Below are positions 1-64,000 of a stretch of 64,000 nt of DNA, piece by piece. Position 1 is the first letter of the stretch; each line of letters opens with the position of its first letter. Both the position numbers and the translations under genes were made by a program. Below the pieces are notes generated by a model. That model was not told the origin of the DNA and ran no database searches. It saw nothing but the letters and a program-made list of their open reading frames with translations. Origin of the DNA: Tunicatimonas pelagia (GTDB lineage Bacteria; Bacteroidota; Bacteroidia; Cytophagales; Cyclobacteriaceae); the NCBI RefSeq assembly GCF_030506325.1, contig NZ_CP120683.1:1364001-1428000 (forward strand), written 5' to 3'.

Positions 1-70
1 CCCAATCTTTAACGACTCTTACTAAAGTTTTTGATTTCAACTTAGCTTACAGTAACTTTTATAAACTGAA

Positions 71-949
71 CTACATTGCACGTCTCTTAGTAAAAAGCTG
101 ACTAATTTCGTTAACTGATAGCTTCCATAAGCTAGGATTAAATACACGGTAAATTGAAAAAAAAGCTTTCCCCAGCAGAAGACGATCTGTAAAAAAAGAA
201 GATTTGGTAGCCACCCTTCTATTTAAGTTACTTAAAACGTTTGCATATTTTCTATATCCATTTTTATCTATGGAGGTCAATATTTCTTTCTCTCGTTCTT
301 CGCCACCGTTAGACGTTTTATGATCACCATGTATCCTATAAATTGCTAATTCTCTTGAGGTGCTTATATGTTTACCCTTGTTTAAACCTCTGAGATACCA
401 ATCAAGATCAAAGGCATAATGTAGTTCCTCATTTAGCTCTCCTACCTCCTCCCACAACCACTTAGTCCAAAAGGTAGCAGGCTGAATAAATCCCAAATCA
501 AATGGCAGTATTTTTTTCCTATTTCTGGCAACCACGTCTACCTCTTTAAAAGAGTCTGTATCCTGAAAATAATACGAAGCATTTCCGTATAGTAGCATCA
601 ATTGCTTAGGTTGAATGATATCCACTATGGTACTAAAAGTATCAGATGTATAGTAATCATCGCTATTGATCCAACCCAAAATATCGCCAGTTGATTTTTT
701 AAACCCTTTATTGATTGCATGGCTTTGCCCTTGGTCAGGTTCACTTACCCAATAGGTAATATGCTTTTCGTAGTTTTTGATGATCTCAACCGTATTATCG
801 GTACTCCCCCCGTCAATAATGATATATTCTAGATTCGGGTAGTTCTGATTGATAACCGAAAGAATTGTTTCCTCGATGTATTGCCCCTGATTGTAGCTAG
901 GAGTTACAATTGAGATTTTAGGCCAATGAGCTTTGTTCCGGTCAGACAC
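71..949 (-). CDS. Family 2 glycosyltransferase
   Basis: Transfers a sugar from a nucleotide donor onto a growing glycan at the cytoplasmic face of the membrane; donor and acceptor cannot be read from sequence. The GT-A fold is clear: the N-terminal strand with ISIVTPSYNQ (residues 12-21), the IIDGGSTDNT donor-site segment (about 44-53) and a metal-binding INSDDYY motif (about 94-100). The 292-residue length suits a single-domain GT2 with no membrane segment. It starts at a GTG that lies inside the end of the upstream glycosyltransferase gene (8-bp overlap), so translation is probably coupled. It is the last visible gene of the minus-strand glycan cassette; the 70 bases beyond it show no new start. 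Family certain, specificity unknown. Confidence 0.9.
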   Translation of the reverse strand: MSDRNKAHWPKISIVTPSYNQGQYIEETILSVINQNYPNLEYIIIDGGSTDNTVEIIKNYEKHITYWVSEPDQGQSHAINKGFKKSTGDILGWINSDDYYTSDTFSTIVDIIQPKQLMLLYGNASYYFQDTDSFKEVDVVARNRKKILPFDLGFIQPATFWTKWLWEEVGELNEELHYAFDLDWYLRGLNKGKHISTSRELAIYRIHGDHKTSNGGEEREKEILTSIDKNGYRKYANVLSNLNRRVATKSSFFTDRLLLGKAFFSIYRVFNPSLWKLSVNEISQLFTKRRAM

Positions 950-1895
950 TTTTCAAGTATTTTAATGTTCTCAGAAAAGTAGACCGATTCAGTATTAGCG
1001 CATACGCAAATGTCTCTTTTAACTTAAACTGACCAACTGACTTGAACTCATAGTAGAAAGCGTTTAGTGTTTCTCTCAACCACAAAAATTTTCTACTCAA
1101 TATCTGATGCTGAAATAATCTATATTGGTATAGCGTTAGCACTACTCTAGAATTTGTAAACCCTTCACACATTTTTTGATAATAGCTTTCAGTAAGTCGA
1201 TTAGCTGGAATAAAATGCTTGAACTTTAGCCTCGGTGAATAATATATTTTATAACCTTTTATAGCGTAGTTGTAGCATAACTCTGAATCATCGCCAGCCG
1301 TCATTTTACCTCCCTTGCGTCCAGTTAAAAACCCCTCATAGCCATTCTTGCGTAGCGACCAATAAACTGATTTTCTGTAGGTAGAAGCCGCACCGTACAC
1401 AAATCCCCGGCTGTGCGTTATATCTCCTTCAGCTAGCGACTGAGAACCAACCGCGTAGCTTGCCTGTTTAGCTTCAAACCACTCGGGTGGTTCTATCTCA
1501 CAGACAGCTTCCCCTATTCCTCCTAAAACGCCAATGCGGTCATCTTTTTCCATTATTTGGAAAACAGAAGCTACATAGTTCTCACCCAACCAATTATCAT
1601 CATCGCAAAACAGACAGTATTCGTACTTGGCACTGGTAAAACCTGCATGACGGGCAAAGCTCAACCCAGCTTGCCTCTCATATATTATCTTTAAGGTAGT
1701 AGGTTGCCCGTATTCTTGCCAAAGTTGCGAAGCAACCCCTGCGGTGTTGTCCGTAGAAGCATTATCTACTACAATTACCTCCCAACTGGTATTGTTGCTT
1801 ACCTTCTGTTGAGCAATATGCTTTAGAGTCTGCGGTAACCGAGAAGCACTATTGTAGCAGCAGACAATTACGGATACTCCATTTACTGTATTCAT
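942..1895 (-). CDS. Family 2 glycosyltransferase
   Basis: A second GT2 enzyme of the cassette, 317 residues. It opens with VSVIVCCYNSASRLPQTL, continues with the IVVDNASTDNT donor motif (about residues 41-51) and carries a metal-binding FCDDDNWLG motif (about 95-103). A later TAGDDSELCYNYAIKGYKIYY segment resembles the acceptor-side ED-like motif of GT2 enzymes that elongate polysaccharides. The C-terminal third is basic and helical without an obvious membrane span. Its ATG overlaps the stop codon of the upstream sulfotransferase as ATGA (4 bp), and its own end overlaps the next glycosyltransferase, which argues for one transcript. The sugar transferred is not predictable. Confidence 0.9.
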   Translation of the reverse strand: MNTVNGVSVIVCCYNSASRLPQTLKHIAQQKVSNNTSWEVIVVDNASTDNTAGVASQLWQEYGQPTTLKIIYERQAGLSFARHAGFTSAKYEYCLFCDDDNWLGENYVASVFQIMEKDDRIGVLGGIGEAVCEIEPPEWFEAKQASYAVGSQSLAEGDITHSRGFVYGAASTYRKSVYWSLRKNGYEGFLTGRKGGKMTAGDDSELCYNYAIKGYKIYYSPRLKFKHFIPANRLTESYYQKMCEGFTNSRVVLTLYQYRLFQHQILSRKFLWLRETLNAFYYEFKSVGQFKLKETFAYALILNRSTFLRTLKYLKSV

Positions 1896-2665
1896 ACAAC
1901 TAACTCAGTGTATTTTGATTTTTCACAAAGAGAATCATATACCACCTTTAGAGACACCTCTAATTTTTCCCTTGACACATTTCTATTTAGCTTTTGATCT
2001 ACAAACCCCCGATCTACCTTTACCTCCGCAAATTCTTCAATCACATTATAGCATTCTCCCGATAGTATCTGCTCGTAGTGCATAAACAGCCAATTCCCTC
2101 CATCATGTATATGACGGTTCAGAATGTGCGAATACATAAGATGCCAAACATTTAAGGCATCTTGCTTGGTAAACTTAAACCCTCGCAGGTAAGGCATGGC
2201 CTTGTATTCTTTTACCATACTATTAGCAGTACTATGAGGATGCCGAAACACTACTAGAAAAATGGTATTATTGAGATACGGCTTCCAAACCGGTAGCGTA
2301 TAGCAAAAACGAGGATCTTTGAAGCAAAAAGGCTGCTGACTCACTAAGGAAGTAATACGGTCAGAATATTGATCTGAGTCGGGTAGCTTAGTGTTCAAGT
2401 CTAGCTGGGTCAGCCACCGCTGTCCGGGTCGGTTTGGCCGATTGCTAAATGGGTCAATAGGGCCTAATCTTAACCTTTTTGGAGCTACTTCCCTAATAAT
2501 ATCTTCGTTAATACTATTAATTTGCCCTGACTCAAAAAAGCCTTTAGGGTTCGTATCTCTTCCAGGATAGAGATTGCCCCCCATAAAGTAACCTGACTTA
2601 GCGAAAAGCCCAGTTAACATACTAGTACCTGACCTACCTGAGCCGAGCACAATGATATTCTTCAT
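1892..2665 (-). CDS. Sulfotransferase family protein
   Basis: Predicted PAPS-dependent sulfotransferase, which would place sulfate groups on the glycan built by its neighbours. The N-terminus IIVLGSGRSGTSMLTGLF is the 5'-phosphosulfate loop of the family (residues 4-21); FKDPRFCYTLPVW (about 114-126) and FRHPHSTANSMV (about 140-151) correspond to the segment leading to the 3'-phosphate site. Length (257 residues) is normal for bacterial soluble members. No signal peptide. It overlaps both neighbours by 4 bp, so it is embedded in the glycosyltransferase operon rather than a later insertion. Sulfated surface glycans are inferred; carbohydrate as substrate rests on context only. Confidence 0.82.
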   Translation of the reverse strand: MKNIIVLGSGRSGTSMLTGLFAKSGYFMGGNLYPGRDTNPKGFFESGQINSINEDIIREVAPKRLRLGPIDPFSNRPNRPGQRWLTQLDLNTKLPDSDQYSDRITSLVSQQPFCFKDPRFCYTLPVWKPYLNNTIFLVVFRHPHSTANSMVKEYKAMPYLRGFKFTKQDALNVWHLMYSHILNRHIHDGGNWLFMHYEQILSGECYNVIEEFAEVKVDRGFVDQKLNRNVSREKLEVSLKVVYDSLCEKSKYTELVV

Positions 2666-3534
2666 AGCTTCGCTATAGCTTTCTTTATCTTTCCTAATCT
2701 TGAAGGTTTACGACCAAGCAAACTCTCTAAGTCGGGCAGTTTGGTTAGGTATTCTTCTATTTGCTCTACATCCGCCTTATAGCTAAGGTCACTCTCTCGT
2801 TGCCTTATCACCCAAGATTGTTTTAACCCTGCATAAGGTTGTATCCAAGGGTGACTTACTTTCGCTTGTTTTAGTACTTCTTGCATCTTATCAGAAGTTC
2901 CCGTAAAGCTATGGTGAGGATGAAAGACTTTTTCTGAATACCACTGGATAGAACAACCCGCATTTCGTAATCTTATGTAATGCTCCCATCCATTAGCACC
3001 TGGCCCACTAAATACAGCACTTTCCTCATAGCCGTTAACAAAGCCTAGAGTATCCCTATGTAACGAGATCATTCCTGCGTAGTTAGTAGGGTTGTTTAGC
3101 TGGCATACCTCGTTTAAATAATCGTAGCTATAACTCATGACAGAATCATGATCTTTAGCTGGTTCGTCCCATCTTCGGCAATAAATAACCTGATTTTGCC
3201 TATTACCATGCGCTTCTTCTATTTTTTGTAGAAAATCATCTGCGACGATCACGTCACCATCCGGTATAATTAACAGGTTACCTTTACTCTCTCTTACCCC
3301 AGCATTAAGACATTTACCCAAATGCCAAGCCTGACTAATAGGATTTTTTAAATTCAACAGACGGGCATTTGAATAAGAGTTTATTTTGTCTAGCAGAGTT
3401 GGGTTTTGGTTATTGTAAAAATCAACCCAGATAAACTCAAAGTCTTCTGTTGAATACTTTTGTCGACAGAAACTATCTACTGTGTGAAATGACTCACGAA
3501 AAGAGGCATCCCAAGTAATCACTGATATTTTCAT
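2662..3534 (-). CDS. Family 2 glycosyltransferase with galactosyltransferase-like C-terminus
   Basis: A 290-residue GT2 enzyme. The N-terminus (ISVITWDASFRESFHTVDSF) is divergent, but IWVDFYNNQN, the ISQAWHLGKCLNAGVRESKG acceptor segment and a PDGDVIVADD metal-binding motif (about residues 91-100) place it in the family. The later VNGYEESAVFSGPGANGWEHY stretch resembles the Glyco_transf_7C domain of galactosyl/N-acetylgalactosaminyl transferases, where GWE-type motifs bind the acceptor. Start ATG overlaps the upstream stop by 4 bp. No membrane segment. Likely adds one residue of the repeat unit; which one is unknown. Confidence 0.85.
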   Translation of the reverse strand: MKISVITWDASFRESFHTVDSFCRQKYSTEDFEFIWVDFYNNQNPTLLDKINSYSNARLLNLKNPISQAWHLGKCLNAGVRESKGNLLIIPDGDVIVADDFLQKIEEAHGNRQNQVIYCRRWDEPAKDHDSVMSYSYDYLNEVCQLNNPTNYAGMISLHRDTLGFVNGYEESAVFSGPGANGWEHYIRLRNAGCSIQWYSEKVFHPHHSFTGTSDKMQEVLKQAKVSHPWIQPYAGLKQSWVIRQRESDLSYKADVEQIEEYLTKLPDLESLLGRKPSRLGKIKKAIAKL

Positions 3535-4508
3535 GTTATTATTTTTCCTATGTCATTTATCCATGCCTTTAGAATGGGAAGTTCCGCTTCGGGTACAATT
3601 CCTTCTTTAATCAGAGCCTGATAAATAATCATTAAGTTATTATCAAAATCGTTACTTAGAACTAAGCCGTCTAGTATTTGCACCAACTTACCTATCTCTA
3701 GATAACAAGGTATCTCAGACTCAAAGTCTTTTAAGAGATCGTGCTCATTCCGTTCTTGATAAACGGTTGCTTTTGTAAATCCTAGTTTTTTACCATGTTC
3801 CCACAAACAACGCTGGGCAATATATCCCCTGAGAATATCGGTAAAGCGGAATGTTACAGTAGCAGGAAGGTAAGCATAAGGTACCATTTCCCGCTGCCAA
3901 AGCGTATTTTGAGAATTGAAAGGACAATATACCCCTTTATCTAATACGATAGGCTCGTTTGCTTCAAAGCGTATAGTTTTGCCAAAAATTAAGCGATGAA
4001 TAGCATCTACATCGGGGTCAAGATCAGCTAAACCTTGCCATACGCCCACAGCCTGCTGTTCTTTTGTCTCGGTAAAATTTACCGCTGAGTTTATTAATTC
4101 TAACGGAAAACCACGAGGCCAAACTTTTTCGTCGGTGTAGTAGCTGTAGATATTGCAAAATTTACTCCCGCTTAGGGTACTGATTTCTACATTAAAGTTC
4201 GGAAAGCCCCAATCTTCGTAGGGCAAATTATCATCGTCAGTATCATAAATTAGTTCTGCACCCTTTTGTAAAGCATATAAGTAGCCAATATTTTTTCGAG
4301 TATAATGGTTATGAGGGCATTTTCTAATTAGAGTATAGGGCAGGGATTTCTGTGTTTCTACATTTAAAAAAGTAAGGTTATTGCTATTTTCTATCTCTTG
4401 GCTTTTCGTATCGCCTATCAGTAGTACAGACCAACCTTCCTTTCTCTCAAAACTCTCTACCGCCGGAGTTTTGGGATTGATTGTAGTTATGACTATATAC
4501 TTAACCAT
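3531..4508 (-). CDS. STELLO-type (DUF288) glycosyltransferase-like protein
   Basis: 325 residues resembling the STELLO/DUF288 family, first described from plant and animal proteins of the Golgi and found in bacterial polysaccharide clusters. Seen here: the N-terminal YIVITTINPKTPAVESF, WSVLLIGDTKS, the CPHNHYTRKNIGYLYALQKG helix and the acidic IYDTDDDNLPYEDW motif (about residues 86-99), which is the probable metal site. The second half has the conserved ...WQREMVPYAYLPATVTFRFTDILRGYIAQ region. No signal or membrane segment. It overlaps the FkbM gene upstream by 16 bp, so the two are almost certainly cotranslated. Catalytic activity in bacterial members is not established to my knowledge, so the role in glycan assembly is contextual. 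Confidence 0.8.
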   Translation of the reverse strand: MVKYIVITTINPKTPAVESFERKEGWSVLLIGDTKSQEIENSNNLTFLNVETQKSLPYTLIRKCPHNHYTRKNIGYLYALQKGAELIYDTDDDNLPYEDWGFPNFNVEISTLSGSKFCNIYSYYTDEKVWPRGFPLELINSAVNFTETKEQQAVGVWQGLADLDPDVDAIHRLIFGKTIRFEANEPIVLDKGVYCPFNSQNTLWQREMVPYAYLPATVTFRFTDILRGYIAQRCLWEHGKKLGFTKATVYQERNEHDLLKDFESEIPCYLEIGKLVQILDGLVLSNDFDNNLMIIYQALIKEGIVPEAELPILKAWINDIGKIIT

Positions 4509-5365
4509 TTGCTCTTGGCTTTAAACTTGTTAATGCTTTTATATAGGAAGACATATAGGAAATTCCAACGTAGCACATTAACGGTATACCTAGCTTTTAA
4601 TGCCCAGCTTTGCCTCAACGATAAAGACTCTTTTTTACAGTATTTATTAATTACTGTCATAGCCTCTTTCTCTTTGCCAAACAAGTAATATATAAATATC
4701 GCCTTACCTAAATCTTTTTCATTTTCTATCTTTTGGTACTCTTTCACGAAAAGATAATCTCTTTCGGTAGGTACATGAGGTTTAAAGTTTTTAGCGACAA
4801 CTTCAAAGCCTAAATTTTTCATTAGAAAAATGAATGAGGCCGCATCCTTCTGCCCTTCATACCAAGGTTTTTCACACAACTCTGCTAAAACTGCCACTGT
4901 ATTTTTAATATACTCCATTCCACCTTCTACCACTTCATACTCTACGCCTTGTGTGTCAATCTTAATAAAGTCTGGATTTATTGAGTACTGATCACACAAC
5001 TCTCCTAAAGTAGTTGTATCCACTTTTATTTCGTTAATTACTTCAAGATCTTTCCACCATTCGATATCAATATTTTCTTTAATAGCTTGTTGATCTGGTT
5101 TTAACAGCGAAGAACAAGCTGGCTGCCGCGTGATGTACAAAGTTTGTTTTCCTTTTCTACTATATAATGCTTTAGAAATGACTTTATCATAATCTCCTCC
5201 AGCCCTTAGATCAATTGCCCCATCTTCATCAGGTTCAACACCTATAAACGATAGATTCTTTTTATTAAGATATGACAATCCATAGTAGCGAGATGGATCT
5301 AGAAAATTAGGAAAAATTGTTTTTATCCCATGCCTAGCTCCTATATCTAAAATAGTTAAACTCAT
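4493..5365 (-). CDS. FkbM family methyltransferase
   Basis: SAM-dependent O-methyltransferase of the FkbM family, probably methylating a sugar hydroxyl of the glycan. The protein begins with LTILDIGARHG (SAM-binding loop, residues 3-13), has FIGVEPDEDGA (acidic residue for the ribose), ALYSRKGKQTLYITRQPACSS typical of the family, VDTTTLGELC and the signature DFIKIDTQGVEYEVVEGG (about residues 132-149). The last 70 residues form a basic helical tail. It lies 12 bp downstream of the ABC ATPase and overlaps the STELLO gene. Family assignment is firm; target is inferred from the cassette. Confidence 0.88.
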   Translation of the reverse strand: MSLTILDIGARHGIKTIFPNFLDPSRYYGLSYLNKKNLSFIGVEPDEDGAIDLRAGGDYDKVISKALYSRKGKQTLYITRQPACSSLLKPDQQAIKENIDIEWWKDLEVINEIKVDTTTLGELCDQYSINPDFIKIDTQGVEYEVVEGGMEYIKNTVAVLAELCEKPWYEGQKDAASFIFLMKNLGFEVVAKNFKPHVPTERDYLFVKEYQKIENEKDLGKAIFIYYLFGKEKEAMTVINKYCKKESLSLRQSWALKARYTVNVLRWNFLYVFLYKSINKFKAKSKWLSI

Positions 5366-5377
5366 TCGACACTTGCT

Positions 5378-6673
5378 TTACGGTTGATTTGATACACTCT
5401 GCAATAAAATATTTACCCCTTCCTTTTTTTCTTTAATTTCATTTGGCAAAAACACCCCTATCTTATCGCTCCGACCGACTAGGTAAGAGTTTGCTATCTC
5501 TTTACTACTAATGCTAAACTGTATTAGATTATCTGAATAGTAAACAGCTTTTGAGTTTAGTCCTAAGCCAAAGGCAACTTCATAGTTGCCGGGTGGCAAA
5601 TAATGATTAGATATTCCGATTTGATACAAGTGCCTTTTATTGGAAATATTAACCTTCCTCTCGGTTGTAATTAACCTATTGGATAAAGAATTACATATTC
5701 CTATACCAATGCTTAAGTCCCTGATAGGTGTTTCTGACCTAATGTCAATATCAAAAATAATATCTTTATTAAAACCTGTGTCTTCCACCTGTACCCCTAA
5801 CTCTTGCACTACCAGGCTCGGAATATTAGTCTTTAACTCATAAGCTAAGGCATTCTTGTCCGAAAGTTCTCCAAAGTATGTGGTTATTATTTTAGACGTT
5901 TCACCTATCTGATTTACCTTTCCACTTTTTAGGTATATAGCTTTATTGCAAAGGCTTTGCACCGCCCCCATATTATGGCTCACAAATAGCACCGTCCGCC
6001 CCTCTCCGGTCACATCCTCCATCTTGCCTAAGCATTTTTTTTGAAACTCAGCATCTCCTACCGCCAGCACCTCGTCAATAATCAGTATCTCGGGTTCTAG
6101 GTGGGCGGCGACGGCGAAAGCCAGACGCACTTGCATGCCACTGCTGTAGTGTTTTACGGGGGTATCAATAAATTTTTCTACTCCGGAGAAGGCAACAATC
6201 TCGTCAAACTTGGCTTTCACTTCCCGGCGCTTCATCCCTAAAATAGTGCCGTTGAGGTAGACGTTCTCCCGTCCGGTGAGTTCGGGGTGGAAGCCAGTGC
6301 CTACTTCTAGTAAGGACGATACCCGGCCAAATATTTCATAGCGCCCTTTCGTCGGTTCGGTAATGCGGGAGAGTATCTTGAGCAGGGTGCTCTTTCCTGC
6401 GCCATTACGCCCAATGATACCCACAGCTTCGCCCCGCTTAATTTCAAAGTTGATGTCTTGTAAGGCCCAAAATTCATTATCGGAGGAGGGAGAATGGAGG
6501 ACGGAAGACGGATTATCTACTCCGTTTTCCTTTCTCCGTTTCGCCCGGCGACCCGGTCCTTTCTCCCTGCGCCGGAAGAGCGTAGACAAGCTTTCCCGGA
6601 AGGAGCCACTTTTCTGACCACCGAGTTGGTATTGCTTTCCTAAATTTTCTACCCGAATTGCAACGTCGGACAT
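5378..6673 (-). CDS. Wzt-like ABC transporter ATPase for polysaccharide export
   Basis: ATPase that would power export of a lipid-linked polysaccharide through a Wzm-type channel. Walker A GIIGRNGAGKST (residues 85-96), signature YSSGM (176-180), Walker B ILIIDE (196-201) and H-loop SHN (232-234) are intact. Residues about 275-431 form a C-terminal domain like the Wzt carbohydrate-binding domain, which in known systems recognises the glycan end. Unusual: residues about 35-65 form a basic, low-complexity linker between the first strands and Walker A, encoded by DNA that looks like an intergenic word repeat (6480-6545). It is the first gene of the cassette and no Wzm permease gene lies beside it in this window. 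Confidence 0.9.
   Translation of the reverse strand: MSDVAIRVENLGKQYQLGGQKSGSFRESLSTLFRRREKGPGRRAKRRKENGVDNPSSVLHSPSSDNEFWALQDINFEIKRGEAVGIIGRNGAGKSTLLKILSRITEPTKGRYEIFGRVSSLLEVGTGFHPELTGRENVYLNGTILGMKRREVKAKFDEIVAFSGVEKFIDTPVKHYSSGMQVRLAFAVAAHLEPEILIIDEVLAVGDAEFQKKCLGKMEDVTGEGRTVLFVSHNMGAVQSLCNKAIYLKSGKVNQIGETSKIITTYFGELSDKNALAYELKTNIPSLVVQELGVQVEDTGFNKDIIFDIDIRSETPIRDLSIGIGICNSLSNRLITTERKVNISNKRHLYQIGISNHYLPPGNYEVAFGLGLNSKAVYYSDNLIQFSISSKEIANSYLVGRSDKIGVFLPNEIKEKKEGVNILLQSVSNQP
6476..6546. repeat. Purine/pyrimidine word repeat inside the ABC ATPase coding region
   Basis: On the plus strand this stretch reads as near-tandem words GGAGGAGGGAGAATGGAGG and ACGGAAGACGG, followed by an ACGGA...TCCGT inverted pair and more CTCCG words. 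It translates in the minus strand to the NPSSVLHSPSS-type linker of the Wzt-like ATPase and keeps the frame open. The style matches the short degenerate words seen in several intergenic gaps of this window, so capture of intergenic-type repeat DNA is the inference. Confidence 0.45.
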
Positions 6674-7027
6674 AATGTGTGGTATAGTATTTCTTACGAT
6701 CTGGTAAGCCTGTAGCTTGTGATCGTTTTTACAAACTTAGTTAAAAACCAGAGAAGAAAAAGAGGTAAATCTGGCGACTTATTCACAGATATTACTTTCC
6801 GATTATTGCGTTTTTATTCAGGTAAAATGAAATAAACCATGACTTACCATAGGTTTTTCTAAGAAATAGTCAAGCTTTATGATTGATATAGTAGCACAAA
6901 CTCAAAAAAAGCTACATCGTTATACTTTTTTGTAGTTGTCGCCATTAAAGGAGATAGTGCTCCCGCTTTTCTATAAATTACTACCTCGGACACTTAGCAT
7001 CTGCCCAACGGTAGCTATTAAGAAGCG
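6674..7027. other. Gene-free gap upstream of the glycan cassette
   Basis: 354 bp between the start of the ABC ATPase gene and the end of the response regulator gene, both on the minus strand. It is AT-rich and holds one candidate -7 box for the cassette (6732-6739). No open reading frame, repeat or convincing hairpin terminator for the response regulator was seen. Confidence 0.6.
6732..6739 (-). promoter_or_regulatory. Candidate -7 element for the glycan cassette
   Basis: The minus strand reads TAAGTTTG, an exact match to the Bacteroidota -7 consensus TAnnTTTG, about 60 bases upstream of the ABC ATPase start. A -33 TTG at the usual distance is not evident, which lowers confidence. If real, it makes the ATPase the first gene of the transcript. 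Confidence 0.35.
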
Positions 7028-7672
7028 TTAAATTAATCGCTGCTTGATGGCTTTTTCAATGGCATCGGCTTTGCTGTTTACCTGAAGTTTGCCGTAGATA
7101 TTTTTGATGTGGGATTTAATCGTCTCCTTATGTACAAACAGATCATTGGCAATAGCCGAGTAGCTTTTGCCTTTGGCTAGCAGCTCTAAGACTTCGGTTT
7201 CGCGGGAGGTGAGTGGCGAATTGGTATTCTTCTGAAAAGACTGAACCACCATCCGGGCAATCTGGCTACTCATAGGTGCCCCACCTTTCTTCACCTCGGT
7301 AATAGCATCTAAAATTTTGGAGTGTCCGGCGTTTTTAGTGATGTACCCGCTAGCCCCCGCGCAAAGTGCTTGGAATACTAGTTCGCTGTTAGCATGTACC
7401 GATATAACCAGAATATTTACTTCGGGTAGTAATTTCTTAATTCGGCGAATACCCTCTACTCCATGCATACCGGGTAGTTCTAGATCCATTAAAATGATGT
7501 CAGGACAATCGTAGGCCAAGTTCTTAATGGCTCCTTCGCACGATTCGTAGGTATTGACGACCCGATGCTGACTCACGCTACTAATGAGTAGGGCAAATCC
7601 ATCCCGAACCACATCATTATCTTCTATAATAGTAATTTTAGTCTCCTGGGTCATTGCTGGTGGATTGGTCAT
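7028..7672 (-). CDS. NarL/FixJ-type response regulator
   Basis: Two-domain transcription regulator, 214 residues. Receiver domain about 11-130 with the acidic pair E17/D18, phosphoacceptor D63 in DIILMDLELPG, the switch residues ISVHAN and lysine in GYITKNAG. LuxR-type helix-turn-helix at about 150-210 (LTSRETEVLELLAKGKSYSAIANDLFVHKETIKSHIKNIYGKL). An ATG seven codons in would give an equally good start. It follows the propeller histidine kinase on the same strand with a 299-bp gap, which is the normal partner for a HisKA_3 kinase. Targets are unknown; the adjacent glycan cassette is a possible but unproven one. Confidence 0.92.
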   Translation of the reverse strand: MTNPPAMTQETKITIIEDNDVVRDGFALLISSVSQHRVVNTYESCEGAIKNLAYDCPDIILMDLELPGMHGVEGIRRIKKLLPEVNILVISVHANSELVFQALCAGASGYITKNAGHSKILDAITEVKKGGAPMSSQIARMVVQSFQKNTNSPLTSRETEVLELLAKGKSYSAIANDLFVHKETIKSHIKNIYGKLQVNSKADAIEKAIKQRLI

Positions 7673-7971
7673 AATTAAACGATGGTCAGATTTATTTTTT
7701 ATGATTGCTCTATTGTTCGATTGTTGATTAGTCTACGGTCAATAGTCGACAGTCCATAGTGGTCAGTGGTCATTGAGTTACAAGCGGCCGTCGCACGAGT
7801 TAGAAAGTTAAAGTGTTAGCGTAGTTTGATGTACGGGGTTTAGCTGTACCCATTGCTCATTGTCTACTGTACAGTGTCCCACGCCAATTCATCATGATTC
7901 ATCAGTCATTAATCATCACTCTTGATTAGAGGCTACTATTGTTCATACGAAGTAGTTAGGGTTATCGTCAA
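7673..7971. repeat. Cluster of short degenerate intergenic words
   Basis: 299 bp between kinase and regulator genes with no reading frame. It contains several repetitive words: a GTCAATAGTCGACAGTCC / GTGGTCAGTGGTCA run (about 7738-7772), GTTAAAGTGTTA (7807-7818) and an ATTCATCATGATTCATCAG / TTAATCATCACT run (about 7892-7926). Related words recur in other gaps of the window (13.47, 21.57, 46.94, 56.58, 58.85 kb). No promoter consensus for the regulator was found here. Confidence 0.5.
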
Positions 7972-10900
7972 TTAATTTTCTACCCCATTTTGGGTGATTT
8001 TTCCTCTGAGATTCACCTTGGTTCCTTGCTGGCAAGCTGATTTGAGGCCAAGATGTAAGCCAATCTTACGGGCACGCTCCTGCATATTTTTTATTCCCCG
8101 AAATGTTTGTTGCGATGAGTGCAGGTCAAAGCCAACTCCATCGTCTTGCAAAATAGCTTCAAAGGCATCGTCGCACACATTAAACTCCAACTGAACAGTG
8201 TTCGCTTGGGCGTACTTCAGAGCGTTAGTTAGTGCTTCTTTAAATATTAGCACAATTTGGTGGCTCCAGCCAGAGGGGAGGTTGAGTCCTTGCTGCTCTT
8301 CGCACGTCTCGAAGCTCGCCAGAAAAGAGATGCCCGTATTTTCAAAGAGTTCTTCACCAAAATCCTTCAGGTTAAAGTATACTTCCTGCACATTATCGTT
8401 TCTAGGGTCAATTGCCCAGATAAAATCCCGGGTGCCGTAAAACAGGTTTTTAGAGGCCGTATCAATTTTGGTAAGCAAGCTGCCAATACCATTGGTCTGC
8501 ACTCCCAATTTACTCTGAATAATTTGCGAAAGCACCGAAATGCTAGCCAGATTATTCCCCATTTCATCGTGAAAATCTTGGGCTACTTTTTTACGAACCT
8601 TCTCAATTTCTTGGGTTAGCTTCACCTTTTGAGTTACATCCCGACTAGAAGAAATAAAATGAATTACTCGTTGATTTTCGTCAAATATTGGTTTTAGCGA
8701 TGTTTCGTAGTAGTGGTACACTCCGGTGGTTGTCATAAACCGTAGCGTGGTGCTGGCTAGCTCCTGCTTTTCCATTACCTGTCGCCGAAAGGCCTCGTAG
8801 GTGTCCCGATCATCGGGATGTAAGAACTCAAAAGACGTTTTACCGATTAGGTTCTCCGGGTCGTGCCCTGCCACCTCCCGAATGCGGGGCGAAACGTAGG
8901 TGTAGCCCATACTCAGATCCTGAAGGGTAATAATATCCTGCGTATTCTCAGCTAAGAACCGATACTTCTCTTCGCTACCGCGCAACGCAAACTCGGCTTG
9001 CTTACGCTGGTCAATATCCATTAAACTACCGCTAATACCCGCCGGATTTCCCTCAGCGTTTCGCTCAATGCGAGCCGATACTTTGCCCCACACAATGGTA
9101 CCGTCTTTTTTAACTACCCGTAGCTCTTCTTCTATAAATGGCAGGTCGCCAGTCAATAATTTTTGCTGATAGGTTGAATACTTCTCTTGCTCTTCCGGGT
9201 GAATGATTACTAAATAATTCTGCCCTAGACTTTCTTCTACTGAGTAGCCAGTAAACGCTTCCCACCGTTTATTCAGAAAGGTAAAATAGCCGTCAGTATC
9301 AGATTTAAAAATCACCTCCCGAAGGTTATTTACCAGTAAGCGATATTCTCGTTCCTGACGGGCTACCCGCCGCTGGTGTTTTTCTCGAAGTTGCACCTCT
9401 TCGGCTAGCTGCCGGGTCGACTCTTCTAACTGGTAGGTGCGCTGATGCACCCGATCTTCCAAACTATCGTTTAGGTTCTGAATTTCTTGGGTACGTTTAT
9501 TTACCTCGAGCTCCAGTTCTTTTCGCTGTTTGCGCTCGTTTCTAAGATTCCACAGTGAGTAGGTTCGAATTAATAAGCCAATAAGTGTGGCTAACCCTAA
9601 GTAGAACCACCAGGTTTGCCAGAAGGGCGGAGAAACGCTGAAAGCAAATGCAGTCGGTTCACTCCAGACGCCCCGCGCGTTACGGGACCGCACTTGAAAT
9701 GTGTAGTTGCCAGGTGGTACATTGGCGTAGACTGCTTCGGTACGCTTGGTAACGGGCGACCAGGCCTCATCAAAGTTGTCAAGCTTAAATTGGTAACATA
9801 CTTTATCGGCATTCAATAAACTAACTCCTTGGTAAAAGAAAATAATATGGTTCTCCCGATGCGAAAGCGTTAAATCAACCGGTATCTGAAACCAAGATTG
9901 CACACTATCCACGTGCTCGTTCCAGTCTACTGTCTGGTACTGAAGCTGTACTTCGGTTAAGTGAGGGACTAATGGAGTTAATTGTTCTAGTTGTGTCTTT
10001 GGTTGCAGTTTGTACGCACCGTCTACTGTTCCCATCCAAATGCTACCGTCTTCTTCTACAAATGAAGCATTAGCGTTTGACTCCATTCCGGTAAACCCAT
10101 CGTTTTTACCGTAGCTCATCATTTGCTTTACTTCGCCTCGCTGATTCAGCAAAAAGCGATATACCCCTCGTTGGGTTCCCATCACCAAGCTACCGTCGTG
10201 AGCAACTTCCATCGTATAGATTATCTCCGGGGGCACATCGGTTTTCTCGTGCATCTTCAGTAATTCACCCGTTGAAAAGTAGTAGCGAAATAACAAACCA
10301 TTAATTGTAGAGAACCACAAGCTTTGGTGGTCGTCTAGTGCCATGGTTAGCACATATTCACTTTGGGCAGCGTAGTCTTCCAAGAGCAGGGTATATTCCG
10401 TGCCATCCCACAGATACACCCCTTCTTTGGTACCGAATACCATCCGCTGGTCATTCATTTGATCGATAACGGTAATCGCCGAATTACACTGTTGTCCCCG
10501 CTTTCCTTGCACTGAAGCAAACTGCCCATTTTGGTATTTAACTACCCCCTGGGCGGTTCCAAACCAGAGATTGTTATCGCTATCGCGAAAGGAAGAAAGT
10601 ATGCGTCGGTTTGGAAGTTCGTCGGGAGGGATGCTGTAAAACGACTCTCCATCGTAACGGGTAAGTCCGTAGCTTGACCCAAACCAGAGGTTGCCTGCAC
10701 TATCTTCTACACTACAGTAGATAAAGTCATTTAATAAACCTTCCTTAGGGCCGTAGTGATGCACTTTTTCTCCGTCGTAGCGGTCAAGGCCACCTGGAAT
10801 ATAGCTGAACCAGTAGTCGTCTCGCCGATCTTTAATGATTGAGAAGACCGACTTTTCGTATAGGCCGTGTTCAGTACGAAGGTGGGTGAACGTTTCCCCT

Positions 10901-11865
10901 CGGAATTTAAACATGCCTTCGTCGTAAGAACCAAACCAGATATTTCCCTCTCGATCCTGAAAAATATCCCGTACTACCGAACCGTCCAACCCATGACTTT
11001 TCGGGTTAACCTTACCTGTTTTCGGGTTAAAACAAAAAACACCATTAGCTGTGGCAGCCCACATGCGCTCTTCGGTATCCGACATAAGAGAAAAAACCGC
11101 TCCCGGCAAATCGCTTTTAAACACAAACTCACGAAATACTGTGTCTTTAGGCTGGTAAGTAAATAAGCCCTGTTCACCGATCAGCCAAAACTGACCAGAT
11201 TCATCGCGGTACAGCCTATTGAAGTTGGGTTGGCTAGGATGGGTTACCGATAGCATTTCCCACTCAGCCCCGTTAAAGTTAAGCAGATCTCCATCGTAAG
11301 TAGTGGCCCAGTAAGTATCTGGCGAAGTTTGCACCATGCCAGTGATATATTTTTCGGCCATTATGTCCGGAATAGACAATAAATTAACGGTATCCGGACT
11401 CCAGAAAGCCAACTGATTTTGCGGAAGCAATAATAAAAGTCGTCCATTGCTATGCTCAAATACCCGCCGCACCTCTAAGTTTTTTCCCGATTGATTGGTA
11501 ATGGTATACGACGTGAAAGTATCCCCATCGTAAATAGTCAACCCATTATAGGTAGCAATTGCTAGTTGCTTGTTTGATGTTTCTAAGATGTGGGTGACAT
11601 AACTGCTTGAAAGGCCATCTTGCATACCGAAGTTCTGGAAATTCTGCCCATCAAAGCGGCTTAACCCGCCCGAAGTAGCCACCCACAGGTAGCCGAACTG
11701 GTCTTGAGCAAAATGATTGACTGATGTCTGTGGCAGTCCTTCTTCAATAGAGTAGTGGGCAAAACTGTAGTACTGAGCTAGTGAATTACTCGGAAGTGCC
11801 CAACAGAACGCAACCCACAAAAGCAGATACTTTTTGGTAAAAGAAAAGAAATACAGGTTTAACAT
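7972..11865 (-). CDS. Beta-propeller sensor histidine kinase (reg_prop, Y_Y_Y, PAS, HisKA_3)
   Basis: Large membrane sensor kinase of about 1297 residues. Order: N-terminal signal/anchor (LLLWVAFCWALPSNSLAQ), a long periplasmic series of reg_prop blades (repeated W-F/V-G/A-T-x-x-G motifs such as YLWVATSGGLSRF and NIWFGSYDEGMFKF) to about residue 650, a Y_Y_Y domain (about 700-785), one membrane span (WWFYLGLATLIGLLI), a coiled coil, two PAS/PAC domains, HisKA_3 with the phosphoacceptor in VAQDFHDEMGNNLAS, and an HATPase with DDGVGFD. Unlike hybrid HTCS proteins it has no receiver or AraC domain; the separate regulator lies downstream. The ATG at 11865 is preferred over an upstream TTG because the signal begins there. 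Ligand unknown; many relatives sense glycans. Confidence 0.93.
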   Translation of the reverse strand: MLNLYFFSFTKKYLLLWVAFCWALPSNSLAQYYSFAHYSIEEGLPQTSVNHFAQDQFGYLWVATSGGLSRFDGQNFQNFGMQDGLSSSYVTHILETSNKQLAIATYNGLTIYDGDTFTSYTITNQSGKNLEVRRVFEHSNGRLLLLLPQNQLAFWSPDTVNLLSIPDIMAEKYITGMVQTSPDTYWATTYDGDLLNFNGAEWEMLSVTHPSQPNFNRLYRDESGQFWLIGEQGLFTYQPKDTVFREFVFKSDLPGAVFSLMSDTEERMWAATANGVFCFNPKTGKVNPKSHGLDGSVVRDIFQDREGNIWFGSYDEGMFKFRGETFTHLRTEHGLYEKSVFSIIKDRRDDYWFSYIPGGLDRYDGEKVHHYGPKEGLLNDFIYCSVEDSAGNLWFGSSYGLTRYDGESFYSIPPDELPNRRILSSFRDSDNNLWFGTAQGVVKYQNGQFASVQGKRGQQCNSAITVIDQMNDQRMVFGTKEGVYLWDGTEYTLLLEDYAAQSEYVLTMALDDHQSLWFSTINGLLFRYYFSTGELLKMHEKTDVPPEIIYTMEVAHDGSLVMGTQRGVYRFLLNQRGEVKQMMSYGKNDGFTGMESNANASFVEEDGSIWMGTVDGAYKLQPKTQLEQLTPLVPHLTEVQLQYQTVDWNEHVDSVQSWFQIPVDLTLSHRENHIIFFYQGVSLLNADKVCYQFKLDNFDEAWSPVTKRTEAVYANVPPGNYTFQVRSRNARGVWSEPTAFAFSVSPPFWQTWWFYLGLATLIGLLIRTYSLWNLRNERKQRKELELEVNKRTQEIQNLNDSLEDRVHQRTYQLEESTRQLAEEVQLREKHQRRVARQEREYRLLVNNLREVIFKSDTDGYFTFLNKRWEAFTGYSVEESLGQNYLVIIHPEEQEKYSTYQQKLLTGDLPFIEEELRVVKKDGTIVWGKVSARIERNAEGNPAGISGSLMDIDQRKQAEFALRGSEEKYRFLAENTQDIITLQDLSMGYTYVSPRIREVAGHDPENLIGKTSFEFLHPDDRDTYEAFRRQVMEKQELASTTLRFMTTTGVYHYYETSLKPIFDENQRVIHFISSSRDVTQKVKLTQEIEKVRKKVAQDFHDEMGNNLASISVLSQIIQSKLGVQTNGIGSLLTKIDTASKNLFYGTRDFIWAIDPRNDNVQEVYFNLKDFGEELFENTGISFLASFETCEEQQGLNLPSGWSHQIVLIFKEALTNALKYAQANTVQLEFNVCDDAFEAILQDDGVGFDLHSSQQTFRGIKNMQERARKIGLHLGLKSACQQGTKVNLRGKITQNGVEN

Positions 11866-11940
11866 GAAGGTTGTCAATCACTTATAACTTTAAAGATAGC
11901 TATTTCTTGGGAGATTTATGGATTAGTACTCGGCAATTCT

Positions 11941-11959
11941 ATCCCCCCAAAAGGGGGAT
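11941..11959. repeat. C6-A4-G5 palindrome
   Basis: ATCCCCCCAAAAGGGGGAT forms a near-perfect short palindrome upstream of the kinase gene. A similar word, CCCCCAAATTGGGGGG, occurs at 36458. There is no T-run on either side, so it is not called a terminator. Confidence 0.5.
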
Positions 11960-12273
11960 TTCTCATAGAAAAAATTTGAGCCTCTGTGCTTGTCTTTCGT
12001 ACCAGGTTCACGAAATTTAACCCCGGAACCAAACCTACCCCGTTCAATCACGCTGATTCAGAACCGCTTAAACGAGCCTCTTGGTCGCCCCAAGCAGTAT
12101 TGCTACTTATCGCGACATTGCTTTTTAGGGCAGTACTTCGTTACGAAAAGTTTCACACGGTTCGCCACATGATGACCCAGCTACCACTAGGCGTTCCTGC
12201 TGTTTCTGCGTCCCGACGGGGGAATCCACCGTGGACGTGGCACTCGTCTTGCCCCAAAATTCCGGCGTTCAAT

Positions 12274-12315
12274 GCGGACGGCTAGTCGCGGACAGCTAGT
12301 CGCGGACGGCTAGTC
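12274..12315. repeat. Three tandem 14-bp units
   Basis: Three adjacent copies of GCGGACGGCTAGTC; the middle copy has one change (GCGGACAGCTAGTC). The same CGGCTAGTCGC word appears once at 34675-34685 downstream of the initiator tRNA. Units are adjacent with no spacers, so this is not a CRISPR array. Confidence 0.85.
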
Positions 12316-12575
12316 CTGGATACTTTATTATCTCGTCGTTCCTTAGGTACGTTTGATAAGTCTGGCGGTTTTGCTTATGGCACGTCTGTTCAAGGTCGGA
12401 AGATAAGCAATCAAATACTTCTCGGCTGTAGCCAGCCGCATCTTTGAACTGGCGTTTTAATGTAGTCGCTAGTTCATGTATGCACAACTTCAATAGCTTA
12501 TAATCGTTTGGTGTACAGAACCCAACAAGTCTATTAAACTAAGTGGATATAAAGTACTTGTTCTAATTAGTTTCT

Positions 12576-13466
12576 GTGGCTCCAAACTCAACCCGCTCCC
12601 TTTTCAAAAACCCGGCACTTCGCCGCCGCCTCAGTTTTTCACTAAAATTGCTACTCTCTGCTACAGCTTTATTTTTTGTTTTTAGAAAAGTCGATATTCA
12701 GAAAGCTATTCAGCCTATTTTCCAAGTAATTCCTTCTTACTTGATAGTGGCTTTTTTAGTATTCAACCTATCTAAAATTGCTGCTGCTTTTCGATTCAGG
12801 GATTATCTAAAAGCCTTAGAAATACAAATTAACAATCTTTACAGCATTGAGCTATTCTATTTAGGCATGTTTTACAACCTCTTTTTGCCCGGTAGCATTA
12901 GTGGCGATGGCTACAAAGTTTATTTACTGAAGCAACAGTTTAGTGTGAAGGCGAAGCAGCTTATCGGAGTAACTTTACTTGACCGACTAAGCGGATTGGC
13001 GTTGCTATTGATACTGGCAGGTGGCTTCTTGCTATTTAGCTCCTTCAGCAGTGGTCTGCCCTACTTTGATGTTGCCGTAGTTATTTTGATAGTAGCGGTA
13101 TTACCCGTCTTTTATCTTTTTAATAAACTACTTTTCTCTCAGCTTATTTCTGCTTTTGGAGTCACTACCTTTTGGTCGTTTTGGGTACAGGTTGGGCAGG
13201 TACTCACCGCAGCGTTGCTGCTGGCAAGTATTGGAGTAGAAACCTACTATCTGGATTACCTCACGCTGTTTATGGTTTCTTCAGTAGTAGCCGTGTTGCC
13301 TTTTACTATTGGCGGAGTAGGTGCGCGGGAGCTGGTCTTCTTATACGGTTTTCAGTACCTAGAAATTCAGCAGGAAACGGCTATTACTTTTACGCTGCTT
13401 TTCTTTTTAGTTACGGCCTTGTCCTCACTATTAGGTTTATTTGTCTCAATAAAGAAGGATAACTAA
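12576..13466 (+). CDS. Lysylphosphatidylglycerol synthase TM-domain / UPF0104 membrane protein
   Basis: Integral membrane protein of 296 residues with about seven to eight hydrophobic spans (for example LLLSATALFFVFRKV, LIVAFLVFNLSKIAA, LALLLILAGGFLLF, VVILIVAVLPVFYLF). It matches the membrane (flippase-like) region of LPG synthases, the family that includes YbhN, without the cytosolic aminoacyltransferase domain. The family hallmarks FNLFLPGSISGDGYKVYLL-like and PFTIGGVGARELVF are visible (PGSISGDGYK at about residue 107; GGVGARE at about 247). Such proteins are thought to move lipids or lipid-linked sugars. GTG is the only usable start after an in-frame stop at 12564. It is convergent with the following gene, 20 bp apart. 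Confidence 0.8.
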   Translation: MAPNSTRSLFKNPALRRRLSFSLKLLLSATALFFVFRKVDIQKAIQPIFQVIPSYLIVAFLVFNLSKIAAAFRFRDYLKALEIQINNLYSIELFYLGMFYNLFLPGSISGDGYKVYLLKQQFSVKAKQLIGVTLLDRLSGLALLLILAGGFLLFSSFSSGLPYFDVAVVILIVAVLPVFYLFNKLLFSQLISAFGVTTFWSFWVQVGQVLTAALLLASIGVETYYLDYLTLFMVSSVVAVLPFTIGGVGARELVFLYGFQYLEIQQETAITFTLLFFLVTALSSLLGLFVSIKKDN

Positions 13467-13486
13467 AATTTCTGACCTCTGACCTT

Positions 13487-14437
13487 TCACCGACTGAGAT
13501 AGTGAATAATCTTATCTTTATCATTCAATAATCCTTTGTACCGCAAGGTTACCTCCGACATAGAATTCAGTGCTTCGATCAATGCTTGCTTTTCACTCGC
13601 TGCAAAATCTTTCACATCGGTAAAGTAGGTACGAATGGTAAACAATACAGCATTCACTCTGGGAAAGCCCGTTAACGTTTGCCGCTCTATCCGGACAAAC
13701 AGTATGGGATTAGCCGGATCAAATGACCTTCCTCGCCAATCTGTTTCGTTCCAATCAGGCGGAGGTTCAGGATGGTGATTGAGCCGATTGTCGGTGCTTA
13801 ACCCCCAGGCAAACCGCACCCAGGTTTTAGGTTGTAGCAGAGAAGAAAGCATCGGGCGATAGCTTTTCCGCAGCTTATCCATTCCCGCTACGGGTTCATG
13901 AATAGCCGAAAATGGTTTTCCAACTTTCTCGGCAGGTGCCCAGTGGTTGGGAGCACACAGATGAATGGTAGAGACGTAATCACACTGGTCAGACAGTTGC
14001 CATACAGCTAAATCTTCCGGAACTTGGTCAGCTAACGCATCAAGTACTGAGTGGTACTTATTATCACTCAATAACTTCTCCTCAGCACTCCAGCGCAGGG
14101 TGGTGTTTCGCAAATGATTCTGTAGCTGATTTACGTTTTGTGCATATTGATAGATAAAAGAATTTGGGTATTCAGCAGCCAATTGCTGAGCGATGAATTG
14201 ATGAATGACTCGTAGCGTTTGAGCCGACTCACCACTTTGTTGATAGTACTTGGCAATATTCTCTCTGCGGCACGCTTGCTTATTCTGCCCAAACTGAGAA
14301 TAATTTTGGTCAATTTGAAAAATACACCGATCAACCCATCCATTACCGAAATCGGTTTTCAGTGGCTTCAGACCCGGCGAAACTGCGTGCTTGCCGGATA
14401 AAAAAGGGCGGTACTTAGCCGGAGGTGCGAGTGACAT
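13487..14437 (-). CDS. HODM-like haem-dependent oxidative N-demethylase (DUF3445 family)
   Basis: 316 residues matching PF11927, the family of the haem subunit of dimethylamine monooxygenase-type enzymes that oxidatively remove N-methyl groups. The C-terminal segment LFVRIERQTLTGFPRVNAVLFTIRTY is the family signature (about residues 250-275), and DLAVWQLSD plus the ...LCAPNHWAPAEKVGKPFSAIHEPV region (about 155-195) is also typical. No redox partner subunits are nearby. The ATG at 14437 is chosen because a GGAGG Shine-Dalgarno sits nine bases upstream; the longer TTG start at 14458 lacks one. It is the last gene of a minus-strand trio with the pRiA4b-type protein and the PQQ dehydrogenase. Substrate unknown. 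Confidence 0.8.
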   Translation of the reverse strand: MSLAPPAKYRPFLSGKHAVSPGLKPLKTDFGNGWVDRCIFQIDQNYSQFGQNKQACRRENIAKYYQQSGESAQTLRVIHQFIAQQLAAEYPNSFIYQYAQNVNQLQNHLRNTTLRWSAEEKLLSDNKYHSVLDALADQVPEDLAVWQLSDQCDYVSTIHLCAPNHWAPAEKVGKPFSAIHEPVAGMDKLRKSYRPMLSSLLQPKTWVRFAWGLSTDNRLNHHPEPPPDWNETDWRGRSFDPANPILFVRIERQTLTGFPRVNAVLFTIRTYFTDVKDFAASEKQALIEALNSMSEVTLRYKGLLNDKDKIIHYLSR

Positions 14438-14485
14438 AACTTCTTTACCTCCATCCAATTATTGGAAAGTATGCCTTCACCAACC

Positions 14486-15058
14486 TTAGGTGTACTGTTG
14501 GTAATGAATAATTTCCTGCTGGCATTCTTCTAACTCAAAACCGTTAACATCCCACTGCTCGCCTTCTTCCATTCCTAACCACTCTAGCATATCTTCGTGT
14601 TCAGGATTTTTAGAATCGTTCACCGCTGCTACCAACATGTAGTAGCCGTAGATACCGCCGCAGTCTTCGGGCGGGCAAGCTCCTTTACCGCCCAAACAGC
14701 GAGGGGCAACAATTTTCTCATCGTTGATTTTCTCCGCCAGTACGGTATGCGACCAGCCATCGCCAAAATCGTACTCGTAGGCTATTTTTTGTTTCTCCGC
14801 AGTTAATTGCGATTGAATCAGCATTTTTCGGGCATCCTGAGTTTCTACCTCCATGAATCCATCGTCAAACGGAATACCTATGTCTTCACCTCGGCGACCT
14901 AGAGGGCGAAAGGCGTATAAGTGGGCGTTTTCCCAACCCATTACCGCCTGAATGACGGCGTGCAGTTCGTGAAAGCTAAATTTATCGGGTATCAGCACTC
15001 GTCGCCAAATGGGAGGCTTACTGCTGCCATCCAAGGAAATTTTTAGTTGGTAGGCCAT
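14486..15058 (-). CDS. Plasmid pRiA4b ORF-3 family protein
   Basis: 190-residue protein of PF07929. Features seen: the N-terminal YQLKISLDGSSKPPIWRRVLIPDKFSFHELHAVIQAVMGWENAHLYAF block, an EYDFGDGWSHTV block (about residues 92-103), and RCLGGKGACPPEDCGGIYGYYMLV (about 116-139) with three cysteines arranged as in family members. No enzymatic role is established for the family. It lies 46 bp after the PQQ dehydrogenase and about 48 bp before the HODM-like gene on the same strand, so cotranscription is likely, but the context does not define its job. Confidence 0.88.
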   Translation of the reverse strand: MAYQLKISLDGSSKPPIWRRVLIPDKFSFHELHAVIQAVMGWENAHLYAFRPLGRRGEDIGIPFDDGFMEVETQDARKMLIQSQLTAEKQKIAYEYDFGDGWSHTVLAEKINDEKIVAPRCLGGKGACPPEDCGGIYGYYMLVAAVNDSKNPEHEDMLEWLGMEEGEQWDVNGFELEECQQEIIHYQQYT

Positions 15059-15104
15059 GATCGTAGAATAGTAAACAGTTTATAGGTTTTAGAAGCTGTT
15101 TGAA

Positions 15105-17258
15105 TTAGTTTTCAGGTAGTGCAAAAGCCACGTATTGGTCACCCCGCTCATCGGTAATTTTTCCCCCGCCGGCCGCAATTACCACGTACTGCTTACCGTC
15201 CACTTCGTAAGTGCAAGGGGTAGCCATACCCGCTGCCGGCAGTGAATGTCGCCATAGTTCTTCGCCAGTAGCCGAATTAAATGCTCTAAACTGAGAGTCC
15301 TTACTAGCTCCAATAAAGATTAGTCCTCCGGCAGTTACTACTGGACCACCGTAGTTTTCGGTTCCAGTAGGTGCGTTGCCTTCCGCTATCAGCTCAGGAA
15401 ATTCACCCAAAGGTACTTTCCAAAGTATCTCGCCTTTATTCAGGTCAATTGCATTCAGGGTGCCCCAAGGTGGTTTTACGGCAGGGTAGCCATCTGCATC
15501 TATAAAGCGGTTGTAGCCGGTATGGTTGTAGCGTAACTGCCCGGTTTCCTTCTGCGATACGGTTTGAACCACCATCTCGTCGTCACCCTGCTTGTTGAGC
15601 AGAAACGCACTAACTGCATCAATTTGGGTATCGGTAAGAAAAGCAAACGAAGGCATTGCTCCCTTTCCATTCCGCACCATCTCGTGCACCTGACCTTCAT
15701 CCAGTCGCTCGGCTAAATTGACCAATGCAGGGGCGTTACCGTGAAAATTTGACCCTTGCAGTTCAGCTCCGTGGCAACCCATACAATTTCCCTGATACAC
15801 ATTCTGCCCTAACGCAACTAAATTCTGAGGGGCTTCTTGAGATTGCTCCACCATTGTTAAAATCCAGGGCATCTCGTTAGCGTTGACGTACAAAACTCCA
15901 GTATTCGGGTCGTACCCAGCTCCACCCCACTCACCTCCGCCATCGAAGCCAGGAAATATAATCGTGCCTTCGGTGCTGGGCGGCACAAATTGCCCATCGG
16001 AACGAACCGTTTTAAATACCGCTAATAGCGAATCACGAGAACTAGAATTTGGGTTAATATCCTCGGCGGTCATCCGTTGCCGGGAGAACGCCGGAGGTTG
16101 GGTCGGTAGTGGTTGGGTTGGCCAAGCCTGCTCACCAATCAAATCTGATTCCGGGTAGGCTCGCTCCTCAATCGGAAACAGCGATTCTCCGGTTTCCCGA
16201 TTAAATACGTATACGTGACCCGATTTAGTAATCTGAGCTACAGCATCAATTGACTTACCATCGCGCTCAATAGTAACCAGCGTGGGCGGAGCAGGCAAAT
16301 CCCGATCCCAAACATCGTGGTGTACTGTCTGAAAGTGCCAGAGTTTTTCACCGGTTTGGGCATTCAAAGCTACTAGGCTGTTCGCGTAAAGATTCGCTCC
16401 CTTGCGGTTGCCCCCGTAAAAATCGAAGGCGGCTGAACCTAAGGGAACAAACACAATGCCTTGTGCTTCATCCAATGTCATTCCCGTCCAGTTATTCACT
16501 CCTCCAATAAATTTGTAGGCAGTAGAGTCTTCCCAGGTTTCGTAACCCGGCTGACCCGGTTGAGGAATGGTATGAAAAATCCAGGCCTGTTCACCCGTGC
16601 GAATATTAAAGGCTCGGATATGACCGGGCGCAGCCGGAAGCCGTTCGGAGTTAAGGGCTCCCATAATAATTAAATCTCCGTGAATAGTACCCGGAGCGTG
16701 GTAGCGGTACGATAGCCCCTCAATATCTCGACCTAAGCCTTCTCTCAAGTCAATATAACCTTCTTTACCAAAATCGGTGATGGGTTCACCAGTCAGTGCA
16801 TCCAGCGCGTAAAGTTTCTCTTCCGCCGAAAAAATCAGTCGGCGGTCATCACCATCAGCCCAATACGCCAGCCCTCGGGTAAAGCTTACCTGATCGGTTC
16901 CCTGAAAAGGATTAAACTCCCAGATTCGCTGACCAGTAGCCGCCTGTACAGCAAAAATTTTCATGCCGGGTGAGGCCCCGTACAATATAGTATCAACTAC
17001 CAGCGGATTACACTGGATATAATTATTTTCACCAATATCGCCCGAAGCATACGTCCAAGCTACTTCCAGGTTTTGTACATTGTCTCGATTGACCTGCCCT
17101 AAGGATGAATAGTGCGTACGCGCCGGATCGCCTAGATAGCTACTCCAACTTTTGTAATCAGCGACGTTTTCATTACCCGACTCGGTAACCTCAATGGTTT
17201 GGCACGATACAATGATTGAAGAAAACAAGAACCCAAAAGATAAATTACGAAAAACCAT
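15105..17258 (-). CDS. PQQ-dependent dehydrogenase with inserted cytochrome c domain (lipoprotein)
   Basis: Quinoprotein dehydrogenase of about 717 residues, predicted to oxidise an alcohol or sugar in the periplasm and pass electrons to its own haem c. The start at 17258 gives a clean lipoprotein signal with lipobox IVSC and has AGAGGAAA just upstream; the frame extends 10 codons further up without a better start. The beta-propeller carries tryptophan-docking blades such as TGEQAWIFHT and TGEELWRHS. Near residue 500 a cytochrome c domain is inserted: CMGCH haem site and a GAMPSF methionine ligand; the propeller then resumes to the end. Substrate unknown; no pqq biosynthesis genes are in the window. 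Confidence 0.88.
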   Translation of the reverse strand: MVFRNLSFGFLFSSIIVSCQTIEVTESGNENVADYKSWSSYLGDPARTHYSSLGQVNRDNVQNLEVAWTYASGDIGENNYIQCNPLVVDTILYGASPGMKIFAVQAATGQRIWEFNPFQGTDQVSFTRGLAYWADGDDRRLIFSAEEKLYALDALTGEPITDFGKEGYIDLREGLGRDIEGLSYRYHAPGTIHGDLIIMGALNSERLPAAPGHIRAFNIRTGEQAWIFHTIPQPGQPGYETWEDSTAYKFIGGVNNWTGMTLDEAQGIVFVPLGSAAFDFYGGNRKGANLYANSLVALNAQTGEKLWHFQTVHHDVWDRDLPAPPTLVTIERDGKSIDAVAQITKSGHVYVFNRETGESLFPIEERAYPESDLIGEQAWPTQPLPTQPPAFSRQRMTAEDINPNSSSRDSLLAVFKTVRSDGQFVPPSTEGTIIFPGFDGGGEWGGAGYDPNTGVLYVNANEMPWILTMVEQSQEAPQNLVALGQNVYQGNCMGCHGAELQGSNFHGNAPALVNLAERLDEGQVHEMVRNGKGAMPSFAFLTDTQIDAVSAFLLNKQGDDEMVVQTVSQKETGQLRYNHTGYNRFIDADGYPAVKPPWGTLNAIDLNKGEILWKVPLGEFPELIAEGNAPTGTENYGGPVVTAGGLIFIGASKDSQFRAFNSATGEELWRHSLPAAGMATPCTYEVDGKQYVVIAAGGGKITDERGDQYVAFALPEN

Positions 17259-17897
17259 ATTTTCCTCTGCTGCGTTTGATAAATCCATTTAATTTAAGAA
17301 GAAAATACCAATTCTGTTGAATATTACATTTGCACCTGTACTCTACCCTCAAATCTGTCAGTAGTACCCCTCCGCTACTAGCTCAGTTCCTTAATCTACT
17401 ATCCACCCTGTGCTTGCCTTTCTGTGATAATTGATTACTAAGAACTACTTATGAAGGGAAAAAATCACACTACAGAATTCAGTAGATTCATCTAAGATAT
17501 TACTCCTTCTTTTATTTGAATATTTTTGCTAAGCATTTAGCTTCTACTTTCTGGAGAAAACCTACCTGAAGCCACTTTACCAATACAATTTCAATATAAA
17601 GCACTGTTAATCACATAGTTAATTTGAAAAAAACTTTAAAAGCCTTGGTATCTACCCGATAGTTGGTAAGGAATTACTCTTGGCTTTTTAATTTGTACTA
17701 TTACATATCATCCCTTTCCAGCTTTCTGATAATCAGCCGTAACTACCTGAATCACACGGTTTTTTACCAAAACTTACGTTGTAACTTCAACCTATTTTAT
17801 AACATACCTTATTGCAATAACTTGCGAAGGCATATTCTATAAAACTGACGTTGGCGAAGTTGTGAGAAATCAGCATACTTTCGCCCACCATACGTAT
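17259..17897. other. Gene-free divergent region
   Basis: About 640 bp between the PQQ dehydrogenase (minus) and the PorE-like gene (plus). AT-rich, no reading frame of note. No exact TAnnTTTG element was found for either gene, although both must be transcribed from here. Confidence 0.5.
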
Positions 17898-19994
17898 ATG
17901 AATAGACTGATTGTAAAGTACATTCTATTATCCGCATTCGGCTTTCTGCATTCAGTGGCAATCATTGCCCAAGATAATAACAAGCAAGTAGCTGAGGAAT
18001 TCGTAGAAATTGGAGATGAGATTTATTTTGTTCAGAAGGCACCTGAGCAAGCCAAGGAGATGTATATTCAAGCGGCTCAGCTCGATCCGAGCAATATTAA
18101 GGCCAATTACATGGCCGGAAAAACCATCAGCGAAACGATTAATAAAGGGGAAGCCACTCCGTATTTTCAGCAGGTATATCAGCTAGATGCCGACTATAAG
18201 TTCGATTTATTGTATTCTATCGCTCGTTCTTACCAGTACGGGTTGCAATTTGAGGAGGCAATTGAACACTACAATCGCTACTTAGAACGATTAGAGCAAG
18301 ATAAGGATTACCGAGGCGAAGATAAAATACCGGAAAACCAGGTGAAGCGGCGCATTTATGAGTGCCAAAATGGGCAAGAATTTATCGCCAACGCCCGCAA
18401 TTTTATCATTAAAAACATTGGTAGTAGCATTAACTCCAACAGTCTGGACTACGCTCCGGTAATTAATGCTGATGAAACAATGATGATTTTTACCTCGCGT
18501 CGCAAGCAAAATAACCTGAACGAAAACGTATACGACGATAACTTCGCCTACGAAGACATCTTTATCTCTTATAAAGAAAATGGAAAGTGGGGGCCCGCTA
18601 AGAATATTGATGAACCCGTAAACACACTGTATTTTGAGTCAAATTTAGCACTATCGGCTGATGGAAAGCAGTTGTACTTGTATCGTGACGAAAATAACGG
18701 AGATATTTACGTATCCGATCAACGGTCTGACGGGAGTTGGTCGGAGCCTGAGCCAGTAAGCGATAACATAAATTCTTCTTACTCCGAAAATTCTGTCACC
18801 ATTTCTCCGGATGGACAAACCATTTACTTCTCTAGTGACCGACCGGGTGGCTTTGGCGGGCTAGACCTTTATAAATGTGAAAAAGATCGAAAGGGCGAGT
18901 GGGGAAAGGTAACTAACTTAGGAGAAACGGTGAATACCCCGTACGATGAGGATGGGGTATTTATGGATTTTGACGGCAAAACGCTCTATTTCAGTAGTAG
19001 GGGAAGAAAAGGAATGGGCGGATACGATATTTTCAAATCGGTTTACAAAGCTGAAGATGATAGCTGGAATGATCCGGTTAACTTAGGCTACCCAATTAAT
19101 ACTCCTGACGACGATATTTTCTTTGTGAGTACTAAAGATGGAAAGCGAGGGTATTTCGCTACAGTACGTAACGATGGTGTGGGCTACCTGGATATTTATA
19201 TGGTGGAAATCCCCGATCAAACCGAAGAGCTAGCGAACAAACTAGATAAGAAAAACCAGAAGCAATTGGCCAAGGAAGAAGGGTTGGCGAACCGTAACAT
19301 TGGACAAGTTAATCAACCCAAAAGCAGTAACACACTCCAGCCAGTACAATTGCTGTTAAAGGTGGAAGATGCTAGCAATCAGCAGGCCCTTGATGCTCAG
19401 GTTTCATTAAAAGGTAACCAGAAAGACGAAACGCTAGCCTCCCAGAAGATAGCCGATGGCATTTACCGCTTCGATATTCAGAATAATAAAACGGTGGAAT
19501 ACGTACTGGCGGTGGAAAAGCCTGGCTACGTTTACAAAAGTGTGAAGGTCAGCATTCCGCCTATGGCTGATAAGCCTCAAGAATTTCGTAAGAAAGTCAC
19601 GCTAGACCCCGTAACGCAGGTAGCAACCGACTACCGAATGGTGCTCGACTTCGTATACTTCGATTTTAACAGTGCTCACCTGAAGGACGAATCTCAGGAC
19701 GAGTTAAGCCGACTGAAGAGCTTTCTGGAAGAAAATCCGGGAGTGCGGGTAGAAATTGCCGGACACACTGACAATATTGGTTCGGCCACCTACAATAAGG
19801 CATTATCGCAAAAGCGCGCCCAAGCCATTGTTAATTATTTGGCCGAACAAGGTATTGCTACCGAACGCCTTACCGCTCAGGGTTACGGTGAAACCGACCC
19901 CATTGCCAGCAACGACGATGAGGCTGAAGGGCGCGAGCTAAACCGTCGGGTAGAGATGCGGGTACTCGAGTCCCGAACTATTGCTAATCAGTAG
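17898..19994 (+). CDS. PorE-like OmpA-family protein (TPR, PD40 propeller, CRD, OmpA_C)
   Basis: 698-residue exported protein with the domain order of PorE, a peptidoglycan-binding component of the type IX secretion system. ATG 17898 begins a signal peptide (IVKYILLSAFGFLHSVAIIAQ). Then TPR-like helices (about 25-140), PD40 propeller blades with SADGKQLYLYRDEN, SPDGQTIYFSSDRPGGFGG and DFDGKTLYFSSRGRKGMGGYDIF, a carboxypeptidase-regulatory-like beta domain (about 485-570), and an OmpA C-terminal domain with HTDNIGSATYNKALSQKRAQ and LNRRVEM for peptidoglycan binding. A GTG 12 codons earlier is less likely. Other Bacteroidota OmpA paralogues share this layout, so the PorE assignment is tentative although porT lies two genes downstream. 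Confidence 0.7.
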   Translation: MNRLIVKYILLSAFGFLHSVAIIAQDNNKQVAEEFVEIGDEIYFVQKAPEQAKEMYIQAAQLDPSNIKANYMAGKTISETINKGEATPYFQQVYQLDADYKFDLLYSIARSYQYGLQFEEAIEHYNRYLERLEQDKDYRGEDKIPENQVKRRIYECQNGQEFIANARNFIIKNIGSSINSNSLDYAPVINADETMMIFTSRRKQNNLNENVYDDNFAYEDIFISYKENGKWGPAKNIDEPVNTLYFESNLALSADGKQLYLYRDENNGDIYVSDQRSDGSWSEPEPVSDNINSSYSENSVTISPDGQTIYFSSDRPGGFGGLDLYKCEKDRKGEWGKVTNLGETVNTPYDEDGVFMDFDGKTLYFSSRGRKGMGGYDIFKSVYKAEDDSWNDPVNLGYPINTPDDDIFFVSTKDGKRGYFATVRNDGVGYLDIYMVEIPDQTEELANKLDKKNQKQLAKEEGLANRNIGQVNQPKSSNTLQPVQLLLKVEDASNQQALDAQVSLKGNQKDETLASQKIADGIYRFDIQNNKTVEYVLAVEKPGYVYKSVKVSIPPMADKPQEFRKKVTLDPVTQVATDYRMVLDFVYFDFNSAHLKDESQDELSRLKSFLEENPGVRVEIAGHTDNIGSATYNKALSQKRAQAIVNYLAEQGIATERLTAQGYGETDPIASNDDEAEGRELNRRVEMRVLESRTIANQ

Positions 19995-20111
19995 ATAGTA
20001 TTACTTCGTAAACTTTCTGGTACCAGCCCCCCTTCGGATGAACAAATTTTCCGTACAAGTGGTTGGATAACCGTATTAAATCAGCAGCCTTTCGGGGTTT
20101 ATTCACAGACT

Positions 20112-20840
20112 ATGGCCGTTATTCCGTATAAAGATCAATCGTCTTCCAAAAAAGAGCAGGTAGCTCAGATGTTTAATAACATTAGCAAGCGTTACGATCT
20201 GCTAAATCACCTTCTGAGTGCTGGAATCGACATTTACTGGCGAAAGCAAGCTATTAAGTTACTAAAGCCTCATCAGCCCAAGCATATTTTAGATATTGCC
20301 ACCGGCACCGCCGATTTTGCTATTGAAGCCCTAGCATTAAACCCGGAAAAGGTGATTGGGGTGGATATCTCAGACGGAATGCTGGAGATGGGCCGCAAGA
20401 AATTAAAGCGTCGCCAGTTGGATGATCGTATTGAGCTCCGGCTGGGCGATTCGGAAGGATTGCACTTTGATGATAATATATTTGATGCTGCCATCGTTGC
20501 ATTTGGTGTACGCAACTTTGAAAACCTGCACAGCGGCTTAGAAGATATATGCCGAGTACTGAAACCCGGCGGACGGTTAGTGGTGCTAGAATTTTCTAAG
20601 CCTACTAAGTTTCCAATGAAGCAGTTGTATAATTTCTACTTTAAAAACATTTTGCCCCTTATTGGTAAATTTGTTTCCAAAGATCAATCAGCTTACACAT
20701 ATCTGCCCGAATCGGTTCAGGCTTTTCCTGACGGACAGGCATTTTTGCAAGCATTACAAAAAACAGGGTATACCGAAACACGATGCAAAGCACTTACTTT
20801 TGGCATAAGCACCATTTACACCGCAAAAAAGGATTCTTAA
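20112..20840 (+). CDS. ubiE: Demethylmenaquinone methyltransferase
   Basis: C-methyltransferase of menaquinone synthesis (also called MenG in menaquinone-only bacteria). The 242-residue protein has the family N-terminus KKEQVAQMFNNISKRYDLLNHLLSAGIDIYWRK, SAM motif ILDIATGTADFAIEA (about residues 57-71), VIGVDISDGML and the signature FGVRNFENLHSGLEDICRVLKPGGRLVVLEFSKP (about 135-168). The coding end overlaps the start of porT by 58 bp. This gene order, ubiE then porT, recurs in Bacteroidota, which supports both calls. Confidence 0.95.
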   Translation: MAVIPYKDQSSSKKEQVAQMFNNISKRYDLLNHLLSAGIDIYWRKQAIKLLKPHQPKHILDIATGTADFAIEALALNPEKVIGVDISDGMLEMGRKKLKRRQLDDRIELRLGDSEGLHFDDNIFDAAIVAFGVRNFENLHSGLEDICRVLKPGGRLVVLEFSKPTKFPMKQLYNFYFKNILPLIGKFVSKDQSAYTYLPESVQAFPDGQAFLQALQKTGYTETRCKALTFGISTIYTAKKDS

Positions 20841-21541
20841 CATTACTATTTGTCTTAGGGGCGATAGCTACCTGGGCACAAAACCCCTCGGGCAAGCACT
20901 ACACTAAATCTGATAACTTACCTAATTACGATAACCGTTGGCTGCACTATGGCTTTGCCATTGGCATCCATTCGTCTAGTTACCGTGTTCAGTACAGCGA
21001 TTTATTTACTTCACCGGAGTTTGAATCTTTACACTCGGTGATGGCAGCAAACTCTTTTGGTTTTTCACTGGGACTTATCGCTAACCTTCGGTTGGCTGAT
21101 TACCTGGATTTACGCCTAGTTCCTGAGGTTGTGTTCTACGAAAACCGGCTGGACTATCAACTTATTGAAAACAATCAATTGGTTACCGACCAGCAAATTA
21201 TAGAGTCTACCTTTATTGAAATACCCGTGCTATTTAAGTATAAGTCCGTAAGGCGAGGTAACCACCGAATGTACCTAATAGGTGGAGTGGAAGCAGGTAT
21301 TGAAGCTACCGGCGCAGATAAGGGAGGTAACGAAAGTGACCGTTTACTTACCGGAAGCAGTAACCTTTCGTTGCAAGCTGGTTTTGGGCTAGATATTTAC
21401 TTCCCGCTGTTTAAGTTTGCCCCCGAAGTGCGCTACTCCCGCGGGATCACCAATATGCTGAGTAGCAATGAAAATCGTTACTCCCGCCCACTGAACCAAA
21501 TAGCGACCAACACGCTCACGCTGTATCTACTTTTTGAGTAG
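20783..21541 (+). CDS. porT: Type IX secretion outer-membrane protein PorT
   Basis: 252-residue predicted beta-barrel. A signal sequence (KKGFLTLLFVLGAIATWAQ) follows a short charged leader; the mature part is rich in amphipathic strands (GFSLGLIANLRLADYLDLRLVPEVVFYE, LSLQAGFGLDIYFPLFKFAPEVRYSRG) and ends in LTLYLLFE, a C-terminal strand suited to insertion. PorT is an outer-membrane protein needed for type IX secretion and gliding in this phylum. The first ATG lies 58 bp inside ubiE; no later ATG precedes the signal peptide, so the long overlap seems real. Similarity is to PorT/outer-membrane beta-barrel family; gene order strengthens the call. Confidence 0.8.
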   Translation: MQSTYFWHKHHLHRKKGFLTLLFVLGAIATWAQNPSGKHYTKSDNLPNYDNRWLHYGFAIGIHSSSYRVQYSDLFTSPEFESLHSVMAANSFGFSLGLIANLRLADYLDLRLVPEVVFYENRLDYQLIENNQLVTDQQIIESTFIEIPVLFKYKSVRRGNHRMYLIGGVEAGIEATGADKGGNESDRLLTGSSNLSLQAGFGLDIYFPLFKFAPEVRYSRGITNMLSSNENRYSRPLNQIATNTLTLYLLFE

Positions 21542-21562
21542 AAAATAGGATATTGTCTTATT

Positions 21563-21602
21563 CTTCTATTAATCATCATTCACTATTCATTCATCATCAA
21601 TT
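21563..21602. repeat. ATTCATTCATCAT-type intergenic word
   Basis: The gap between porT and the DUF2256 gene contains ATCATCATTCACTATTCATTC followed by ATCATCAATTAG, the same word family as the tandem array at 46995-47045 and the gap at about 7892. Confidence 0.5.
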
Positions 21603-21603
21603 A

Positions 21604-21753
21604 GTGAAACACCGCAAAAAAGGCGATTTACCTACCAAAACTTGTCCAGTCTGCCAGCGACCGTTTACTTGGCGCAAAAAGTGGAAAAACGTTTGGGATG
21701 ACGTGGTGTATTGCAGTGAACGCTGCCGTCGGGGGCGCAACAATAAAGATTAA
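21604..21753 (+). CDS. DUF2256 small zinc-ribbon-like protein
   Basis: 50-residue protein: KHRKKGDLPTKTCPVCQRPF followed by TWRKKWKNVWDDVVYCSERCR. This is the complete DUF2256 domain, with CPVC and CSERC cysteine pairs likely to bind zinc. Function unknown; the gene often neighbours unrelated housekeeping genes. GTG 21604 is chosen because the conserved domain begins there; upstream codons are drawn from an intergenic ATTCATTCATCAT-type word repeat and are not protein-like. Located 62 bp after porT on the same strand. Confidence 0.8.
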   Translation: MKHRKKGDLPTKTCPVCQRPFTWRKKWKNVWDDVVYCSERCRRGRNNKD

Positions 21754-21778
21754 GTTGAAGCAGAATAAGACAACCTCA

Positions 21779-22924
21779 TCATGATTCACTCTTCACCACT
21801 TCGTCGTTATTTTCCAGTTGCCTTCCTTCAGTCGCTACTTTCTGACTGACCGATTGAGCTCGTTGCCGTACCACATCACAAGCTAGATACAATGCCTCTC
21901 GCATAGATTCGGCGTTAGCTTGGTTTTTACCGGCAATATCGTAAGCCGTACCGTGGTCGGGAGAAGTACGCACAGCAGAAAGCCCCGCAGTGAAGTTCAC
22001 TCCTTTTTCAAACGCTAAGGTTTTAAAAGGGATCAGACCCTGATCGTGGTACATGGCTAGTACCCCATCGAACTGCTGGTGCATAAACGCTCCGAAAAAC
22101 CCATCGGAGGGAAATGGGCCGTAAATTAGTTTTCCTTTATCCTTTAGTTCCCGAATTACGGGTAGCAAAATGTCTTGCTCTTCCGAGCCAAGCAACCCAT
22201 CTTCTCCAGCATGAGGGTTTAATCCCAGCATTGCAATACGGGGTTTTATCACTCCAAAGTCTTGCTGCAATGATTTTTCCATGAGTAGTACTTTCTGCCG
22301 CACGCTACTTCGGGTAATCTTCTGGCTAATCTGGTGCAGGGGTATGTGCCCGGTTACTACTCCTACCCGAAGCTTCTCATGAACCAGCAGCATTAAGTGC
22401 TCTTCAGCTTCAAAAGTCTTGGCCAAAAATTCGGTATGTCCCGGAAAGTTAAAATCTTCGTTCTGAATGTTGTTCTTATTGATAGGAGCAGTTACAATGG
22501 CAGACACTTCATGTTCTTTCAAAGCTTGCGTAGCCCGATCTAGTGCGTGCCAAGCAGCTTGTCCTGCGGCATTCGTCACCTTCCCCGGTTGCAATTCTAC
22601 CACATCTTGCCAGCAGTTAAAGACGTTAACTTTGCCGTAAGCAATGTTATTTAAGTCTTTGATTGTCATGAAATTAAACTGCTCCATTTCGCACTGCTTC
22701 CGGTAGTAAGATACTACCTTGGCCGATCCGAAGATAATGGGAGTCATTTGATTGAGAATCCGTTTATCGTTCAGTGCCTTAATGGTGACTTCGGGCCCTA
22801 CTCCGTTCACATCGCCAATACTAATAGCGATGACTGGGGCTTTCGCCGAAGGGTTTCCTGGCTTAGGCCTCGATCTATTTGGCTGGTCAGACTGCGTGGT
22901 CTTATGGTGAATTGTCTGCTGCAT
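21779..22924 (-). CDS. pdxA: 4-hydroxythreonine-4-phosphate dehydrogenase
   Basis: NAD-dependent enzyme of the DXP-dependent pyridoxal phosphate pathway. Seen: AISIGDVNGVGPEV (about residues 33-46), IVTAPINKNNIQ (about 141-152), FPGHTEFLA, the metal-binding histidines and MYHDQGLIPFKTLAF (about 283-297). The 381-residue form has a 30-residue polar extension ahead of the usual start and a 25-residue charged tail; no ATG lies closer to the domain. It follows pepA by 14 bp on the same strand, so the two are likely cotranscribed. Confidence 0.95.
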   Translation of the reverse strand: MQQTIHHKTTQSDQPNRSRPKPGNPSAKAPVIAISIGDVNGVGPEVTIKALNDKRILNQMTPIIFGSAKVVSYYRKQCEMEQFNFMTIKDLNNIAYGKVNVFNCWQDVVELQPGKVTNAAGQAAWHALDRATQALKEHEVSAIVTAPINKNNIQNEDFNFPGHTEFLAKTFEAEEHLMLLVHEKLRVGVVTGHIPLHQISQKITRSSVRQKVLLMEKSLQQDFGVIKPRIAMLGLNPHAGEDGLLGSEEQDILLPVIRELKDKGKLIYGPFPSDGFFGAFMHQQFDGVLAMYHDQGLIPFKTLAFEKGVNFTAGLSAVRTSPDHGTAYDIAGKNQANAESMREALYLACDVVRQRAQSVSQKVATEGRQLENNDEVVKSES

Positions 22925-22938
22925 TGTACTAGGTTAGG

Positions 22939-24372
22939 CTACTGAGCTAATTTCTTGAAAAAGTGGTATAACAGCCGTACCCCCGCCCCAGTTCCGTTTT
23001 TGCCCCGATAGCCGTCCGGGCTATCTAAAAAAGCGACTCCAGCAATATCCAGGTGCATCCATTCGTAGTCAGTGAAATGCTTTAGAAACATGCCGGCTGT
23101 GATAGCTCCGGCCATACGACCACCGATATTTTTCAGATCGGCAATATCTGATTTCAGATAGCTGCGATACTCTTTCCAAAGCGGAAACTCCACTAAACGC
23201 TCGTAGGTTTCTTCACCTGCTTGCCTCAGTTGATTCTTGTACTCTTCCGAAGCACTGCCCATCATCACCATTCCCTCTTTGCCAATGGCTACGGCAGCGG
23301 CTCCGGTAAGCGTAGCTAAATCGATGACCAGGGCTGGCTTATACTTTTTGGCAAAGGCCAAAGCATCGGCTAAAATCAAGCGCCCTTCGGCATCAGTGTT
23401 TAGCACTTCTACCGTAGTGCCATCCGAGATAGTAATTACATCGCCCGGCACAATGGCGTTGCCACCCGGACGGTTATCTGTAGCCGGTACCAGACCGATC
23501 AAGTGAATAGGCAATTTATTTTTCGCTACTGCCACCATCGTCCCAATTACAGCCGCCGAACCGCCCATGTCAGATTTCATGGTATCCATTGAGGTAGAAG
23601 GTTTCAGGCTCAACCCACCCGTATCGTAGGTTACTCCTTTTCCAACAATCACGTAGGGTTGAGCATTAACCGGATTATCAGACTTATACTCCAGAATATT
23701 GAACGTTGGCGGATCTTCACTTCCGGCGTTCACGCCCAGCAAACCGCCCATTTTCAGAGATTTAATCCTGGGCTTATCAAAAACCTCCACCTTAAAACCA
23801 CTCTCTTTTCCCGCTTTCTTGAAAGCTTTACTCAGTTGGTTAGCATTTAGTGAAATTACTGGCTCATTGATTAAATCGCGGGCTAGGCAGGTTCCGGCTA
23901 CAATATTACCCAGCTCCTGCACATCCCGGCTGCTAATTTCAGGATGGACAATACTAACTTCTTTAAGACCGCTCGCTACGACCTCCTTCAACTCTTTCCG
24001 ATAGCTGGAAAATGTGTAAGCAGCCAATAACAGGCCTTCGGCTAAAGCCAAAACCTGAGAAGCCTGTCCACCGCTGATTTTCACTTTTTTAACTTCTTCT
24101 TGCTTCAGCCTTTTGTAAAGTGATGCTCCCTGTTTTCGGTAGGCTTCTACAGTATACTCAGGAGAATCTTCGGTGATGGGTGCTACCAAGAAGACCCAGC
24201 GTTGGTACTGATTGATAGCAATCAGTTCTTTTTTGCTTTTTAGCTTTCGCTGAAAATAGTGTCGCTCAGCTTCGTTAGTCAGGAGATCACCGTCTGGCTC
24301 ACCATCGCTGAGCAATACAATCAGGTCATCTTTATCTTTTATAGCTTTAGCTGTTTTCAACTTAATGGACAT
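22939..24372 (-). CDS. pepA: Leucyl aminopeptidase (M17)
   Basis: Cytosolic metalloaminopeptidase, 477 residues. The C-terminal catalytic domain carries VGKGVTYDTGGLSLKPSTSMDTMKSDMGG (metal ligands K/D and D), ATDNRPGGNAIVPGDVI, and the M17 signature NTDAEGRLILADAL (about residues 327-340), followed by DLATLTGAA. The N-terminal macro-like domain is the usual divergent type. Start ATG at 24372; downstream partner is pdxA, 14 bp away. The upstream gap is shared with the divergent AbiE locus. Confidence 0.93.
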   Translation of the reverse strand: MSIKLKTAKAIKDKDDLIVLLSDGEPDGDLLTNEAERHYFQRKLKSKKELIAINQYQRWVFLVAPITEDSPEYTVEAYRKQGASLYKRLKQEEVKKVKISGGQASQVLALAEGLLLAAYTFSSYRKELKEVVASGLKEVSIVHPEISSRDVQELGNIVAGTCLARDLINEPVISLNANQLSKAFKKAGKESGFKVEVFDKPRIKSLKMGGLLGVNAGSEDPPTFNILEYKSDNPVNAQPYVIVGKGVTYDTGGLSLKPSTSMDTMKSDMGGSAAVIGTMVAVAKNKLPIHLIGLVPATDNRPGGNAIVPGDVITISDGTTVEVLNTDAEGRLILADALAFAKKYKPALVIDLATLTGAAAVAIGKEGMVMMGSASEEYKNQLRQAGEETYERLVEFPLWKEYRSYLKSDIADLKNIGGRMAGAITAGMFLKHFTDYEWMHLDIAGVAFLDSPDGYRGKNGTGAGVRLLYHFFKKLAQ

Positions 24373-24591
24373 AGAAATATGGTTTTTTAGTGCAATTTAA
24401 TAATGTTTTTGACAATCGGTGATGAATACCTGGCTTTCATCTGCTAGCTCTACTCTTGCTCATTCCCTGAGTAAAATTAGTTATGTTTTTCAAGTCGTTC
24501 GTCTTATTTGATTTCTGCTTGACTGGGTATGCTTCCACGCAATAAACTCTATCTAAAAGTGTAGAACCCCTCCCTTCTTTCTTTACATTTT

Positions 24592-24618
24592 GTCGCAAAT
24601 TTAGTATATATTTGCGAC
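24592..24618 (+). promoter_or_regulatory. Inverted-repeat operator over a -7 box of the AbiE locus
   Basis: GTCGCAAAT (24592-24600) and ATTTGCGAC (24610-24618) form a perfect 9-bp inverted repeat with a 9-bp spacer. Its right arm overlaps TATATTTG (24607-24614), an exact TAnnTTTG -7 box. AbiEi antitoxins are known to repress their own operon by binding inverted repeats at the promoter, so this is the expected operator. The box is so close to the first ATG (24626) that the ATG at 24644 may be the true start. Confidence 0.65.
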
Positions 24619-24625
24619 AGGAAGA

Positions 24626-25234
24626 ATGCGATATTATTTAATGCAAAGCGTTGAGGACAAAATAGAAAAAGTAATTAAATCAAAGCAAAGAGGCACTTTG
24701 TTCTTTACGAATGATTTCATGACGTATGGCTCCGCAAAAGCCATTCAAAAGGCTTTGGAAAGGCTAACTAATAAAGGAGGTATTACTAGAGTTACCAGAG
24801 GCATTTTTGTACGGCCTGAAATCAGCAAATATGTAGGAGAAGTACTTCCTACGGCAGAAGAAGTAGCGCAAGGAATTGCCAAGCGAGATAAAATCAAGAT
24901 CGTTCCTACGGGAGTTTCTGCTTTGAATAAGCTAGGATTGAGCACTCAGGTGCCTCTTAAGCTGGTTTATCTGACAGATGGTGCTCCTAGGGAAATCAAA
25001 ATTGGTAACCGGATTATCAAACTCAAGAGAACCACCCCTAAAAACCTGTTAGCTAAAGGAAAAACTAGCAGCTTGGTGATACAGGCGCTAAGAGAAATTG
25101 GCCAACAAGGAACAAAAGAAGAACTCAAGCACAGGATAATTAAACTGCTCAAAAAGGAGACGCGTAAGAATTTAGAACATGATTTGCCACTTGCCCCTGT
25201 CTGGATCAGAAAAATAATGCAGGAGGCTCTATGA
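24626..25234 (+). CDS. AbiEi-like antitoxin (DUF6088 family)
   Basis: 202-residue transcriptional autorepressor and antitoxin of an AbiE-type toxin-antitoxin pair. N-terminal winged-helix: LFFTNDFMTYGSAKAIQKALERLTNKGGITRVTRGIFVRPE (about residues 25-65), then the DUF6088 body IVPTGVSALNKLGLSTQVPLKLVYLTDGAPREIKIGNRIIKLKRT. AGGAAG precedes the first ATG; a second ATG at 24644 would leave a longer leader after the -7 box. Its stop overlaps an ATG (ATGA at 25231) that once began the toxin gene. The frame looks intact, so the repressor is probably still made even though the toxin gene is damaged. Confidence 0.85.
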   Translation: MRYYLMQSVEDKIEKVIKSKQRGTLFFTNDFMTYGSAKAIQKALERLTNKGGITRVTRGIFVRPEISKYVGEVLPTAEEVAQGIAKRDKIKIVPTGVSALNKLGLSTQVPLKLVYLTDGAPREIKIGNRIIKLKRTTPKNLLAKGKTSSLVIQALREIGQQGTKEELKHRIIKLLKKETRKNLEHDLPLAPVWIRKIMQEAL

Positions 25235-25894
25235 TAAATTTCTTTCAAATACCGGATGATGAAAAAAGAAAAGTCTACCGCAGTTGAGAAAGATGCCTGG
25301 GTAACCTTGATGCTGTGGGCAATATTTTCATCTGAACACGCAGAGCATTTTATTTTCAAAGGCGGCACATCACTAAGTAAAGCGTTTAACTTAATTAAGC
25401 GGTTTTCAGAAGATATTGACCTAGGAGTTGATCGAGAACATCTTGGTTTTGATGGAAATCTAAGCAAGGGTCAAGTCCGAAAACTAAGAAGGGCTTGTCA
25501 TACCTATGTATTATCAGAACTATCCGAGATGCTGAAGAAACGGTTAGCTGAATACAGATTGGATGATAGTTTATATGAAATAGCAGTAGAAAATATTCAA
25601 ATTTCTGATCAAAACCCGGAGACAATTCAAGTGAATTATAAATCACTTTACGAAGAAGTCCCGTACCTTCCAAATCGAGTGTTGATTGAAGTAAGTGCGC
25701 GTTCTTTAATTAAACCTAATCAAAAAGCTAATATACAATCGCTAATTAGTCAACACTACCCCGATACGCTCCAAAAGACATTTTTAGAGAAACTAATTTT
25801 GCTGCATGAAGAATTTCAAAAACCGATTGAGAATGTTCGACATATAAGAATGTCTCGGCACTTCTATGATATACGGCAATTCACCAGAATTTGA
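25231..25894 (+). pseudogene. AbiEii-like nucleotidyltransferase toxin, frameshifted and internally deleted
   Basis: The ATG at 25231 follows a strong AGGAGG and opens MINFFQIPDDEKRKVYRS, the usual N-terminus of DUF1814/AbiEii toxins, but hits TGA at 25285. The rest continues in the +1 frame from TAVEKDAWVTLMLWAIF, so a short N-terminal segment is missing with a frameshift. The catalytic region is intact: FKGGTSLSKAF and RFSEDIDLGV. The C-terminus stops after RMSRHFYDIRQFTRI; family members usually run about 80 or more residues further, and the last junction looks like a second deletion. An ATG at 25256 could still express a 212-residue fragment, so partial activity cannot be excluded. Confidence 0.75.
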
Positions 25895-25980
25895 CATACT
25901 GCTTAACAAAATGTCAAATAAATTAAAAAAATGACCTACAGTAAATGATACACCGCGTTGAAGCACTGTTTATACCGACA

Positions 25981-26769
25981 ATGAAAAAAGCCATGCCAGG
26001 AGTACGTCCCAAGAAGTTTTTAGGTCAACACTTTCTCAAAGACCAAAACATTGCTCAGAAAATTGTGGAGAGCTTAGGTGGGCACGGTGACTATCGACAT
26101 GTACTGGAAGTTGGGCCGGGTACCGGAGTACTCACCCAGTTTCTTATTCAACAGTCTCAATATCAAACTACCGTTATTGAGGTAGATGATGAATCCGTAG
26201 CGTATCTGAAGCAGCAGTATCCGGCTTTACCCATATTGCATCAGGATTTTTTGAAAACGAACTTAGCTGAGCAACCTTCTCCGCTAGCCATTATTGGTAA
26301 CTTTCCTTACAACATATCTTCTCAGATATTTTTCAAAGTGCTGGATCACCGCAACTCAGTTCCCGAAGTAGTGGGTATGATTCAGAAGGAAGTGGGCGAC
26401 CGCATCTGCTCTCCGCCCGGCAGTAAAGTTTACGGCATACTAAGTGTATTGCTGCAAGCCTACTACAATATTGAGTATCTGTTTACGGTAGAACCCCAAG
26501 TATTTCACCCGCCTCCCAAAGTGCGCTCGGCTGTTATTCGCTTGCAGCGCAACTCGGTAAGTCAGCTTCCTTGTAGCGAAACCTTATTTCGCCGGATAGT
26601 GAAGCAGGGCTTTCAAAACCGCCGTAAGACCTTGCGTAACGCGCTGAAACCGCTAAATTTGCCGGAGCCAATCCGGCAATTACCCATGTTGAACCTGCGA
26701 GCTGAGCAGTTGTCGGTCAATGATTTTGTGCAGCTTACTCAACAAATTGAGCCATCGTGGAAACCATAG
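25981..26769 (+). CDS. rsmA: 16S rRNA dimethyladenosine transferase
   Basis: Dimethylates two adjacent adenosines near the 3' end of 16S rRNA late in 30S assembly. ATG 25981 starts MKKAMPGVRPKKFLGQHFLKDQNIAQKI, the family N-terminus; an upstream ATG at 25945 would add an unconserved 12 residues. SAM motif LEVGPGTGVLTQFL (about residues 39-52) and catalytic IGNFPYNISSQIFFKVL (about 99-115) are complete, as is the C-terminal FRRIVKQGFQNRRKTLRNALK helix. Its end overlaps mgtE by 13 bp. Confidence 0.95.
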   Translation: MKKAMPGVRPKKFLGQHFLKDQNIAQKIVESLGGHGDYRHVLEVGPGTGVLTQFLIQQSQYQTTVIEVDDESVAYLKQQYPALPILHQDFLKTNLAEQPSPLAIIGNFPYNISSQIFFKVLDHRNSVPEVVGMIQKEVGDRICSPPGSKVYGILSVLLQAYYNIEYLFTVEPQVFHPPPKVRSAVIRLQRNSVSQLPCSETLFRRIVKQGFQNRRKTLRNALKPLNLPEPIRQLPMLNLRAEQLSVNDFVQLTQQIEPSWKP

Positions 26770-28130
26770 ATTTTTTATCGTTTGAAGTATCCCCGGCGTA
26801 TTTAGAGTGGGTGCGGGAAGCTATCTCCCAAGATGCCTCCGGTACAGTGCAGGAAAGCATGACGGACGCCAACGCGGTAGACATTCTTACGGTGCTCTAC
26901 GAACTTAATACTGAAGAGTCGAAGTATATACTTAAACTGCTAGATAAAGAAAAGGCGGCTGATGTGATTGTCGAGATTGAGGAAGAAGACCAGACCGCTT
27001 TTCTTCGAAATTTTGCCCCCGCCGAGCTAGCCAACTTCATTGATTACCTAGACTCTGATGATGGTGCGGATATTCTGAACCGCTTACCGATTCAAACCCG
27101 GGAGGAAGTGATTGACCGGATGCAGAATGCCGAACGGGCTCGCCATGTGAAAGATTTGATTCGCTACGAAGAAGACCGGGCTGGGGGGTTGATGGCCAAG
27201 GAGCTTATCAAAGTGGATATCAATTGGACTATCCTCCAGTGTATTGAAGAAATTCGTCGCCAAGCCGAAAAAGTAGATAAGCTCTACTCAGTTTATGTGG
27301 TAAATGATAAAAATCAATTACTGGGTAAAGTCTCTTTGAAACGGATTATTCTATCGCAAGACCAAACCAGAATTGCCGACATTTACGACAGCGAAATTAT
27401 TTCGGTGCCCACCTTTATGGAAGAAGAAGAAATTGCGGAGATTATGCAAAAGTACGATCTGGAAGTAATACCAGTGGTCGATGTGCTGGAGCGATTAGTT
27501 GGTAGAATCACCATTGATGATATTGTGGATGTGATTACCGAAATGGCTGAGGAAGAACGCCAACTGATGGCCGGTATTTCGGGGGATGTGGAAGAGCGCA
27601 GCGACAGTGTTTGGCAACTTTCCCGCGCTCGTCTTCCCTGGCTCATTATTGGTATGCTGGGTGGTCTGTTAGGTGCTCGCTTTATCGGAATTTTTGAGGC
27701 TGATATTGCGCTAGTTCCAGCCATGGCGTTCTTCATTCCTCTGATTACCGCTACCGGAGGCAATGTAGGTATTCAATCTTCTTCACTGGTGGTGCAAAGT
27801 CTGGCAACTTCGTCGGTATTTGGCGATCAGTTAGCCAAACGGTTAGTGAAGGTGCTGATCGTAGCACTGATTAACGGACTATCTTTGGGCGCACTAGTTT
27901 TAGGCTTTAACTTGCTCTTTGGTGAAGAATTGCGATTAGCGGGAGTAGTAGCTATTGCTCTGTTCAGCGTAGTACTGCTTGCTTCTTTTATGGGTACACT
28001 TACTCCACTGGTACTCAATCGCTTCGGCGTGAATCCGGCACTAGCTTCTGGCCCGTTTATCACTACTGCTAACGACCTTCTGGGGTTAGCGGTCTACTTT
28101 AGCGTAGCCCATTTGCTGTATGAGTTTTAA
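26757..28130 (+). CDS. mgtE: MgtE-type magnesium transporter
   Basis: Magnesium channel of 457 residues. Cytosolic N domain of helical repeats (about 30-140), a CBS pair (about 145-265; AGGLMAKELIKVDINWTILQCIEEIR and DLEVIPVVDVLERLVGRITIDDIVDVI) and a C-terminal membrane domain of five spans with the pore signature PLITATGGNVGIQSSSLVVQSLA (about 326-348) and NPALASGPFITTANDLLGL. GTG start lies 13 bp inside rsmA, implying translational coupling. In known MgtE proteins the N and CBS domains close the pore when cytosolic magnesium is high. Confidence 0.95.
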   Translation: METIDFLSFEVSPAYLEWVREAISQDASGTVQESMTDANAVDILTVLYELNTEESKYILKLLDKEKAADVIVEIEEEDQTAFLRNFAPAELANFIDYLDSDDGADILNRLPIQTREEVIDRMQNAERARHVKDLIRYEEDRAGGLMAKELIKVDINWTILQCIEEIRRQAEKVDKLYSVYVVNDKNQLLGKVSLKRIILSQDQTRIADIYDSEIISVPTFMEEEEIAEIMQKYDLEVIPVVDVLERLVGRITIDDIVDVITEMAEEERQLMAGISGDVEERSDSVWQLSRARLPWLIIGMLGGLLGARFIGIFEADIALVPAMAFFIPLITATGGNVGIQSSSLVVQSLATSSVFGDQLAKRLVKVLIVALINGLSLGALVLGFNLLFGEELRLAGVVAIALFSVVLLASFMGTLTPLVLNRFGVNPALASGPFITTANDLLGLAVYFSVAHLLYEF

Positions 28131-28182
28131 GAAGGAGAAAAACGAATTGTGGGCTGTGGATTAAAAACTATTGACTAGTGAT

Positions 28183-29118
28183 ATGAAAAAATGCTTAATT
28201 GTTGATAAAATGCACGAAAGCATTGTTCCGCTGCTAAGCGAAATCGGTTACGAAGCTGATTATCATCCGCAGATTACTCGTCAGGAAGTACTGGAAATCA
28301 TCAGTCAGTACCAGGGAATTATTGTCCGCAGCAAATTAAAAATCGATCAGGAATTTATCGAGTACGCTAACCAGTTGCAGTTTGTCGCACGCGCCGGGGC
28401 GGGGCTAGATCAGCTCGATGAAGCTGCATTGCATGCTAGAAATATTCACATCTTCAATGCTCCTGAGGGCAACCGCGATGCGCTAGCCGAACACGCCATC
28501 GGTATGTTGCTCAACCTACTCAATCATATTAATCAAGCCGATCAACAAATACGAACGGGCATTTGGAACCGGGAAGGCAACCGAGGAGTAGAGCTGATAG
28601 GAAAAACGGTAGGTATTATCGGCTACGGACACATGGGTCAAGCCTTCGCCCGCCGACTGGTTGGATTCGGCGTGAAAGTACTCGCCTACGACAAATACCG
28701 GCAGAACTACGGAGATGCATTCGCTCGAGAAGCCACTATGGCTACCATCTTTCAGCAGGCTGATATTCTTAGCTTACATGTACCGTTAACCGAAGAAACT
28801 AATTTTTTGGTAGATGAGTCATACCTTAATCAGTTTTCAAAAAACATTTTCATCATCAATACTGCTCGCGGAAAAGTGATTAAGTTAGATAGTTTGGTGT
28901 CGGCTCTAAGTAGTGGGCACGTTCAGGGAGCAGCCCTAGATGTGCTAGAAAACGAAAAATTAGATCAATTATCACCAGAGCAACAGATTACGTTAAATGA
29001 ACTTCAGCAGTCTGAACGGGTACTGTTTACCCCTCATGTAGCGGGCTGGACATTTGAATCTTACGAAAAGATTAATCAAGTACTGGTGCGAAAGATAAAT
29101 GCGTTAGATTTAGCTTAG
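28183..29118 (+). CDS. D-isomer 2-hydroxyacid dehydrogenase (SerA-like)
   Basis: NAD-dependent dehydrogenase, 311 residues from ATG 28183. Rossmann motif VGIIGYGHMGQAFA (about residues 142-155), VARAGAGLDQLD, substrate/catalytic segments NTARGKVIKLDSL (arginine), AALDVLENEK (glutamate) and LFTPHVAGWT (histidine). The closest relatives are phosphoglycerate dehydrogenases lacking the C-terminal ACT domain, so serine synthesis is plausible but another 2-hydroxy acid is possible. A TTG four codons up is less likely. The 52-bp gap to mgtE contains repetitive intergenic words. Confidence 0.85.
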   Translation: MKKCLIVDKMHESIVPLLSEIGYEADYHPQITRQEVLEIISQYQGIIVRSKLKIDQEFIEYANQLQFVARAGAGLDQLDEAALHARNIHIFNAPEGNRDALAEHAIGMLLNLLNHINQADQQIRTGIWNREGNRGVELIGKTVGIIGYGHMGQAFARRLVGFGVKVLAYDKYRQNYGDAFAREATMATIFQQADILSLHVPLTEETNFLVDESYLNQFSKNIFIINTARGKVIKLDSLVSALSSGHVQGAALDVLENEKLDQLSPEQQITLNELQQSERVLFTPHVAGWTFESYEKINQVLVRKINALDLA

Positions 29119-29219
29119 TTCATACACTTGTCAGATTTCTGCCTACAAACATAGCCTTTTCGTGCCCCAATTGCGCTATTTTGTATTTTCATTTAGTTTC
29201 AAGCCCTTTCTCTATCTTT

Positions 29220-30059
29220 ATGCGTACTGAACGCTGGCAACAAGTTATTGAGCGAATTAAAACCATTCCGGAGCATCCGGTACTTACCTCCTGTCTGGTA
29301 CTTTTCGGATTGGCAATAGTCGTATTTGGGCTTAGTTATTCTTACTACGTAGAGGACTACTACAATTTTGTTGGGCAAGTGCTGGCCGAGGCGCACGGTA
29401 TGCTGTTTGACATTGCGGTGATTGGTATCCTGATTTATTGGCTCAATGAGAACGGTCAGAAACGAATGCGTATTCGGATGTATTTAGATGAAATTGAAGA
29501 CTTTCGCCTCTGGGAATCGGAAGAAGCGGCTTTTCGTACGGCGGGTAATATCAAGCGACTTAACCGACACGGAAAATGTAAACTAGATTTGGTAAACTGT
29601 CATCTAGCTCGAACAAACTTAAGTCATATCCTGCTGAAAGAGTCAAATCTTAACTCTGCCAATATTACCCACTCTAACCTCATTCAGTGCAACCTGGAAA
29701 ATGCCCGCATGAACCAGACTGATTTTCAGGGTTCTAACCTCAATCAAGCCAATCTATCCCGCTCCTACGCCAGTGGTGCAATTTTCTCTAACACATTTCT
29801 GATCAAAGCAAATTTCAAGGGTTCCTTTCTGATTAAAGCCAACTTTGAAAATGCTCTACTCACCGAAGCCAATTTACAAGGCAGCGTACTAATGGGAGCA
29901 AATCTTAAAAACGCTAATTTACTTAAAGCTGACTTAAGAGGAGTAGAAGGCTTAACCGTAGAGCAACTGCTAGAAGCCAAAACCCTACAAAATGCTCTGT
30001 TAGATGAACACCTTCATCAACAAGTAGCAGAACAATCCCCTGAGCTGCTAACTACTTAA
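29220..30059 (+). CDS. Pentapeptide-repeat membrane protein
   Basis: 279 residues from ATG 29220. Two hydrophobic spans near the N-terminus (LTSCLVLFGLAIVVFGLSYSYYV and HGMLFDIAVIGILIYWL), then a helical linker, then a pentapeptide-repeat solenoid of about twenty A(N/D)Lxx units (SNLNSANITHSNLIQCNLENARMNQTDF and later ANLQGSVLMGANLKNANLLKADL), ending with the VEGLTVEQLLEAKTLQNALLDE cap seen in many such proteins. A right-handed quadrilateral helix attached to the membrane is expected; function is not known for this type. A TTG 13 codons upstream is rejected as start. Confidence 0.85.
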   Translation: MRTERWQQVIERIKTIPEHPVLTSCLVLFGLAIVVFGLSYSYYVEDYYNFVGQVLAEAHGMLFDIAVIGILIYWLNENGQKRMRIRMYLDEIEDFRLWESEEAAFRTAGNIKRLNRHGKCKLDLVNCHLARTNLSHILLKESNLNSANITHSNLIQCNLENARMNQTDFQGSNLNQANLSRSYASGAIFSNTFLIKANFKGSFLIKANFENALLTEANLQGSVLMGANLKNANLLKADLRGVEGLTVEQLLEAKTLQNALLDEHLHQQVAEQSPELLTT

Positions 30060-30368
30060 CTTTTTGTTGTGGTAGTCTAACCGTACTTCTTCCGAATAGA
30101 AAAAGCTATACATAGCTTGGCACGCATATCACAATCAGCTTAGCTCCTTTAGGCCGAGCTGATGGCTTCTGCTTTTCAGCAAAAATAGCCCTTCACCTTT
30201 CTACCGCCTGATTGTAAGGTTTAGCCATGAATAGGCAAGAAAAACTGCTCTAAATAATCATTTTTCAATTTTATAACTATTTAAATATATTTTTTAACTA
30301 AAATATTAGGATATTTATCAAATATTTACTTATTTAGAATAAATATTACTAATGTAAGTTTTTCCAAC
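30060..30368. other. AT-rich gap upstream of a truncated receptor start
   Basis: 309 bp; the last 130 bp are almost pure A/T (about 30240-30360), as often seen ahead of outer-membrane receptor genes. A short hairpin word pair (AGCTTAGCTC / GAGCTGA) lies near 30138-30165. No reading frame. Confidence 0.4.
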
Positions 30369-30536
30369 ATGAATACTAAATCAGTTATTGGATCTATATT
30401 CCGTTTTACCATGCTATTGGTAATGTGGGCTATTGTTTGTATTACGGCACTTCCCGAGCGGTCTAATATTCTGGATGCCAAAATGCAGAAAGATGTTTCT
30501 ATTGAGCAAGTACTTGACCAACTTTCGTTAAAGTGA
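30369..30536 (+). pseudogene. N-terminal stub resembling a SusC/RagA-type receptor
   Basis: A 55-codon frame too short for most gene callers. It has a good signal peptide (SIFRFTMLLVMWAIVCITA) followed by ILDAKMQKDVSIEQVLDQLSLK, which looks like the start of an STN (secretin/TonB N-terminal) domain, where a -V-S-I-E-Q-V-L- helix is common. It stops nine bases before the left end of the insertion sequence. The likeliest reading is the residual 5' end of a TonB-dependent receptor gene lost during or after IS insertion; a small exported peptide is an alternative. Family assignment from 20 residues is weak. Confidence 0.4.
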
Positions 30537-30544
30537 ATCAGTAT

Positions 30545-31847
30545 AGGGATATTAGAAAAATAAGTCTCCCCAAAGAAAGGGAATAATGAATAACTTGGCA
30601 GCATGGAAACACTATCCCCTGCCGTAATAGAGAGTTTTAACTTAGCATTGCAAAAGCTTACTGGCTATGAGAGACGGGCTTATGCAGCAGCTCTGGCTAT
30701 AAGCCACTTTGACGGATCAGCTCGTAAAACTGAGCGGACCTTAGCGGTGAGCCGTCACATGGTCGAGCTAGGTTTGAAGGAAAGAGCTAGCGGTATTCGC
30801 TGCTTGGATGCACATACATTCAAAGGACGTAAAAAAAAGAAGCGTTGATGCCTAACCTATTGAATGACATAGAAGAGATTGCCTCGATAAATAGCCAAGC
30901 CGAGCGTTGCCATAATGATACGAAAGGCTACTTGAAGATTACAGCAGCCAGTGTAGAGGACTATCTGGTGGAAATCAAAGGGTATGCTCCGACTGACTTT
31001 GGCAAAGGTACGTTAAATAACGTATTAAACCGTTGTGGATACACGCTCAAAAAGGTTCGTAAAAGCCTCCCACTAAAGCGTATTGCTCAGACAGATGCCA
31101 TTTTCGATAATATTGCTTGGCATCGAAACCGTAAAACACATGGTGTTTTGAAGCTCTCTGTAGACGTAAAAGATAAAGTAAAGGTAGGCAATCTATCCCG
31201 AGGTGGCTATTGTCGCACTTTACGAGCAGTTCAAGCCTTGGACAAAGATCAGCATTGGCAGGAAACTTTAGTGCCTATGGGCATTTTACAGATAGAAAGC
31301 GGGCAGAGTACGGTAGTACTGGGGAATTCGCACGAGACGAGCGACTTTATAGTAGACGGGCTGGAAAGATGGTACGAATTGCACAAAAATCAACTTACTA
31401 ACTATCATACTTTAGAACTCTATCTAGACAATGGTCCGGCTGTGGGCAGTACCCGCACGCAGTTCATCAATCGGATGATGCAGTTTGCCTGCATTACTGA
31501 ACTGAAAATTCATTTGCTCTACTACCCACCCTATCACAGCACAGCAACGGGGCCGCCCGGCGGTATAACCCTATTGAGCGAGTCTGGGCTACGCTGGAAA
31601 ACTATTGGAATGGCACATTGCTTTCCTCGGTAACAAAAGTCATCAACACTATCCGAAACATGACTTGTAAAGGCATTAACCCATTAGTGTCTTTGATAGA
31701 CAAGCAGTACCAGAAAGGTATCAAGCTAGATAAAAAACAAATGCGACAGCGAGAAGAATACTTATTCAGAAACCAGCAACTTCCTAAATGGGATGTATGG
31801 ATAAAGCCCTCTTTTTATATGGGTAGGTTATTTCTTCATTGATCCCT
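30545..31847 (+). mobile_element. ISAzo13-family insertion sequence (inactive)
   Basis: About 1.3 kb. The transposase frames (30603-31842) match the ISAzo13 family. Candidate imperfect terminal inverted repeats begin AGGGAT at 30545 and end ATCCCT at 31847; about 17 of the first 28 positions agree, including a CCCA near the inner edge. No target duplication is obvious, so ends are approximate. The transposase has two frame disruptions and the element is probably immobile. It sits between a receptor-like stub and the der gene. Confidence 0.7.
30603..31842 (+). pseudogene. ISAzo13-family transposase, two frame breaks
   Basis: Reads in three frames that join to one transposase of about 400 residues. 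Part 1 (30603-30848) ends in GIRCLDAHTFKGRKKKKR. Part 2 (to about 31633) resumes with MPNLLNDIEE in the -1 frame; an A8 run at 30831-30838 allows -1 slippage giving GRKKKEALMPNLL, as in relatives. Part 2 carries QTDAIFDNI, the first catalytic region SVDVKDKVKVGNLSRGG and LDNGPAVGSTRTQF, then LLYYPPYHS. Part 3 (31561-31842) continues RYNPIERVWATLENYWNG, CKGINPLVSLIDK and LPKWDVWIKP after a 20-bp GC-rich insertion at 31541-31560 that shifts the frame. The second break falls between catalytic motifs and should inactivate the protein. Confidence 0.8.
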
Positions 31848-32081
31848 TAAAGCATTGACTCTAGTTGCCTAAGCCATTCAACGCTCTGCACCATTGCCCA
31901 GACTGTATAATCGTTTACTTTCCAAGAGTAGCTCATATGCATTCAAATAGGCTCGCCTTTGCGAGTCCGTTAGGGCTAGCACTCCTTAACCGAATTATTT
32001 TTCCGAATACAAAGTGGCGAGCATTTTCGTAAGTAAGCCAATATTTTTCCGCGCTCTTTAAGCCACCTCTTAAAAATAGTT
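31848..32081. other. Gap with stacked hairpins between IS and der
   Basis: 234 bp without a gene. GGCTCGC/GCGAGTC (31950-31967, four-base loop, one G-U pair) is followed by GTTAGGG...CTCCTTAAC, giving two adjacent hairpins. No T-run follows. Possible remnant of mobile DNA at the IS flank. Confidence 0.35.
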
Positions 32082-33389
32082 TTATTTTTTTCGAAAGAAT
32101 ACCCGCAAAGGTACACCCTCGAAGTTGAAGTGGTCGCGGAGGCGATTTTCTAGGTAGCGTTGGTAGGCGGCTTTTACGTACTGGGGGTGGTTGCAGAAAA
32201 AGGCGAAAGCGGGAGTATTGGTTGGTAGTTGGGTGATGTATTTAATTTTGATATACTTGCCCTTTACTGCAGGGGGTGGGTACTTTTCTATTTCAGGAAG
32301 TAGCTTATCGTTCAGTTGCGAAGTGCTAACCCGGCGTTGACGATTTTCGTGGATTTCAGCGGCTTTCTCAATCGCCTGGTACACCCGCTGCTTGGTGAGC
32401 ATAGAGGTAAAGATAATCGGAATGTAATTGTACTCACCCAGCTTTTCATACATCCGCTTGCGAAACTGTTCAGCGGTGTTAGTATCTTTTTCAATCAAAT
32501 CCCATTTGTTGACCAGAATTAAAATGCCTTTTTTATTCTTATGCGCTAATTGCACAATGTTCATATCCTGAGCTTCCATACCGCGTTGGGCATCCAACAT
32601 CACAATACAAATATCTGAGTCTTGCAACGCCTGCACACTACGAATGGTAGAGTAGAACTCAATATTATCTGAAATCTTGGCTTTCTTCCGCAGCCCAGCA
32701 GTGTCAATCAGAATAAATTCTTTACCGTAGAGATTATAATGGGAGTGTAGCGCATCGCGGGTGGTTCCGGCAATGTCCGTCACAATGCTTCGCTCCTGCC
32801 CCAGTAGCACATTCAGAAAGGACGATTTACCTACATTAGGCCGTCCAAGAATTGCCAAGCGAGGGATGCCCGCATCCGGATCTTCTTCATCATCCGTTTC
32901 AAAATGAGGAACTACCACATCCAGCAGGTCGCCCGTACCGCTACCACTGGCCGAAGAGATAGCAAATACTTCACCGATGCCCAGGCTGTAGAATTCTGAC
33001 GACTGAAAGCTTCGCTCGGCATTATCAGCCTTGTTGGCAACAACATAAATAGGTTTCTCAGTACCGCGTAACTGATTGGCAAACGCTTCATCCAGATCAG
33101 TAATGCCGGTTTCCACATCCACCATAAATAAAATAACGGTGGCTTCATCAATGGCCAATTCTACCTGGCTGCGAATAGCTTCTTCAAATACATCATCCGA
33201 GTTCGCTACGTAGCCGCCGGTATCAATCACGGTAAAATGCCTCCCCGACCACTGGGCATATCCGTAGTGGCGATCGCGCGTTACTCCGCTCTCATCGTCC
33301 ATAATGGCTTGACGACGTTCAACCAACCGATTAAAAAAAGTAGACTTCCCTACGTTGGGCCGCCCCACAATGGCTACAATATTACTCAC
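32082..33389 (-). CDS. der: Ribosome biogenesis GTPase Der
   Basis: Double-G-domain GTPase needed for 50S assembly (EngA). Two P-loops GRPNVGKSTFFNRL (residues 8-21) and GRPNVGKSSFLNVLLG (about 179-194), G3 motifs DTGGY and DTAGLRKKAKI, G4 motifs NKAD and NKWD, and a C-terminal KH-like domain with KYIKIKYITQLPTNTPAFAFFCNHP. 435 residues is the normal length. The start codon is GTG. It lies 157 bp downstream of era on the same strand, separated by a GC-rich inverted repeat. Confidence 0.96.
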   Translation of the reverse strand: MSNIVAIVGRPNVGKSTFFNRLVERRQAIMDDESGVTRDRHYGYAQWSGRHFTVIDTGGYVANSDDVFEEAIRSQVELAIDEATVILFMVDVETGITDLDEAFANQLRGTEKPIYVVANKADNAERSFQSSEFYSLGIGEVFAISSASGSGTGDLLDVVVPHFETDDEEDPDAGIPRLAILGRPNVGKSSFLNVLLGQERSIVTDIAGTTRDALHSHYNLYGKEFILIDTAGLRKKAKISDNIEFYSTIRSVQALQDSDICIVMLDAQRGMEAQDMNIVQLAHKNKKGILILVNKWDLIEKDTNTAEQFRKRMYEKLGEYNYIPIIFTSMLTKQRVYQAIEKAAEIHENRQRRVSTSQLNDKLLPEIEKYPPPAVKGKYIKIKYITQLPTNTPAFAFFCNHPQYVKAAYQRYLENRLRDHFNFEGVPLRVFFRKK

Positions 33390-33465
33390 AAATCAACTAG
33401 GTTAGATGCTACTGCTAAAAGTTCGGCAAGATACGGAAATATTCGTTGATAATCGATAGCGGAGG

Positions 33466-33545
33466 GGCGGGGAGCTGGGTGCGTGGGGCGGGAAGTTAGA
33501 AACCTCTACTATTTACTCCTCGCTCTGAGCACCCAGCCCCTCGCC
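33466..33545. repeat. GC-rich 17-bp imperfect inverted repeat between era and der
   Basis: GGCGGGGAGCTGGGTGC (33466-33482) pairs with GCACCCAGCCCCTCGCC (33529-33545) at 15 of 17 positions, enclosing a 46-base loop with words like GCTCTGAGC. It begins two bases after the era stop codon, so it could act as a terminator or transcript stabiliser for era, though no T-run follows on the minus strand. Confidence 0.6.
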
Positions 33546-33546
33546 A

Positions 33547-34440
33547 TTAGTAGCCAAACCGCCGTAGTCGTCGTTGTTCGCGTCGCCAGTTGGGGGCTAC
33601 TTTAACAAACTGCTCTAGATGAACCTGCTTACCGAAGAAACTCTCCAAGTCCTGGCGAGCCTGAACGCCAACCCTTTTTAGTGCTTCGCCCTTTTTACCG
33701 ATTAAAATCCCCTTTTGGCTTTGTCGCTCCACGTAAATTTCACAGCGAATGCGAATAATGGTTTCATCTTCTTGAAATTCAGTTACTACTACTTCGCTGC
33801 TGTAGGGTACTTCTTGTTTGTAGTTGAGAAATATCTTCTCTCTGACAATCTCGGCAGCAAAAAACCGTTCCGGCTTGTCAGTTATTGCATCTTTCGGAAA
33901 ATAAGGTGGATGTTCGGGCAGTCGCTCTATAATAGCTTGAAACACCTCCACCACATTTTGTCCTTCCAATGCCGAAACCAGAATAGCTTCCTGCGGCTGA
34001 ATAATCTCTCGCCAATACGCTAATTTATCCTGAGCCTGACTTCCCTTCGCTAGATCAATTTTGTTCATTACCAAAATAACTGGCACATCGGTTTTAGCTA
34101 ATTTCAATAACGCTGGGTCTTCGTCTTCTTTTTTCTCGTACAAATCCGTTACGTACAGAATCACGTCAGCATCTTCCAGAGCAGTGTCGACAAATCGCAT
34201 CATTGATTGGTGTAAAGCGTACTCTGGCTTAAGCATCCCTGGCGTATCAGAATATACAATCTGAAACTCATCACTAGCATCTAACGTACCATTTACGATA
34301 CCCATAATCCGGTGACGGGTAGTTTGAGCCTTAGAAGTAATGATGGAAAGGCGCTCGCCTACCAAAGCATTCATGAGTGTTGACTTACCCACGTTAGGCT
34401 TACCCACAATATTTACAAATCCGGCTCGGTGTGTACTCAT
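33547..34440 (-). CDS. era: GTPase Era
   Basis: GTPase that binds the 3' end of 16S rRNA during 30S maturation. G1 GKPNVGKSTLMNALVG (about residues 12-27), G3 SDTPGML, G4 MNKIDL, and a C-terminal KH domain with KGILIGKKGEALKRVGVQARQDLE (about 243-266). 297 residues, complete. Divergent from the initiator tRNA gene 76 bp away. Confidence 0.96.
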   Translation of the reverse strand: MSTHRAGFVNIVGKPNVGKSTLMNALVGERLSIITSKAQTTRHRIMGIVNGTLDASDEFQIVYSDTPGMLKPEYALHQSMMRFVDTALEDADVILYVTDLYEKKEDEDPALLKLAKTDVPVILVMNKIDLAKGSQAQDKLAYWREIIQPQEAILVSALEGQNVVEVFQAIIERLPEHPPYFPKDAITDKPERFFAAEIVREKIFLNYKQEVPYSSEVVVTEFQEDETIIRIRCEIYVERQSQKGILIGKKGEALKRVGVQARQDLESFFGKQVHLEQFVKVAPNWRREQRRLRRFGY

Positions 34441-34463
34441 TGTTAATAATTTTTACAAAAATA

Positions 34464-34494
34464 TTGTGAATAGTCGGCGAAACCTATAAGTTTG
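34464..34494 (+). promoter_or_regulatory. Promoter of the initiator tRNA gene
   Basis: TTG at 34464-34466, a 20-bp spacer, then TAAGTTTG at 34487-34494: a full match to the Bacteroidota sigma-A type promoter (TTG ... TAnnTTTG). Transcription would start near 34501, about 16 bases before the mature tRNA end. Confidence 0.65.
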
Positions 34495-34516
34495 TAATCC
34501 GTTTGAAAAAATACAT

Positions 34517-34589
<73 letters not shown>

Positions 34590-34600
34590 CTCTGAAGATC

Positions 34601-34635
34601 AGGCAGTTATGTTTCACCGTGACTGCCTTTTTTAT
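34601..34635 (+). terminator. Intrinsic terminator after the tRNA
   Basis: AGGCAGT (34601-34607) pairs with ACTGCCT (34622-34628), followed directly by a run of T. It lies 12 bases after the tRNA end. Confidence 0.85.
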
Positions 34636-34731
34636 TTTGGGTACCACACCTTTAAATTTCTTGCCCCTTCGTTCCGGCTAGTCGCAGTCTAACATTGCGT
34701 GCTTTGCCCTTTAACTAGAATTAGCAGCTTA

Positions 34732-35472
34732 TCATAAGGCCAACTGATCCTCTACGTACTTCTTATACACCTTCCCAATCTTAAACTGCTGTTCGCCGAT
34801 CTTCAAGAAATCCGGATTGCGAGTGTGGATGTGAGAGGTGTTGAGAATGTGAGAGCGGCTTACGCGGATAAAGAGCGGGCTAGGGAGCCGTTGCTCAGCT
34901 TCTTTTAGAGGAAGTCGGGCTAGGTAGGTCTTTTCTTGAGTATGAATCTTCACGTAGTTTTCTAGGCTTTCTAGATACATAATATTCTCTAGCGGAAGTT
35001 GGTACGCCTGGCCTTCCGCCGCAAAGCTGAAGTACTCAGTTTCCGTTAGTTTCATTTCTACTTCCCTCAGTTCAGTAGATCGTGGTGGCTGCTCTTTGAG
35101 GTAGCGGTAGGTCATGTATACTCCCAAGCCGAGCAGCGTATAAATCCAGAAATTAAGAATATTCGGTAGAGCATTTTCTAGCTGAAATACGTAGTGCAGA
35201 ATGAAAAACATATTCACTGAAAAAGCAACCATGGCCAAAGCTGCCCAGCGAAAGTAAGCCCGTTTCTTCCCCTTCAGATACAGGCCATCAAATAGTACAA
35301 TATTGTGGAAAACAATCCAGCCGTAGAGCAACAGCAGAAAGAAATAGGGAGAGTACTTATTAACCCCAATTCTCTGCTGCATGTGTCCGTAGTCAGTAAG
35401 CAAATGAACCACAAAGAGAACCAATAAAGCTACTAGATGGAAGAAGAACCGATTGTTAAGCCACTTACGCAT
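34732..35472 (-). CDS. Membrane-anchored LytTR-domain transcription regulator
   Basis: 246 residues. Four hydrophobic spans in the N-terminal half (FFFHLVALLVLFVVHLL, SPYFFLLLLYGWIVF, WAALAMVAFSVNMFFIL, NFWIYTLLGLGVYMTY), then a LytTR DNA-binding domain from about residue 145: FSFAAEGQAYQLPLENIMYLESLENYVKIHT and PLFIRVSRSHILNTSHI. No receiver domain is present, so the signal is probably sensed in or at the membrane. Bacteroidota carry many such proteins, often next to the membrane proteins they control; here a DUF2306-like membrane protein gene diverges from it. Target unknown. Confidence 0.85.
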   Translation of the reverse strand: MRKWLNNRFFFHLVALLVLFVVHLLTDYGHMQQRIGVNKYSPYFFLLLLYGWIVFHNIVLFDGLYLKGKKRAYFRWAALAMVAFSVNMFFILHYVFQLENALPNILNFWIYTLLGLGVYMTYRYLKEQPPRSTELREVEMKLTETEYFSFAAEGQAYQLPLENIMYLESLENYVKIHTQEKTYLARLPLKEAEQRLPSPLFIRVSRSHILNTSHIHTRNPDFLKIGEQQFKIGKVYKKYVEDQLAL

Positions 35473-35799
35473 ACCAATTTCTAAAATAGGTATTATCCGT
35501 CCTCACTACCAACCTTTTGTGACGAAATGCTTTAGTCACTCCCCAACGTTCCTCATCACTTTTTCCTTGAAAAGGACTCAGAATCAACCCATTCTTGTCT
35601 AAGTCAGCAAGTAAGCGGGCAAAAGTTTTTTATTAACCTCCCCGGATGAGCGATAGCGGATTCAGGGGTCTCCCACATTTTAAGTAGGAGATCCCGGGCC
35701 ATCGTGGCGCAATGCCGGCCACCGGAATTAATCCGGGAAATAGTTCCTGTTTGGTTTTATCCACTTACTCAAGAATTTTCAACTAAATAATTTCTCGTA
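35473..35799. other. Structured divergent region with alternative hairpins
   Basis: 327 bp between the LytTR gene and the divergent membrane protein gene. CCCCGGAT (35640-35647) can pair with ATTC-A-GGGG (35660-35668). The same GGGG can instead open GGGGTCTCC (35665-35673), which pairs with GGAGATCCC (35687-35695) around a 13-base loop. A third hairpin, CCGGA-ATTAA-TCCGG, lies at 35722-35736. The first two folds exclude each other. No promoter consensus was found for either gene. Confidence 0.5.
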
Positions 35800-36450
35800 A
35801 TGATTCACCAATTCAACATTCTCATTCACGTAGTGGCAGGTACGTTAGGGCTACTTGTAGGGATATTCGTACTAATAGCCCCTAAGGCTACTTCTACCCA
35901 CGTGCGCTGGGGACGATACTTTTTATACTTGCTATCCGTAGTGGTCATCACCGGTTTTTTGGGGTGGTTGTTTTTCCGATCTGATCCATTTCTATTTTTA
36001 CTAACGCTTCTCGCGGGTTACAACGGTTACACCGGATGGCGAGCCGTTCGGTTGAAGGAAAAGAGGGCTACTATAATTGATTTCACGATAGCGATTTTAG
36101 CCCTTGTCTTGGGGTTCTCCTTTTTAGTATTTCTTTATATCGCAGAAGATAACTGGAATCCAAACCTAGTGTATTCGGCAGTGGGCGCATTAGGGCTAGT
36201 CACAATCTACGATATTTCTAAGTACTTATGGCTTCACGCTTACCTAAAAAAAGGATGGATTTATGAGCACATCTACAAAATAATCTCACCTTTCGGCGCC
36301 CTGTTATCGGCATTTATGGGAAATGTGCTTCCGGCTTATCAGCCGTATAGCCAGATGCTGCCCAACGTCCTTTGCTGGTTGCTGATTCTAGTTATGATCT
36401 GGCGACAAGTACTGAAGCAGAATAACCAAAAGGTAGCGTTAAAAGTGTGA
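35800..36450 (+). CDS. DUF2306-like integral membrane protein
   Basis: 216 residues with seven predicted membrane spans (ILIHVVAGTLGLLVGIFVLIA, YLLSVVVITGFLGWLFF, IIDFTIAILALVLGFSFLVFLYI, LCWLLILVMIWR and others). The N-terminal histidine in LIHVVAGTLGLL and the HVRWGRYF loop resemble DUF2306, a family of small predicted heme- or electron-transport-like membrane proteins of unknown role. It is preceded by a divergent membrane LytTR regulator, which may control it, and followed 76 bp later by an FtsX-type permease on the same strand. Confidence 0.65.
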   Translation: MIHQFNILIHVVAGTLGLLVGIFVLIAPKATSTHVRWGRYFLYLLSVVVITGFLGWLFFRSDPFLFLLTLLAGYNGYTGWRAVRLKEKRATIIDFTIAILALVLGFSFLVFLYIAEDNWNPNLVYSAVGALGLVTIYDISKYLWLHAYLKKGWIYEHIYKIISPFGALLSAFMGNVLPAYQPYSQMLPNVLCWLLILVMIWRQVLKQNNQKVALKV

Positions 36451-36457
36451 CAAATAT

Positions 36458-36473
36458 CCCCCAAATTGGGGGG
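36458..36473. repeat. C5-AAATT-G6 palindrome
   Basis: CCCCCAAATTGGGGGG in the 76-bp gap between two plus-strand genes. It resembles the palindrome at 11941. No T-run follows, so it is probably a repeat word and not a terminator. Confidence 0.45.
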
Positions 36474-36526
36474 CACAGCTCTATTGGTATTATTTTTACC
36501 TTTCAGGTATAAATCTTCCGTCGCTC

Positions 36527-38992
36527 ATGTTAAAAAACTACCTGAAAATTGCTAGCCGCTACTTGGCGAAGTACCGCGTATTTACTTTTATTAATGTTGT
36601 TGGCTTAGGAGTCGGCATGACCTGCTGCTTGTTTATCTTTTTGTTTGTACGGCACGAACTGAGTTACGATCAGTTTCACCCGGAAAAGGATCGCTTATAT
36701 CGGGTAGTGTACCAATCTTCCGGTGGCTCTAATTACGCCCAAATTCCTCCACCGATTGCCCCACTAATGCCTGATTTCTTTCCTGAAGTAGAAACTGCGG
36801 CTCGCATGTACAACCGAAGCATCAGTATACAAGTGCCTGACGAAGCTGGTAACTTTACGAATTTTGAGGAAGATCAGGCACTCTTCGTCGACTCTACTTT
36901 CCTAGATATTTTCTCGCTGGATTTTGTGGCAGGTGATGCTCAAACGCGCTTAGCCGAACCAAACACCGTAGTACTTAGCCGAGAGGTCGCCGAAAAATAT
37001 TTTAGCACTAAGGCTGTAGCTCAGGGTAGTGTGGTAGGAAATACAATATTATTAGACGGCAATCATCCTTACCAAGTGGCAGGAGTAGCCGAAGACTTTC
37101 CCGAAAATGCTCACTTGCACTTCTCGCTACTGGTGCCCTACGAGAGTATGTTCACACTAGCTCCTGCTGAACGTGATTCTATAATGCGACAGAATCTGGC
37201 GAGAAACTGGGTTATTTCTCACTCTCACACCTACGTTCGTCTAAACAAAGGGACTGAAGCCAGCTCGGTTGACGCACGATTCGCTAGTTTACTCGATGAA
37301 CATGCTCCCGAGCAACTTAATATTGGGCAAAGCTTCTCACTGCAACCCATCACCGATATTCATTTAAGTCCAGATATACACTTAAGCCCCGAAGGCACTA
37401 ACGATAAGCGATACATTTATATCTTCTTAGCTATCGCTTTACTCACACTGCTGATCGCCTGCTTTAACTTTATCAACATTGCTACGGCTCAATCAGTACG
37501 ACGTATTAAAGAAGTAGGAATGCGGAAGGTGATGGGAGCGCGTAGAATCCATCTGTTCGGGCAGTTTATGAGCGAATCTATGTGGGTGAGTTTCTTGGCA
37601 TTGCTGCTAGCTTCGCTACTAATTTTTATAAGCTTACCAGAATTCAACTCTCTTACCCAAAAGAGCTTCACCACGCAAGATTTGTTAGAGTGGCCGGTAG
37701 TACTAACTTTTGTTGGCGTATTTCTGCTGACAGGCATACTGGGCGGAAGCTATCCGGCGCTGTATATCAGCCGATGGCAGATTATGAAGACCTTGCGAAG
37801 TGCCGGACCGGTAATGCGTCCGGGTCGGCATTGGTCATTACGCCACGTATTAGTCGTCCTCCAGTTTACGGCTTCCATCGCCCTCATTTCGGGTACGGTA
37901 GTCATCTTCCGCCAGCTTGATTACCTGGAAAACCGCCCGGTTGGCTACGACCGGGAAGCTATTGTGACTGTTCCTCTATTCAGTCAGGATTTGAACAACA
38001 TCTTCGGCGGAGTAGACGGTGCACTACGAAGCCGACTAAATACCCTAGAGAATGAACTGACTGCTCATCCGAGCATTGAGGCCAGTACCCTATCGGCAAT
38101 GGTATTCGGAGTAGGTGTAGTATCCCGCCGAGTAGATCCCGAAGGCGTGGATACGGAAGGGCGACTGTACGTCCCTTCTTTTTCAGTAGATTACGACTTC
38201 CTAGAAACCTACGGGCTGAAGATAATTGCTGGACGGAGCTTTAGTCAGGAGGCAGGCACTGACCACTTGGAAGCCTTTATCGTTAATGAAACAGCAGTAA
38301 AAGAATTTCAGTGGAATACTCCTGAGGAAGCACTAGGTAAAGAAATAGAACTAGAAGGTAAAGTGGGTAAAGTAATTGGCGTAATTCGCGATGTGCACTA
38401 CACTTCACTTTATATGCCGATTGGCTCGATGGTGATGGATATTGGTGTACCAATGTTTACCACGCTTTCCCTGCGCTTACAAGGGCAACAGTTTAAAGAA
38501 GCCATTGCTTTTGCCGAAACCAAGTGGCAGGAGTACTTCCCCGAGAAAACGTTTGAGTACTCATTCCTAGACGATAGTTTACGTGAGCTTTATCAGGATG
38601 ATAGCCGTATTGGGCAGATCATTGGTATCTTTGCAGTTCTGGCGATTCTGGTTTCTTGCTTAGGCTCCTATGGGTTAGCAATGCTACTGGCGCGACAGAA
38701 AGAGAAAGAAATTGGCATCCGGAAGGTGCTGGGAGCTTCGCTCCTACAGATTATTACTATACTCACCCGCAATTACTTTCTGTTGATTCTGATTGCTAGT
38801 GTATTAGCCGTACCGCTTGCCTATTGGGTTATGCAGAAATGGCTTACCAACTTTGCTTACCAAATTCCGCTAAGTGCTGGACTATTTATACTAGCCATTG
38901 GATCAGTACTACTAATTGCCACTTTTACCATTAGTTATCAAACCATGAAGGCCGCCTTTATTAATCCCGCTCGCACGTTAAAAGATGAATAA
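36527..38992 (+). CDS. FtsX/MacB-type ABC transporter permease
   Basis: 821-residue permease with duplicated architecture: N-terminal span (FTFINVVGLGVGMTCCLFIFLFV), a MacB-type periplasmic domain (about 45-250), an FtsX block of three spans (about 290-410) with the coupling motif RRIKEVGMRKVMGA, a second span and periplasmic domain, and a last FtsX block with REKEIGIRKVLGAS-like sequence QKEKEIGIRKVLGAS (about 720-735). Proteins of this layout act in mechanotransmission with a MacB-type ATPase; no ATPase gene is beside it. Substrate unknown. Bacteroidota often carry several paralogues as repair- or stress-related exporters, so no specific role can be given. Confidence 0.88.
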   Translation: MLKNYLKIASRYLAKYRVFTFINVVGLGVGMTCCLFIFLFVRHELSYDQFHPEKDRLYRVVYQSSGGSNYAQIPPPIAPLMPDFFPEVETAARMYNRSISIQVPDEAGNFTNFEEDQALFVDSTFLDIFSLDFVAGDAQTRLAEPNTVVLSREVAEKYFSTKAVAQGSVVGNTILLDGNHPYQVAGVAEDFPENAHLHFSLLVPYESMFTLAPAERDSIMRQNLARNWVISHSHTYVRLNKGTEASSVDARFASLLDEHAPEQLNIGQSFSLQPITDIHLSPDIHLSPEGTNDKRYIYIFLAIALLTLLIACFNFINIATAQSVRRIKEVGMRKVMGARRIHLFGQFMSESMWVSFLALLLASLLIFISLPEFNSLTQKSFTTQDLLEWPVVLTFVGVFLLTGILGGSYPALYISRWQIMKTLRSAGPVMRPGRHWSLRHVLVVLQFTASIALISGTVVIFRQLDYLENRPVGYDREAIVTVPLFSQDLNNIFGGVDGALRSRLNTLENELTAHPSIEASTLSAMVFGVGVVSRRVDPEGVDTEGRLYVPSFSVDYDFLETYGLKIIAGRSFSQEAGTDHLEAFIVNETAVKEFQWNTPEEALGKEIELEGKVGKVIGVIRDVHYTSLYMPIGSMVMDIGVPMFTTLSLRLQGQQFKEAIAFAETKWQEYFPEKTFEYSFLDDSLRELYQDDSRIGQIIGIFAVLAILVSCLGSYGLAMLLARQKEKEIGIRKVLGASLLQIITILTRNYFLLILIASVLAVPLAYWVMQKWLTNFAYQIPLSAGLFILAIGSVLLIATFTISYQTMKAAFINPARTLKDE

Positions 38993-39031
38993 GAGGCTGA
39001 CTAGATGGACATTGAACGGCATGGTGCGAAC

Positions 39032-39054
39032 AGGAGACAGTTAGTGTGTCTCCT
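39032..39054. terminator. Hairpin between convergent genes
   Basis: AGGAGACA (39032-39039) and TGTCTCCT (39047-39054) form a perfect 8-bp stem with a 7-base loop in the 69-bp gap between two convergent genes. Neither side has a clear T-run, so a bidirectional terminator is probable but not certain. Confidence 0.5.
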
Positions 39055-39061
39055 AAGCGAT

Positions 39062-39709
39062 TTAGCGAGACGGAACCACTATACCTAGAGCCTCGAGCAG
39101 TTGAGGGTCATCTTTCAGAGCCACTTTGGCGATGTACTTTAGCTCCTTAACCCAGGCGTGCAATTTAATAAGCGAGTAATTACGTTGCTCAGTAGCTTGT
39201 TGGGCCTGTGCTCGCAGGTGTAATCGTTCGCTACGTGAATCTGAAAGCGACTCTACCTCAGACATTGCCTGAGTCCATACCTCCGAGCTTAGTCCGTAGC
39301 GTTGTTCAATAGCCTCTTTATACGCGGATACTTTGCTGTAGAAGTGCAGGGCTTGCTCAATCCAGGGTTGCTGCTGCTTAGGAGTAGGTCGGTCAATCTT
39401 TAGCTTACGCAGTATTACCGGCTGATTGCGATATACCGTTCGCGCCAGGTTCACGTAGCCCTGGTAGGTAGCCTTAGCATTCTGAAAGTCAGTCAACCAG
39501 GCCTGAGAAGTTTCGTAGCGAGCTTCCTGCTGATCTTCCATCATAGTTTTTAGCTGCACTGCTACTTTTAACAGATGCTCTCCTTCTTTAATACGCTTAG
39601 ATGGAAAACCGTAGTTGGCTAAACTTTTTTGAATCTGCTCATTACGAGCAATATTTGCAATGATGAGTTCTGCCTCGCTCAGGATTTGAGAAACGTTTTG
39701 TACCTTCAT
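39062..39709 (-). CDS. Conserved helical hypothetical protein
   Basis: 215 residues, almost all helix, no signal peptide or membrane span. Two similar halves are visible: each has a YGF/YGL-type turn, a long charged helix and an LARTV/YIAKVAL segment (residues about 25-100 and 130-205), suggesting an internal duplication. It closes with PQLLEALGIVVPS, an ending I have seen in a family of Bacteroidota proteins annotated only as hypothetical. A candidate -7 box (TACCTTTG) lies 60 bases upstream. No neighbour explains it. Confidence 0.7.
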   Translation of the reverse strand: MKVQNVSQILSEAELIIANIARNEQIQKSLANYGFPSKRIKEGEHLLKVAVQLKTMMEDQQEARYETSQAWLTDFQNAKATYQGYVNLARTVYRNQPVILRKLKIDRPTPKQQQPWIEQALHFYSKVSAYKEAIEQRYGLSSEVWTQAMSEVESLSDSRSERLHLRAQAQQATEQRNYSLIKLHAWVKELKYIAKVALKDDPQLLEALGIVVPSR

Positions 39710-39769
39710 AACCAGACTTGTTAATAACTTAAAATAATATGCGACACCCCATTTCAGAATGACTCACAG

Positions 39770-39777
39770 CAAAGGTA
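39770..39777 (-). promoter_or_regulatory. Candidate -7 element
   Basis: The minus strand reads TACCTTTG (TAnnTTTG), about 60 bases upstream of the hypothetical gene that starts at 39709. No -33 TTG at the expected distance. Confidence 0.4.
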
Positions 39778-40346
39778 CAATATAAGATATTATTATATAT
39801 AAATAGTTCTAAATTAAATTAGATATGTAATATAATATGTTTCATTGTACGAAACTCCCTGCATCCCACCCTTTTGCCTGTTACACTAATGATAACACGC
39901 TCATAACCTAGCGAAACCTTGCATTCTTATTACATCCACCTACGCAGCACTCATAATTCTTACGCACTCTCCCACCAATAATAAGCTAGAACTGCTGGTG
40001 AAAGCGTTCAATGTTAGTTCTGATAAATACAAAACAGCTGCGAACCCCTGCGATATTACTGTTTACCTTTAAGAATGCTTATGCCCTGTACTACTTACTG
40101 GTTATGCACATTGAGAACTTTTATCGTTTGTTGGAATGATAAGTGCTAAAGCGGTTAGCTCCTTTGCATTACTAGCTACATGCTATTTATTCTTAAGAAT
40201 AGATGACTATATGGACAATATTTATTGGGCGTTCAATTTTTGGGCTATTTAATAATGGGTGATAAGAGATACGGATAACAATGCTGAGCGTATACTGAAG
40301 AGACAGCTATCACAAAATTTTGAATATTTATTGCGATAAACAGAAT

Positions 40347-40354
40347 TATATTTG
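40347..40354 (+). promoter_or_regulatory. Candidate -7 element for the GAF-PAS gene
   Basis: TATATTTG matches TAnnTTTG 138 bases before the GAF-PAS start; a TTTG lies 24 bases upstream, which is longer than the usual spacer. Confidence 0.3.
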
Positions 40355-40491
40355 CCATTTTTTGTTTAACTTATCATATCACAACAATGAACATTATATA
40401 GCATAAGCACGTTATATCATCAACGACCTTTCATTCAACTTTTTTCTTTTATCTATCCCTAATACTAGGGATTAAACGCATTTGTCCGTCC

Positions 40492-41586
40492 ATGAATGAA
40501 CAGGAAAGAATCCAAGATTTATTAAGTTACGAAATATTAGGTACCTCGCCAGAAAGAGAATTAGACGAATTAGTAGAAATAGCCTCAGTGGTATGTAATA
40601 CACCTATTTCTCTTATCACGCTTATTGATCAAGATCGTCAGTGGTGCAAATCTAAGATGGGTATTGATATGTCCGAAATTCCTCGGGAGCACTCTTTTTG
40701 CCATCATGCACTCAGTAAACCTAATGAAGTTTTAGTAGTAGAGGATCCGGTAAATGACACCCGCTTCAAAGATACTCCCTTTGTTGTCGGTGAGCCTTAT
40801 ATACGCTTTTACGCAGGTGCTCCGCTACAGACACCTAAGGGAAACATATTGGGTACGCTATGTGTACTAGACAATAAACCTAATGAGATTTCGGAGTCTC
40901 AAAAAAAAGCTCTTAGTCTCTTGGCCAAGCGAGCTATAGATTTTATGGATACTCGCAAAGTGATGGCTGAGCAAAGTAAGCATATTAGGCTAGGTATTAC
41001 TCAACTGAAAAACCTTACCGATCAGGTACCAGGAATAGTATATCAGTTTAGAATGACCGACCAAGGTGCTATGTCGTTCGATTTTCTCAGCAGGGGTGTA
41101 TCTAACTTTTACCCCGACCTTGAGCCCGAGGATGTGAAGCAGAACGTACAATTAGTTTTTGATCTTATTCATCCTGAAGATTTACCAGGGGTGATGCAGA
41201 AGATTAAGGAGTCGTTTCAACACCTTACCCCTTTCTACGCAGAATACCGAGTGCTAGCTCAAAATGGTGCAATTAGGTGGCTTGTCAGTAAATCTACTCC
41301 GGAAAAACTAGAAGAAGGCGCAGTGGTATGGTACGGAATCTTTCAGGATGTTACCAAGCGAAAAGAGTATGAACAAACTCTTGAACAAATTTCGTTTGAC
41401 ATCTCCCACGTAATTCGCCGACCTATTAGCAGCTTGCTCGGTCTGGTAGCTCTTAGCGAAAGCGAAAACGTAAGTGCTGAACAACTTAAAGAATATGTTG
41501 GCTATACTAAAATAGTAGCTGACGAGCTAGACGAGTTCACTCGTAAGCTTCACGATATTTACTACGAAAGAAAGACCAGAGTGTAG
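40492..41586 (+). CDS. GAF-PAS sensor with H-box but no ATPase domain
   Basis: 364 residues, cytosolic. GAF domain about 20-155 (ISLITLIDQDRQWCKSKMGIDMSEIPREHSFCHHAL, AGAPLQTPKGNILGTLCVLD), PAS domain about 175-292 (LTDQVPGIVYQFRM, LIHPEDLPGVMQKI, WYGIFQDVTKRKEYE), then an HisKA-like helix FDISHVIRRPISSLLGLVAL with H306 and a second helix to residue 360. The protein stops there, so the dimerisation/phosphoacceptor domain is present without a catalytic HATPase. It could be phosphorylated in trans or act through dimerisation. No response regulator is adjacent. Start ATG at 40492 fits the domain. Confidence 0.82.
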   Translation: MNEQERIQDLLSYEILGTSPERELDELVEIASVVCNTPISLITLIDQDRQWCKSKMGIDMSEIPREHSFCHHALSKPNEVLVVEDPVNDTRFKDTPFVVGEPYIRFYAGAPLQTPKGNILGTLCVLDNKPNEISESQKKALSLLAKRAIDFMDTRKVMAEQSKHIRLGITQLKNLTDQVPGIVYQFRMTDQGAMSFDFLSRGVSNFYPDLEPEDVKQNVQLVFDLIHPEDLPGVMQKIKESFQHLTPFYAEYRVLAQNGAIRWLVSKSTPEKLEEGAVVWYGIFQDVTKRKEYEQTLEQISFDISHVIRRPISSLLGLVALSESENVSAEQLKEYVGYTKIVADELDEFTRKLHDIYYERKTRV

Positions 41587-41602
41587 AGAGGGGTGGGAAA
41601 AC

Positions 41603-41627
41603 ATCTGGTTCGCCAGATTATTCTTTT
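41603..41627. terminator. UUCG-loop terminator between convergent genes
   Basis: ATCTGG-TTCG-CCAGAT is a perfect 6-bp stem with a stable TTCG tetraloop, followed by TATTCTTTT on the plus strand. It sits in the 53-bp gap between the convergent GAF-PAS and recO genes. Confidence 0.75.
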
Positions 41628-41639
41628 GGCTCTGGTTAA

Positions 41640-42335
41640 CTATTCCAGCACTTCTCGCAGTACGGTAATAGACTTCAAATCTCCAAAACCATCTACGTGT
41701 CGCTGGTAATATTTAATGAGGTCGTCTAGCAGTAACCGCCGGGTAGCATTACTCATTTTTACCGGACTGGTGTAGGGGGCTTGCAGCAGCAAATCCAGTA
41801 CCTGTCGGTCTTGCTCATCAATAGTTGGCTTACCGATATATTCGTACACTTCGTTAAATACATCATCAGCACTTTCTGGGGCAAAGCCCAAGTAGCGGCT
41901 TAGTTTCAGCATTAACTGTAAATGGAAGTTTTCGTAGTGTCCTTCCAGATGATCAAACATTTGCAAAGAGTAGCGCAAGAACTCAAACTGATTAGTATTG
42001 CTTTCTTCCTCTTTCAAACACTTATTCAGCACCTCGGTAATAAACATGGCAATGCTGGATTTGCGAAAGTCATAGGGAATACTTTGGTAGGGCTCGGGGC
42101 ATTTAATTTCGGAAATACGATTCAATCCGGCGTTGCGCTTGTAGTAAACAACCAACTCAAGTAGTGTGAGTGGTTGAAAAAAAGAGATTTTGCTTTTACT
42201 TTTTTTATTACTGCCCCGCACCCCATTTACAATATACGACTGCAACCCAAAGTTTTCGGTATAAATCCGCGTAACGATAGATGTCTCGCGGTACTTAATA
42301 AAGTTCAAAACAATCCCTCGGGTTTTGTGTAGCAT
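41640..42335 (-). CDS. recO: DNA repair protein RecO
   Basis: 231 residues. N-terminal OB domain begins KTRGIVLNFIKYRETSIVTRIYTENFGLQSYIVNGVRG, the family signature, followed by SFFQPLTLLELVVYYK and a helical C-terminal domain. RecO promotes RecA loading with RecR and annealing of SSB-coated DNA. The zinc-binding cysteines of some RecO proteins are absent, as in many Bacteroidota. It lies downstream of a lipoprotein gene and porZ on the same strand. Confidence 0.92.
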   Translation of the reverse strand: MLHKTRGIVLNFIKYRETSIVTRIYTENFGLQSYIVNGVRGSNKKSKSKISFFQPLTLLELVVYYKRNAGLNRISEIKCPEPYQSIPYDFRKSSIAMFITEVLNKCLKEEESNTNQFEFLRYSLQMFDHLEGHYENFHLQLMLKLSRYLGFAPESADDVFNEVYEYIGKPTIDEQDRQVLDLLLQAPYTSPVKMSNATRRLLLDDLIKYYQRHVDGFGDLKSITVLREVLE

Positions 42336-42393
42336 GTTTTATTGGCTGATGTCTACTGATTAACCAGAAAGAAAGAAGTTGGGTTCTTCTCTT

Positions 42394-42930
42394 CTATCCT
42401 ACTCCATTGACTCTAAGATTAAAGAGTTTTTCTTCTGTTATGTCAATATTGATTGTCCAATAGCGACTACATCCATCGAGATCTAAAACCATTTCCTTTT
42501 TCCAATCCTCACTATTATCCTCTATTGCCCCTCTTATCCTATCAGAAATCGAGTATCTACTCCACTCAAAGATCGTATAGATTATGCTATCCCCCTTTTG
42601 ATTAATATACCCAAAGTACTGCCTTCTGTAATTGTTAAGATTCTTGTGAATCACTGGACAGTTTTTCCCTTGATTAACTTTCTCCGCATTCTCCTGCCGT
42701 AAATTGTCCTTCAAAACTTCTTCTGCCTCTTGAACATTATACAAAGTTGGGCTAAATCTCTTTTCGCCCTGAAAACAATACGTACACTCTGTATCTTCTG
42801 AAAAAATAACTCCTTGAAAACTTTCACCTTCTACTACTGTAGAATATCGCGTTGGTTGTTCTACAATTTTGAGAGATGCCTTGCAAGAAGAATATAACCC
42901 AATTAAAATCATTAGATGAACTGTTTTCAT
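42394..42930 (-). CDS. Hypothetical lipoprotein
   Basis: 178 residues. N-terminal signal MKTVHLMILIGLYSSC with lipobox YSSC predicts an outer- or inner-membrane lipoprotein. Three further cysteines occur (ECTYC and NCPV), and the C-terminus is WTINIDITEEKLFNLRVNG. I recognise no family. It is 9 bp downstream of porZ and 58 bp upstream of recO, all on the minus strand, so it may be cotranscribed with porZ; whether it functions with the secretion system is unknown. Confidence 0.65.
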   Translation of the reverse strand: MKTVHLMILIGLYSSCKASLKIVEQPTRYSTVVEGESFQGVIFSEDTECTYCFQGEKRFSPTLYNVQEAEEVLKDNLRQENAEKVNQGKNCPVIHKNLNNYRRQYFGYINQKGDSIIYTIFEWSRYSISDRIRGAIEDNSEDWKKEMVLDLDGCSRYWTINIDITEEKLFNLRVNGVG

Positions 42931-42939
42931 TTATTCAGC

Positions 42940-45153
42940 TTAAGGCACCACCGCAATCTTACCGACGAAGGTCTCGGAACCATCGGCGGAAGCACTAAAG
43001 ACTAAATATACTCCTGACTGTACGCGATCACCCGTGTAGGCGCGTAAGTCCCAGGTGGCAGTGCCGCCCACGGCTTGCAGCTCCTGTACCAACACTCCCG
43101 AAACCGTAGTGATCTTCACCGTAGCTTGATTCACCAATCCTTGTATTCCTACTAAACCATCAAAACTCTGCCGCACCGGGTTTGGGAAGAGCTTTACCGA
43201 TTGGTGAGCAAAGACACCTTCGGTAGCCGTACTGCGAAACGAAACCACTCCCCGATCGGTAGCAATGAATACTTCCCCACTCTGATTATTGGCCACAATA
43301 TCCAGGATGACATCCGATATCAGTGGGCTATTTTCAGTAGTAAAATTATACACTAACTCCTCACCGGTTTCCGAGAAGAGCCATAGCCCCGAGTTGGTTC
43401 CAACCCATTTACGGTTGCCTCCGTCTACCGCTACCGAAGTAACGAACTCGCCTAACAGCAAAAACTGTCGGTCAAACACTGGCTTAAGCAAGGTAGCATC
43501 ACTAAATACTTGCTCAGGAGTCGGAAAAAAGGCTACGCCTTCGCTACCGGTAAGCCAAAGCTGGCCGTCCAAATCCACTGCCATATCGGTTAGCTGTCGC
43601 CCCGGAAGCTGCGAGGCATTCACTCGGTCGCTGATAAACAAACGATCATTATTCTCAGGATCAAATACTAGCAAATCACTCCCAGGCTGATCTAAGTCCC
43701 TGTTGCCAATCATCATCCATACCTGCTGGTTAAAGTCCTGCGCCAATTGCCGAGGATACCTGGCCGTATTACGATTGAATGCCACTGGTTGCCAGCGATT
43801 ATCATCCAGATTAATCAGGTGAAGCGATGAAACAGCATTGTAATTAGCTAGCCATAAGCGGTTTTGATTAGAAAGAAGAGCGGTAACCTGATCGTTCTCC
43901 AAGGTACTACCCGCACTCACCTGATTGAGTACCGAAAAGCCTTCCTGACCATCCCACTGTAAAACACCTTCACCCAAACTGGCAAAGTAATACTGCTGAG
44001 TAGGTTCGGCGTAGGCCACATCTGTAAGCCGAGAAGCCACGGGTAAACCGGAGTAGTTTTGCCACTGCCCATCTGAGAATACTGCGTAAGCTCCGGGGGC
44101 TTCATCCTTTAATGCTATCACCGCACCATTAGCGTAGCTCAATTTCTGAATATCATCGGAAACCGGACCGTTGGGTAAAAACTGCTCTACCTGCTCATTA
44201 GTAATCCTTAATAACCCTTGCTGCTGATCGGCAATCCAAAGGTCATTTTCTGTCTCGACAATAGCCTGAGCAAAACGAATTGTCTCACTTTCTACGGCTA
44301 CTACCTCGCCCGATCCACCTAGCCGAAAGGATTGTCCGTTGGTTAATATCAGAAGACCATCATTGGAAGATGCCAGTCCGTCAAATGCTGCTTCGGTAGA
44401 AAGCACAGTTGGTTCCCACCGCCCACTGCGATAGCGATACACCGCGTGTTGATCTACTGCTACAAAAAACTCACCACTCGAGAGTGCTAAGTGGCGCGTG
44501 GTTTCTTCTCCGGGAACAATATCAAATCGTTGCCAAGTATTGAAGTCCTGTCGATTGACCAATGGGGCTAAGGTGTTAGCAATAACTCCCGCTTCAGTCG
44601 CCAGAAAGATACTATCATCAACGATGGCCGACTGATAGATCGCTACCGTTTCCCCCGTCGCTCCTAGTTGAACGTACGATTCCTGAATCTGCCACGGCTC
44701 ATCTTGATTAAGATCCAAAGACAGCACTCGCACCCCGGCAGTAGTGGCAAGATAAACTAAGTTTTCTTGTACTAAAATATCGTAAATGATCTCACTATCA
44801 TCTGTTTCGTCCCGAATCAGAGTGAAAGGATACACCTCTCCATCGTAGATTAAATCTACCACTCCGCTCCGATACGCTAAAATTAATCCTACACCCGACG
44901 TATATCGCATGGCGGTGATGCCCACGTCAGAAAGACCATCATTCTTAGAGAGTATTTGCAGCGCATTATCCGACCGATTCAGGTAAAATAGTCCGTGTTC
45001 AGCCGCCACGTATATCCGCTCCGGGGTAACTTCAATAATGCGACTATCTTGATAGGAAAAGTGCGTTCGCCAGGTTTCAATAGGAATATCTGACTGCGCC
45101 AGCGGCCGTTGAATGAAACTCAGAAAGAACACGGCAGATACTAAAACTCTCAT
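42940..45153 (-). CDS. porZ: Type IX secretion system component PorZ
   Basis: 737-residue exported beta-propeller protein. Signal peptide ends at PLAQS; the mature N-terminus IPIETWRTHFSYQDSRIIEVTPERIYVAAEHGLFYL is typical of PorZ. Two-component-regulator-type propeller blades follow (LWLANYNAVSSLHLI, LWLTGSEGVAFF, RKWVGTNSGLWLF). The C-terminal 85 residues are a type A sorting domain: VKLFPNPV...ATVKITTVSGVLVQEL...WDLRAYTGDRVQSGVYLV. In Porphyromonas, PorZ is part of the surface attachment complex that delivers anionic LPS to cargo. Gene order with recO is compatible with other Bacteroidota. Confidence 0.85.
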   Translation of the reverse strand: MRVLVSAVFFLSFIQRPLAQSDIPIETWRTHFSYQDSRIIEVTPERIYVAAEHGLFYLNRSDNALQILSKNDGLSDVGITAMRYTSGVGLILAYRSGVVDLIYDGEVYPFTLIRDETDDSEIIYDILVQENLVYLATTAGVRVLSLDLNQDEPWQIQESYVQLGATGETVAIYQSAIVDDSIFLATEAGVIANTLAPLVNRQDFNTWQRFDIVPGEETTRHLALSSGEFFVAVDQHAVYRYRSGRWEPTVLSTEAAFDGLASSNDGLLILTNGQSFRLGGSGEVVAVESETIRFAQAIVETENDLWIADQQQGLLRITNEQVEQFLPNGPVSDDIQKLSYANGAVIALKDEAPGAYAVFSDGQWQNYSGLPVASRLTDVAYAEPTQQYYFASLGEGVLQWDGQEGFSVLNQVSAGSTLENDQVTALLSNQNRLWLANYNAVSSLHLINLDDNRWQPVAFNRNTARYPRQLAQDFNQQVWMMIGNRDLDQPGSDLLVFDPENNDRLFISDRVNASQLPGRQLTDMAVDLDGQLWLTGSEGVAFFPTPEQVFSDATLLKPVFDRQFLLLGEFVTSVAVDGGNRKWVGTNSGLWLFSETGEELVYNFTTENSPLISDVILDIVANNQSGEVFIATDRGVVSFRSTATEGVFAHQSVKLFPNPVRQSFDGLVGIQGLVNQATVKITTVSGVLVQELQAVGGTATWDLRAYTGDRVQSGVYLVFSASADGSETFVGKIAVVP

Positions 45154-45159
45154 AGTGCC

Positions 45160-45789
45160 TTAACGGGCTGAAGTATCTTCCTCGTCTTTAGTATGCTCCT
45201 TTTTATGCTGCCCCTGGTAGAAATAGTAGCGACTACGGGCTTCGTACTGATCACGGGCCCCCACTTGTATCTGATCGGGGGAATTATCTAAGCGATAAGA
45301 GAATGATGCCGCCGCACCAGATACCGCGCAGATAGCGTGAGTTTTAGTTACGTATTCGGCAATTGCCAGCAAGTTGGGCATGGCTCCGAAGGGTTTTCCT
45401 TCGTAATCCATATCCAGCCCAGCTACAATTACCCGTTTGCCCTGATTCGCTAATTCGTTACAAACACCTACAATCTCTTCATCGAAAAACTGAGCCTCGT
45501 CAATACCTATCACTTGATACCCCTCCACCTGCGAGAGAATATCCTGAGCACAATTTACACTGACAGAGGGAATACTCGTTTGATTATGCGACACCACGTG
45601 ATCTTTATCGTAGCGATTATCTAAAACAGGTTTGAAGATACGAACGGGCTGCTGGGCAATGATCGCCCGATTTAGTCGCCGGATCAGCTCTTCGGTTTTT
45701 CCGGAGAACATGCAGCCACAGATAACTTCAATCCAGCCGGTATACGGTTGGCCTAATGGAAGGCCACCTACTTGGGGTTCAGTAAACAT
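45160..45789 (-). CDS. tdk: Thymidine kinase (type II)
   Basis: 209 residues. P-loop EVICGCMFSGKTEELIRRLNRA (about residues 22-43), IGIDEAQFFDEEIV with the catalytic glutamate (about 94-107), and a lasso domain ICAVSGAAASFSYRLDN ... IQVGARDQYEARSRYYFYQ. Type II kinases usually bind structural zinc with two cysteine pairs here; only the first cysteine (ICAVSG) remains, the others being S, S and Y. The fold may tolerate this. It is 6 bp upstream of porZ on the same strand. Confidence 0.92.
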   Translation of the reverse strand: MFTEPQVGGLPLGQPYTGWIEVICGCMFSGKTEELIRRLNRAIIAQQPVRIFKPVLDNRYDKDHVVSHNQTSIPSVSVNCAQDILSQVEGYQVIGIDEAQFFDEEIVGVCNELANQGKRVIVAGLDMDYEGKPFGAMPNLLAIAEYVTKTHAICAVSGAAASFSYRLDNSPDQIQVGARDQYEARSRYYFYQGQHKKEHTKDEEDTSAR

Positions 45790-45847
45790 ATTGCCCGATC
45801 TTTGCTAGGGTATTGGTAACTAATTATCGAAGAATTAGATTGTATTA

Positions 45848-45875
45848 GTAGGCATCTTATCAATCGTATGCCTAC
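45848..45875. promoter_or_regulatory. Perfect 8-bp inverted repeat in a divergent promoter region
   Basis: GTAGGCAT (45848-45855) and ATGCCTAC (45868-45875) are separated by 12 bases, lying between the starts of tdk (minus) and the conserved hypothetical (plus). A dimeric regulator site or an RNA hairpin are both possible. Confidence 0.4.
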
Positions 45876-45915
45876 CAACCATAATTAATACCGTGCAAAA
45901 GAAATAAATAACCGT

Positions 45916-46941
45916 ATGGAGCGCAAACTTGATCAGGCGTTAGTAAAACAATACAGTGAAGAATTTACCGAGAAAGTGCTTTCTGTTGCCTATGCTACTA
46001 GTGAACGACTAAGTGGTAAGGCCATTCTCAATCTCACTCCAGTGAAGCAAATCAACCTCTTGGTTATCAAAGCACTATTCGATCAGTGGCAGCACGAGAT
46101 CGATAAGCTTCGCAGCCCTTATTTTGACTACGAATCGGAAGAAGTTCAGCAGGCACTGGATGATTTTATCAATACCCTTTCGCAACATATTTCAGTAGAC
46201 CAAAGCCACCTTCAGCCATTGGTTGAGCAGGCTGTTCAAGAAACTTTATATTTAGTGCTTAGCCCTAATGTTTACTACCAACAGCAAGTAGCAACTATTT
46301 CGGCTGAAGGTATCCGAGAAGAAGACGTGCTCACTTGGCTAAAGTACATCAAGATCAACCGCCCCTTATTGGAACTGTACATTAACAAGTTTCGGCAACA
46401 GCCAACCGCCGTGCTCGACACTGATGCAGCTACGCATTTGCTAGATGAAACGGTTAATGAATTTTCTGACCCGCTGGAAGATGCCTCACCGTACGTAGCT
46501 AGCTTTTCGGAAATATATTCTTTTGAACCTGAGCAATTGATGGCAGATAATGAGCCATCTCATTCGGAAGAAGAATCCGTGCGAACACCAGAAGAAGATG
46601 AGCATGAGGAAGCGGTAGTACCAACCGATCCTCGCACACTGCATGATTACTTGAGCGAACAATCGTCGGCGAACACTACGTTAACTGATATTCAGAAAAA
46701 ACATAAAATTGGAAGCATTCGCGAGTACATTGGGGTGAACCAGCGCTATATGTTTATTCGTGAGCTTTTTGGCAATGACCCTCAAGAATACCAACAGGCG
46801 ATTTACGAGCTAGACCAAAAACAGTCGTACGTAGAGGCATTCAATTTTCTTCGTCACGAATTTGCCCAAAAGCACCACTGGAAAATGGATTCAGAAGAAG
46901 TAGTTGAGTTACTAGAAATTGTTTCTAAACGATACAATTGA
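45916..46941 (+). CDS. Conserved Bacteroidota hypothetical protein
   Basis: 341 residues, soluble. N-terminal helical domain (about 1-165; ALVKQYSEEFTEKVLSVAYA, ILNLTPVKQINLLVIKALFDQWQHEI), an acidic disordered middle (about 200-235, rich in E), and a helical C-terminal block (about 255-341) with IGSIREYIGVNQRYMFIRELFGNDPQEYQQAIYELD, a highly patterned segment that is probably a binding module. I know proteins of this shape only as hypothetical in Bacteroidota. Convergent with rodA; the gap holds repeat words. Confidence 0.75.
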   Translation: MERKLDQALVKQYSEEFTEKVLSVAYATSERLSGKAILNLTPVKQINLLVIKALFDQWQHEIDKLRSPYFDYESEEVQQALDDFINTLSQHISVDQSHLQPLVEQAVQETLYLVLSPNVYYQQQVATISAEGIREEDVLTWLKYIKINRPLLELYINKFRQQPTAVLDTDAATHLLDETVNEFSDPLEDASPYVASFSEIYSFEPEQLMADNEPSHSEEESVRTPEEDEHEEAVVPTDPRTLHDYLSEQSSANTTLTDIQKKHKIGSIREYIGVNQRYMFIRELFGNDPQEYQQAIYELDQKQSYVEAFNFLRHEFAQKHHWKMDSEEVVELLEIVSKRYN

Positions 46942-47045
46942 TGAGTAATGATTGATGATGAATGAATAATGAGTAGTTAACGGCATCAATCATTACTCAT
47001 TCATCATTATTCATTCATCATTATTCATTCATCATTATTCATTTA
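46940..47045. repeat. Palindromic and tandem ATTCATTCATCATT repeat between convergent genes
   Basis: GATGAGTAATGATTGATG (46940-46957) is inverted at 46984-47001 with 17 of 18 positions matching. Right of it, 14-bp units ATTCATTCATCATT follow in tandem at 46995-47008 (two changes at the start), 47009-47022 and 47023-47036, with a partial copy to 47045 that runs into the rodA stop codon region. Adjacent direct copies without spacers exclude a CRISPR. Confidence 0.85.
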
Positions 47046-48311
47046 CCGAGTGAGCATCTGTAAACGGTGAGCGTCTAGTTTGAGTAGGATAAATAGCAGA
47101 ATGGTAAACGCCCAGAGCGAAGAACCGCCGTAGCTGAAGAATGGCAAAGGAATTCCAATCACGGGGAATAGCCCAATCGTCATACCAATGTTTACGGCGA
47201 AGTGGAAAAAGAGAATAGCCGCTACGCTGTAGCCGTATATGCGAGCAAAACCGGATTTTTGGCGTTCAGCAATAATTGTGACCCGATAGAGTAGCCAAAC
47301 AAATAGTATAATGAGCACAGCACTGCCTGTCCAGCCGTGCTCTTCACCAATGGTGCAAAAAATAAAGTCAGTGCTTTGTGCGGGAACGAAGTCGAACTTG
47401 GTTTGCGTACCCTGTAAAAAACCTTTACCCCATACCCCCCCTGAGCCGATAGCAATCTTAGATTGGGTTACGTTCCAGCCGTAGCCCATTGGATCACCGT
47501 CAGGATTAATGAGCGCTTTAATTCGGTTTTGCTGGTGGGGCTTTAATATATCTGTCACAAAAAAATCTACGCTAACCACTAGGCTGATTACTGCCACTGC
47601 TGTCACTGAGATACCAATAATGCGCTTAGTCTTGCGCGAGTTGATACCAATCAGCAAGAAGGCGGTAACCACCACGGCAATGATCAGATATACTTGACTA
47701 ATAAATAGTGTGAGCACAAATAAAATTACGGCGGCAATGCCAATCCCTAACAACAGAGGAGAAAAGCCCTCTCGATAAAAAACCAGCACAAAAGCGGCGT
47801 ATACCATAGCCGTTCCGGTATCGCCTTGTAGTATAATTAGAATTGCCGGCAGCCCAATGATGGCAAATAAGGTTAGCTGAGATTTAAGGTTGTAGAATAC
47901 CCGGTTATTGGTACTGAGGTACTTAGCCACCGCCAATGCAGTAGCAAACTTCGCAAACTCAGAAGGCTGCATCCGGAAGGATCCAATAGCGAACCAGGAC
48001 TTAGAACCCGCTATTTCCCGTCCAAACAGCAATACAAAAATGAGGATTAGAATAACACCCCCGTAGAAGAAATAGGCAAATGAGCTATAAAACCGAAAAT
48101 CTACTAACATAATAGTAGTAATGAGTACTCCGGCAGCTATAATCCATACCAACTGCTTACCTGATCTAAGTGAAAGATCAAAAATGCTCTGGTCAGCTTG
48201 CACGTCGTACACTACCGCATAAATGTTAAGCCAACCCAGAGCAACCAGTAGTAAGTACAGTGCAATTGTACCCCAATCTAGTCGGTTAACAAGTTGATTA
48301 CTCTCTCTCAC
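47043..48311 (-). CDS. rodA: Rod shape-determining protein RodA
   Basis: SEDS-family peptidoglycan glycosyltransferase of the elongasome, working with PBP2. About 422 residues with ten membrane spans. Signature regions: KSWFAIGSFRMQPSEFAK, QGDTGTAMVYAAF, HQQNRIKALINPDGDPMGYGWNVTQSKIAIGSGGVWGKGFLQGTQTKFDFVPAQSTDFIFCTIGEEHGW and the final GIPLPFFSYGGSS. GTG 48311 is chosen because it begins RESNQLVNRLDW two bases after the mrdA stop; a longer frame running into mrdA is less likely. Last gene of the mre operon. Confidence 0.94.
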   Translation of the reverse strand: MRESNQLVNRLDWGTIALYLLLVALGWLNIYAVVYDVQADQSIFDLSLRSGKQLVWIIAAGVLITTIMLVDFRFYSSFAYFFYGGVILILIFVLLFGREIAGSKSWFAIGSFRMQPSEFAKFATALAVAKYLSTNNRVFYNLKSQLTLFAIIGLPAILIILQGDTGTAMVYAAFVLVFYREGFSPLLLGIGIAAVILFVLTLFISQVYLIIAVVVTAFLLIGINSRKTKRIIGISVTAVAVISLVVSVDFFVTDILKPHQQNRIKALINPDGDPMGYGWNVTQSKIAIGSGGVWGKGFLQGTQTKFDFVPAQSTDFIFCTIGEEHGWTGSAVLIILFVWLLYRVTIIAERQKSGFARIYGYSVAAILFFHFAVNIGMTIGLFPVIGIPLPFFSYGGSSLWAFTILLFILLKLDAHRLQMLTR

Positions 48312-48313
48312 AA

Positions 48314-50125
48314 TTAGTAAATAAAGTCTCCGTTCAAAACAAATTCCTCCATATGCGGCCGTTCGGTGCAACCCTTCAGATACTGCTCAATCATTAGCCC
48401 GGAAATACCAGCAGCAGCCCGTGCTCCCTGTCCAGCGTTTTCTACGTAAACGGCGACAGCAATTTTAGGATCATCCTTAGGGGCAAAGGCAATAAACACC
48501 GAGTGGTCTTCCTCTCCCCGATCTTCATTATCAACGGTTCCGGTTTTACCACAGACCTCAATATCAGGTAGGTTAGCCCGCATACCGGTTCCGCTCTTAA
48601 TTACATCAGACATCGCTTCCACCGCTATCTCAAAATACTCGGGGCTCACATCGGTATAATTCTTTTCTTGATACTGGGCGAGAGACTGTCCATCTTCGCC
48701 GATAGATTTTATCATGTGCGGAGTGATGTAGTACCCCCGATTAGCAATAATCGCTGCCAGGTTAGCCATCTGCAGAGGTACAATTTGTAACTCCCCCCGC
48801 CCAATAGCATTAGAGTAAATGGTAGAGAATTTCCAGCGATTGTCTCCGTATATTTTATCATATAAAGAGGGGCCGGGCACATATCCTGCCCGCTCGTGCG
48901 GTAAATCAACACCTAACGGATGACCTAAGCCAAAGCTAGTTACGTATTTACGCCATTTCTCCAGGCCAATTTCAGTGTCAACAAAGGTATTTTCAGATGC
49001 TCCTTGGTTGAGCAGCCGGCGGTAGACGTTCCAGAAGTACGGGTTGCAGGATACCCGAATAGCCCCTCGCAAATCTTCATTAGTATGAGGGCCGTGACAA
49101 TCAATGATTCCTCGTTCGCAGCGAAAGCGGGTATTAGGCGTAATCACCCCTTCTTCTAAACCTATCAGTGCCTGAACGATTTTGAAAATTGAACCTGGGG
49201 GAAACGCTCCCATCAGCGGGCGATTAAACAGGGGTTTGGTGGTATCTGAGGCCAGTTTACTATAGTTTTTCCCGTAGTCTCTTCCAGTTAATAAATTAGG
49301 ATCATAAAACGGTGCCGATACGAAAGAAAGAATTTCACCGGTTTTGGGTTCAATCGCTACAATACTACCCCGTTTGCCCATCATTAGCGTTTCGGCATAT
49401 TCCTGTAGGTTGATGTCTACTGTGCTCACCAAATTTTCTCCCGCAATAGAAAGGGTATCAAAAGTACCATCTTTGTACGACCCTTTTTCTACCCCTCGTA
49501 CGTTTACCATTTTGTACTTCACGCCCCGCTTACCCCGCAGTTGCTCTTCGTACTTCGACTCAATACCCAGAATACCAATATAGTCGCCTTGCCGATAAAA
49601 ATTTTCCTCATCTCGCTCTAGCTGACCAGGACTCACCTCACCGATGTACCCTAGGGCATTAGCTAAACTTCGGTAAGTGTATGAGCGATTGGTACGTGCT
49701 TGAATGCGGAATCCGGGGAAATCGACCAAGTAATCTTGTACCGAAGCAAATGTATTGTTGGAAATCTGCTTGATGAACACTGAAGGCTTTACGTAGGAGT
49801 ATTGCTTAGCCTTCATTATTTTCTCATCGAACTCTTCCTTGGTAATTCCGAATATCTCGCAAAACGCCAGCGTATCTTTTAGCTGAACATCCTTCGGAAC
49901 AACTTCTAAGTTGTACACTGGAGCGTTATATACGATTAGCTTTCCGTTGCGGTCGTAAATCAGACCACGGAAGGGGTAGCGAATTTCCCGATCAATAATA
50001 TTACTGTCAGCTCTGGCTTGATAGTCTTCATTAAGTACCTGAATAGCGAATAACTTCACCAGGTAGATACCGGCAATAAGAATGAAAGTGAGCCGAATGA
50101 CAAATTTACGATTGTTGTTGATCAT
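48314..50125 (-). CDS. mrdA: Penicillin-binding protein 2
   Basis: Class B transpeptidase of the elongasome, 603 residues. N-terminal anchor (RLTFILIAGIYLVKLFAIQVL), PBP dimer domain with DRNGKLIVYNAP, transpeptidase domain with SxxK in GAFPPGSIFKIVQA, SxN-type SNAIGRGE and KTG in EVCGKTGTVDN. The final residues HMEEFVLNGDFIY resemble other Bacteroidota PBP2 tails. ATG overlaps the mreD stop (ATGA). Confidence 0.95.
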   Translation of the reverse strand: MINNNRKFVIRLTFILIAGIYLVKLFAIQVLNEDYQARADSNIIDREIRYPFRGLIYDRNGKLIVYNAPVYNLEVVPKDVQLKDTLAFCEIFGITKEEFDEKIMKAKQYSYVKPSVFIKQISNNTFASVQDYLVDFPGFRIQARTNRSYTYRSLANALGYIGEVSPGQLERDEENFYRQGDYIGILGIESKYEEQLRGKRGVKYKMVNVRGVEKGSYKDGTFDTLSIAGENLVSTVDINLQEYAETLMMGKRGSIVAIEPKTGEILSFVSAPFYDPNLLTGRDYGKNYSKLASDTTKPLFNRPLMGAFPPGSIFKIVQALIGLEEGVITPNTRFRCERGIIDCHGPHTNEDLRGAIRVSCNPYFWNVYRRLLNQGASENTFVDTEIGLEKWRKYVTSFGLGHPLGVDLPHERAGYVPGPSLYDKIYGDNRWKFSTIYSNAIGRGELQIVPLQMANLAAIIANRGYYITPHMIKSIGEDGQSLAQYQEKNYTDVSPEYFEIAVEAMSDVIKSGTGMRANLPDIEVCGKTGTVDNEDRGEEDHSVFIAFAPKDDPKIAVAVYVENAGQGARAAAGISGLMIEQYLKGCTERPHMEEFVLNGDFIY

Positions 50126-50649
50126 AATACGTTTCTACGTGAAGAAGAGTATATGATGTATTGAATAACTAATATCATGATAAACGAAAACACTGCACTG
50201 GCTACCGCTTTCAAGATAGTGTAACTGAATAGCTGGAATCCACCAATCTCAATAAAAAAGATTAAGATGTGGTGAACCAATAGCAGGGGCAATGCATAAG
50301 TTAAAAACCACTGCAACCCTTGCGACCGAGGCGATGGAATACTTCCCATATCGTACCCACCCCGAGGGGTCAGAAAGTCAATCCAAAACCTGCGGATGTA
50401 CATGATGAACACACAAGCCGCCGCGTGAATTCCAAAGGTATTATAGAAAACATCTACTAGCAGACCCGTAACAAATGCTAGTAACATCGCTGTTATAGCA
50501 CTTAGCTCAATCGGTAGCAAAAGCAGAAAAGCAAAATATACGTAGCAGAAAGCTACGTCAAACAGTACTAGCTTTCTCACTATCAGTACCTGAATAATAA
50601 AGAAAACAATAAAGTTAAGTGCTTGCGGTAGCAGATGCCGACTATTCAT
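50122..50649 (-). CDS. mreD: Rod shape-determining protein MreD
   Basis: 175-residue membrane protein with five to six spans (LNFIVFFIIQVLIVRKLVLF, YVYFAFLLLLPIELSAITAMLLAFVTGLLVDVFYNTFGIHAAACVFIMYIRRFWIDFL). The LLVDVFYNTFGIHAAA block is typical. Sequence similarity in this family is low; position between mreC and mrdA with 4-bp overlaps on both sides decides the call. Confidence 0.9.
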   Translation of the reverse strand: MNSRHLLPQALNFIVFFIIQVLIVRKLVLFDVAFCYVYFAFLLLLPIELSAITAMLLAFVTGLLVDVFYNTFGIHAAACVFIMYIRRFWIDFLTPRGGYDMGSIPSPRSQGLQWFLTYALPLLLVHHILIFFIEIGGFQLFSYTILKAVASAVFSFIMILVIQYIIYSSSRRNVL

Positions 50650-51554
50650 TCCCCCACAATAGTTTGGTGCAACAACGAATCCTTCTCCTGCTTTAGTTTA
50701 TTTTTTACCACGTATACATACGATAGTTGGTAAAAATCATTCGATAAGTCTACATCTATACTATAAAAGGCAGCGTCTTCTTCGGGACGCACTTCTTTCA
50801 CTGTTCCAATCAGAATTTCGGGAGGATAAATTCCACTGTAACCCGAAGTAACTACAGTATCTCCGGTGATAACATTAATATGGATAGGAATGTATCTTAA
50901 ACTGGCTGTTGTAGGATCAGAGCCACTCCATTCTATGGAGCCTAACGTGCTGGAGCGTTTCACCAGCGCAGACACATTCATATTGGTATGTAAAATCGAT
51001 GTTATTAGTGCGTAATGCTCCGATACATCTTTTACCTTCCCAACTACGCCGTTGGGACTAATCACGCCCATATTGGGTTCAATACCATCAGCTCGCCCTT
51101 TGTTGATAGTCACGTGATTTTTAAAGTTTTTAACCGTGTTGTCTACCACCTTCGACGGAATAAAAGCGTACTGCTGAAAGCGTAAGCTATCGGCTCGGCT
51201 GCGTACACGAGGTAGCACAAATAGAGAATCTTGCGATAGGGCTTGTAGTGCTAATGAATCTTCTATAATTGGGTTGAATACATCTTGCAGCGACTCGTTA
51301 GGTTGTCCGGAAAGAGCCGCCCGAAGCTGAGCGTTTTCCTGGGCTAGTTGATCGTTTGCCTCCTGAAGGTTGAAATATTCTGAAGCGGTATTAGAGAAAT
51401 CCATTACAGAAGCCACCATCTTATTAGACGAATTGATGACTGCTGCTTGGTGATATGCGTTATTATTGACAATAAAAAACCCACTTAGTCCCTCCAGGAC
51501 TACGAACAGGAGTGTGGTACGATATTTTAATAGAAATGAGAGTAGATTATACAT
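50646..51554 (-). CDS. mreC: Rod shape-determining protein MreC
   Basis: 302 residues. N-terminal anchor (TTLLFVVLEGLSGFFIV), coiled coil (ASEYFNLQEANDQLAQENAQLRAAL) and the periplasmic beta domains with NHVTINKGRADGIEPNMGVISPNGVVGKVKDVSEHYALITSILH, the MreC hallmark, then GDTVVTSGYSGIYPPEILIGTV. Organises the elongasome in the periplasm. One base separates it from mreB. Confidence 0.94.
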   Translation of the reverse strand: MYNLLSFLLKYRTTLLFVVLEGLSGFFIVNNNAYHQAAVINSSNKMVASVMDFSNTASEYFNLQEANDQLAQENAQLRAALSGQPNESLQDVFNPIIEDSLALQALSQDSLFVLPRVRSRADSLRFQQYAFIPSKVVDNTVKNFKNHVTINKGRADGIEPNMGVISPNGVVGKVKDVSEHYALITSILHTNMNVSALVKRSSTLGSIEWSGSDPTTASLRYIPIHINVITGDTVVTSGYSGIYPPEILIGTVKEVRPEEDAAFYSIDVDLSNDFYQLSYVYVVKNKLKQEKDSLLHQTIVGE

Positions 51555-51555
51555 C

Positions 51556-52581
51556 TTACGTCATCAACACTGACTTAAACAAGTCAAACTTTTTCAATGC
51601 TACTCCAGTCCCCCGAACGACGGCTCGTAGCGGATCATCAGCCACGTGTACCGGTAATTTAGTCTTCAGGGCTAACCGCTTATCCAACCCCCGTAGTAAA
51701 GCTCCTCCTCCGGTCAGATGAATTCCATTATCATAAATATCCGCCGAGAGTTCGGGGGGCGAAATTTCTAATGCCTTTAGCACTGCTTCCTCTATTTTAG
51801 AAATAGATTTATCCAGCGCATAAGCAATCTCCGAATAAGAAACCTTAATTACCTTCGGAATACCGGTCATCAAATCGCGTCCGCGAATTTCGTAATCGTC
51901 TGGTTCTTCGTCTAGCTCGGTTAGAGCCGAACCTACTTCCAGTTTCACTTTTTCCGCCGAGCGCTCACCAATTAGCAAATTATGCTGCCGACGCATGTAA
52001 TCCAGAATATCTTTGTTGAAAGTATCGCCCGCTACGCGAATAGATTGGTCGCATACAATCCCCGAAAGAGCAATTACCGCAATTTCGGTTGTCCCCCCAC
52101 CAATATCCACCACCATTGAACCCACCGGTTGGTCAATGTCAATTCCAATTCCGATAGCAGCCGCAATAGGTTCATGTACCATGTATACCTCCTTAGCTCC
52201 GGCGTGTTCCGCTGAGTCGCGAACCGCTCGTTTTTCCACTTCAGTAATACCCGAAGGAATACAGATAATCATGCGGTGGGATGAAGGAAGATAACGGTTT
52301 CCAGTATCAATCATCTTGATCATACCCCGAATCATATGCTCCGCCGCGTGGAAGTCGGCAATTACCCCATCTTTTAGGGGGCGAATAGTTTTTATATTTT
52401 CGTGTGTCTTCTCGTGCATCTGCATCGCTTGCCGGCCAATAGCTAATACTTTATTGGAAGTGCGGTCAATGGCGATGATGGATGGCTCGTCTACGACAAT
52501 TTTTTCTTTATTTATAATCAGCGTATTAGCCGTTCCTAAGTCAATGGCTATATCGCTGGAAAAGAAGTCGAACAATCCCAT
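51556..52581 (-). CDS. mreB: Rod shape-determining protein MreB
   Basis: Actin-like filament protein, 341 residues. Begins with an amphipathic GLFDFFSSDIAIDLGTANTLI (membrane helix and phosphate 1 loop), has VVDIGGGTTEIAVIAL (phosphate 2), EPIAAAIGIGIDI (connect) and GIHLTGGGALLRGLDKRL (adenosine site). It leads the operon mreB-mreC-mreD-mrdA-rodA on the minus strand. Confidence 0.96.
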   Translation of the reverse strand: MGLFDFFSSDIAIDLGTANTLIINKEKIVVDEPSIIAIDRTSNKVLAIGRQAMQMHEKTHENIKTIRPLKDGVIADFHAAEHMIRGMIKMIDTGNRYLPSSHRMIICIPSGITEVEKRAVRDSAEHAGAKEVYMVHEPIAAAIGIGIDIDQPVGSMVVDIGGGTTEIAVIALSGIVCDQSIRVAGDTFNKDILDYMRRQHNLLIGERSAEKVKLEVGSALTELDEEPDDYEIRGRDLMTGIPKVIKVSYSEIAYALDKSISKIEEAVLKALEISPPELSADIYDNGIHLTGGGALLRGLDKRLALKTKLPVHVADDPLRAVVRGTGVALKKFDLFKSVLMT

Positions 52582-52931
52582 AAGTTGATTACTAATGTGG
52601 TTTGAGTGGTATTTTTATTCTTTTTAAGTTATACAAATTTCGTGTAAGACCCACCCATTTCAAATCGTTATTTCGTTAGCCTATGCAATAGGTAAGGAAA
52701 TTAGAGTTTCTTTACGAAACTGTCGGCCTTATTATCTCTTTCTCAACAATCTGCGTAATTCGCGCAAAATTAGATCGAAATTTTAACTATTAATAGGATA
52801 GCTACCTGATTTCTTTCTTCGCCCGGTTTGTTTTCAGCTCTATAGAAATCTCACAAAGCAGTATGAGCAAGAAAAAGTTAGCTTTCTCAGTGGTAACTTA
52901 CTTCTGACCGACTGAAGGGAGTGAAATTACC
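52582..52931. other. Gap upstream of the mre operon
   Basis: 350 bp. A minus-strand TAATTTTG (52765-52772) fits TAnnTTTG about 185 bases upstream of mreB, without a matching -33 element. Otherwise no feature; the adjacent end of the DUF4296 gene shows no T-run terminator. Confidence 0.4.
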
Positions 52932-53309
52932 CTAACGGTTGGCAATACCTAAATCTTTTGCTTTCTCAGCACTGTTCATAACACTTAAACTATCTACTAC
53001 AGCCGAATAGATTTGCTCCATCTCGGCCATATGATCCAGGTAATATTCGTAGCTGCGAAAGTAAATGGAATCAGTCACATTGTGATCTTTGAAGACTGAG
53101 TATTCGTAATTGCGGTAAATAATTTCTATAGAATCAGCATTTCGAGAACCAGTGTAGCTCATCTTGGCTTCGGCCAAGTGAAGATCAATAAGAATGGAGG
53201 CCATGGTTGATTTATCTAGCAAATCAACCGGAGATTCCATTGATTGTTCAGAACTTGCACAAGCTCCCAACAACAAATAGAGAGAAAGAAAAATGTATGA
53301 ATAACGCAT
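52932..53309 (-). CDS. DUF4296 lipoprotein
   Basis: 125 residues with lipobox LLGAC and the DUF4296 body MASILIDLHLAEAKMSYTG ... DHNVTDSIYFRSYEYYLDHMAEMEQIYSAVVDSL. This family is a Bacteroidota-specific lipoprotein of unknown function, related to peptidyl-prolyl-isomerase-neighbouring or envelope genes in some genomes. It lies 121 bp downstream of yicC on the same strand. Confidence 0.85.
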   Translation of the reverse strand: MRYSYIFLSLYLLLGACASSEQSMESPVDLLDKSTMASILIDLHLAEAKMSYTGSRNADSIEIIYRNYEYSVFKDHNVTDSIYFRSYEYYLDHMAEMEQIYSAVVDSLSVMNSAEKAKDLGIANR

Positions 53310-53430
53310 TATTAGAGATCAACAGATCATTGGTATACTTATTACCGAAACGAGCCACTAAAAGTTCTCATTGTCATGATCTGATTTTTTAGCTAGTTGC
53401 CACAATCTAAGCAGCTGTTAACAGCTATTG

Positions 53431-54306
53431 CTAAAGCACATTTAATACTTGCTCTTTAATCTTCTCCAGCTCTTCCTTCATAGCTACCACATGGTGCTGA
53501 ATAGCTGCATCGTTGGCTTTGGCTCCAATAGTGTTGATCTCCCGACCAATCTCTTGACTAACGAAGCCTAGCTTTTTCCCGGAGGCCTGAGGTTCAGCCA
53601 GCACTTCTGAGAAGAACGATAAGTGATTAGACAGGCGAACGATTTCTTCGTTAATATCAAGCTTCTCCAGGTAATAAATCATTTCTTGCTCAAAGCGGTT
53701 CTCATCTATATTTTCCTGGGAGATTTCTTGAAGCTGGGATTGAATACGCTCCCGGAAGTGAGCGTTCCGACGGGGCACCTCACCTTTCACGCACGTTAGT
53801 GCAGTGGCTATTTGGTGTACTCTTTCTTTAATATCTTTTTCTAGCGCAGCTCCTTCTTGCCGCCGAAAGGAGACACATCGCTCTAAAGTTTGCTGAATGC
53901 ACGTTTTTACTAACGACCACAACGCAGTATCTACCTCACCAGCATTAGCATTTTGAACAACATCAGGCGACTGAGCTGCCAAACGAAACAAATCATTGGT
54001 AGATTCCCCCAGTTCCTTAGCAACTTTCTGGTATGTTTGAAAATACAATTTCAGTAAATCCTCGTTAACCTGATATCCACTTACATTTGCTTTTTTCTCT
54101 TCCATTTCTACCACTAAGTTCACCTTTCCCCGTTTTAGCTGATCTGATATCATTGTTCGTACTTCTAACTCGTATCCACTGAGTGCTCGGGGCAGTTTGA
54201 TACTAACATCCAAATATTTCGAGTTTAACGTTTTTACTTCAGCGGTAATGTCAGCTATATTATCGGAAACTTTTGATTTTCCGTAGCCAGTCATAGACAA
54301 GATCAT
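53431..54306 (-). CDS. YicC family endoribonuclease
   Basis: 291 residues. N-terminal MTGYGKSKVSDNIADITAEVKTLNSKYLDVSIKLPRAL and C-terminal SNHLSFFSEVLAEPQASGKKLGFVSQEIGREINTIGAKANDAAIQHHVVAMKEELEKIKEQ are the YicC_N and DUF1732 domains. YicC-type proteins act as RNases with roles in stress and sporulation-like physiology. It precedes nothing but DUF4296 and follows gmk, a gene order common to many bacteria. Confidence 0.92.
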   Translation of the reverse strand: MILSMTGYGKSKVSDNIADITAEVKTLNSKYLDVSIKLPRALSGYELEVRTMISDQLKRGKVNLVVEMEEKKANVSGYQVNEDLLKLYFQTYQKVAKELGESTNDLFRLAAQSPDVVQNANAGEVDTALWSLVKTCIQQTLERCVSFRRQEGAALEKDIKERVHQIATALTCVKGEVPRRNAHFRERIQSQLQEISQENIDENRFEQEMIYYLEKLDINEEIVRLSNHLSFFSEVLAEPQASGKKLGFVSQEIGREINTIGAKANDAAIQHHVVAMKEELEKIKEQVLNVL

Positions 54307-54372
54307 ACAATGGTATTAACGAGATAAAGAGCGCAAGATGAATATAATTTATTGAAACACAAGATGAGGGAG

Positions 54373-54945
54373 CTAACGGGTAAATGCTTGGTATAGCTGC
54401 TGCACCTCTTGCTTGGCTTTTTCTAGATCATCGTTGACGACTGTTGCATCAAAGTACTTTTCAAACCCAAGCTCGTATTCGGTTTTTTCTAGGCGGTGTT
54501 GAATACTTTGGGCAGAATCTGTGTTCCGGGCTAGTAACCGATCCTTAAGTGCCTCTAAAGAAGGAGGGCGAACGAACACGGCCAATGCTCTATCGCCGAA
54601 GTAGCTTTTTAGATTGATGCCCCCTTTTACGTCTACATCAAAGATAACGTTCTTCTGGCTGCGCCATATTCTGTCTATCTCTGATTTCAAGGTTCCGTAG
54701 TAGCGATCAGGGTACACTTCTTGCCACTCAATAAACGCATCCTTCTGCAATTGCTGCCGAAACTCGTTGGGAGAGAAAAAGTAATAATCACGTTCATGAG
54801 TTTCGCTACCTCGCTGCTCGCGGGTAGTAGCTGATATTGAAAATGAAAGATTGGGATTAACCGCAAGAAGATAATGAACCAAGGTAGTTTTCCCTGAGCC
54901 AGAAGGCGCTGAGAAAATGATAGCTTTGCCCTGAAAAGGGGACAT
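54373..54945 (-). CDS. gmk: Guanylate kinase
   Basis: 190 residues, converts GMP to GDP. P-loop IIFSAPSGSGKTTLVHYLL (residues 9-27), STT(R)-type SISATTREQRGSETHERDYYF, the GMP-binding YGTLKSEIDRIW and VFDVDVKGGINLKSYF. Immediately downstream (no gap) of the anti-sigma-like gene. Confidence 0.95.
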   Translation of the reverse strand: MSPFQGKAIIFSAPSGSGKTTLVHYLLAVNPNLSFSISATTREQRGSETHERDYYFFSPNEFRQQLQKDAFIEWQEVYPDRYYGTLKSEIDRIWRSQKNVIFDVDVKGGINLKSYFGDRALAVFVRPPSLEALKDRLLARNTDSAQSIQHRLEKTEYELGFEKYFDATVVNDDLEKAKQEVQQLYQAFTR

Positions 54946-55197
54946 CTACGATATATTTTGTGGGTTTATGTGCTTACGAATATCACTGAGTAGGTCGTCA
55001 GGAGCATTGAATCGCCCCAATTTAATCTTTAACGTTTCACGGAAGGCTTTTTCTTTTTCGTAGCAATCCAGCACCTCAGGCCAATTAACGGCGTATTGAT
55101 GAAAGAAGTCAACATCTTCGGTAGAAGCTTGGCTATCGAGCACCAATGGTAGTAACTCCAGGCAACGTGAGTAGTGGGGCGAGTCCTTAGGTAACAT
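54946..55197 (-). CDS. Small anti-sigma-factor-like protein
   Basis: 83 residues, cytosolic. HYSRCLELLPLVLDSQASTEDVDFFHQYAVNWPEVLDCYEKEKAFRETLKIKLG follows the layout of ZAS-type anti-sigma factors (sigma-binding helices and ...CYEKEK), but the usual HxxxCxxC is reduced to H with a single distant C. It lies 67 bp downstream of an ECF sigma gene and directly abuts gmk. Partnership with that sigma is inferred from position and shape; binding without zinc, or no binding at all, is possible. Confidence 0.6.
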   Translation of the reverse strand: MLPKDSPHYSRCLELLPLVLDSQASTEDVDFFHQYAVNWPEVLDCYEKEKAFRETLKIKLGRFNAPDDLLSDIRKHINPQNIS

Positions 55198-55264
55198 AGG
55201 CGTACAGCATTAAATCAAGAATCAAAAAATTTGCTTACATAATATTTTCATAGCTAAAAAGTGC

Positions 55265-55918
55265 TTAACCTTGGTATCCCATTGATTCAGCGTAAGACTT
55301 TAGCTTTTCTTTCAAAAGGTTGCGAGCGCGATGGAGACGCGAGCGGACAGTTCCAATCGGAATATCCAGAATTTTAGCCATTTCCTCGTAAGTAAACCCT
55401 TCTAGGTCGCACAAGATGATCACGGTCCGGAAGTCAACTGCTAAAGTATTGAGTGCGTTGGAAACTTCATCTCCAATCATATCTTGAACCGCTTCTACCC
55501 TCAGGTCAGTTGTAATACTTGCGTCTACATCTTCTGAGTTGTAGTAGGTCTCAACTTCCTGATAGTCAACCTTAGAGGGCTCTTTGCTCTTCTTTCTAAA
55601 GTCATTGATGAAGCTGTTCTTCAGTATGCGGAACAGCCACGCTTTGGCATTAGTTCCTCGCTGAAATGAATCAATAAACCGGAACGCTTTCAGATATGTC
55701 TCCTGCACCAAGTCTTTAGCATCGTCTTCATCGAAGGTAAGACGATACGCAAAGTTGTACATAGAATCTATCTGAGGTAGGAATTCGTTATCAAAAATAT
55801 CTATCTTTTCTGCTTCCGAATACTGATTGCGACGGGTTTCCACAACTTCTTCTGTCGTTTCGCTCGTTTGAGCTTCCTGGCTCTCAGTATTTTGCAGTTT
55901 TTCATTATTATCCGCCAT
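55265..55918 (-). CDS. ECF RNA polymerase sigma factor
   Basis: 217 residues from ATG 55918. A 40-residue charged, disordered N-terminus precedes sigma region 2 (DNEFLPQIDSMYNFAYRLTFDEDDAKDLVQETYLKAFRFIDSF, AKAWLFRILKNSFINDFRKK) and region 4 (VDFRTVIILCDLEGFTYEEMAKILDIPIGTVRSRLHRARNLLKEKL). Members of this subgroup occur once per genome in many Bacteroidota and include factors linked to type IX secretion control, so a regulatory tie to porT/porZ is possible but unproven. A TTG four codons up is a weaker start. Confidence 0.92.
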   Translation of the reverse strand: MADNNEKLQNTESQEAQTSETTEEVVETRRNQYSEAEKIDIFDNEFLPQIDSMYNFAYRLTFDEDDAKDLVQETYLKAFRFIDSFQRGTNAKAWLFRILKNSFINDFRKKSKEPSKVDYQEVETYYNSEDVDASITTDLRVEAVQDMIGDEVSNALNTLAVDFRTVIILCDLEGFTYEEMAKILDIPIGTVRSRLHRARNLLKEKLKSYAESMGYQG

Positions 55919-55993
55919 AATTATGCTCAATTATATGGTAGTCTTTCGTTTTATTTAACTAACTCAAGCCCGTAATGTTATTGCAATTATTAA

Positions 55994-56001
55994 TAACTTT
56001 G
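55994..56001 (+). promoter_or_regulatory. Candidate -7 element for the DUF4293 gene
   Basis: TAACTTTG matches TAnnTTTG 60 bases upstream of the start. No -33 TTG at the expected spacing. Confidence 0.5.
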
Positions 56002-56060
56002 CGCCCGATTTAAGCTTATCTTATACGTAGATTCTAAAAAAAAGATACTAGCCATTAGTT

Positions 56061-56546
56061 ATGTTACAAAGAGTTCAATCATTATTTCTATTAGGAGTGG
56101 CCATCTGTATGGGACTATTATTGTTAGTTAATATCTGGGAAGAAACCATTATTGAGCAGCAAAAGGTGCTGGTGCTGGATGCCTACGCCATTGAGTCGGT
56201 CTCTATGACTGATGAAGCCGGAGAAGCGGTAGTGGCCCAAAGTGCCTGGCCTATTGCCGTGCTGGCGACCTTGGCAATGGCTACCGCCTTTTTTGGAATT
56301 TTTCGCTACCGCAACCGCTTGTTTCAAATAAAACTGGGGTTGCTTAACTCACTGCTCATCGGCGGAACCTTAGCTGCTATTGTCTACTTCAGCTTTGAAG
56401 GAGAAGAACTTTCCGCCAACACCATACAGGGCGACTACGAATTCGGATTGTACTTGCCTGCCGTAGCAATGGTGCTGAACCTCTTAGCCAATCGCTTCAT
56501 CCGCCGCGATGAAATGCTCGTCCGCTCAGCTAATCGATTGAGATAA
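56061..56546 (+). CDS. DUF4293 membrane protein
   Basis: 161 residues with four spans: LQRVQSLFLLGVAICMGLLLLVNIW, PIAVLATLAMATAFFGIF, LLNSLLIGGTLAAIVYF and LYLPAVAMVLNLLANRFIRRDEMLVRSANRLR. The N-terminal MLQRVQS and C-terminal NRFIRRDE(M/L)LVRSANRLR are family hallmarks. Bacteroidota-specific, function unknown. Divergent from the ECF sigma gene. Confidence 0.88.
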   Translation: MLQRVQSLFLLGVAICMGLLLLVNIWEETIIEQQKVLVLDAYAIESVSMTDEAGEAVVAQSAWPIAVLATLAMATAFFGIFRYRNRLFQIKLGLLNSLLIGGTLAAIVYFSFEGEELSANTIQGDYEFGLYLPAVAMVLNLLANRFIRRDEMLVRSANRLR

Positions 56547-56694
56547 CAAGTGTGCCATATTACTGAACTCAGAATCTCGAACACTTGAACACCCTAGCAC
56601 TTTTTAATAAAGTTTTACTACATCAAAACTTTAAATTGCTCTATGGTCAATAAGGCGATAGCAGGTTCCGTTGTTTGCTTATTAGCTACCGACA

Positions 56695-57408
56695 ATGTTA
56701 TCTATGACTACGGGAAGAATTCAGCGTGAAGGTAGAAAGAACATACCATACAGCGGGCAAGTTTTCAGCGTAGTCCTCCTACTATCGGTTCACCTTTCGG
56801 TTTGCGGACAGCACATATTTATGGATGCTCGAGATGGTAACGAATATGAAATAGTTGAAATAGCGAGCTATCGCTGGTTCAAAGAGAATATTCGGTACCA
56901 AACCCCTACCAGTTGGTGCAGTGAGAATCCCCACTCAGAAGCCTGTCAGTACGGAAACTACTACTACCCCACCGATCTGGTGAATATTTGCCCTGAGGGT
57001 TGGCGTGTTCCCACCTGGCTCGAGTACCGAGCCGCTATCAAAGAGATTGAGCATTACTATGGCTTAGCTGATTCGGTAAAATACGTAGCAAGTCAGCAGA
57101 ATTTATATAAAGATTTACTACTAGACAGCGAATGGATCGTAAACTTATCACTAATGGACGATTCTACGTTCCTAGATATGGCCGCTACTGGCTGGGTAGA
57201 AGGCAACAAGTGGAAACCCCAAGAACAAACTACAGTATGGATCATCCACGATGTATCAAACACTCCCCAACCGCATGTTCATGTAAAACATAATGAAATA
57301 ATTATGCACTCACACGGGCATCATGTATTGGACAAACCAAAGAATATGAGGCGGTTCGCCGTTCGTTGTATTTGTGATGCCAATCAAGCTAGTAGAGATG
57401 GTAAGTAA
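56695..57408 (+). CDS. FISUMP-domain exported protein
   Basis: 237 residues. Signal peptide (SVVLLLSVHLSVCGQ) followed by a Fibrobacter succinogenes major paralogous domain: DARDGNEYEIVEIASYRWFKENIRY, YGNYYYPTDLVNICPEGWRVPTWLEYRAAIKEI, and an FAVRCICD ending. Histidine-rich stretch HVHVKHNEIIMHSHGHHVL near residues 195-213. ATG at 56704 is an alternative start. It precedes an LA_2272-repeat gene by 7 bp; joint function at the cell surface is possible. Domain role unknown. Confidence 0.8.
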   Translation: MLSMTTGRIQREGRKNIPYSGQVFSVVLLLSVHLSVCGQHIFMDARDGNEYEIVEIASYRWFKENIRYQTPTSWCSENPHSEACQYGNYYYPTDLVNICPEGWRVPTWLEYRAAIKEIEHYYGLADSVKYVASQQNLYKDLLLDSEWIVNLSLMDDSTFLDMAATGWVEGNKWKPQEQTTVWIIHDVSNTPQPHVHVKHNEIIMHSHGHHVLDKPKNMRRFAVRCICDANQASRDGK

Positions 57409-57415
57409 GTAAACT

Positions 57416-58786
57416 ATGCATTTACCTGCTATACTCTATCGGCTTCTGCTTTGCCTCTTGTTTATCGTAATAAAATGCTCAGCGGTTTGCTATAGTCAAC
57501 AAACTTCGCATTCTACTTCCACCCTGAATCTGACGCTAGTCCCGGGTTTGAGTTCTGTTGGTCTTGATCCGTCTAATCACTATTCCTATCTCACCTTCAA
57601 TATTTTATCTGGATACCAGCGAGGTAACTACTGGCTTCAACTCAGCGGAATATCATCCGCTACGATAGAACAGGCTAATGGAATTCAGATAGCTGGATTG
57701 GCTAACATTGTCGGAGTGGATTACTACCAAGGTTTATCGCCCAAAGCAATTCTTAAAGCAGAGAAGGAAGGGGATACTCCATTTCTGAACGGAATTCAAT
57801 TCAGTAGTTTAATGAACTATGTTCGCGGACGAGCCAGTGGCGGACAAATTTCTCTAGGAGCTAATATTGCGAAGAAGTCTACAACTGGAGCGCAAATTGG
57901 CGGGTTTCTCAACTATTCCGGCGGACTGCTGATCGGGGTGCAATTGGGTAGCTTGGCAAATATTGCGAAAGGATCTACTATGGGCGTTCAGATTGCTCCG
58001 TACAATCGTACTTTCCGAGAGCTTAGTGGGTTTCAAATAGGATTAGCTAATAGGGCAAAGACAATAGAGGGAAAGAACTCCGTGCAAGAAGACGCATCTA
58101 CCGGAGTACAGTTAGGCTTAGTGAATTTCAGTAGAGTCATGAATGGTTTACAGATTGGATTAATTAACGTGTCGGGTGATAATCAGGGCACCCACATTGG
58201 TCTAATCAATGTCTACCGAACTCCGCACAAAAAAGGTAAGCCCGATAGTACGCCATTCGGTCTGCTGAATCTTGGCAACAGCACCTCACTAGAAACTTTT
58301 GTAGACGAAACCTTTTTGATGAATTTTTCCATCAGCACCGGAAATATCAAAAACGCCGGACTTTTACCTGCCAGAAGTTTGAAGCGTATTATGAATCAGA
58401 TTATATACCGACAATCTCATTTCTCCGAGAGTACGTATCGCGCCTACGGCTGGAACTGGCAGAAACAGTTCTATAATTATTCTCCCGACATTACCGGAGA
58501 ATTCTACTTTGTAAGTCTCGGCTTCGGAACTTCCTACGTTGATTTCGCTGAAGCAAAGCACAAGACCAATCTGCTTTCGGAAATTGGGCTAACTATGGGT
58601 TCGCGCTTGTTCTATAAAAATAAATCTACTTATCTGTACGCTACACTAGATGCCAACTATTTTTACAGTAACGATGGACAAACGCTAGCTCCGAATAATC
58701 TTAGCCGATCTTTCGGTGAAGAAGGCAATCACCAAACCCACGAATTATGGCCGGGATTAGCAGTAGGACTAAAATACACTTTATGA
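57416..58786 (+). CDS. LA_2272 family surface repeat protein
   Basis: 456 residues. N-terminal signal (IVIKCSAVCYSQ) then repeated beta modules of the form G-x-Q-x-G-x-x-N: GIQIAGLANIVG, GGQISLGANIAK, GAQIGGFLNYSG, GVQLGSLANIAK, GVQLGLVNFSRV, GLQIGLINVSGD, GTHIGLINVY. The C-terminal part is a beta-barrel-like region ending in KYTL. Members are exported and of unknown function. Cotranscribed with the FISUMP gene by spacing (7 bp). Confidence 0.8.
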   Translation: MHLPAILYRLLLCLLFIVIKCSAVCYSQQTSHSTSTLNLTLVPGLSSVGLDPSNHYSYLTFNILSGYQRGNYWLQLSGISSATIEQANGIQIAGLANIVGVDYYQGLSPKAILKAEKEGDTPFLNGIQFSSLMNYVRGRASGGQISLGANIAKKSTTGAQIGGFLNYSGGLLIGVQLGSLANIAKGSTMGVQIAPYNRTFRELSGFQIGLANRAKTIEGKNSVQEDASTGVQLGLVNFSRVMNGLQIGLINVSGDNQGTHIGLINVYRTPHKKGKPDSTPFGLLNLGNSTSLETFVDETFLMNFSISTGNIKNAGLLPARSLKRIMNQIIYRQSHFSESTYRAYGWNWQKQFYNYSPDITGEFYFVSLGFGTSYVDFAEAKHKTNLLSEIGLTMGSRLFYKNKSTYLYATLDANYFYSNDGQTLAPNNLSRSFGEEGNHQTHELWPGLAVGLKYTL

Positions 58787-58879
58787 TATTGAGCTAATCT
58801 GTAAACAGAGAGTGCCGAAGTGTTCAAAGTTATTCACAAACACCATAACACATTAACACTAAAGCACCATATCGTTCTC

Positions 58880-58892
58880 TGACAAAGTGTCA
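58880..58892 (+). promoter_or_regulatory. TGACA-AAG-TGTCA palindrome upstream of htpG
   Basis: A perfect 5-bp inverted repeat with a 3-bp spacer lies 75-87 bases upstream of the chaperone start. It could be a heat-shock regulator site. No TAnnTTTG element was found for htpG, which leaves room for another sigma or activator. Confidence 0.4.
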
Positions 58893-58966
58893 CGTTTCTA
58901 CTCGTTGGAATGTATTTTGAAATAGGTTTCAACAAAAATCTGTACACTCCAAAACGTAACATAAAT

Positions 58967-60793
58967 ATGGTAGAAGAAAAAGGAACCATCTCGATCAATA
59001 CCGAGAACATCTTCCCGATTATTAAAAAATTTTTGTATTCCGATCACGAAATTTTCTTGCGGGAGCTAGTCTCCAATGCAGTGGATGCCACGCAGAAGAT
59101 AAAGCGATTAGCCGCCATTGGCGAATACAAAGAAGAACTTGGTGACCTAAAGGTGAAGATCACTATTAACGAAAAGACAAAAACCTTGACCGTCAGTGAT
59201 AACGGTATCGGGATGACCGATGAGGAAGTAAAAAAATATATTAACCAGATTGCCTTCTCCGGAGCTACTGAGTTTGTAGAGAAGTATAAAGACAAGGGTG
59301 AAGAAAACCAGATTATCGGAAATTTCGGTCTGGGATTCTACTCCTCCTTCATGGTAGCCGATAAAGTTGACTTGATTACCAAATCGCATCAGGAGGGTAG
59401 TGAAGCAGTACAGTGGACTTGCGACGGAAGTACCGAATTTGAAATCACCTCAGCCGTTCGGAAAAACCGAGGAACGGACGTAGTACTTTATCTGAATGAA
59501 GATTCTGAAGAATTTTTAGAGAAAGCCCGGGTTCAGGGAATCCTGGATAAATACTGTAAATTCCTACCAATTGAGGTTGAGTTTGACGAAAAAGTAGTCA
59601 ACAATCCCAATCCAATCTGGACTAAATCTCCTTCCGATCTGAAGGACGAAGACTATCTAGCTTTCTACAAAGAACTCTACCCTTTTTCCGAAGATCCGCT
59701 TTTCTGGATTCATCTCAACGTTGATTACCCCTTCAACCTTACTGGCGTTCTCTACTTCCCCAAGATCAAGAACGATCTGGAGATGAACCGGAACAAGATT
59801 CAACTGTACTCCCGTCAGGTATTTATTACTGATGAGGTAAAAGACGTAGTACCCGAGTTCTTGATGCTATTGCACGGAATTATTGATTCACCGGACATCC
59901 CGCTCAACGTATCGCGTAGCTACTTGCAGTCAGACGGTAATGTGAAGAAAATCAATGCTCACATTACCAAGAAGGTCGCTGACAAACTGAATGAGCTTTT
60001 CAAGAAAGATCGCAAAGCCTACGAAGAGAAATTTGATAACATCGGCTTATTCGTAAAGTACGGAATGATTTCGGAAGATAAATTCTACGAAAAAGCACTG
60101 AAGTTTGCGCTATTCAAAAATACGGATGGTGAGTACGCTACGTTTGATGAGTACCGCGAGAAAGTAGCCCCCAACCAAACCGATAAAGATGGAAACTTAG
60201 TGTACTTGTATACTACTGATGCAGGAAAGCAGGACACCTTCATTCAATCGGCCAAGAAGCGTTCCTACGATGTGCTTCAACTCGATGGACCTATTGATAG
60301 CCACTTTATTAACATGTTGGAGCAGAAGCTGGAAAAAACTAGCTTGAAGCGAGTGGATGCCGATATTGCCGACAAGCTCGTAGAAAAAGACGAAAAGATA
60401 GAAAGCGTACTTTCCGATAAGGAAAAAGATAGCGTAAAAGAAGTTTACGAAAAAGTGTTGGACAGTAAAAGCATGACGGTTTCGGTAGAGTCACTCTCGC
60501 CGGATGAAATGCCCGTAACCATCACGCTACCTGAATTTATGCGTCGCATGAAAGATATGGCTGCCACCGGAGGCGGAGGTTTTGCGATGATGGGGCAAAT
60601 GCCCGATCAGTACAGCGTGGCGGTGAATGCGAACCATCCGCTTACCAAGAAAATTCTGGAAGAGAGCGATGAGAGTGCGAAAGACCAATTAGCTAAGCAA
60701 GCCATAGATTTGGCTAAACTCTCGCAGAATATGCTTACCGGAGCTGACCTTACCAGTTTTATTCAACGCTCAGTAGAGATGACCGCTCAGTAA
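58967..60793 (+). CDS. htpG: Molecular chaperone HtpG (Hsp90)
   Basis: 608 residues from ATG 58967, which starts VEEKGTISINTENIFPIIKKFLYSDHEIFLRELVSNAVDATQKI, the Hsp90 ATP-binding domain. Also seen: DNGIGMTDEEVKKYINQIAFSGATEF, IGNFGLGFYSSFMVADKVD, and the middle domain FPLNFTLTG-like PFNLTGVLYFPKI with LNVSRSYLQSDGNVKKI. Residues past 570 end in ADLTSFIQRSVEMTAQ. ATG at 58910 would add a 19-residue unconserved leader. A terminator follows at 60819. Confidence 0.95.
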   Translation: MVEEKGTISINTENIFPIIKKFLYSDHEIFLRELVSNAVDATQKIKRLAAIGEYKEELGDLKVKITINEKTKTLTVSDNGIGMTDEEVKKYINQIAFSGATEFVEKYKDKGEENQIIGNFGLGFYSSFMVADKVDLITKSHQEGSEAVQWTCDGSTEFEITSAVRKNRGTDVVLYLNEDSEEFLEKARVQGILDKYCKFLPIEVEFDEKVVNNPNPIWTKSPSDLKDEDYLAFYKELYPFSEDPLFWIHLNVDYPFNLTGVLYFPKIKNDLEMNRNKIQLYSRQVFITDEVKDVVPEFLMLLHGIIDSPDIPLNVSRSYLQSDGNVKKINAHITKKVADKLNELFKKDRKAYEEKFDNIGLFVKYGMISEDKFYEKALKFALFKNTDGEYATFDEYREKVAPNQTDKDGNLVYLYTTDAGKQDTFIQSAKKRSYDVLQLDGPIDSHFINMLEQKLEKTSLKRVDADIADKLVEKDEKIESVLSDKEKDSVKEVYEKVLDSKSMTVSVESLSPDEMPVTITLPEFMRRMKDMAATGGGGFAMMGQMPDQYSVAVNANHPLTKKILEESDESAKDQLAKQAIDLAKLSQNMLTGADLTSFIQRSVEMTAQ

Positions 60794-60818
60794 GCTGTTT
60801 TCCCTCTTATTTCATTCA

Positions 60819-60850
60819 AGCCTGTTCGCTTTGCACGGACAGGTTTTTTT
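60819..60850 (+). terminator. Intrinsic terminator of htpG
   Basis: CCTGTTCG and CGGACAGG form an 8-bp stem (one G-U) with a 7-base loop, followed by TTTTTTT. It lies 26 bp after the stop codon. Confidence 0.85.
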
Positions 60851-61066
60851 ATGCTTTTTTGCTAAACCTACATCTTTTTTGTTGGTTAACTAAACACTCA
60901 GTCAATGCCAACTCTCAATAAATACGATTCTAAGCGCGTTTAGTCACGATAAGTATTTTTTCTTATGCATGCATACTAAATTCAAAAAGTTTCTATCTTT
61001 AAAAGATTTTTAATACAGATATTTTTTCAATCCTCTTATTGATAATTTTTAAATCAACACCTAACA

Positions 61067-63868
61067 ATGAGACGAAATCTATACTTAGCAGGAACTCTCT
61101 TGCTAATCCTCTTCCTCTCGAGCACTGCGGTATTTGCTCAATCCACTACAATTAGTGGCCAAGTCTTAGATGCCAGCAATAACGAACCCTTAGTAGGAGT
61201 GAACATCTTGGTAAAAGGCAAAGTAGTAGGAACTGTGACCAACACCGAGGGTAACTTTTCGTTGGTAGTTCATGATCCACCGCCGTTTGCCCTCGTAGTC
61301 TCCAGCGTAGGTTACGAAGCTCAAGAAGTAGAAATTACCCAACCTACTGACAATCTATCCATTTCGTTGAGCGAACAAACTATGCTAGGTCAGGAAGTAG
61401 TAGTCTCTGCTTCCCGAGTAGAAGAATCTATTTTGGAGTCACCGGTTTCTATCGAGAAGATGGACATTCGCGATGTGCAGTCATCCGCCGCTCCTAACTT
61501 CTACGATCAGATCGCTAATCTCAAGGGAATTGATGTCAGTGCTCAAGGATTGCTTATTAAAACAGTGAATGTCCGGGGCTTCGGGGCCAACGGTAATACC
61601 CGCACGGTTCAGTTGATTGATGGAATTGATAATCAAGCCCCCGGCCTTAATTTCCCGGTAGGCAACGTTGTCGGTATTCCTGAACTGGATTTGGAAAGTG
61701 TAGAATTACTTCCTGGTGCCGCTTCGGCTTTGTACGGGCCAAACGCTATCAACGGGATCATTTTGATGCAAAGCAAAAGCCCGTTTGACTACCAGGGGTT
61801 GAGTGCTACCGCCCGACTCGGAGTCAACCACGTGGATGGCGAAGACGATGACCCATCGCCCTACTATAATTTTGGTTTGCGCTACGCTAAAGCGTTTAAT
61901 AACAAGTTTGCCTTTAAAGTTAATGCCGAATACATCCGGGCGAATGACTTTCGCGGAGTAGATTTTCGGGATCAAAGTGATATTGTGGAACGTAGCGATG
62001 AGAACATTGACCCAAATAACCGAGCCGGACGGCGAACTTACGATGGGGTGAATGTCTACGGGGAACCACTAGTAGATTTAAGATCTCTCATTCCTTCCAG
62101 TTCAGCTCTAGCAGCAGTAGAAGCTCTCCTTCCAACAGATGAAACTCGTTTTTTTACTCCTACCGGTTATACCGAGCGAGATTTTGTGGATAATACGACC
62201 GAAAGTTTGAAGTTAGGCGCAGCCTTGCATTACCGCATCAACGATGAGCTAGAGGCACTAGCTCAGTTTAACCACGGCTCTGGAAGCACCGTATATACGG
62301 CCAACGACCGATTTGTGCTAGATGGTTTATCAATCTGGACTGCTAAAGCCGAACTGCGTAGCAGTAATTTTTTCGTACGGGGCTACCGTACTCAGGAAAA
62401 CTCGGGCGATAGCTACGCGGCTAATACGCTAGCTTCGCTTATCAACGCCCAAACGACTATCCCTGCCTATGCGGGTGCATTTGCCGGGGCGCGACTAGGT
62501 GGGGCTTCGGTAGAAGAGGCTCACGGAGCTGCCCGTGGAGCCAGCGATGCGTTGCGGGCAGCCAATCTAACTAATGGCGAATATCAACAGCTATTCGATT
62601 CACTACGACAAATACCTATCTCAGAAGGTGGTGCTAAATTCCTGGATGAAACCAGTCTGACCCACTTTGAAGGCATGTATAATTTTTCTGATAAGATTGA
62701 TTTCGCCGAAGTGGTAGTGGGTGCTAATTACCGCCGGTATGATCTGAACTCGAGTGGAACTTTGTTTGCACTACAGGATAATGGTGAAGAATTTGACATT
62801 AACGAATGGGGGGCCTACGTACAGGTTTCTAAATCAGTAGCCGACGATAAGATCGATCTCAGTGGGTCAGTACGTTACGACAAAAACGAGTATTTTGAAG
62901 GACAATTTTCTCCCCGTTTGTCAGGGGTACTGAAGGTGGCCAACGGGCATAATGTGCGAGCTTCATTTCAACGAGGCTTCCGTATTCCTACCACCCAAGA
63001 TCAGTTTATTGACTTAAATGTAGTTACTCGTCGTTTGATTGGAAGCAACTCGGTCTTGGTAGATCGCTATAACTTTGAAAGTAATCAGGTATACTCCACG
63101 CCGAGTGTACAAGCGGCTCAGGCTAATTTTGCCGCTACTGGCGATGTAGCTGCTTCGGTAGACTTACTAGACCCGATAGAATTTGAAGAGTTTGACACTG
63201 AAAAAGTTAATACCTATGAAGTAGGTTATAAAGGATTGATTAATAACAGGTTACTTATTGACGCTTACTACTACTACAGCTCTTACCGCGATTTTATTGC
63301 TGAGGTTGACTTTACGCAAACGGTTACTAGCGATGGGCTGCCTCCCTACGAAGGCCCGGCTAACCCCGAAGGAATTGTACAGCAAACGGTAGCCACCCAG
63401 CGTTTCGGATTTGATATCAATACTGATGGAACAGTAGATGCCCACGGATTTGCCGTAGGCTTAGACTATTCATTAGACAAAGGATATACACTGGGAGGCA
63501 ATGTTGCTTTTAATCAGCTTTTAGACCAAGATGACCTAATCCGACAGGGCTTCCAAGCGCAATATAATACTCCGGAATGGCGCTATAACATCCGGTTTGC
63601 TAACCGAAAAGTTACGGACAACATCGGGTTTAATCTGGTTTGGCGGTGGCAAGATGCATTTCTCTGGGAATCATCATTCGGGCAAGGGATAATTCCAGCT
63701 TTCCAAACATTAGATGCTCAGGTAAGCTACAAACTACCTTCTCTGAAGTCAATCTTGAAGATCGGAGGCTCTAACGTTCTTAATGAACGATACACCACTT
63801 CCTTTGGCAACCCTCGCATGGGAGCTATCTACTACGTTTCCATCACCTTTGACGAATTCTTAAACTAA
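61067..63868 (+). CDS. TonB-dependent receptor with CarboxypepD_reg-like domain
   Basis: 933-residue outer-membrane transporter. Signal peptide to about residue 25 (SSTAVFAQ), a CarboxypepD_reg-like domain (ISGQVLDASNNEPLVGVNILVKGKVVGTVTNTEGNFSL ... VVSSVGYE; about 28-110), a plug (SPVSIEKMDIRDVQSSAAPNFYDQIANLKGIDVSAQG ... LYGPNAINGIILMQSKSPF; about 120-240) and a 22-strand barrel ending in GAIYYVSITFDEFLN. No STN domain. Substrate is not predictable. The next gene begins 4 bp downstream and encodes a lipoprotein, a common receptor-plus-lipoprotein pair. Confidence 0.92.
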   Translation: MRRNLYLAGTLLLILFLSSTAVFAQSTTISGQVLDASNNEPLVGVNILVKGKVVGTVTNTEGNFSLVVHDPPPFALVVSSVGYEAQEVEITQPTDNLSISLSEQTMLGQEVVVSASRVEESILESPVSIEKMDIRDVQSSAAPNFYDQIANLKGIDVSAQGLLIKTVNVRGFGANGNTRTVQLIDGIDNQAPGLNFPVGNVVGIPELDLESVELLPGAASALYGPNAINGIILMQSKSPFDYQGLSATARLGVNHVDGEDDDPSPYYNFGLRYAKAFNNKFAFKVNAEYIRANDFRGVDFRDQSDIVERSDENIDPNNRAGRRTYDGVNVYGEPLVDLRSLIPSSSALAAVEALLPTDETRFFTPTGYTERDFVDNTTESLKLGAALHYRINDELEALAQFNHGSGSTVYTANDRFVLDGLSIWTAKAELRSSNFFVRGYRTQENSGDSYAANTLASLINAQTTIPAYAGAFAGARLGGASVEEAHGAARGASDALRAANLTNGEYQQLFDSLRQIPISEGGAKFLDETSLTHFEGMYNFSDKIDFAEVVVGANYRRYDLNSSGTLFALQDNGEEFDINEWGAYVQVSKSVADDKIDLSGSVRYDKNEYFEGQFSPRLSGVLKVANGHNVRASFQRGFRIPTTQDQFIDLNVVTRRLIGSNSVLVDRYNFESNQVYSTPSVQAAQANFAATGDVAASVDLLDPIEFEEFDTEKVNTYEVGYKGLINNRLLIDAYYYYSSYRDFIAEVDFTQTVTSDGLPPYEGPANPEGIVQQTVATQRFGFDINTDGTVDAHGFAVGLDYSLDKGYTLGGNVAFNQLLDQDDLIRQGFQAQYNTPEWRYNIRFANRKVTDNIGFNLVWRWQDAFLWESSFGQGIIPAFQTLDAQVSYKLPSLKSILKIGGSNVLNERYTTSFGNPRMGAIYYVSITFDEFLN

Positions 63869-63872
63869 GATC

Positions 63873-64000
63873 ATGATGAATAAGCAATATTTTCTAGTAG
63901 GTGGCTTAAGCCTGCTTATCAGTTTTTTTGCCTGCAATACCGAAGATGAACTAATTGAAGAACGATTAGAGAATAACCCCACCCCTAACGTAGTGCTTAG
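63873..64000 (+). CDS. Lipoprotein, truncated by the window end
   Basis: Only the first 42 codons are inside the window. MMNKQYFLVGGLSLLISFFAC is a lipoprotein signal with a cysteine after FFA, then an acidic linker EDELIEERLENNPTPNV. The first ATG lies 4 bp after the receptor stop codon; a second ATG at 63876 is equally possible. Likely a surface lipoprotein acting with the receptor; the family cannot be read from the part seen. Confidence 0.7.
   Translation, partial: MMNKQYFLVGGLSLLISFFACNTEDELIEERLENNPTPNVVL

Follow-up and report, generated by a model that had tools for sequence, protein, structure and literature searches.

What fills the space between two convergent genes when it is occupied from one stop codon to the other, and why do the same short words recur in gaps throughout the genome? 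The question arises in the window (the whole stretch of Tunicatimonas pelagia DNA that was analysed, 64,000 nucleotides), where the gap at 46942-47042 is taken up, stop codon to stop codon, by an element at 46939-47045 that consists of two facing arms built from the degenerate heptad TRATGAN. The parts of this element and its two neighbours, the genes being mechanically called open reading frames (ORFs), are:

45916-46941, plus strand: left convergent gene, 341 aa, without a Pfam match at E 1e-3, with orthologues in all four of the genus genomes examined
46939-46973, plus strand: left arm, five heptads (TGATGAG, TAATGAT, TGATGAT, GAATGAA, TAATGAG), read from the sequence
46974-46983, no strand: spacer of 10 nt between the arms
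46984-47045, minus strand: right arm, roughly nine heptads in inverted orientation, some of them amplified in tandem as a 14-bp unit
47043-48371, minus strand: right convergent gene, RodA/FtsW/SpoVE family (PF01098, E 2.7e-80)

The first triplet of the left arm is the stop codon of the plus-strand gene, and the last triplet of the right arm is the stop codon of the minus-strand gene, the outermost heptad on that side being imperfect. In the inward direction, every frame of either arm contains a stop; in the outward direction, a single frame of the left arm has one stop, and the right arm has no stop at all. An earlier note on this DNA had described three tandem 14-bp units and an inverted partner matching at 17 of 18 positions, placed between convergent genes, and this description is confirmed: the tandem array spans 46989-47043 with 3.9 copies and 97% matches, the segments 46941-46957 and 46984-47000 are complementary at 17 of 17 positions, and the whole lies between the two stop codons. 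The base period of the element is 7, so that the 14-bp unit is two heptads, and a longer pair of arms (46941-46972 and 47004-47035) is complementary at 88%. Folded as RNA, the element reaches -36.3 kcal/mol (z -6.65), which none of 200 shuffles equalled. A simple consensus scan for intrinsic terminators (a GC-rich stem followed by a T run) found no site at 46500-47500, and a tRNA is the sole Rfam match above the gathering score across the window, with none at the element.

The earlier note had also proposed that a family of degenerate intergenic words is spread through the gaps of this genome, a proposal that would fall if the words were confined to three loci and showed no statistical excess. 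The words are found genome-wide. The three-heptad pattern ATGANTRATGANTRATGA occurs 327 times (149 + 178) in the 7.29-Mb genome, compared with a single occurrence of the reversed-pattern control. In a sample of 864 kb, made up of evenly spaced stretches and the window, 51 of the 54 runs of at least two heptads are intergenic, even though 88% of the sampled DNA is coding, and arrays occupy 33 of the 450 sampled gaps, which scales up to about 280 gaps of the genome. Spacings between words on the same strand in gaps peak at multiples of 7 (60 at 7, 47 at 14 and 22 at 21), and words that overlap add lesser peaks (13 at 3, 11 at 10 and 10 at 17). The polarity is fixed as well: among word pairs in opposite directions within 60 bp, TRATGA followed by TCAYTA was counted 111 times and the reverse order four times, and all 72 two-armed elements have the inward polarity, with none in the opposite one (59 come from this genome and 13 from stretches of G003 and G002; these elements, like the 312 heptads discussed below, were largely taken from loci picked because they hold arrays). 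When the element was used as a blastn query, 39 of 40 scored places (the best 40 of 218 candidates) matched on both strands, as expected of a palindrome; a plasmid search with the element, run with the low-complexity filter on, gave no match. The loop length modulo 7 is 3 in 22 of the 72 elements, and elsewhere in the window, at 12274-12315, 14-bp tandem units of GCGGACGGCTAGTC stand in three copies at 92%. The earlier observation is real and understated. Beyond it lie the period of 7, the fixed polarity, the overlap with stop codons, the recurrence within the genus, and the fact that the two other loci it named are one-armed and of another make.

Arrays were counted in sampled gaps of at least 30 bp: 9 of the 68 convergent gaps hold one, as do 16 of the 284 tandem gaps and 7 of the 102 divergent gaps. 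Of the 80 sides that face a stop codon, 47 have the arm overlapping it (26 of 44 upstream-gene sides in tandem gaps and 21 of 36 convergent sides); among the other sides, the arm reaches into the ORF on 4 of the 44 that face a start in tandem gaps and on 1 of the 10 in divergent gaps. These counts cover 67 of the 72 elements (18 convergent, 44 tandem, 5 divergent), the five with no ORF on one side being left out. The overlap is typically 3, 10 or 17 bases long, which means that the stop of the gene is the TRA of a heptad. The word itself accounts for some of this, because any ORF extending into an array will shortly reach a stop codon.

The explanation to which we lean, tentatively and with somewhat less than even confidence, is that the array is a two-way gene-end element whose form, meaning its heptad step, its inward polarity and its contact with stop codons, is kept by selection; it would combine a translational stop with a hairpin at the 3' end of the mRNA. 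Each arm is a run of TRATGAN heptads that points inward, mainly at gene 3' ends; at the window element, a ribosome coming from either side would meet stops in all three frames, and a transcript from either side could fold into a long hairpin. This hairpin would form in the cell and would end or protect transcripts, and heptads would be gained, lost and changed through slippage and mutation while the form is kept, by selection rather than by copying. The polarity, the stop-codon overlap, the excess in convergent gaps and the fold z-score of the window element count in favor of this explanation. So do GC-rich hairpins with a T run, seen by eye in several of the short convergent gaps that are free of arrays (42 of 49) and in the Fulvivirga orthologue of the gap beside rodA (L080). 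However, the lack of a terminator-like site counts against it, as do two further observations. In divergent gaps the two-armed elements share the same inward polarity, although no ribosome enters there; and, in the 67 elements with ORFs on both sides, tandem gaps have less G at position 2 of the heptad in their sense arm (.26 vs.41), a bias that is absent from convergent arms. The idea that stop codons are the whole cause of the polarity is weakened by the divergent gaps and by the absence of a TAA preference in convergent arms. RNA pairing that tolerates G-U at position 2 was rejected, the G asymmetry being opposite to the prediction.

An alternative explanation is that a factor, protein or other, binds TRATGA in DNA or RNA in steps of 7 nt, with facing arrays often forming one unit, so that selection acts on the word and not on pairing. 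This is possible, but we consider it less probable than the two-way gene-end element. The composition of the heptads speaks for it. In 312 heptads that are flanked on both sides by good heptads and were not themselves selected, position 1 is T (.86) or G (.11), position 2 A (.64) or G (.35), and position 3 A (.87) or G (.11); positions 4 to 6 are fixed as T (.95), G (.95) and A (.97), and position 7 is free. G003 alone gives a similar, noisier composition (55 heptads, positions 4-6 fixed at 87-91%). Furthermore, the arms behave nearly as independent strings of heptads, arrays occur in all three gap types, and many are one-armed: among the 32 array-bearing gaps of the sample, 16 are strictly two-armed, 10 have a forward arm only, and 6 an inverted arm only. 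The binding factor explains the one-armed half and the fixed word better than a gene-end element does. The 16 one-armed gaps cannot form a hairpin of facing arms, and a hairpin needs no common word across loci; both the one-armed gaps and the fixed TRATGAN count against the gene-end explanation, which accounts for neither. Nevertheless, a factor that reads the word leaves the stop-codon overlap and the convergent-gap excess unexplained. The TRATGA word is also not unique, as a family of AGTCNA heptads has a like polarity (32:6), and pairing is kept in G426, a genome from another family of the order.

How far the arms are paired differs between the genus and G426. In the 72 elements of the genus, the exact complementary run averages 10.7 between an element's own arms and 9.6 between swapped arms (p 0.0003; 4 of 20000 in a second run), and the excess also holds for this genome alone (p 0.0009). 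By fold energy the comparison of own and swapped arms gives p 0.07, by mismatch-tolerant scores p 0.22, 0.07 and 0.03, and in an early set of 33 elements p 0.42; arm lengths within the 72 elements have no significant correlation. Exact inverted duplication is not supported as the origin of the genus elements, whose own arms are hardly better matched than swapped ones, although the small exact-run excess remains. That own arms are barely more complementary than swapped ones also counts against the gene-end explanation, as does the missing correlation of arm lengths. In G426, all ten elements have the same polarity as those of the genus and consist of words such as TGATGAR around an inner stem that is often GC-rich; these elements were found by similarity to one of them. 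Here the arms alone score 17.8 for own and 12.5 for swapped pairs, with 2 of 20000 permutations as good, and with ten loop bases added the values are 22.6 and 14.0. This pairing counts in favor of the gene-end element. One G426 locus (L360, 1492-1598) forms a palindrome without mismatches, its 49-nt arms separated by a 9-nt loop; it reaches past the heptads on both sides, folds at -101.9 kcal/mol (z -18.2), and gives the impression that palindromes are in the course of being perfected. In 16 loci from G426 and nine other Bacteroidota genomes, chosen from pattern matches, facing pairs were recognized by eye in seven (L329-L332, L337, L339 and L340), and the opposite order in none. At L333 (G328 C10), tandem units of about 257 bp stand three in a row, each with a run of TGATGAN heptads.

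The pattern is abundant in all four genus genomes examined (327, 40, 63 and 119 matches); 47 of 55 other relatives do not have it, and the remaining eight have between one and nine. The strict rule identifies an array, with differing words, in the gap that separates rodA from its convergent neighbor in three of the four genus genomes. Both arms are present in G002; in G003 the forward array is accompanied by a looser right arm. The gap of G001 contains a short hairpin, degenerate and built of related words, which does not qualify as an array under that rule; the rodA gap of Catalimonadaceae bacterium JC749, the nearest named relative outside the genus, holds no array. In 1.6 Mb of unselected G003 DNA, arrays are present in 3 of the 7 gaps orthologous to array gaps of this genome (G000) compared with 1 of 38 others (Fisher p 0.009, copies of a dispersed repeat of about 300 bp left out). 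The three divide into 1 of 3 from the random sample and 2 of 4 from loci picked in G000, and the base rate in unselected G003 sequence is 24 of 818 gaps. An earlier count on half the DNA, in which the 300-bp repeat was left in, gave 3 of 7 vs 0 of 17 (p 0.017); both counts use unselected G003 stretches only, and the G000 elements were partly chosen by similarity to the window element. The high success rate of a further count was set aside, as many of its G003 stretches had been picked because they hold arrays. Recurrence in the rodA gap and in G003 counts in favor of the gene-end element, and the four of the seven G003 gaps that hold no array count against it. For the single discordant gap, with an array in G003 and none in G000, inspection by eye suggests a facing pair of CARTGA-type heptads on the G000 side, although the CARTGA family as a whole has no polarity; at L167, also by eye, a TRATGAN element in G000 corresponds to AGTC-type heptads in the G003 gap.

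At fourfold-degenerate sites, three genes taken together differ from G001, G003 and G002 by 54, 60 and 66%, respectively (42-70% for single genes), and in a simulation of neutral decay a detectable array is left in 0.65% of cases at 50% change, in 3% at 40%, and in 15% at 30%. Persistence where neutral sequence should be nearly erased points to selection, to conversion from other copies, or to repeated arrival. Conversion and repeated arrival predict near-identical copies; however, 13 arm pairs share at least 24 letters and 6 share at least 27, where heptad-shuffled controls give 14.4 and 11.2, and the 27-letter matches among L001, L002, L004 and L193 are within the shuffled expectation. At 20 or more shared letters there is a weak excess (93 pairs vs a shuffled mean of 69, the highest of 20 shuffles being 94). 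Recent copying was rejected on these counts. That some arrays stay in one gap across related species while their letters change suggests that the arrays in these related Bacteroidota probably do a job at gene ends.

The arrays could also be a neutral by-product of replication slippage in steps of 7 nt within gaps, with the polarity inherited from a few founder palindromes. Among long simple repeats, heptanucleotides are reported to be the commonest in most of the genomes studied (Mrazek 2007, as related in PMC4679880), and other words of period 7 occur in the same gaps, among them CARTGA, which has no polarity (8:7). In addition, of 395 Bacteroidota genomes, 66 match the pattern at one or more places, and the matches listed are, by eye, largely uniform tandems. 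Slippage, however, would keep a single array uniform and would not maintain one consensus over hundreds of arrays in several genomes at near-saturated divergence. We regard this as the least likely of the four explanations.

The two other loci at which the earlier note placed the same words, at 7.9 and 21.6 kb, bear on the question of mobility. Related words are indeed present near 7899 and 21573, but both loci are one-armed and neither is a whole inverted element:

7700-7927, plus strand: stretch common to the copies of a repeat of about 300 bp, consisting of AGTCNAY heptads, a core, and inverted TRATGAN heptads
7899-7918, minus strand: the heptads at the end of this dispersed repeat, read from the sequence
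21573-21599, minus strand: one-armed inverted array just upstream of the DUF2256 ORF
21604-21750: DUF2256 ORF, 49 aa (PF10013, E 1.2e-22)

The 300-bp repeat (L061-L072) has 17 matches at E < 1e-30, the window's own included, among the best 40 of 156 candidates, and several copies add a stretch beginning GGTTCC and GGTCTCC heptads at the end. Of the four genus genomes, only this one matches the repeat at length (best 40 of 142 candidates scored in G000); in the other three, a query of 7760-7925 matches only at the heptad end (in G003, the best 40 of 61). The AGTCNA heptads form a second family (L029, L054, L058, L060 and window 7729-7772) that occurs in facing pairs whose order is mostly fixed (32:6 for word pairs within 120 bp), and the CARTGA heptads a third, with no fixed order. 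The array at 21.6 kb was not found in the orthologous gap of the other three genus genomes, and is one gain or a threefold loss; it counts against the gene-end explanation. A 15-nt inverted pair (21553-21567 and 21759-21773, 93%) flanks the DUF2256 ORF together with its one-armed array.

A further possibility is that the family is a mobile or selfish palindrome of REP or MITE type, dispersed through the genome and inserting without harm at the ends of genes. The family is palindromic and dispersed, with blastn matches on both strands at nearly all scored places, and its abundance is restricted to the genus; copies of a composite repeat that includes these heptads have spread here, only this genome of the four has the 21.6-kb arm, and arm pairs sharing at least 20 letters are somewhat in excess. 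We nevertheless consider such an origin unlikely. There is no corresponding excess at 24 or 27 letters, arrays recur in orthologous gaps, and this genome, the one richest in arrays, has no match to the IS200/IS605-like tyrosine transposase family Y1_Tnp (PF01797), on which ground a REP/RAYT system was rejected for this genome. G001-G003 contain 17 PF01797 loci, none of which has an array in the flanking DNA examined (up to 1.5 kb on each side), and the three PF01797 matches of G426 likewise have none in the surrounding DNA examined.

In our ranking, the two-way gene-end element stands ahead of the factor that reads the word, and the mobile and neutral explanations stand behind both. The gene-end element accounts for the polarity and the contact with stops, as well as for the recurrence and the relatives in G426. 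We observe the words, their period, polarity and placement, and their recurrence in some orthologous gaps. A broader proposal, which we put forward as doubtful, is that selection maintains a heptad grammar whose form outlasts the letters, and perhaps even the word family, within the same gap. Related facing elements of other words in G426, G347 and G091 would then belong to a new class of bidirectional gene-end elements, read by a dedicated factor or by ribosome and RNA polymerase.

Heptamer repeats in bacterial gaps are already on record. The cyanobacterial STRR heptanucleotide repeats lie in gaps as direct tandem arrays. We found no description of inverted TRATGAN elements in the titles and abstract openings of the open-licence literature searched. 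Closest to them are the intergenic TAACTGA heptamers described from Beggiatoaceae, cyanobacteria and five Bacteroidetes, with 169 direct sets and one indirect set in the main genome (PMC4679880). Both kinds have seven-base units, an intergenic location, stops in forward orientation, a presence in some Bacteroidota and a patchy distribution. However, the TAACTGA repeats are described as directly repeated copies of one exact word, which in the main genome mostly lie a short way before starts (PMC4679880), whereas the elements described here share the 7-nt period and the intergenic placement but are built of degenerate TRATGAN, often in facing arms, at gene 3' ends and overlapping stop codons. 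The REP/RAYT repeats (GTAG, CGTC) are likewise short dispersed intergenic palindromes, many of them downstream of coding regions, and the GTAG type is tied to tyrosine transposases (PMC3733652); here, by contrast, we find degenerate heptad runs instead of copies of a fixed palindrome, and the genome has no tyrosine transposase match. Stem-loops at 3' ends and bidirectional terminators share the hairpins near stops and the preference for convergent gaps, and AT-rich 3'-end stem-loops are known in low-GC firmicutes (PMC1590033), but our elements lack the GC-rich stem with a T run and have loosely paired arms of one recurrent word. RUP and other small mobile repeats are short, intergenic and palindromic too, and RUP is said to carry stops in six frames (PMC2229807); they are described there as near-identical copies with terminal inverted repeats, in contrast to degenerate heptad runs. 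The accounts cited leave the role of heptamer repeats open. The anatomy described here (inward stops, facing arms at gene 3' ends, recurrence in orthologous gaps) makes function testable, and the gene-end reading, if true, would constitute an unrecognised way of finishing two converging genes at once. The elements are a new variant among the intergenic heptamer and palindrome repeats already described.
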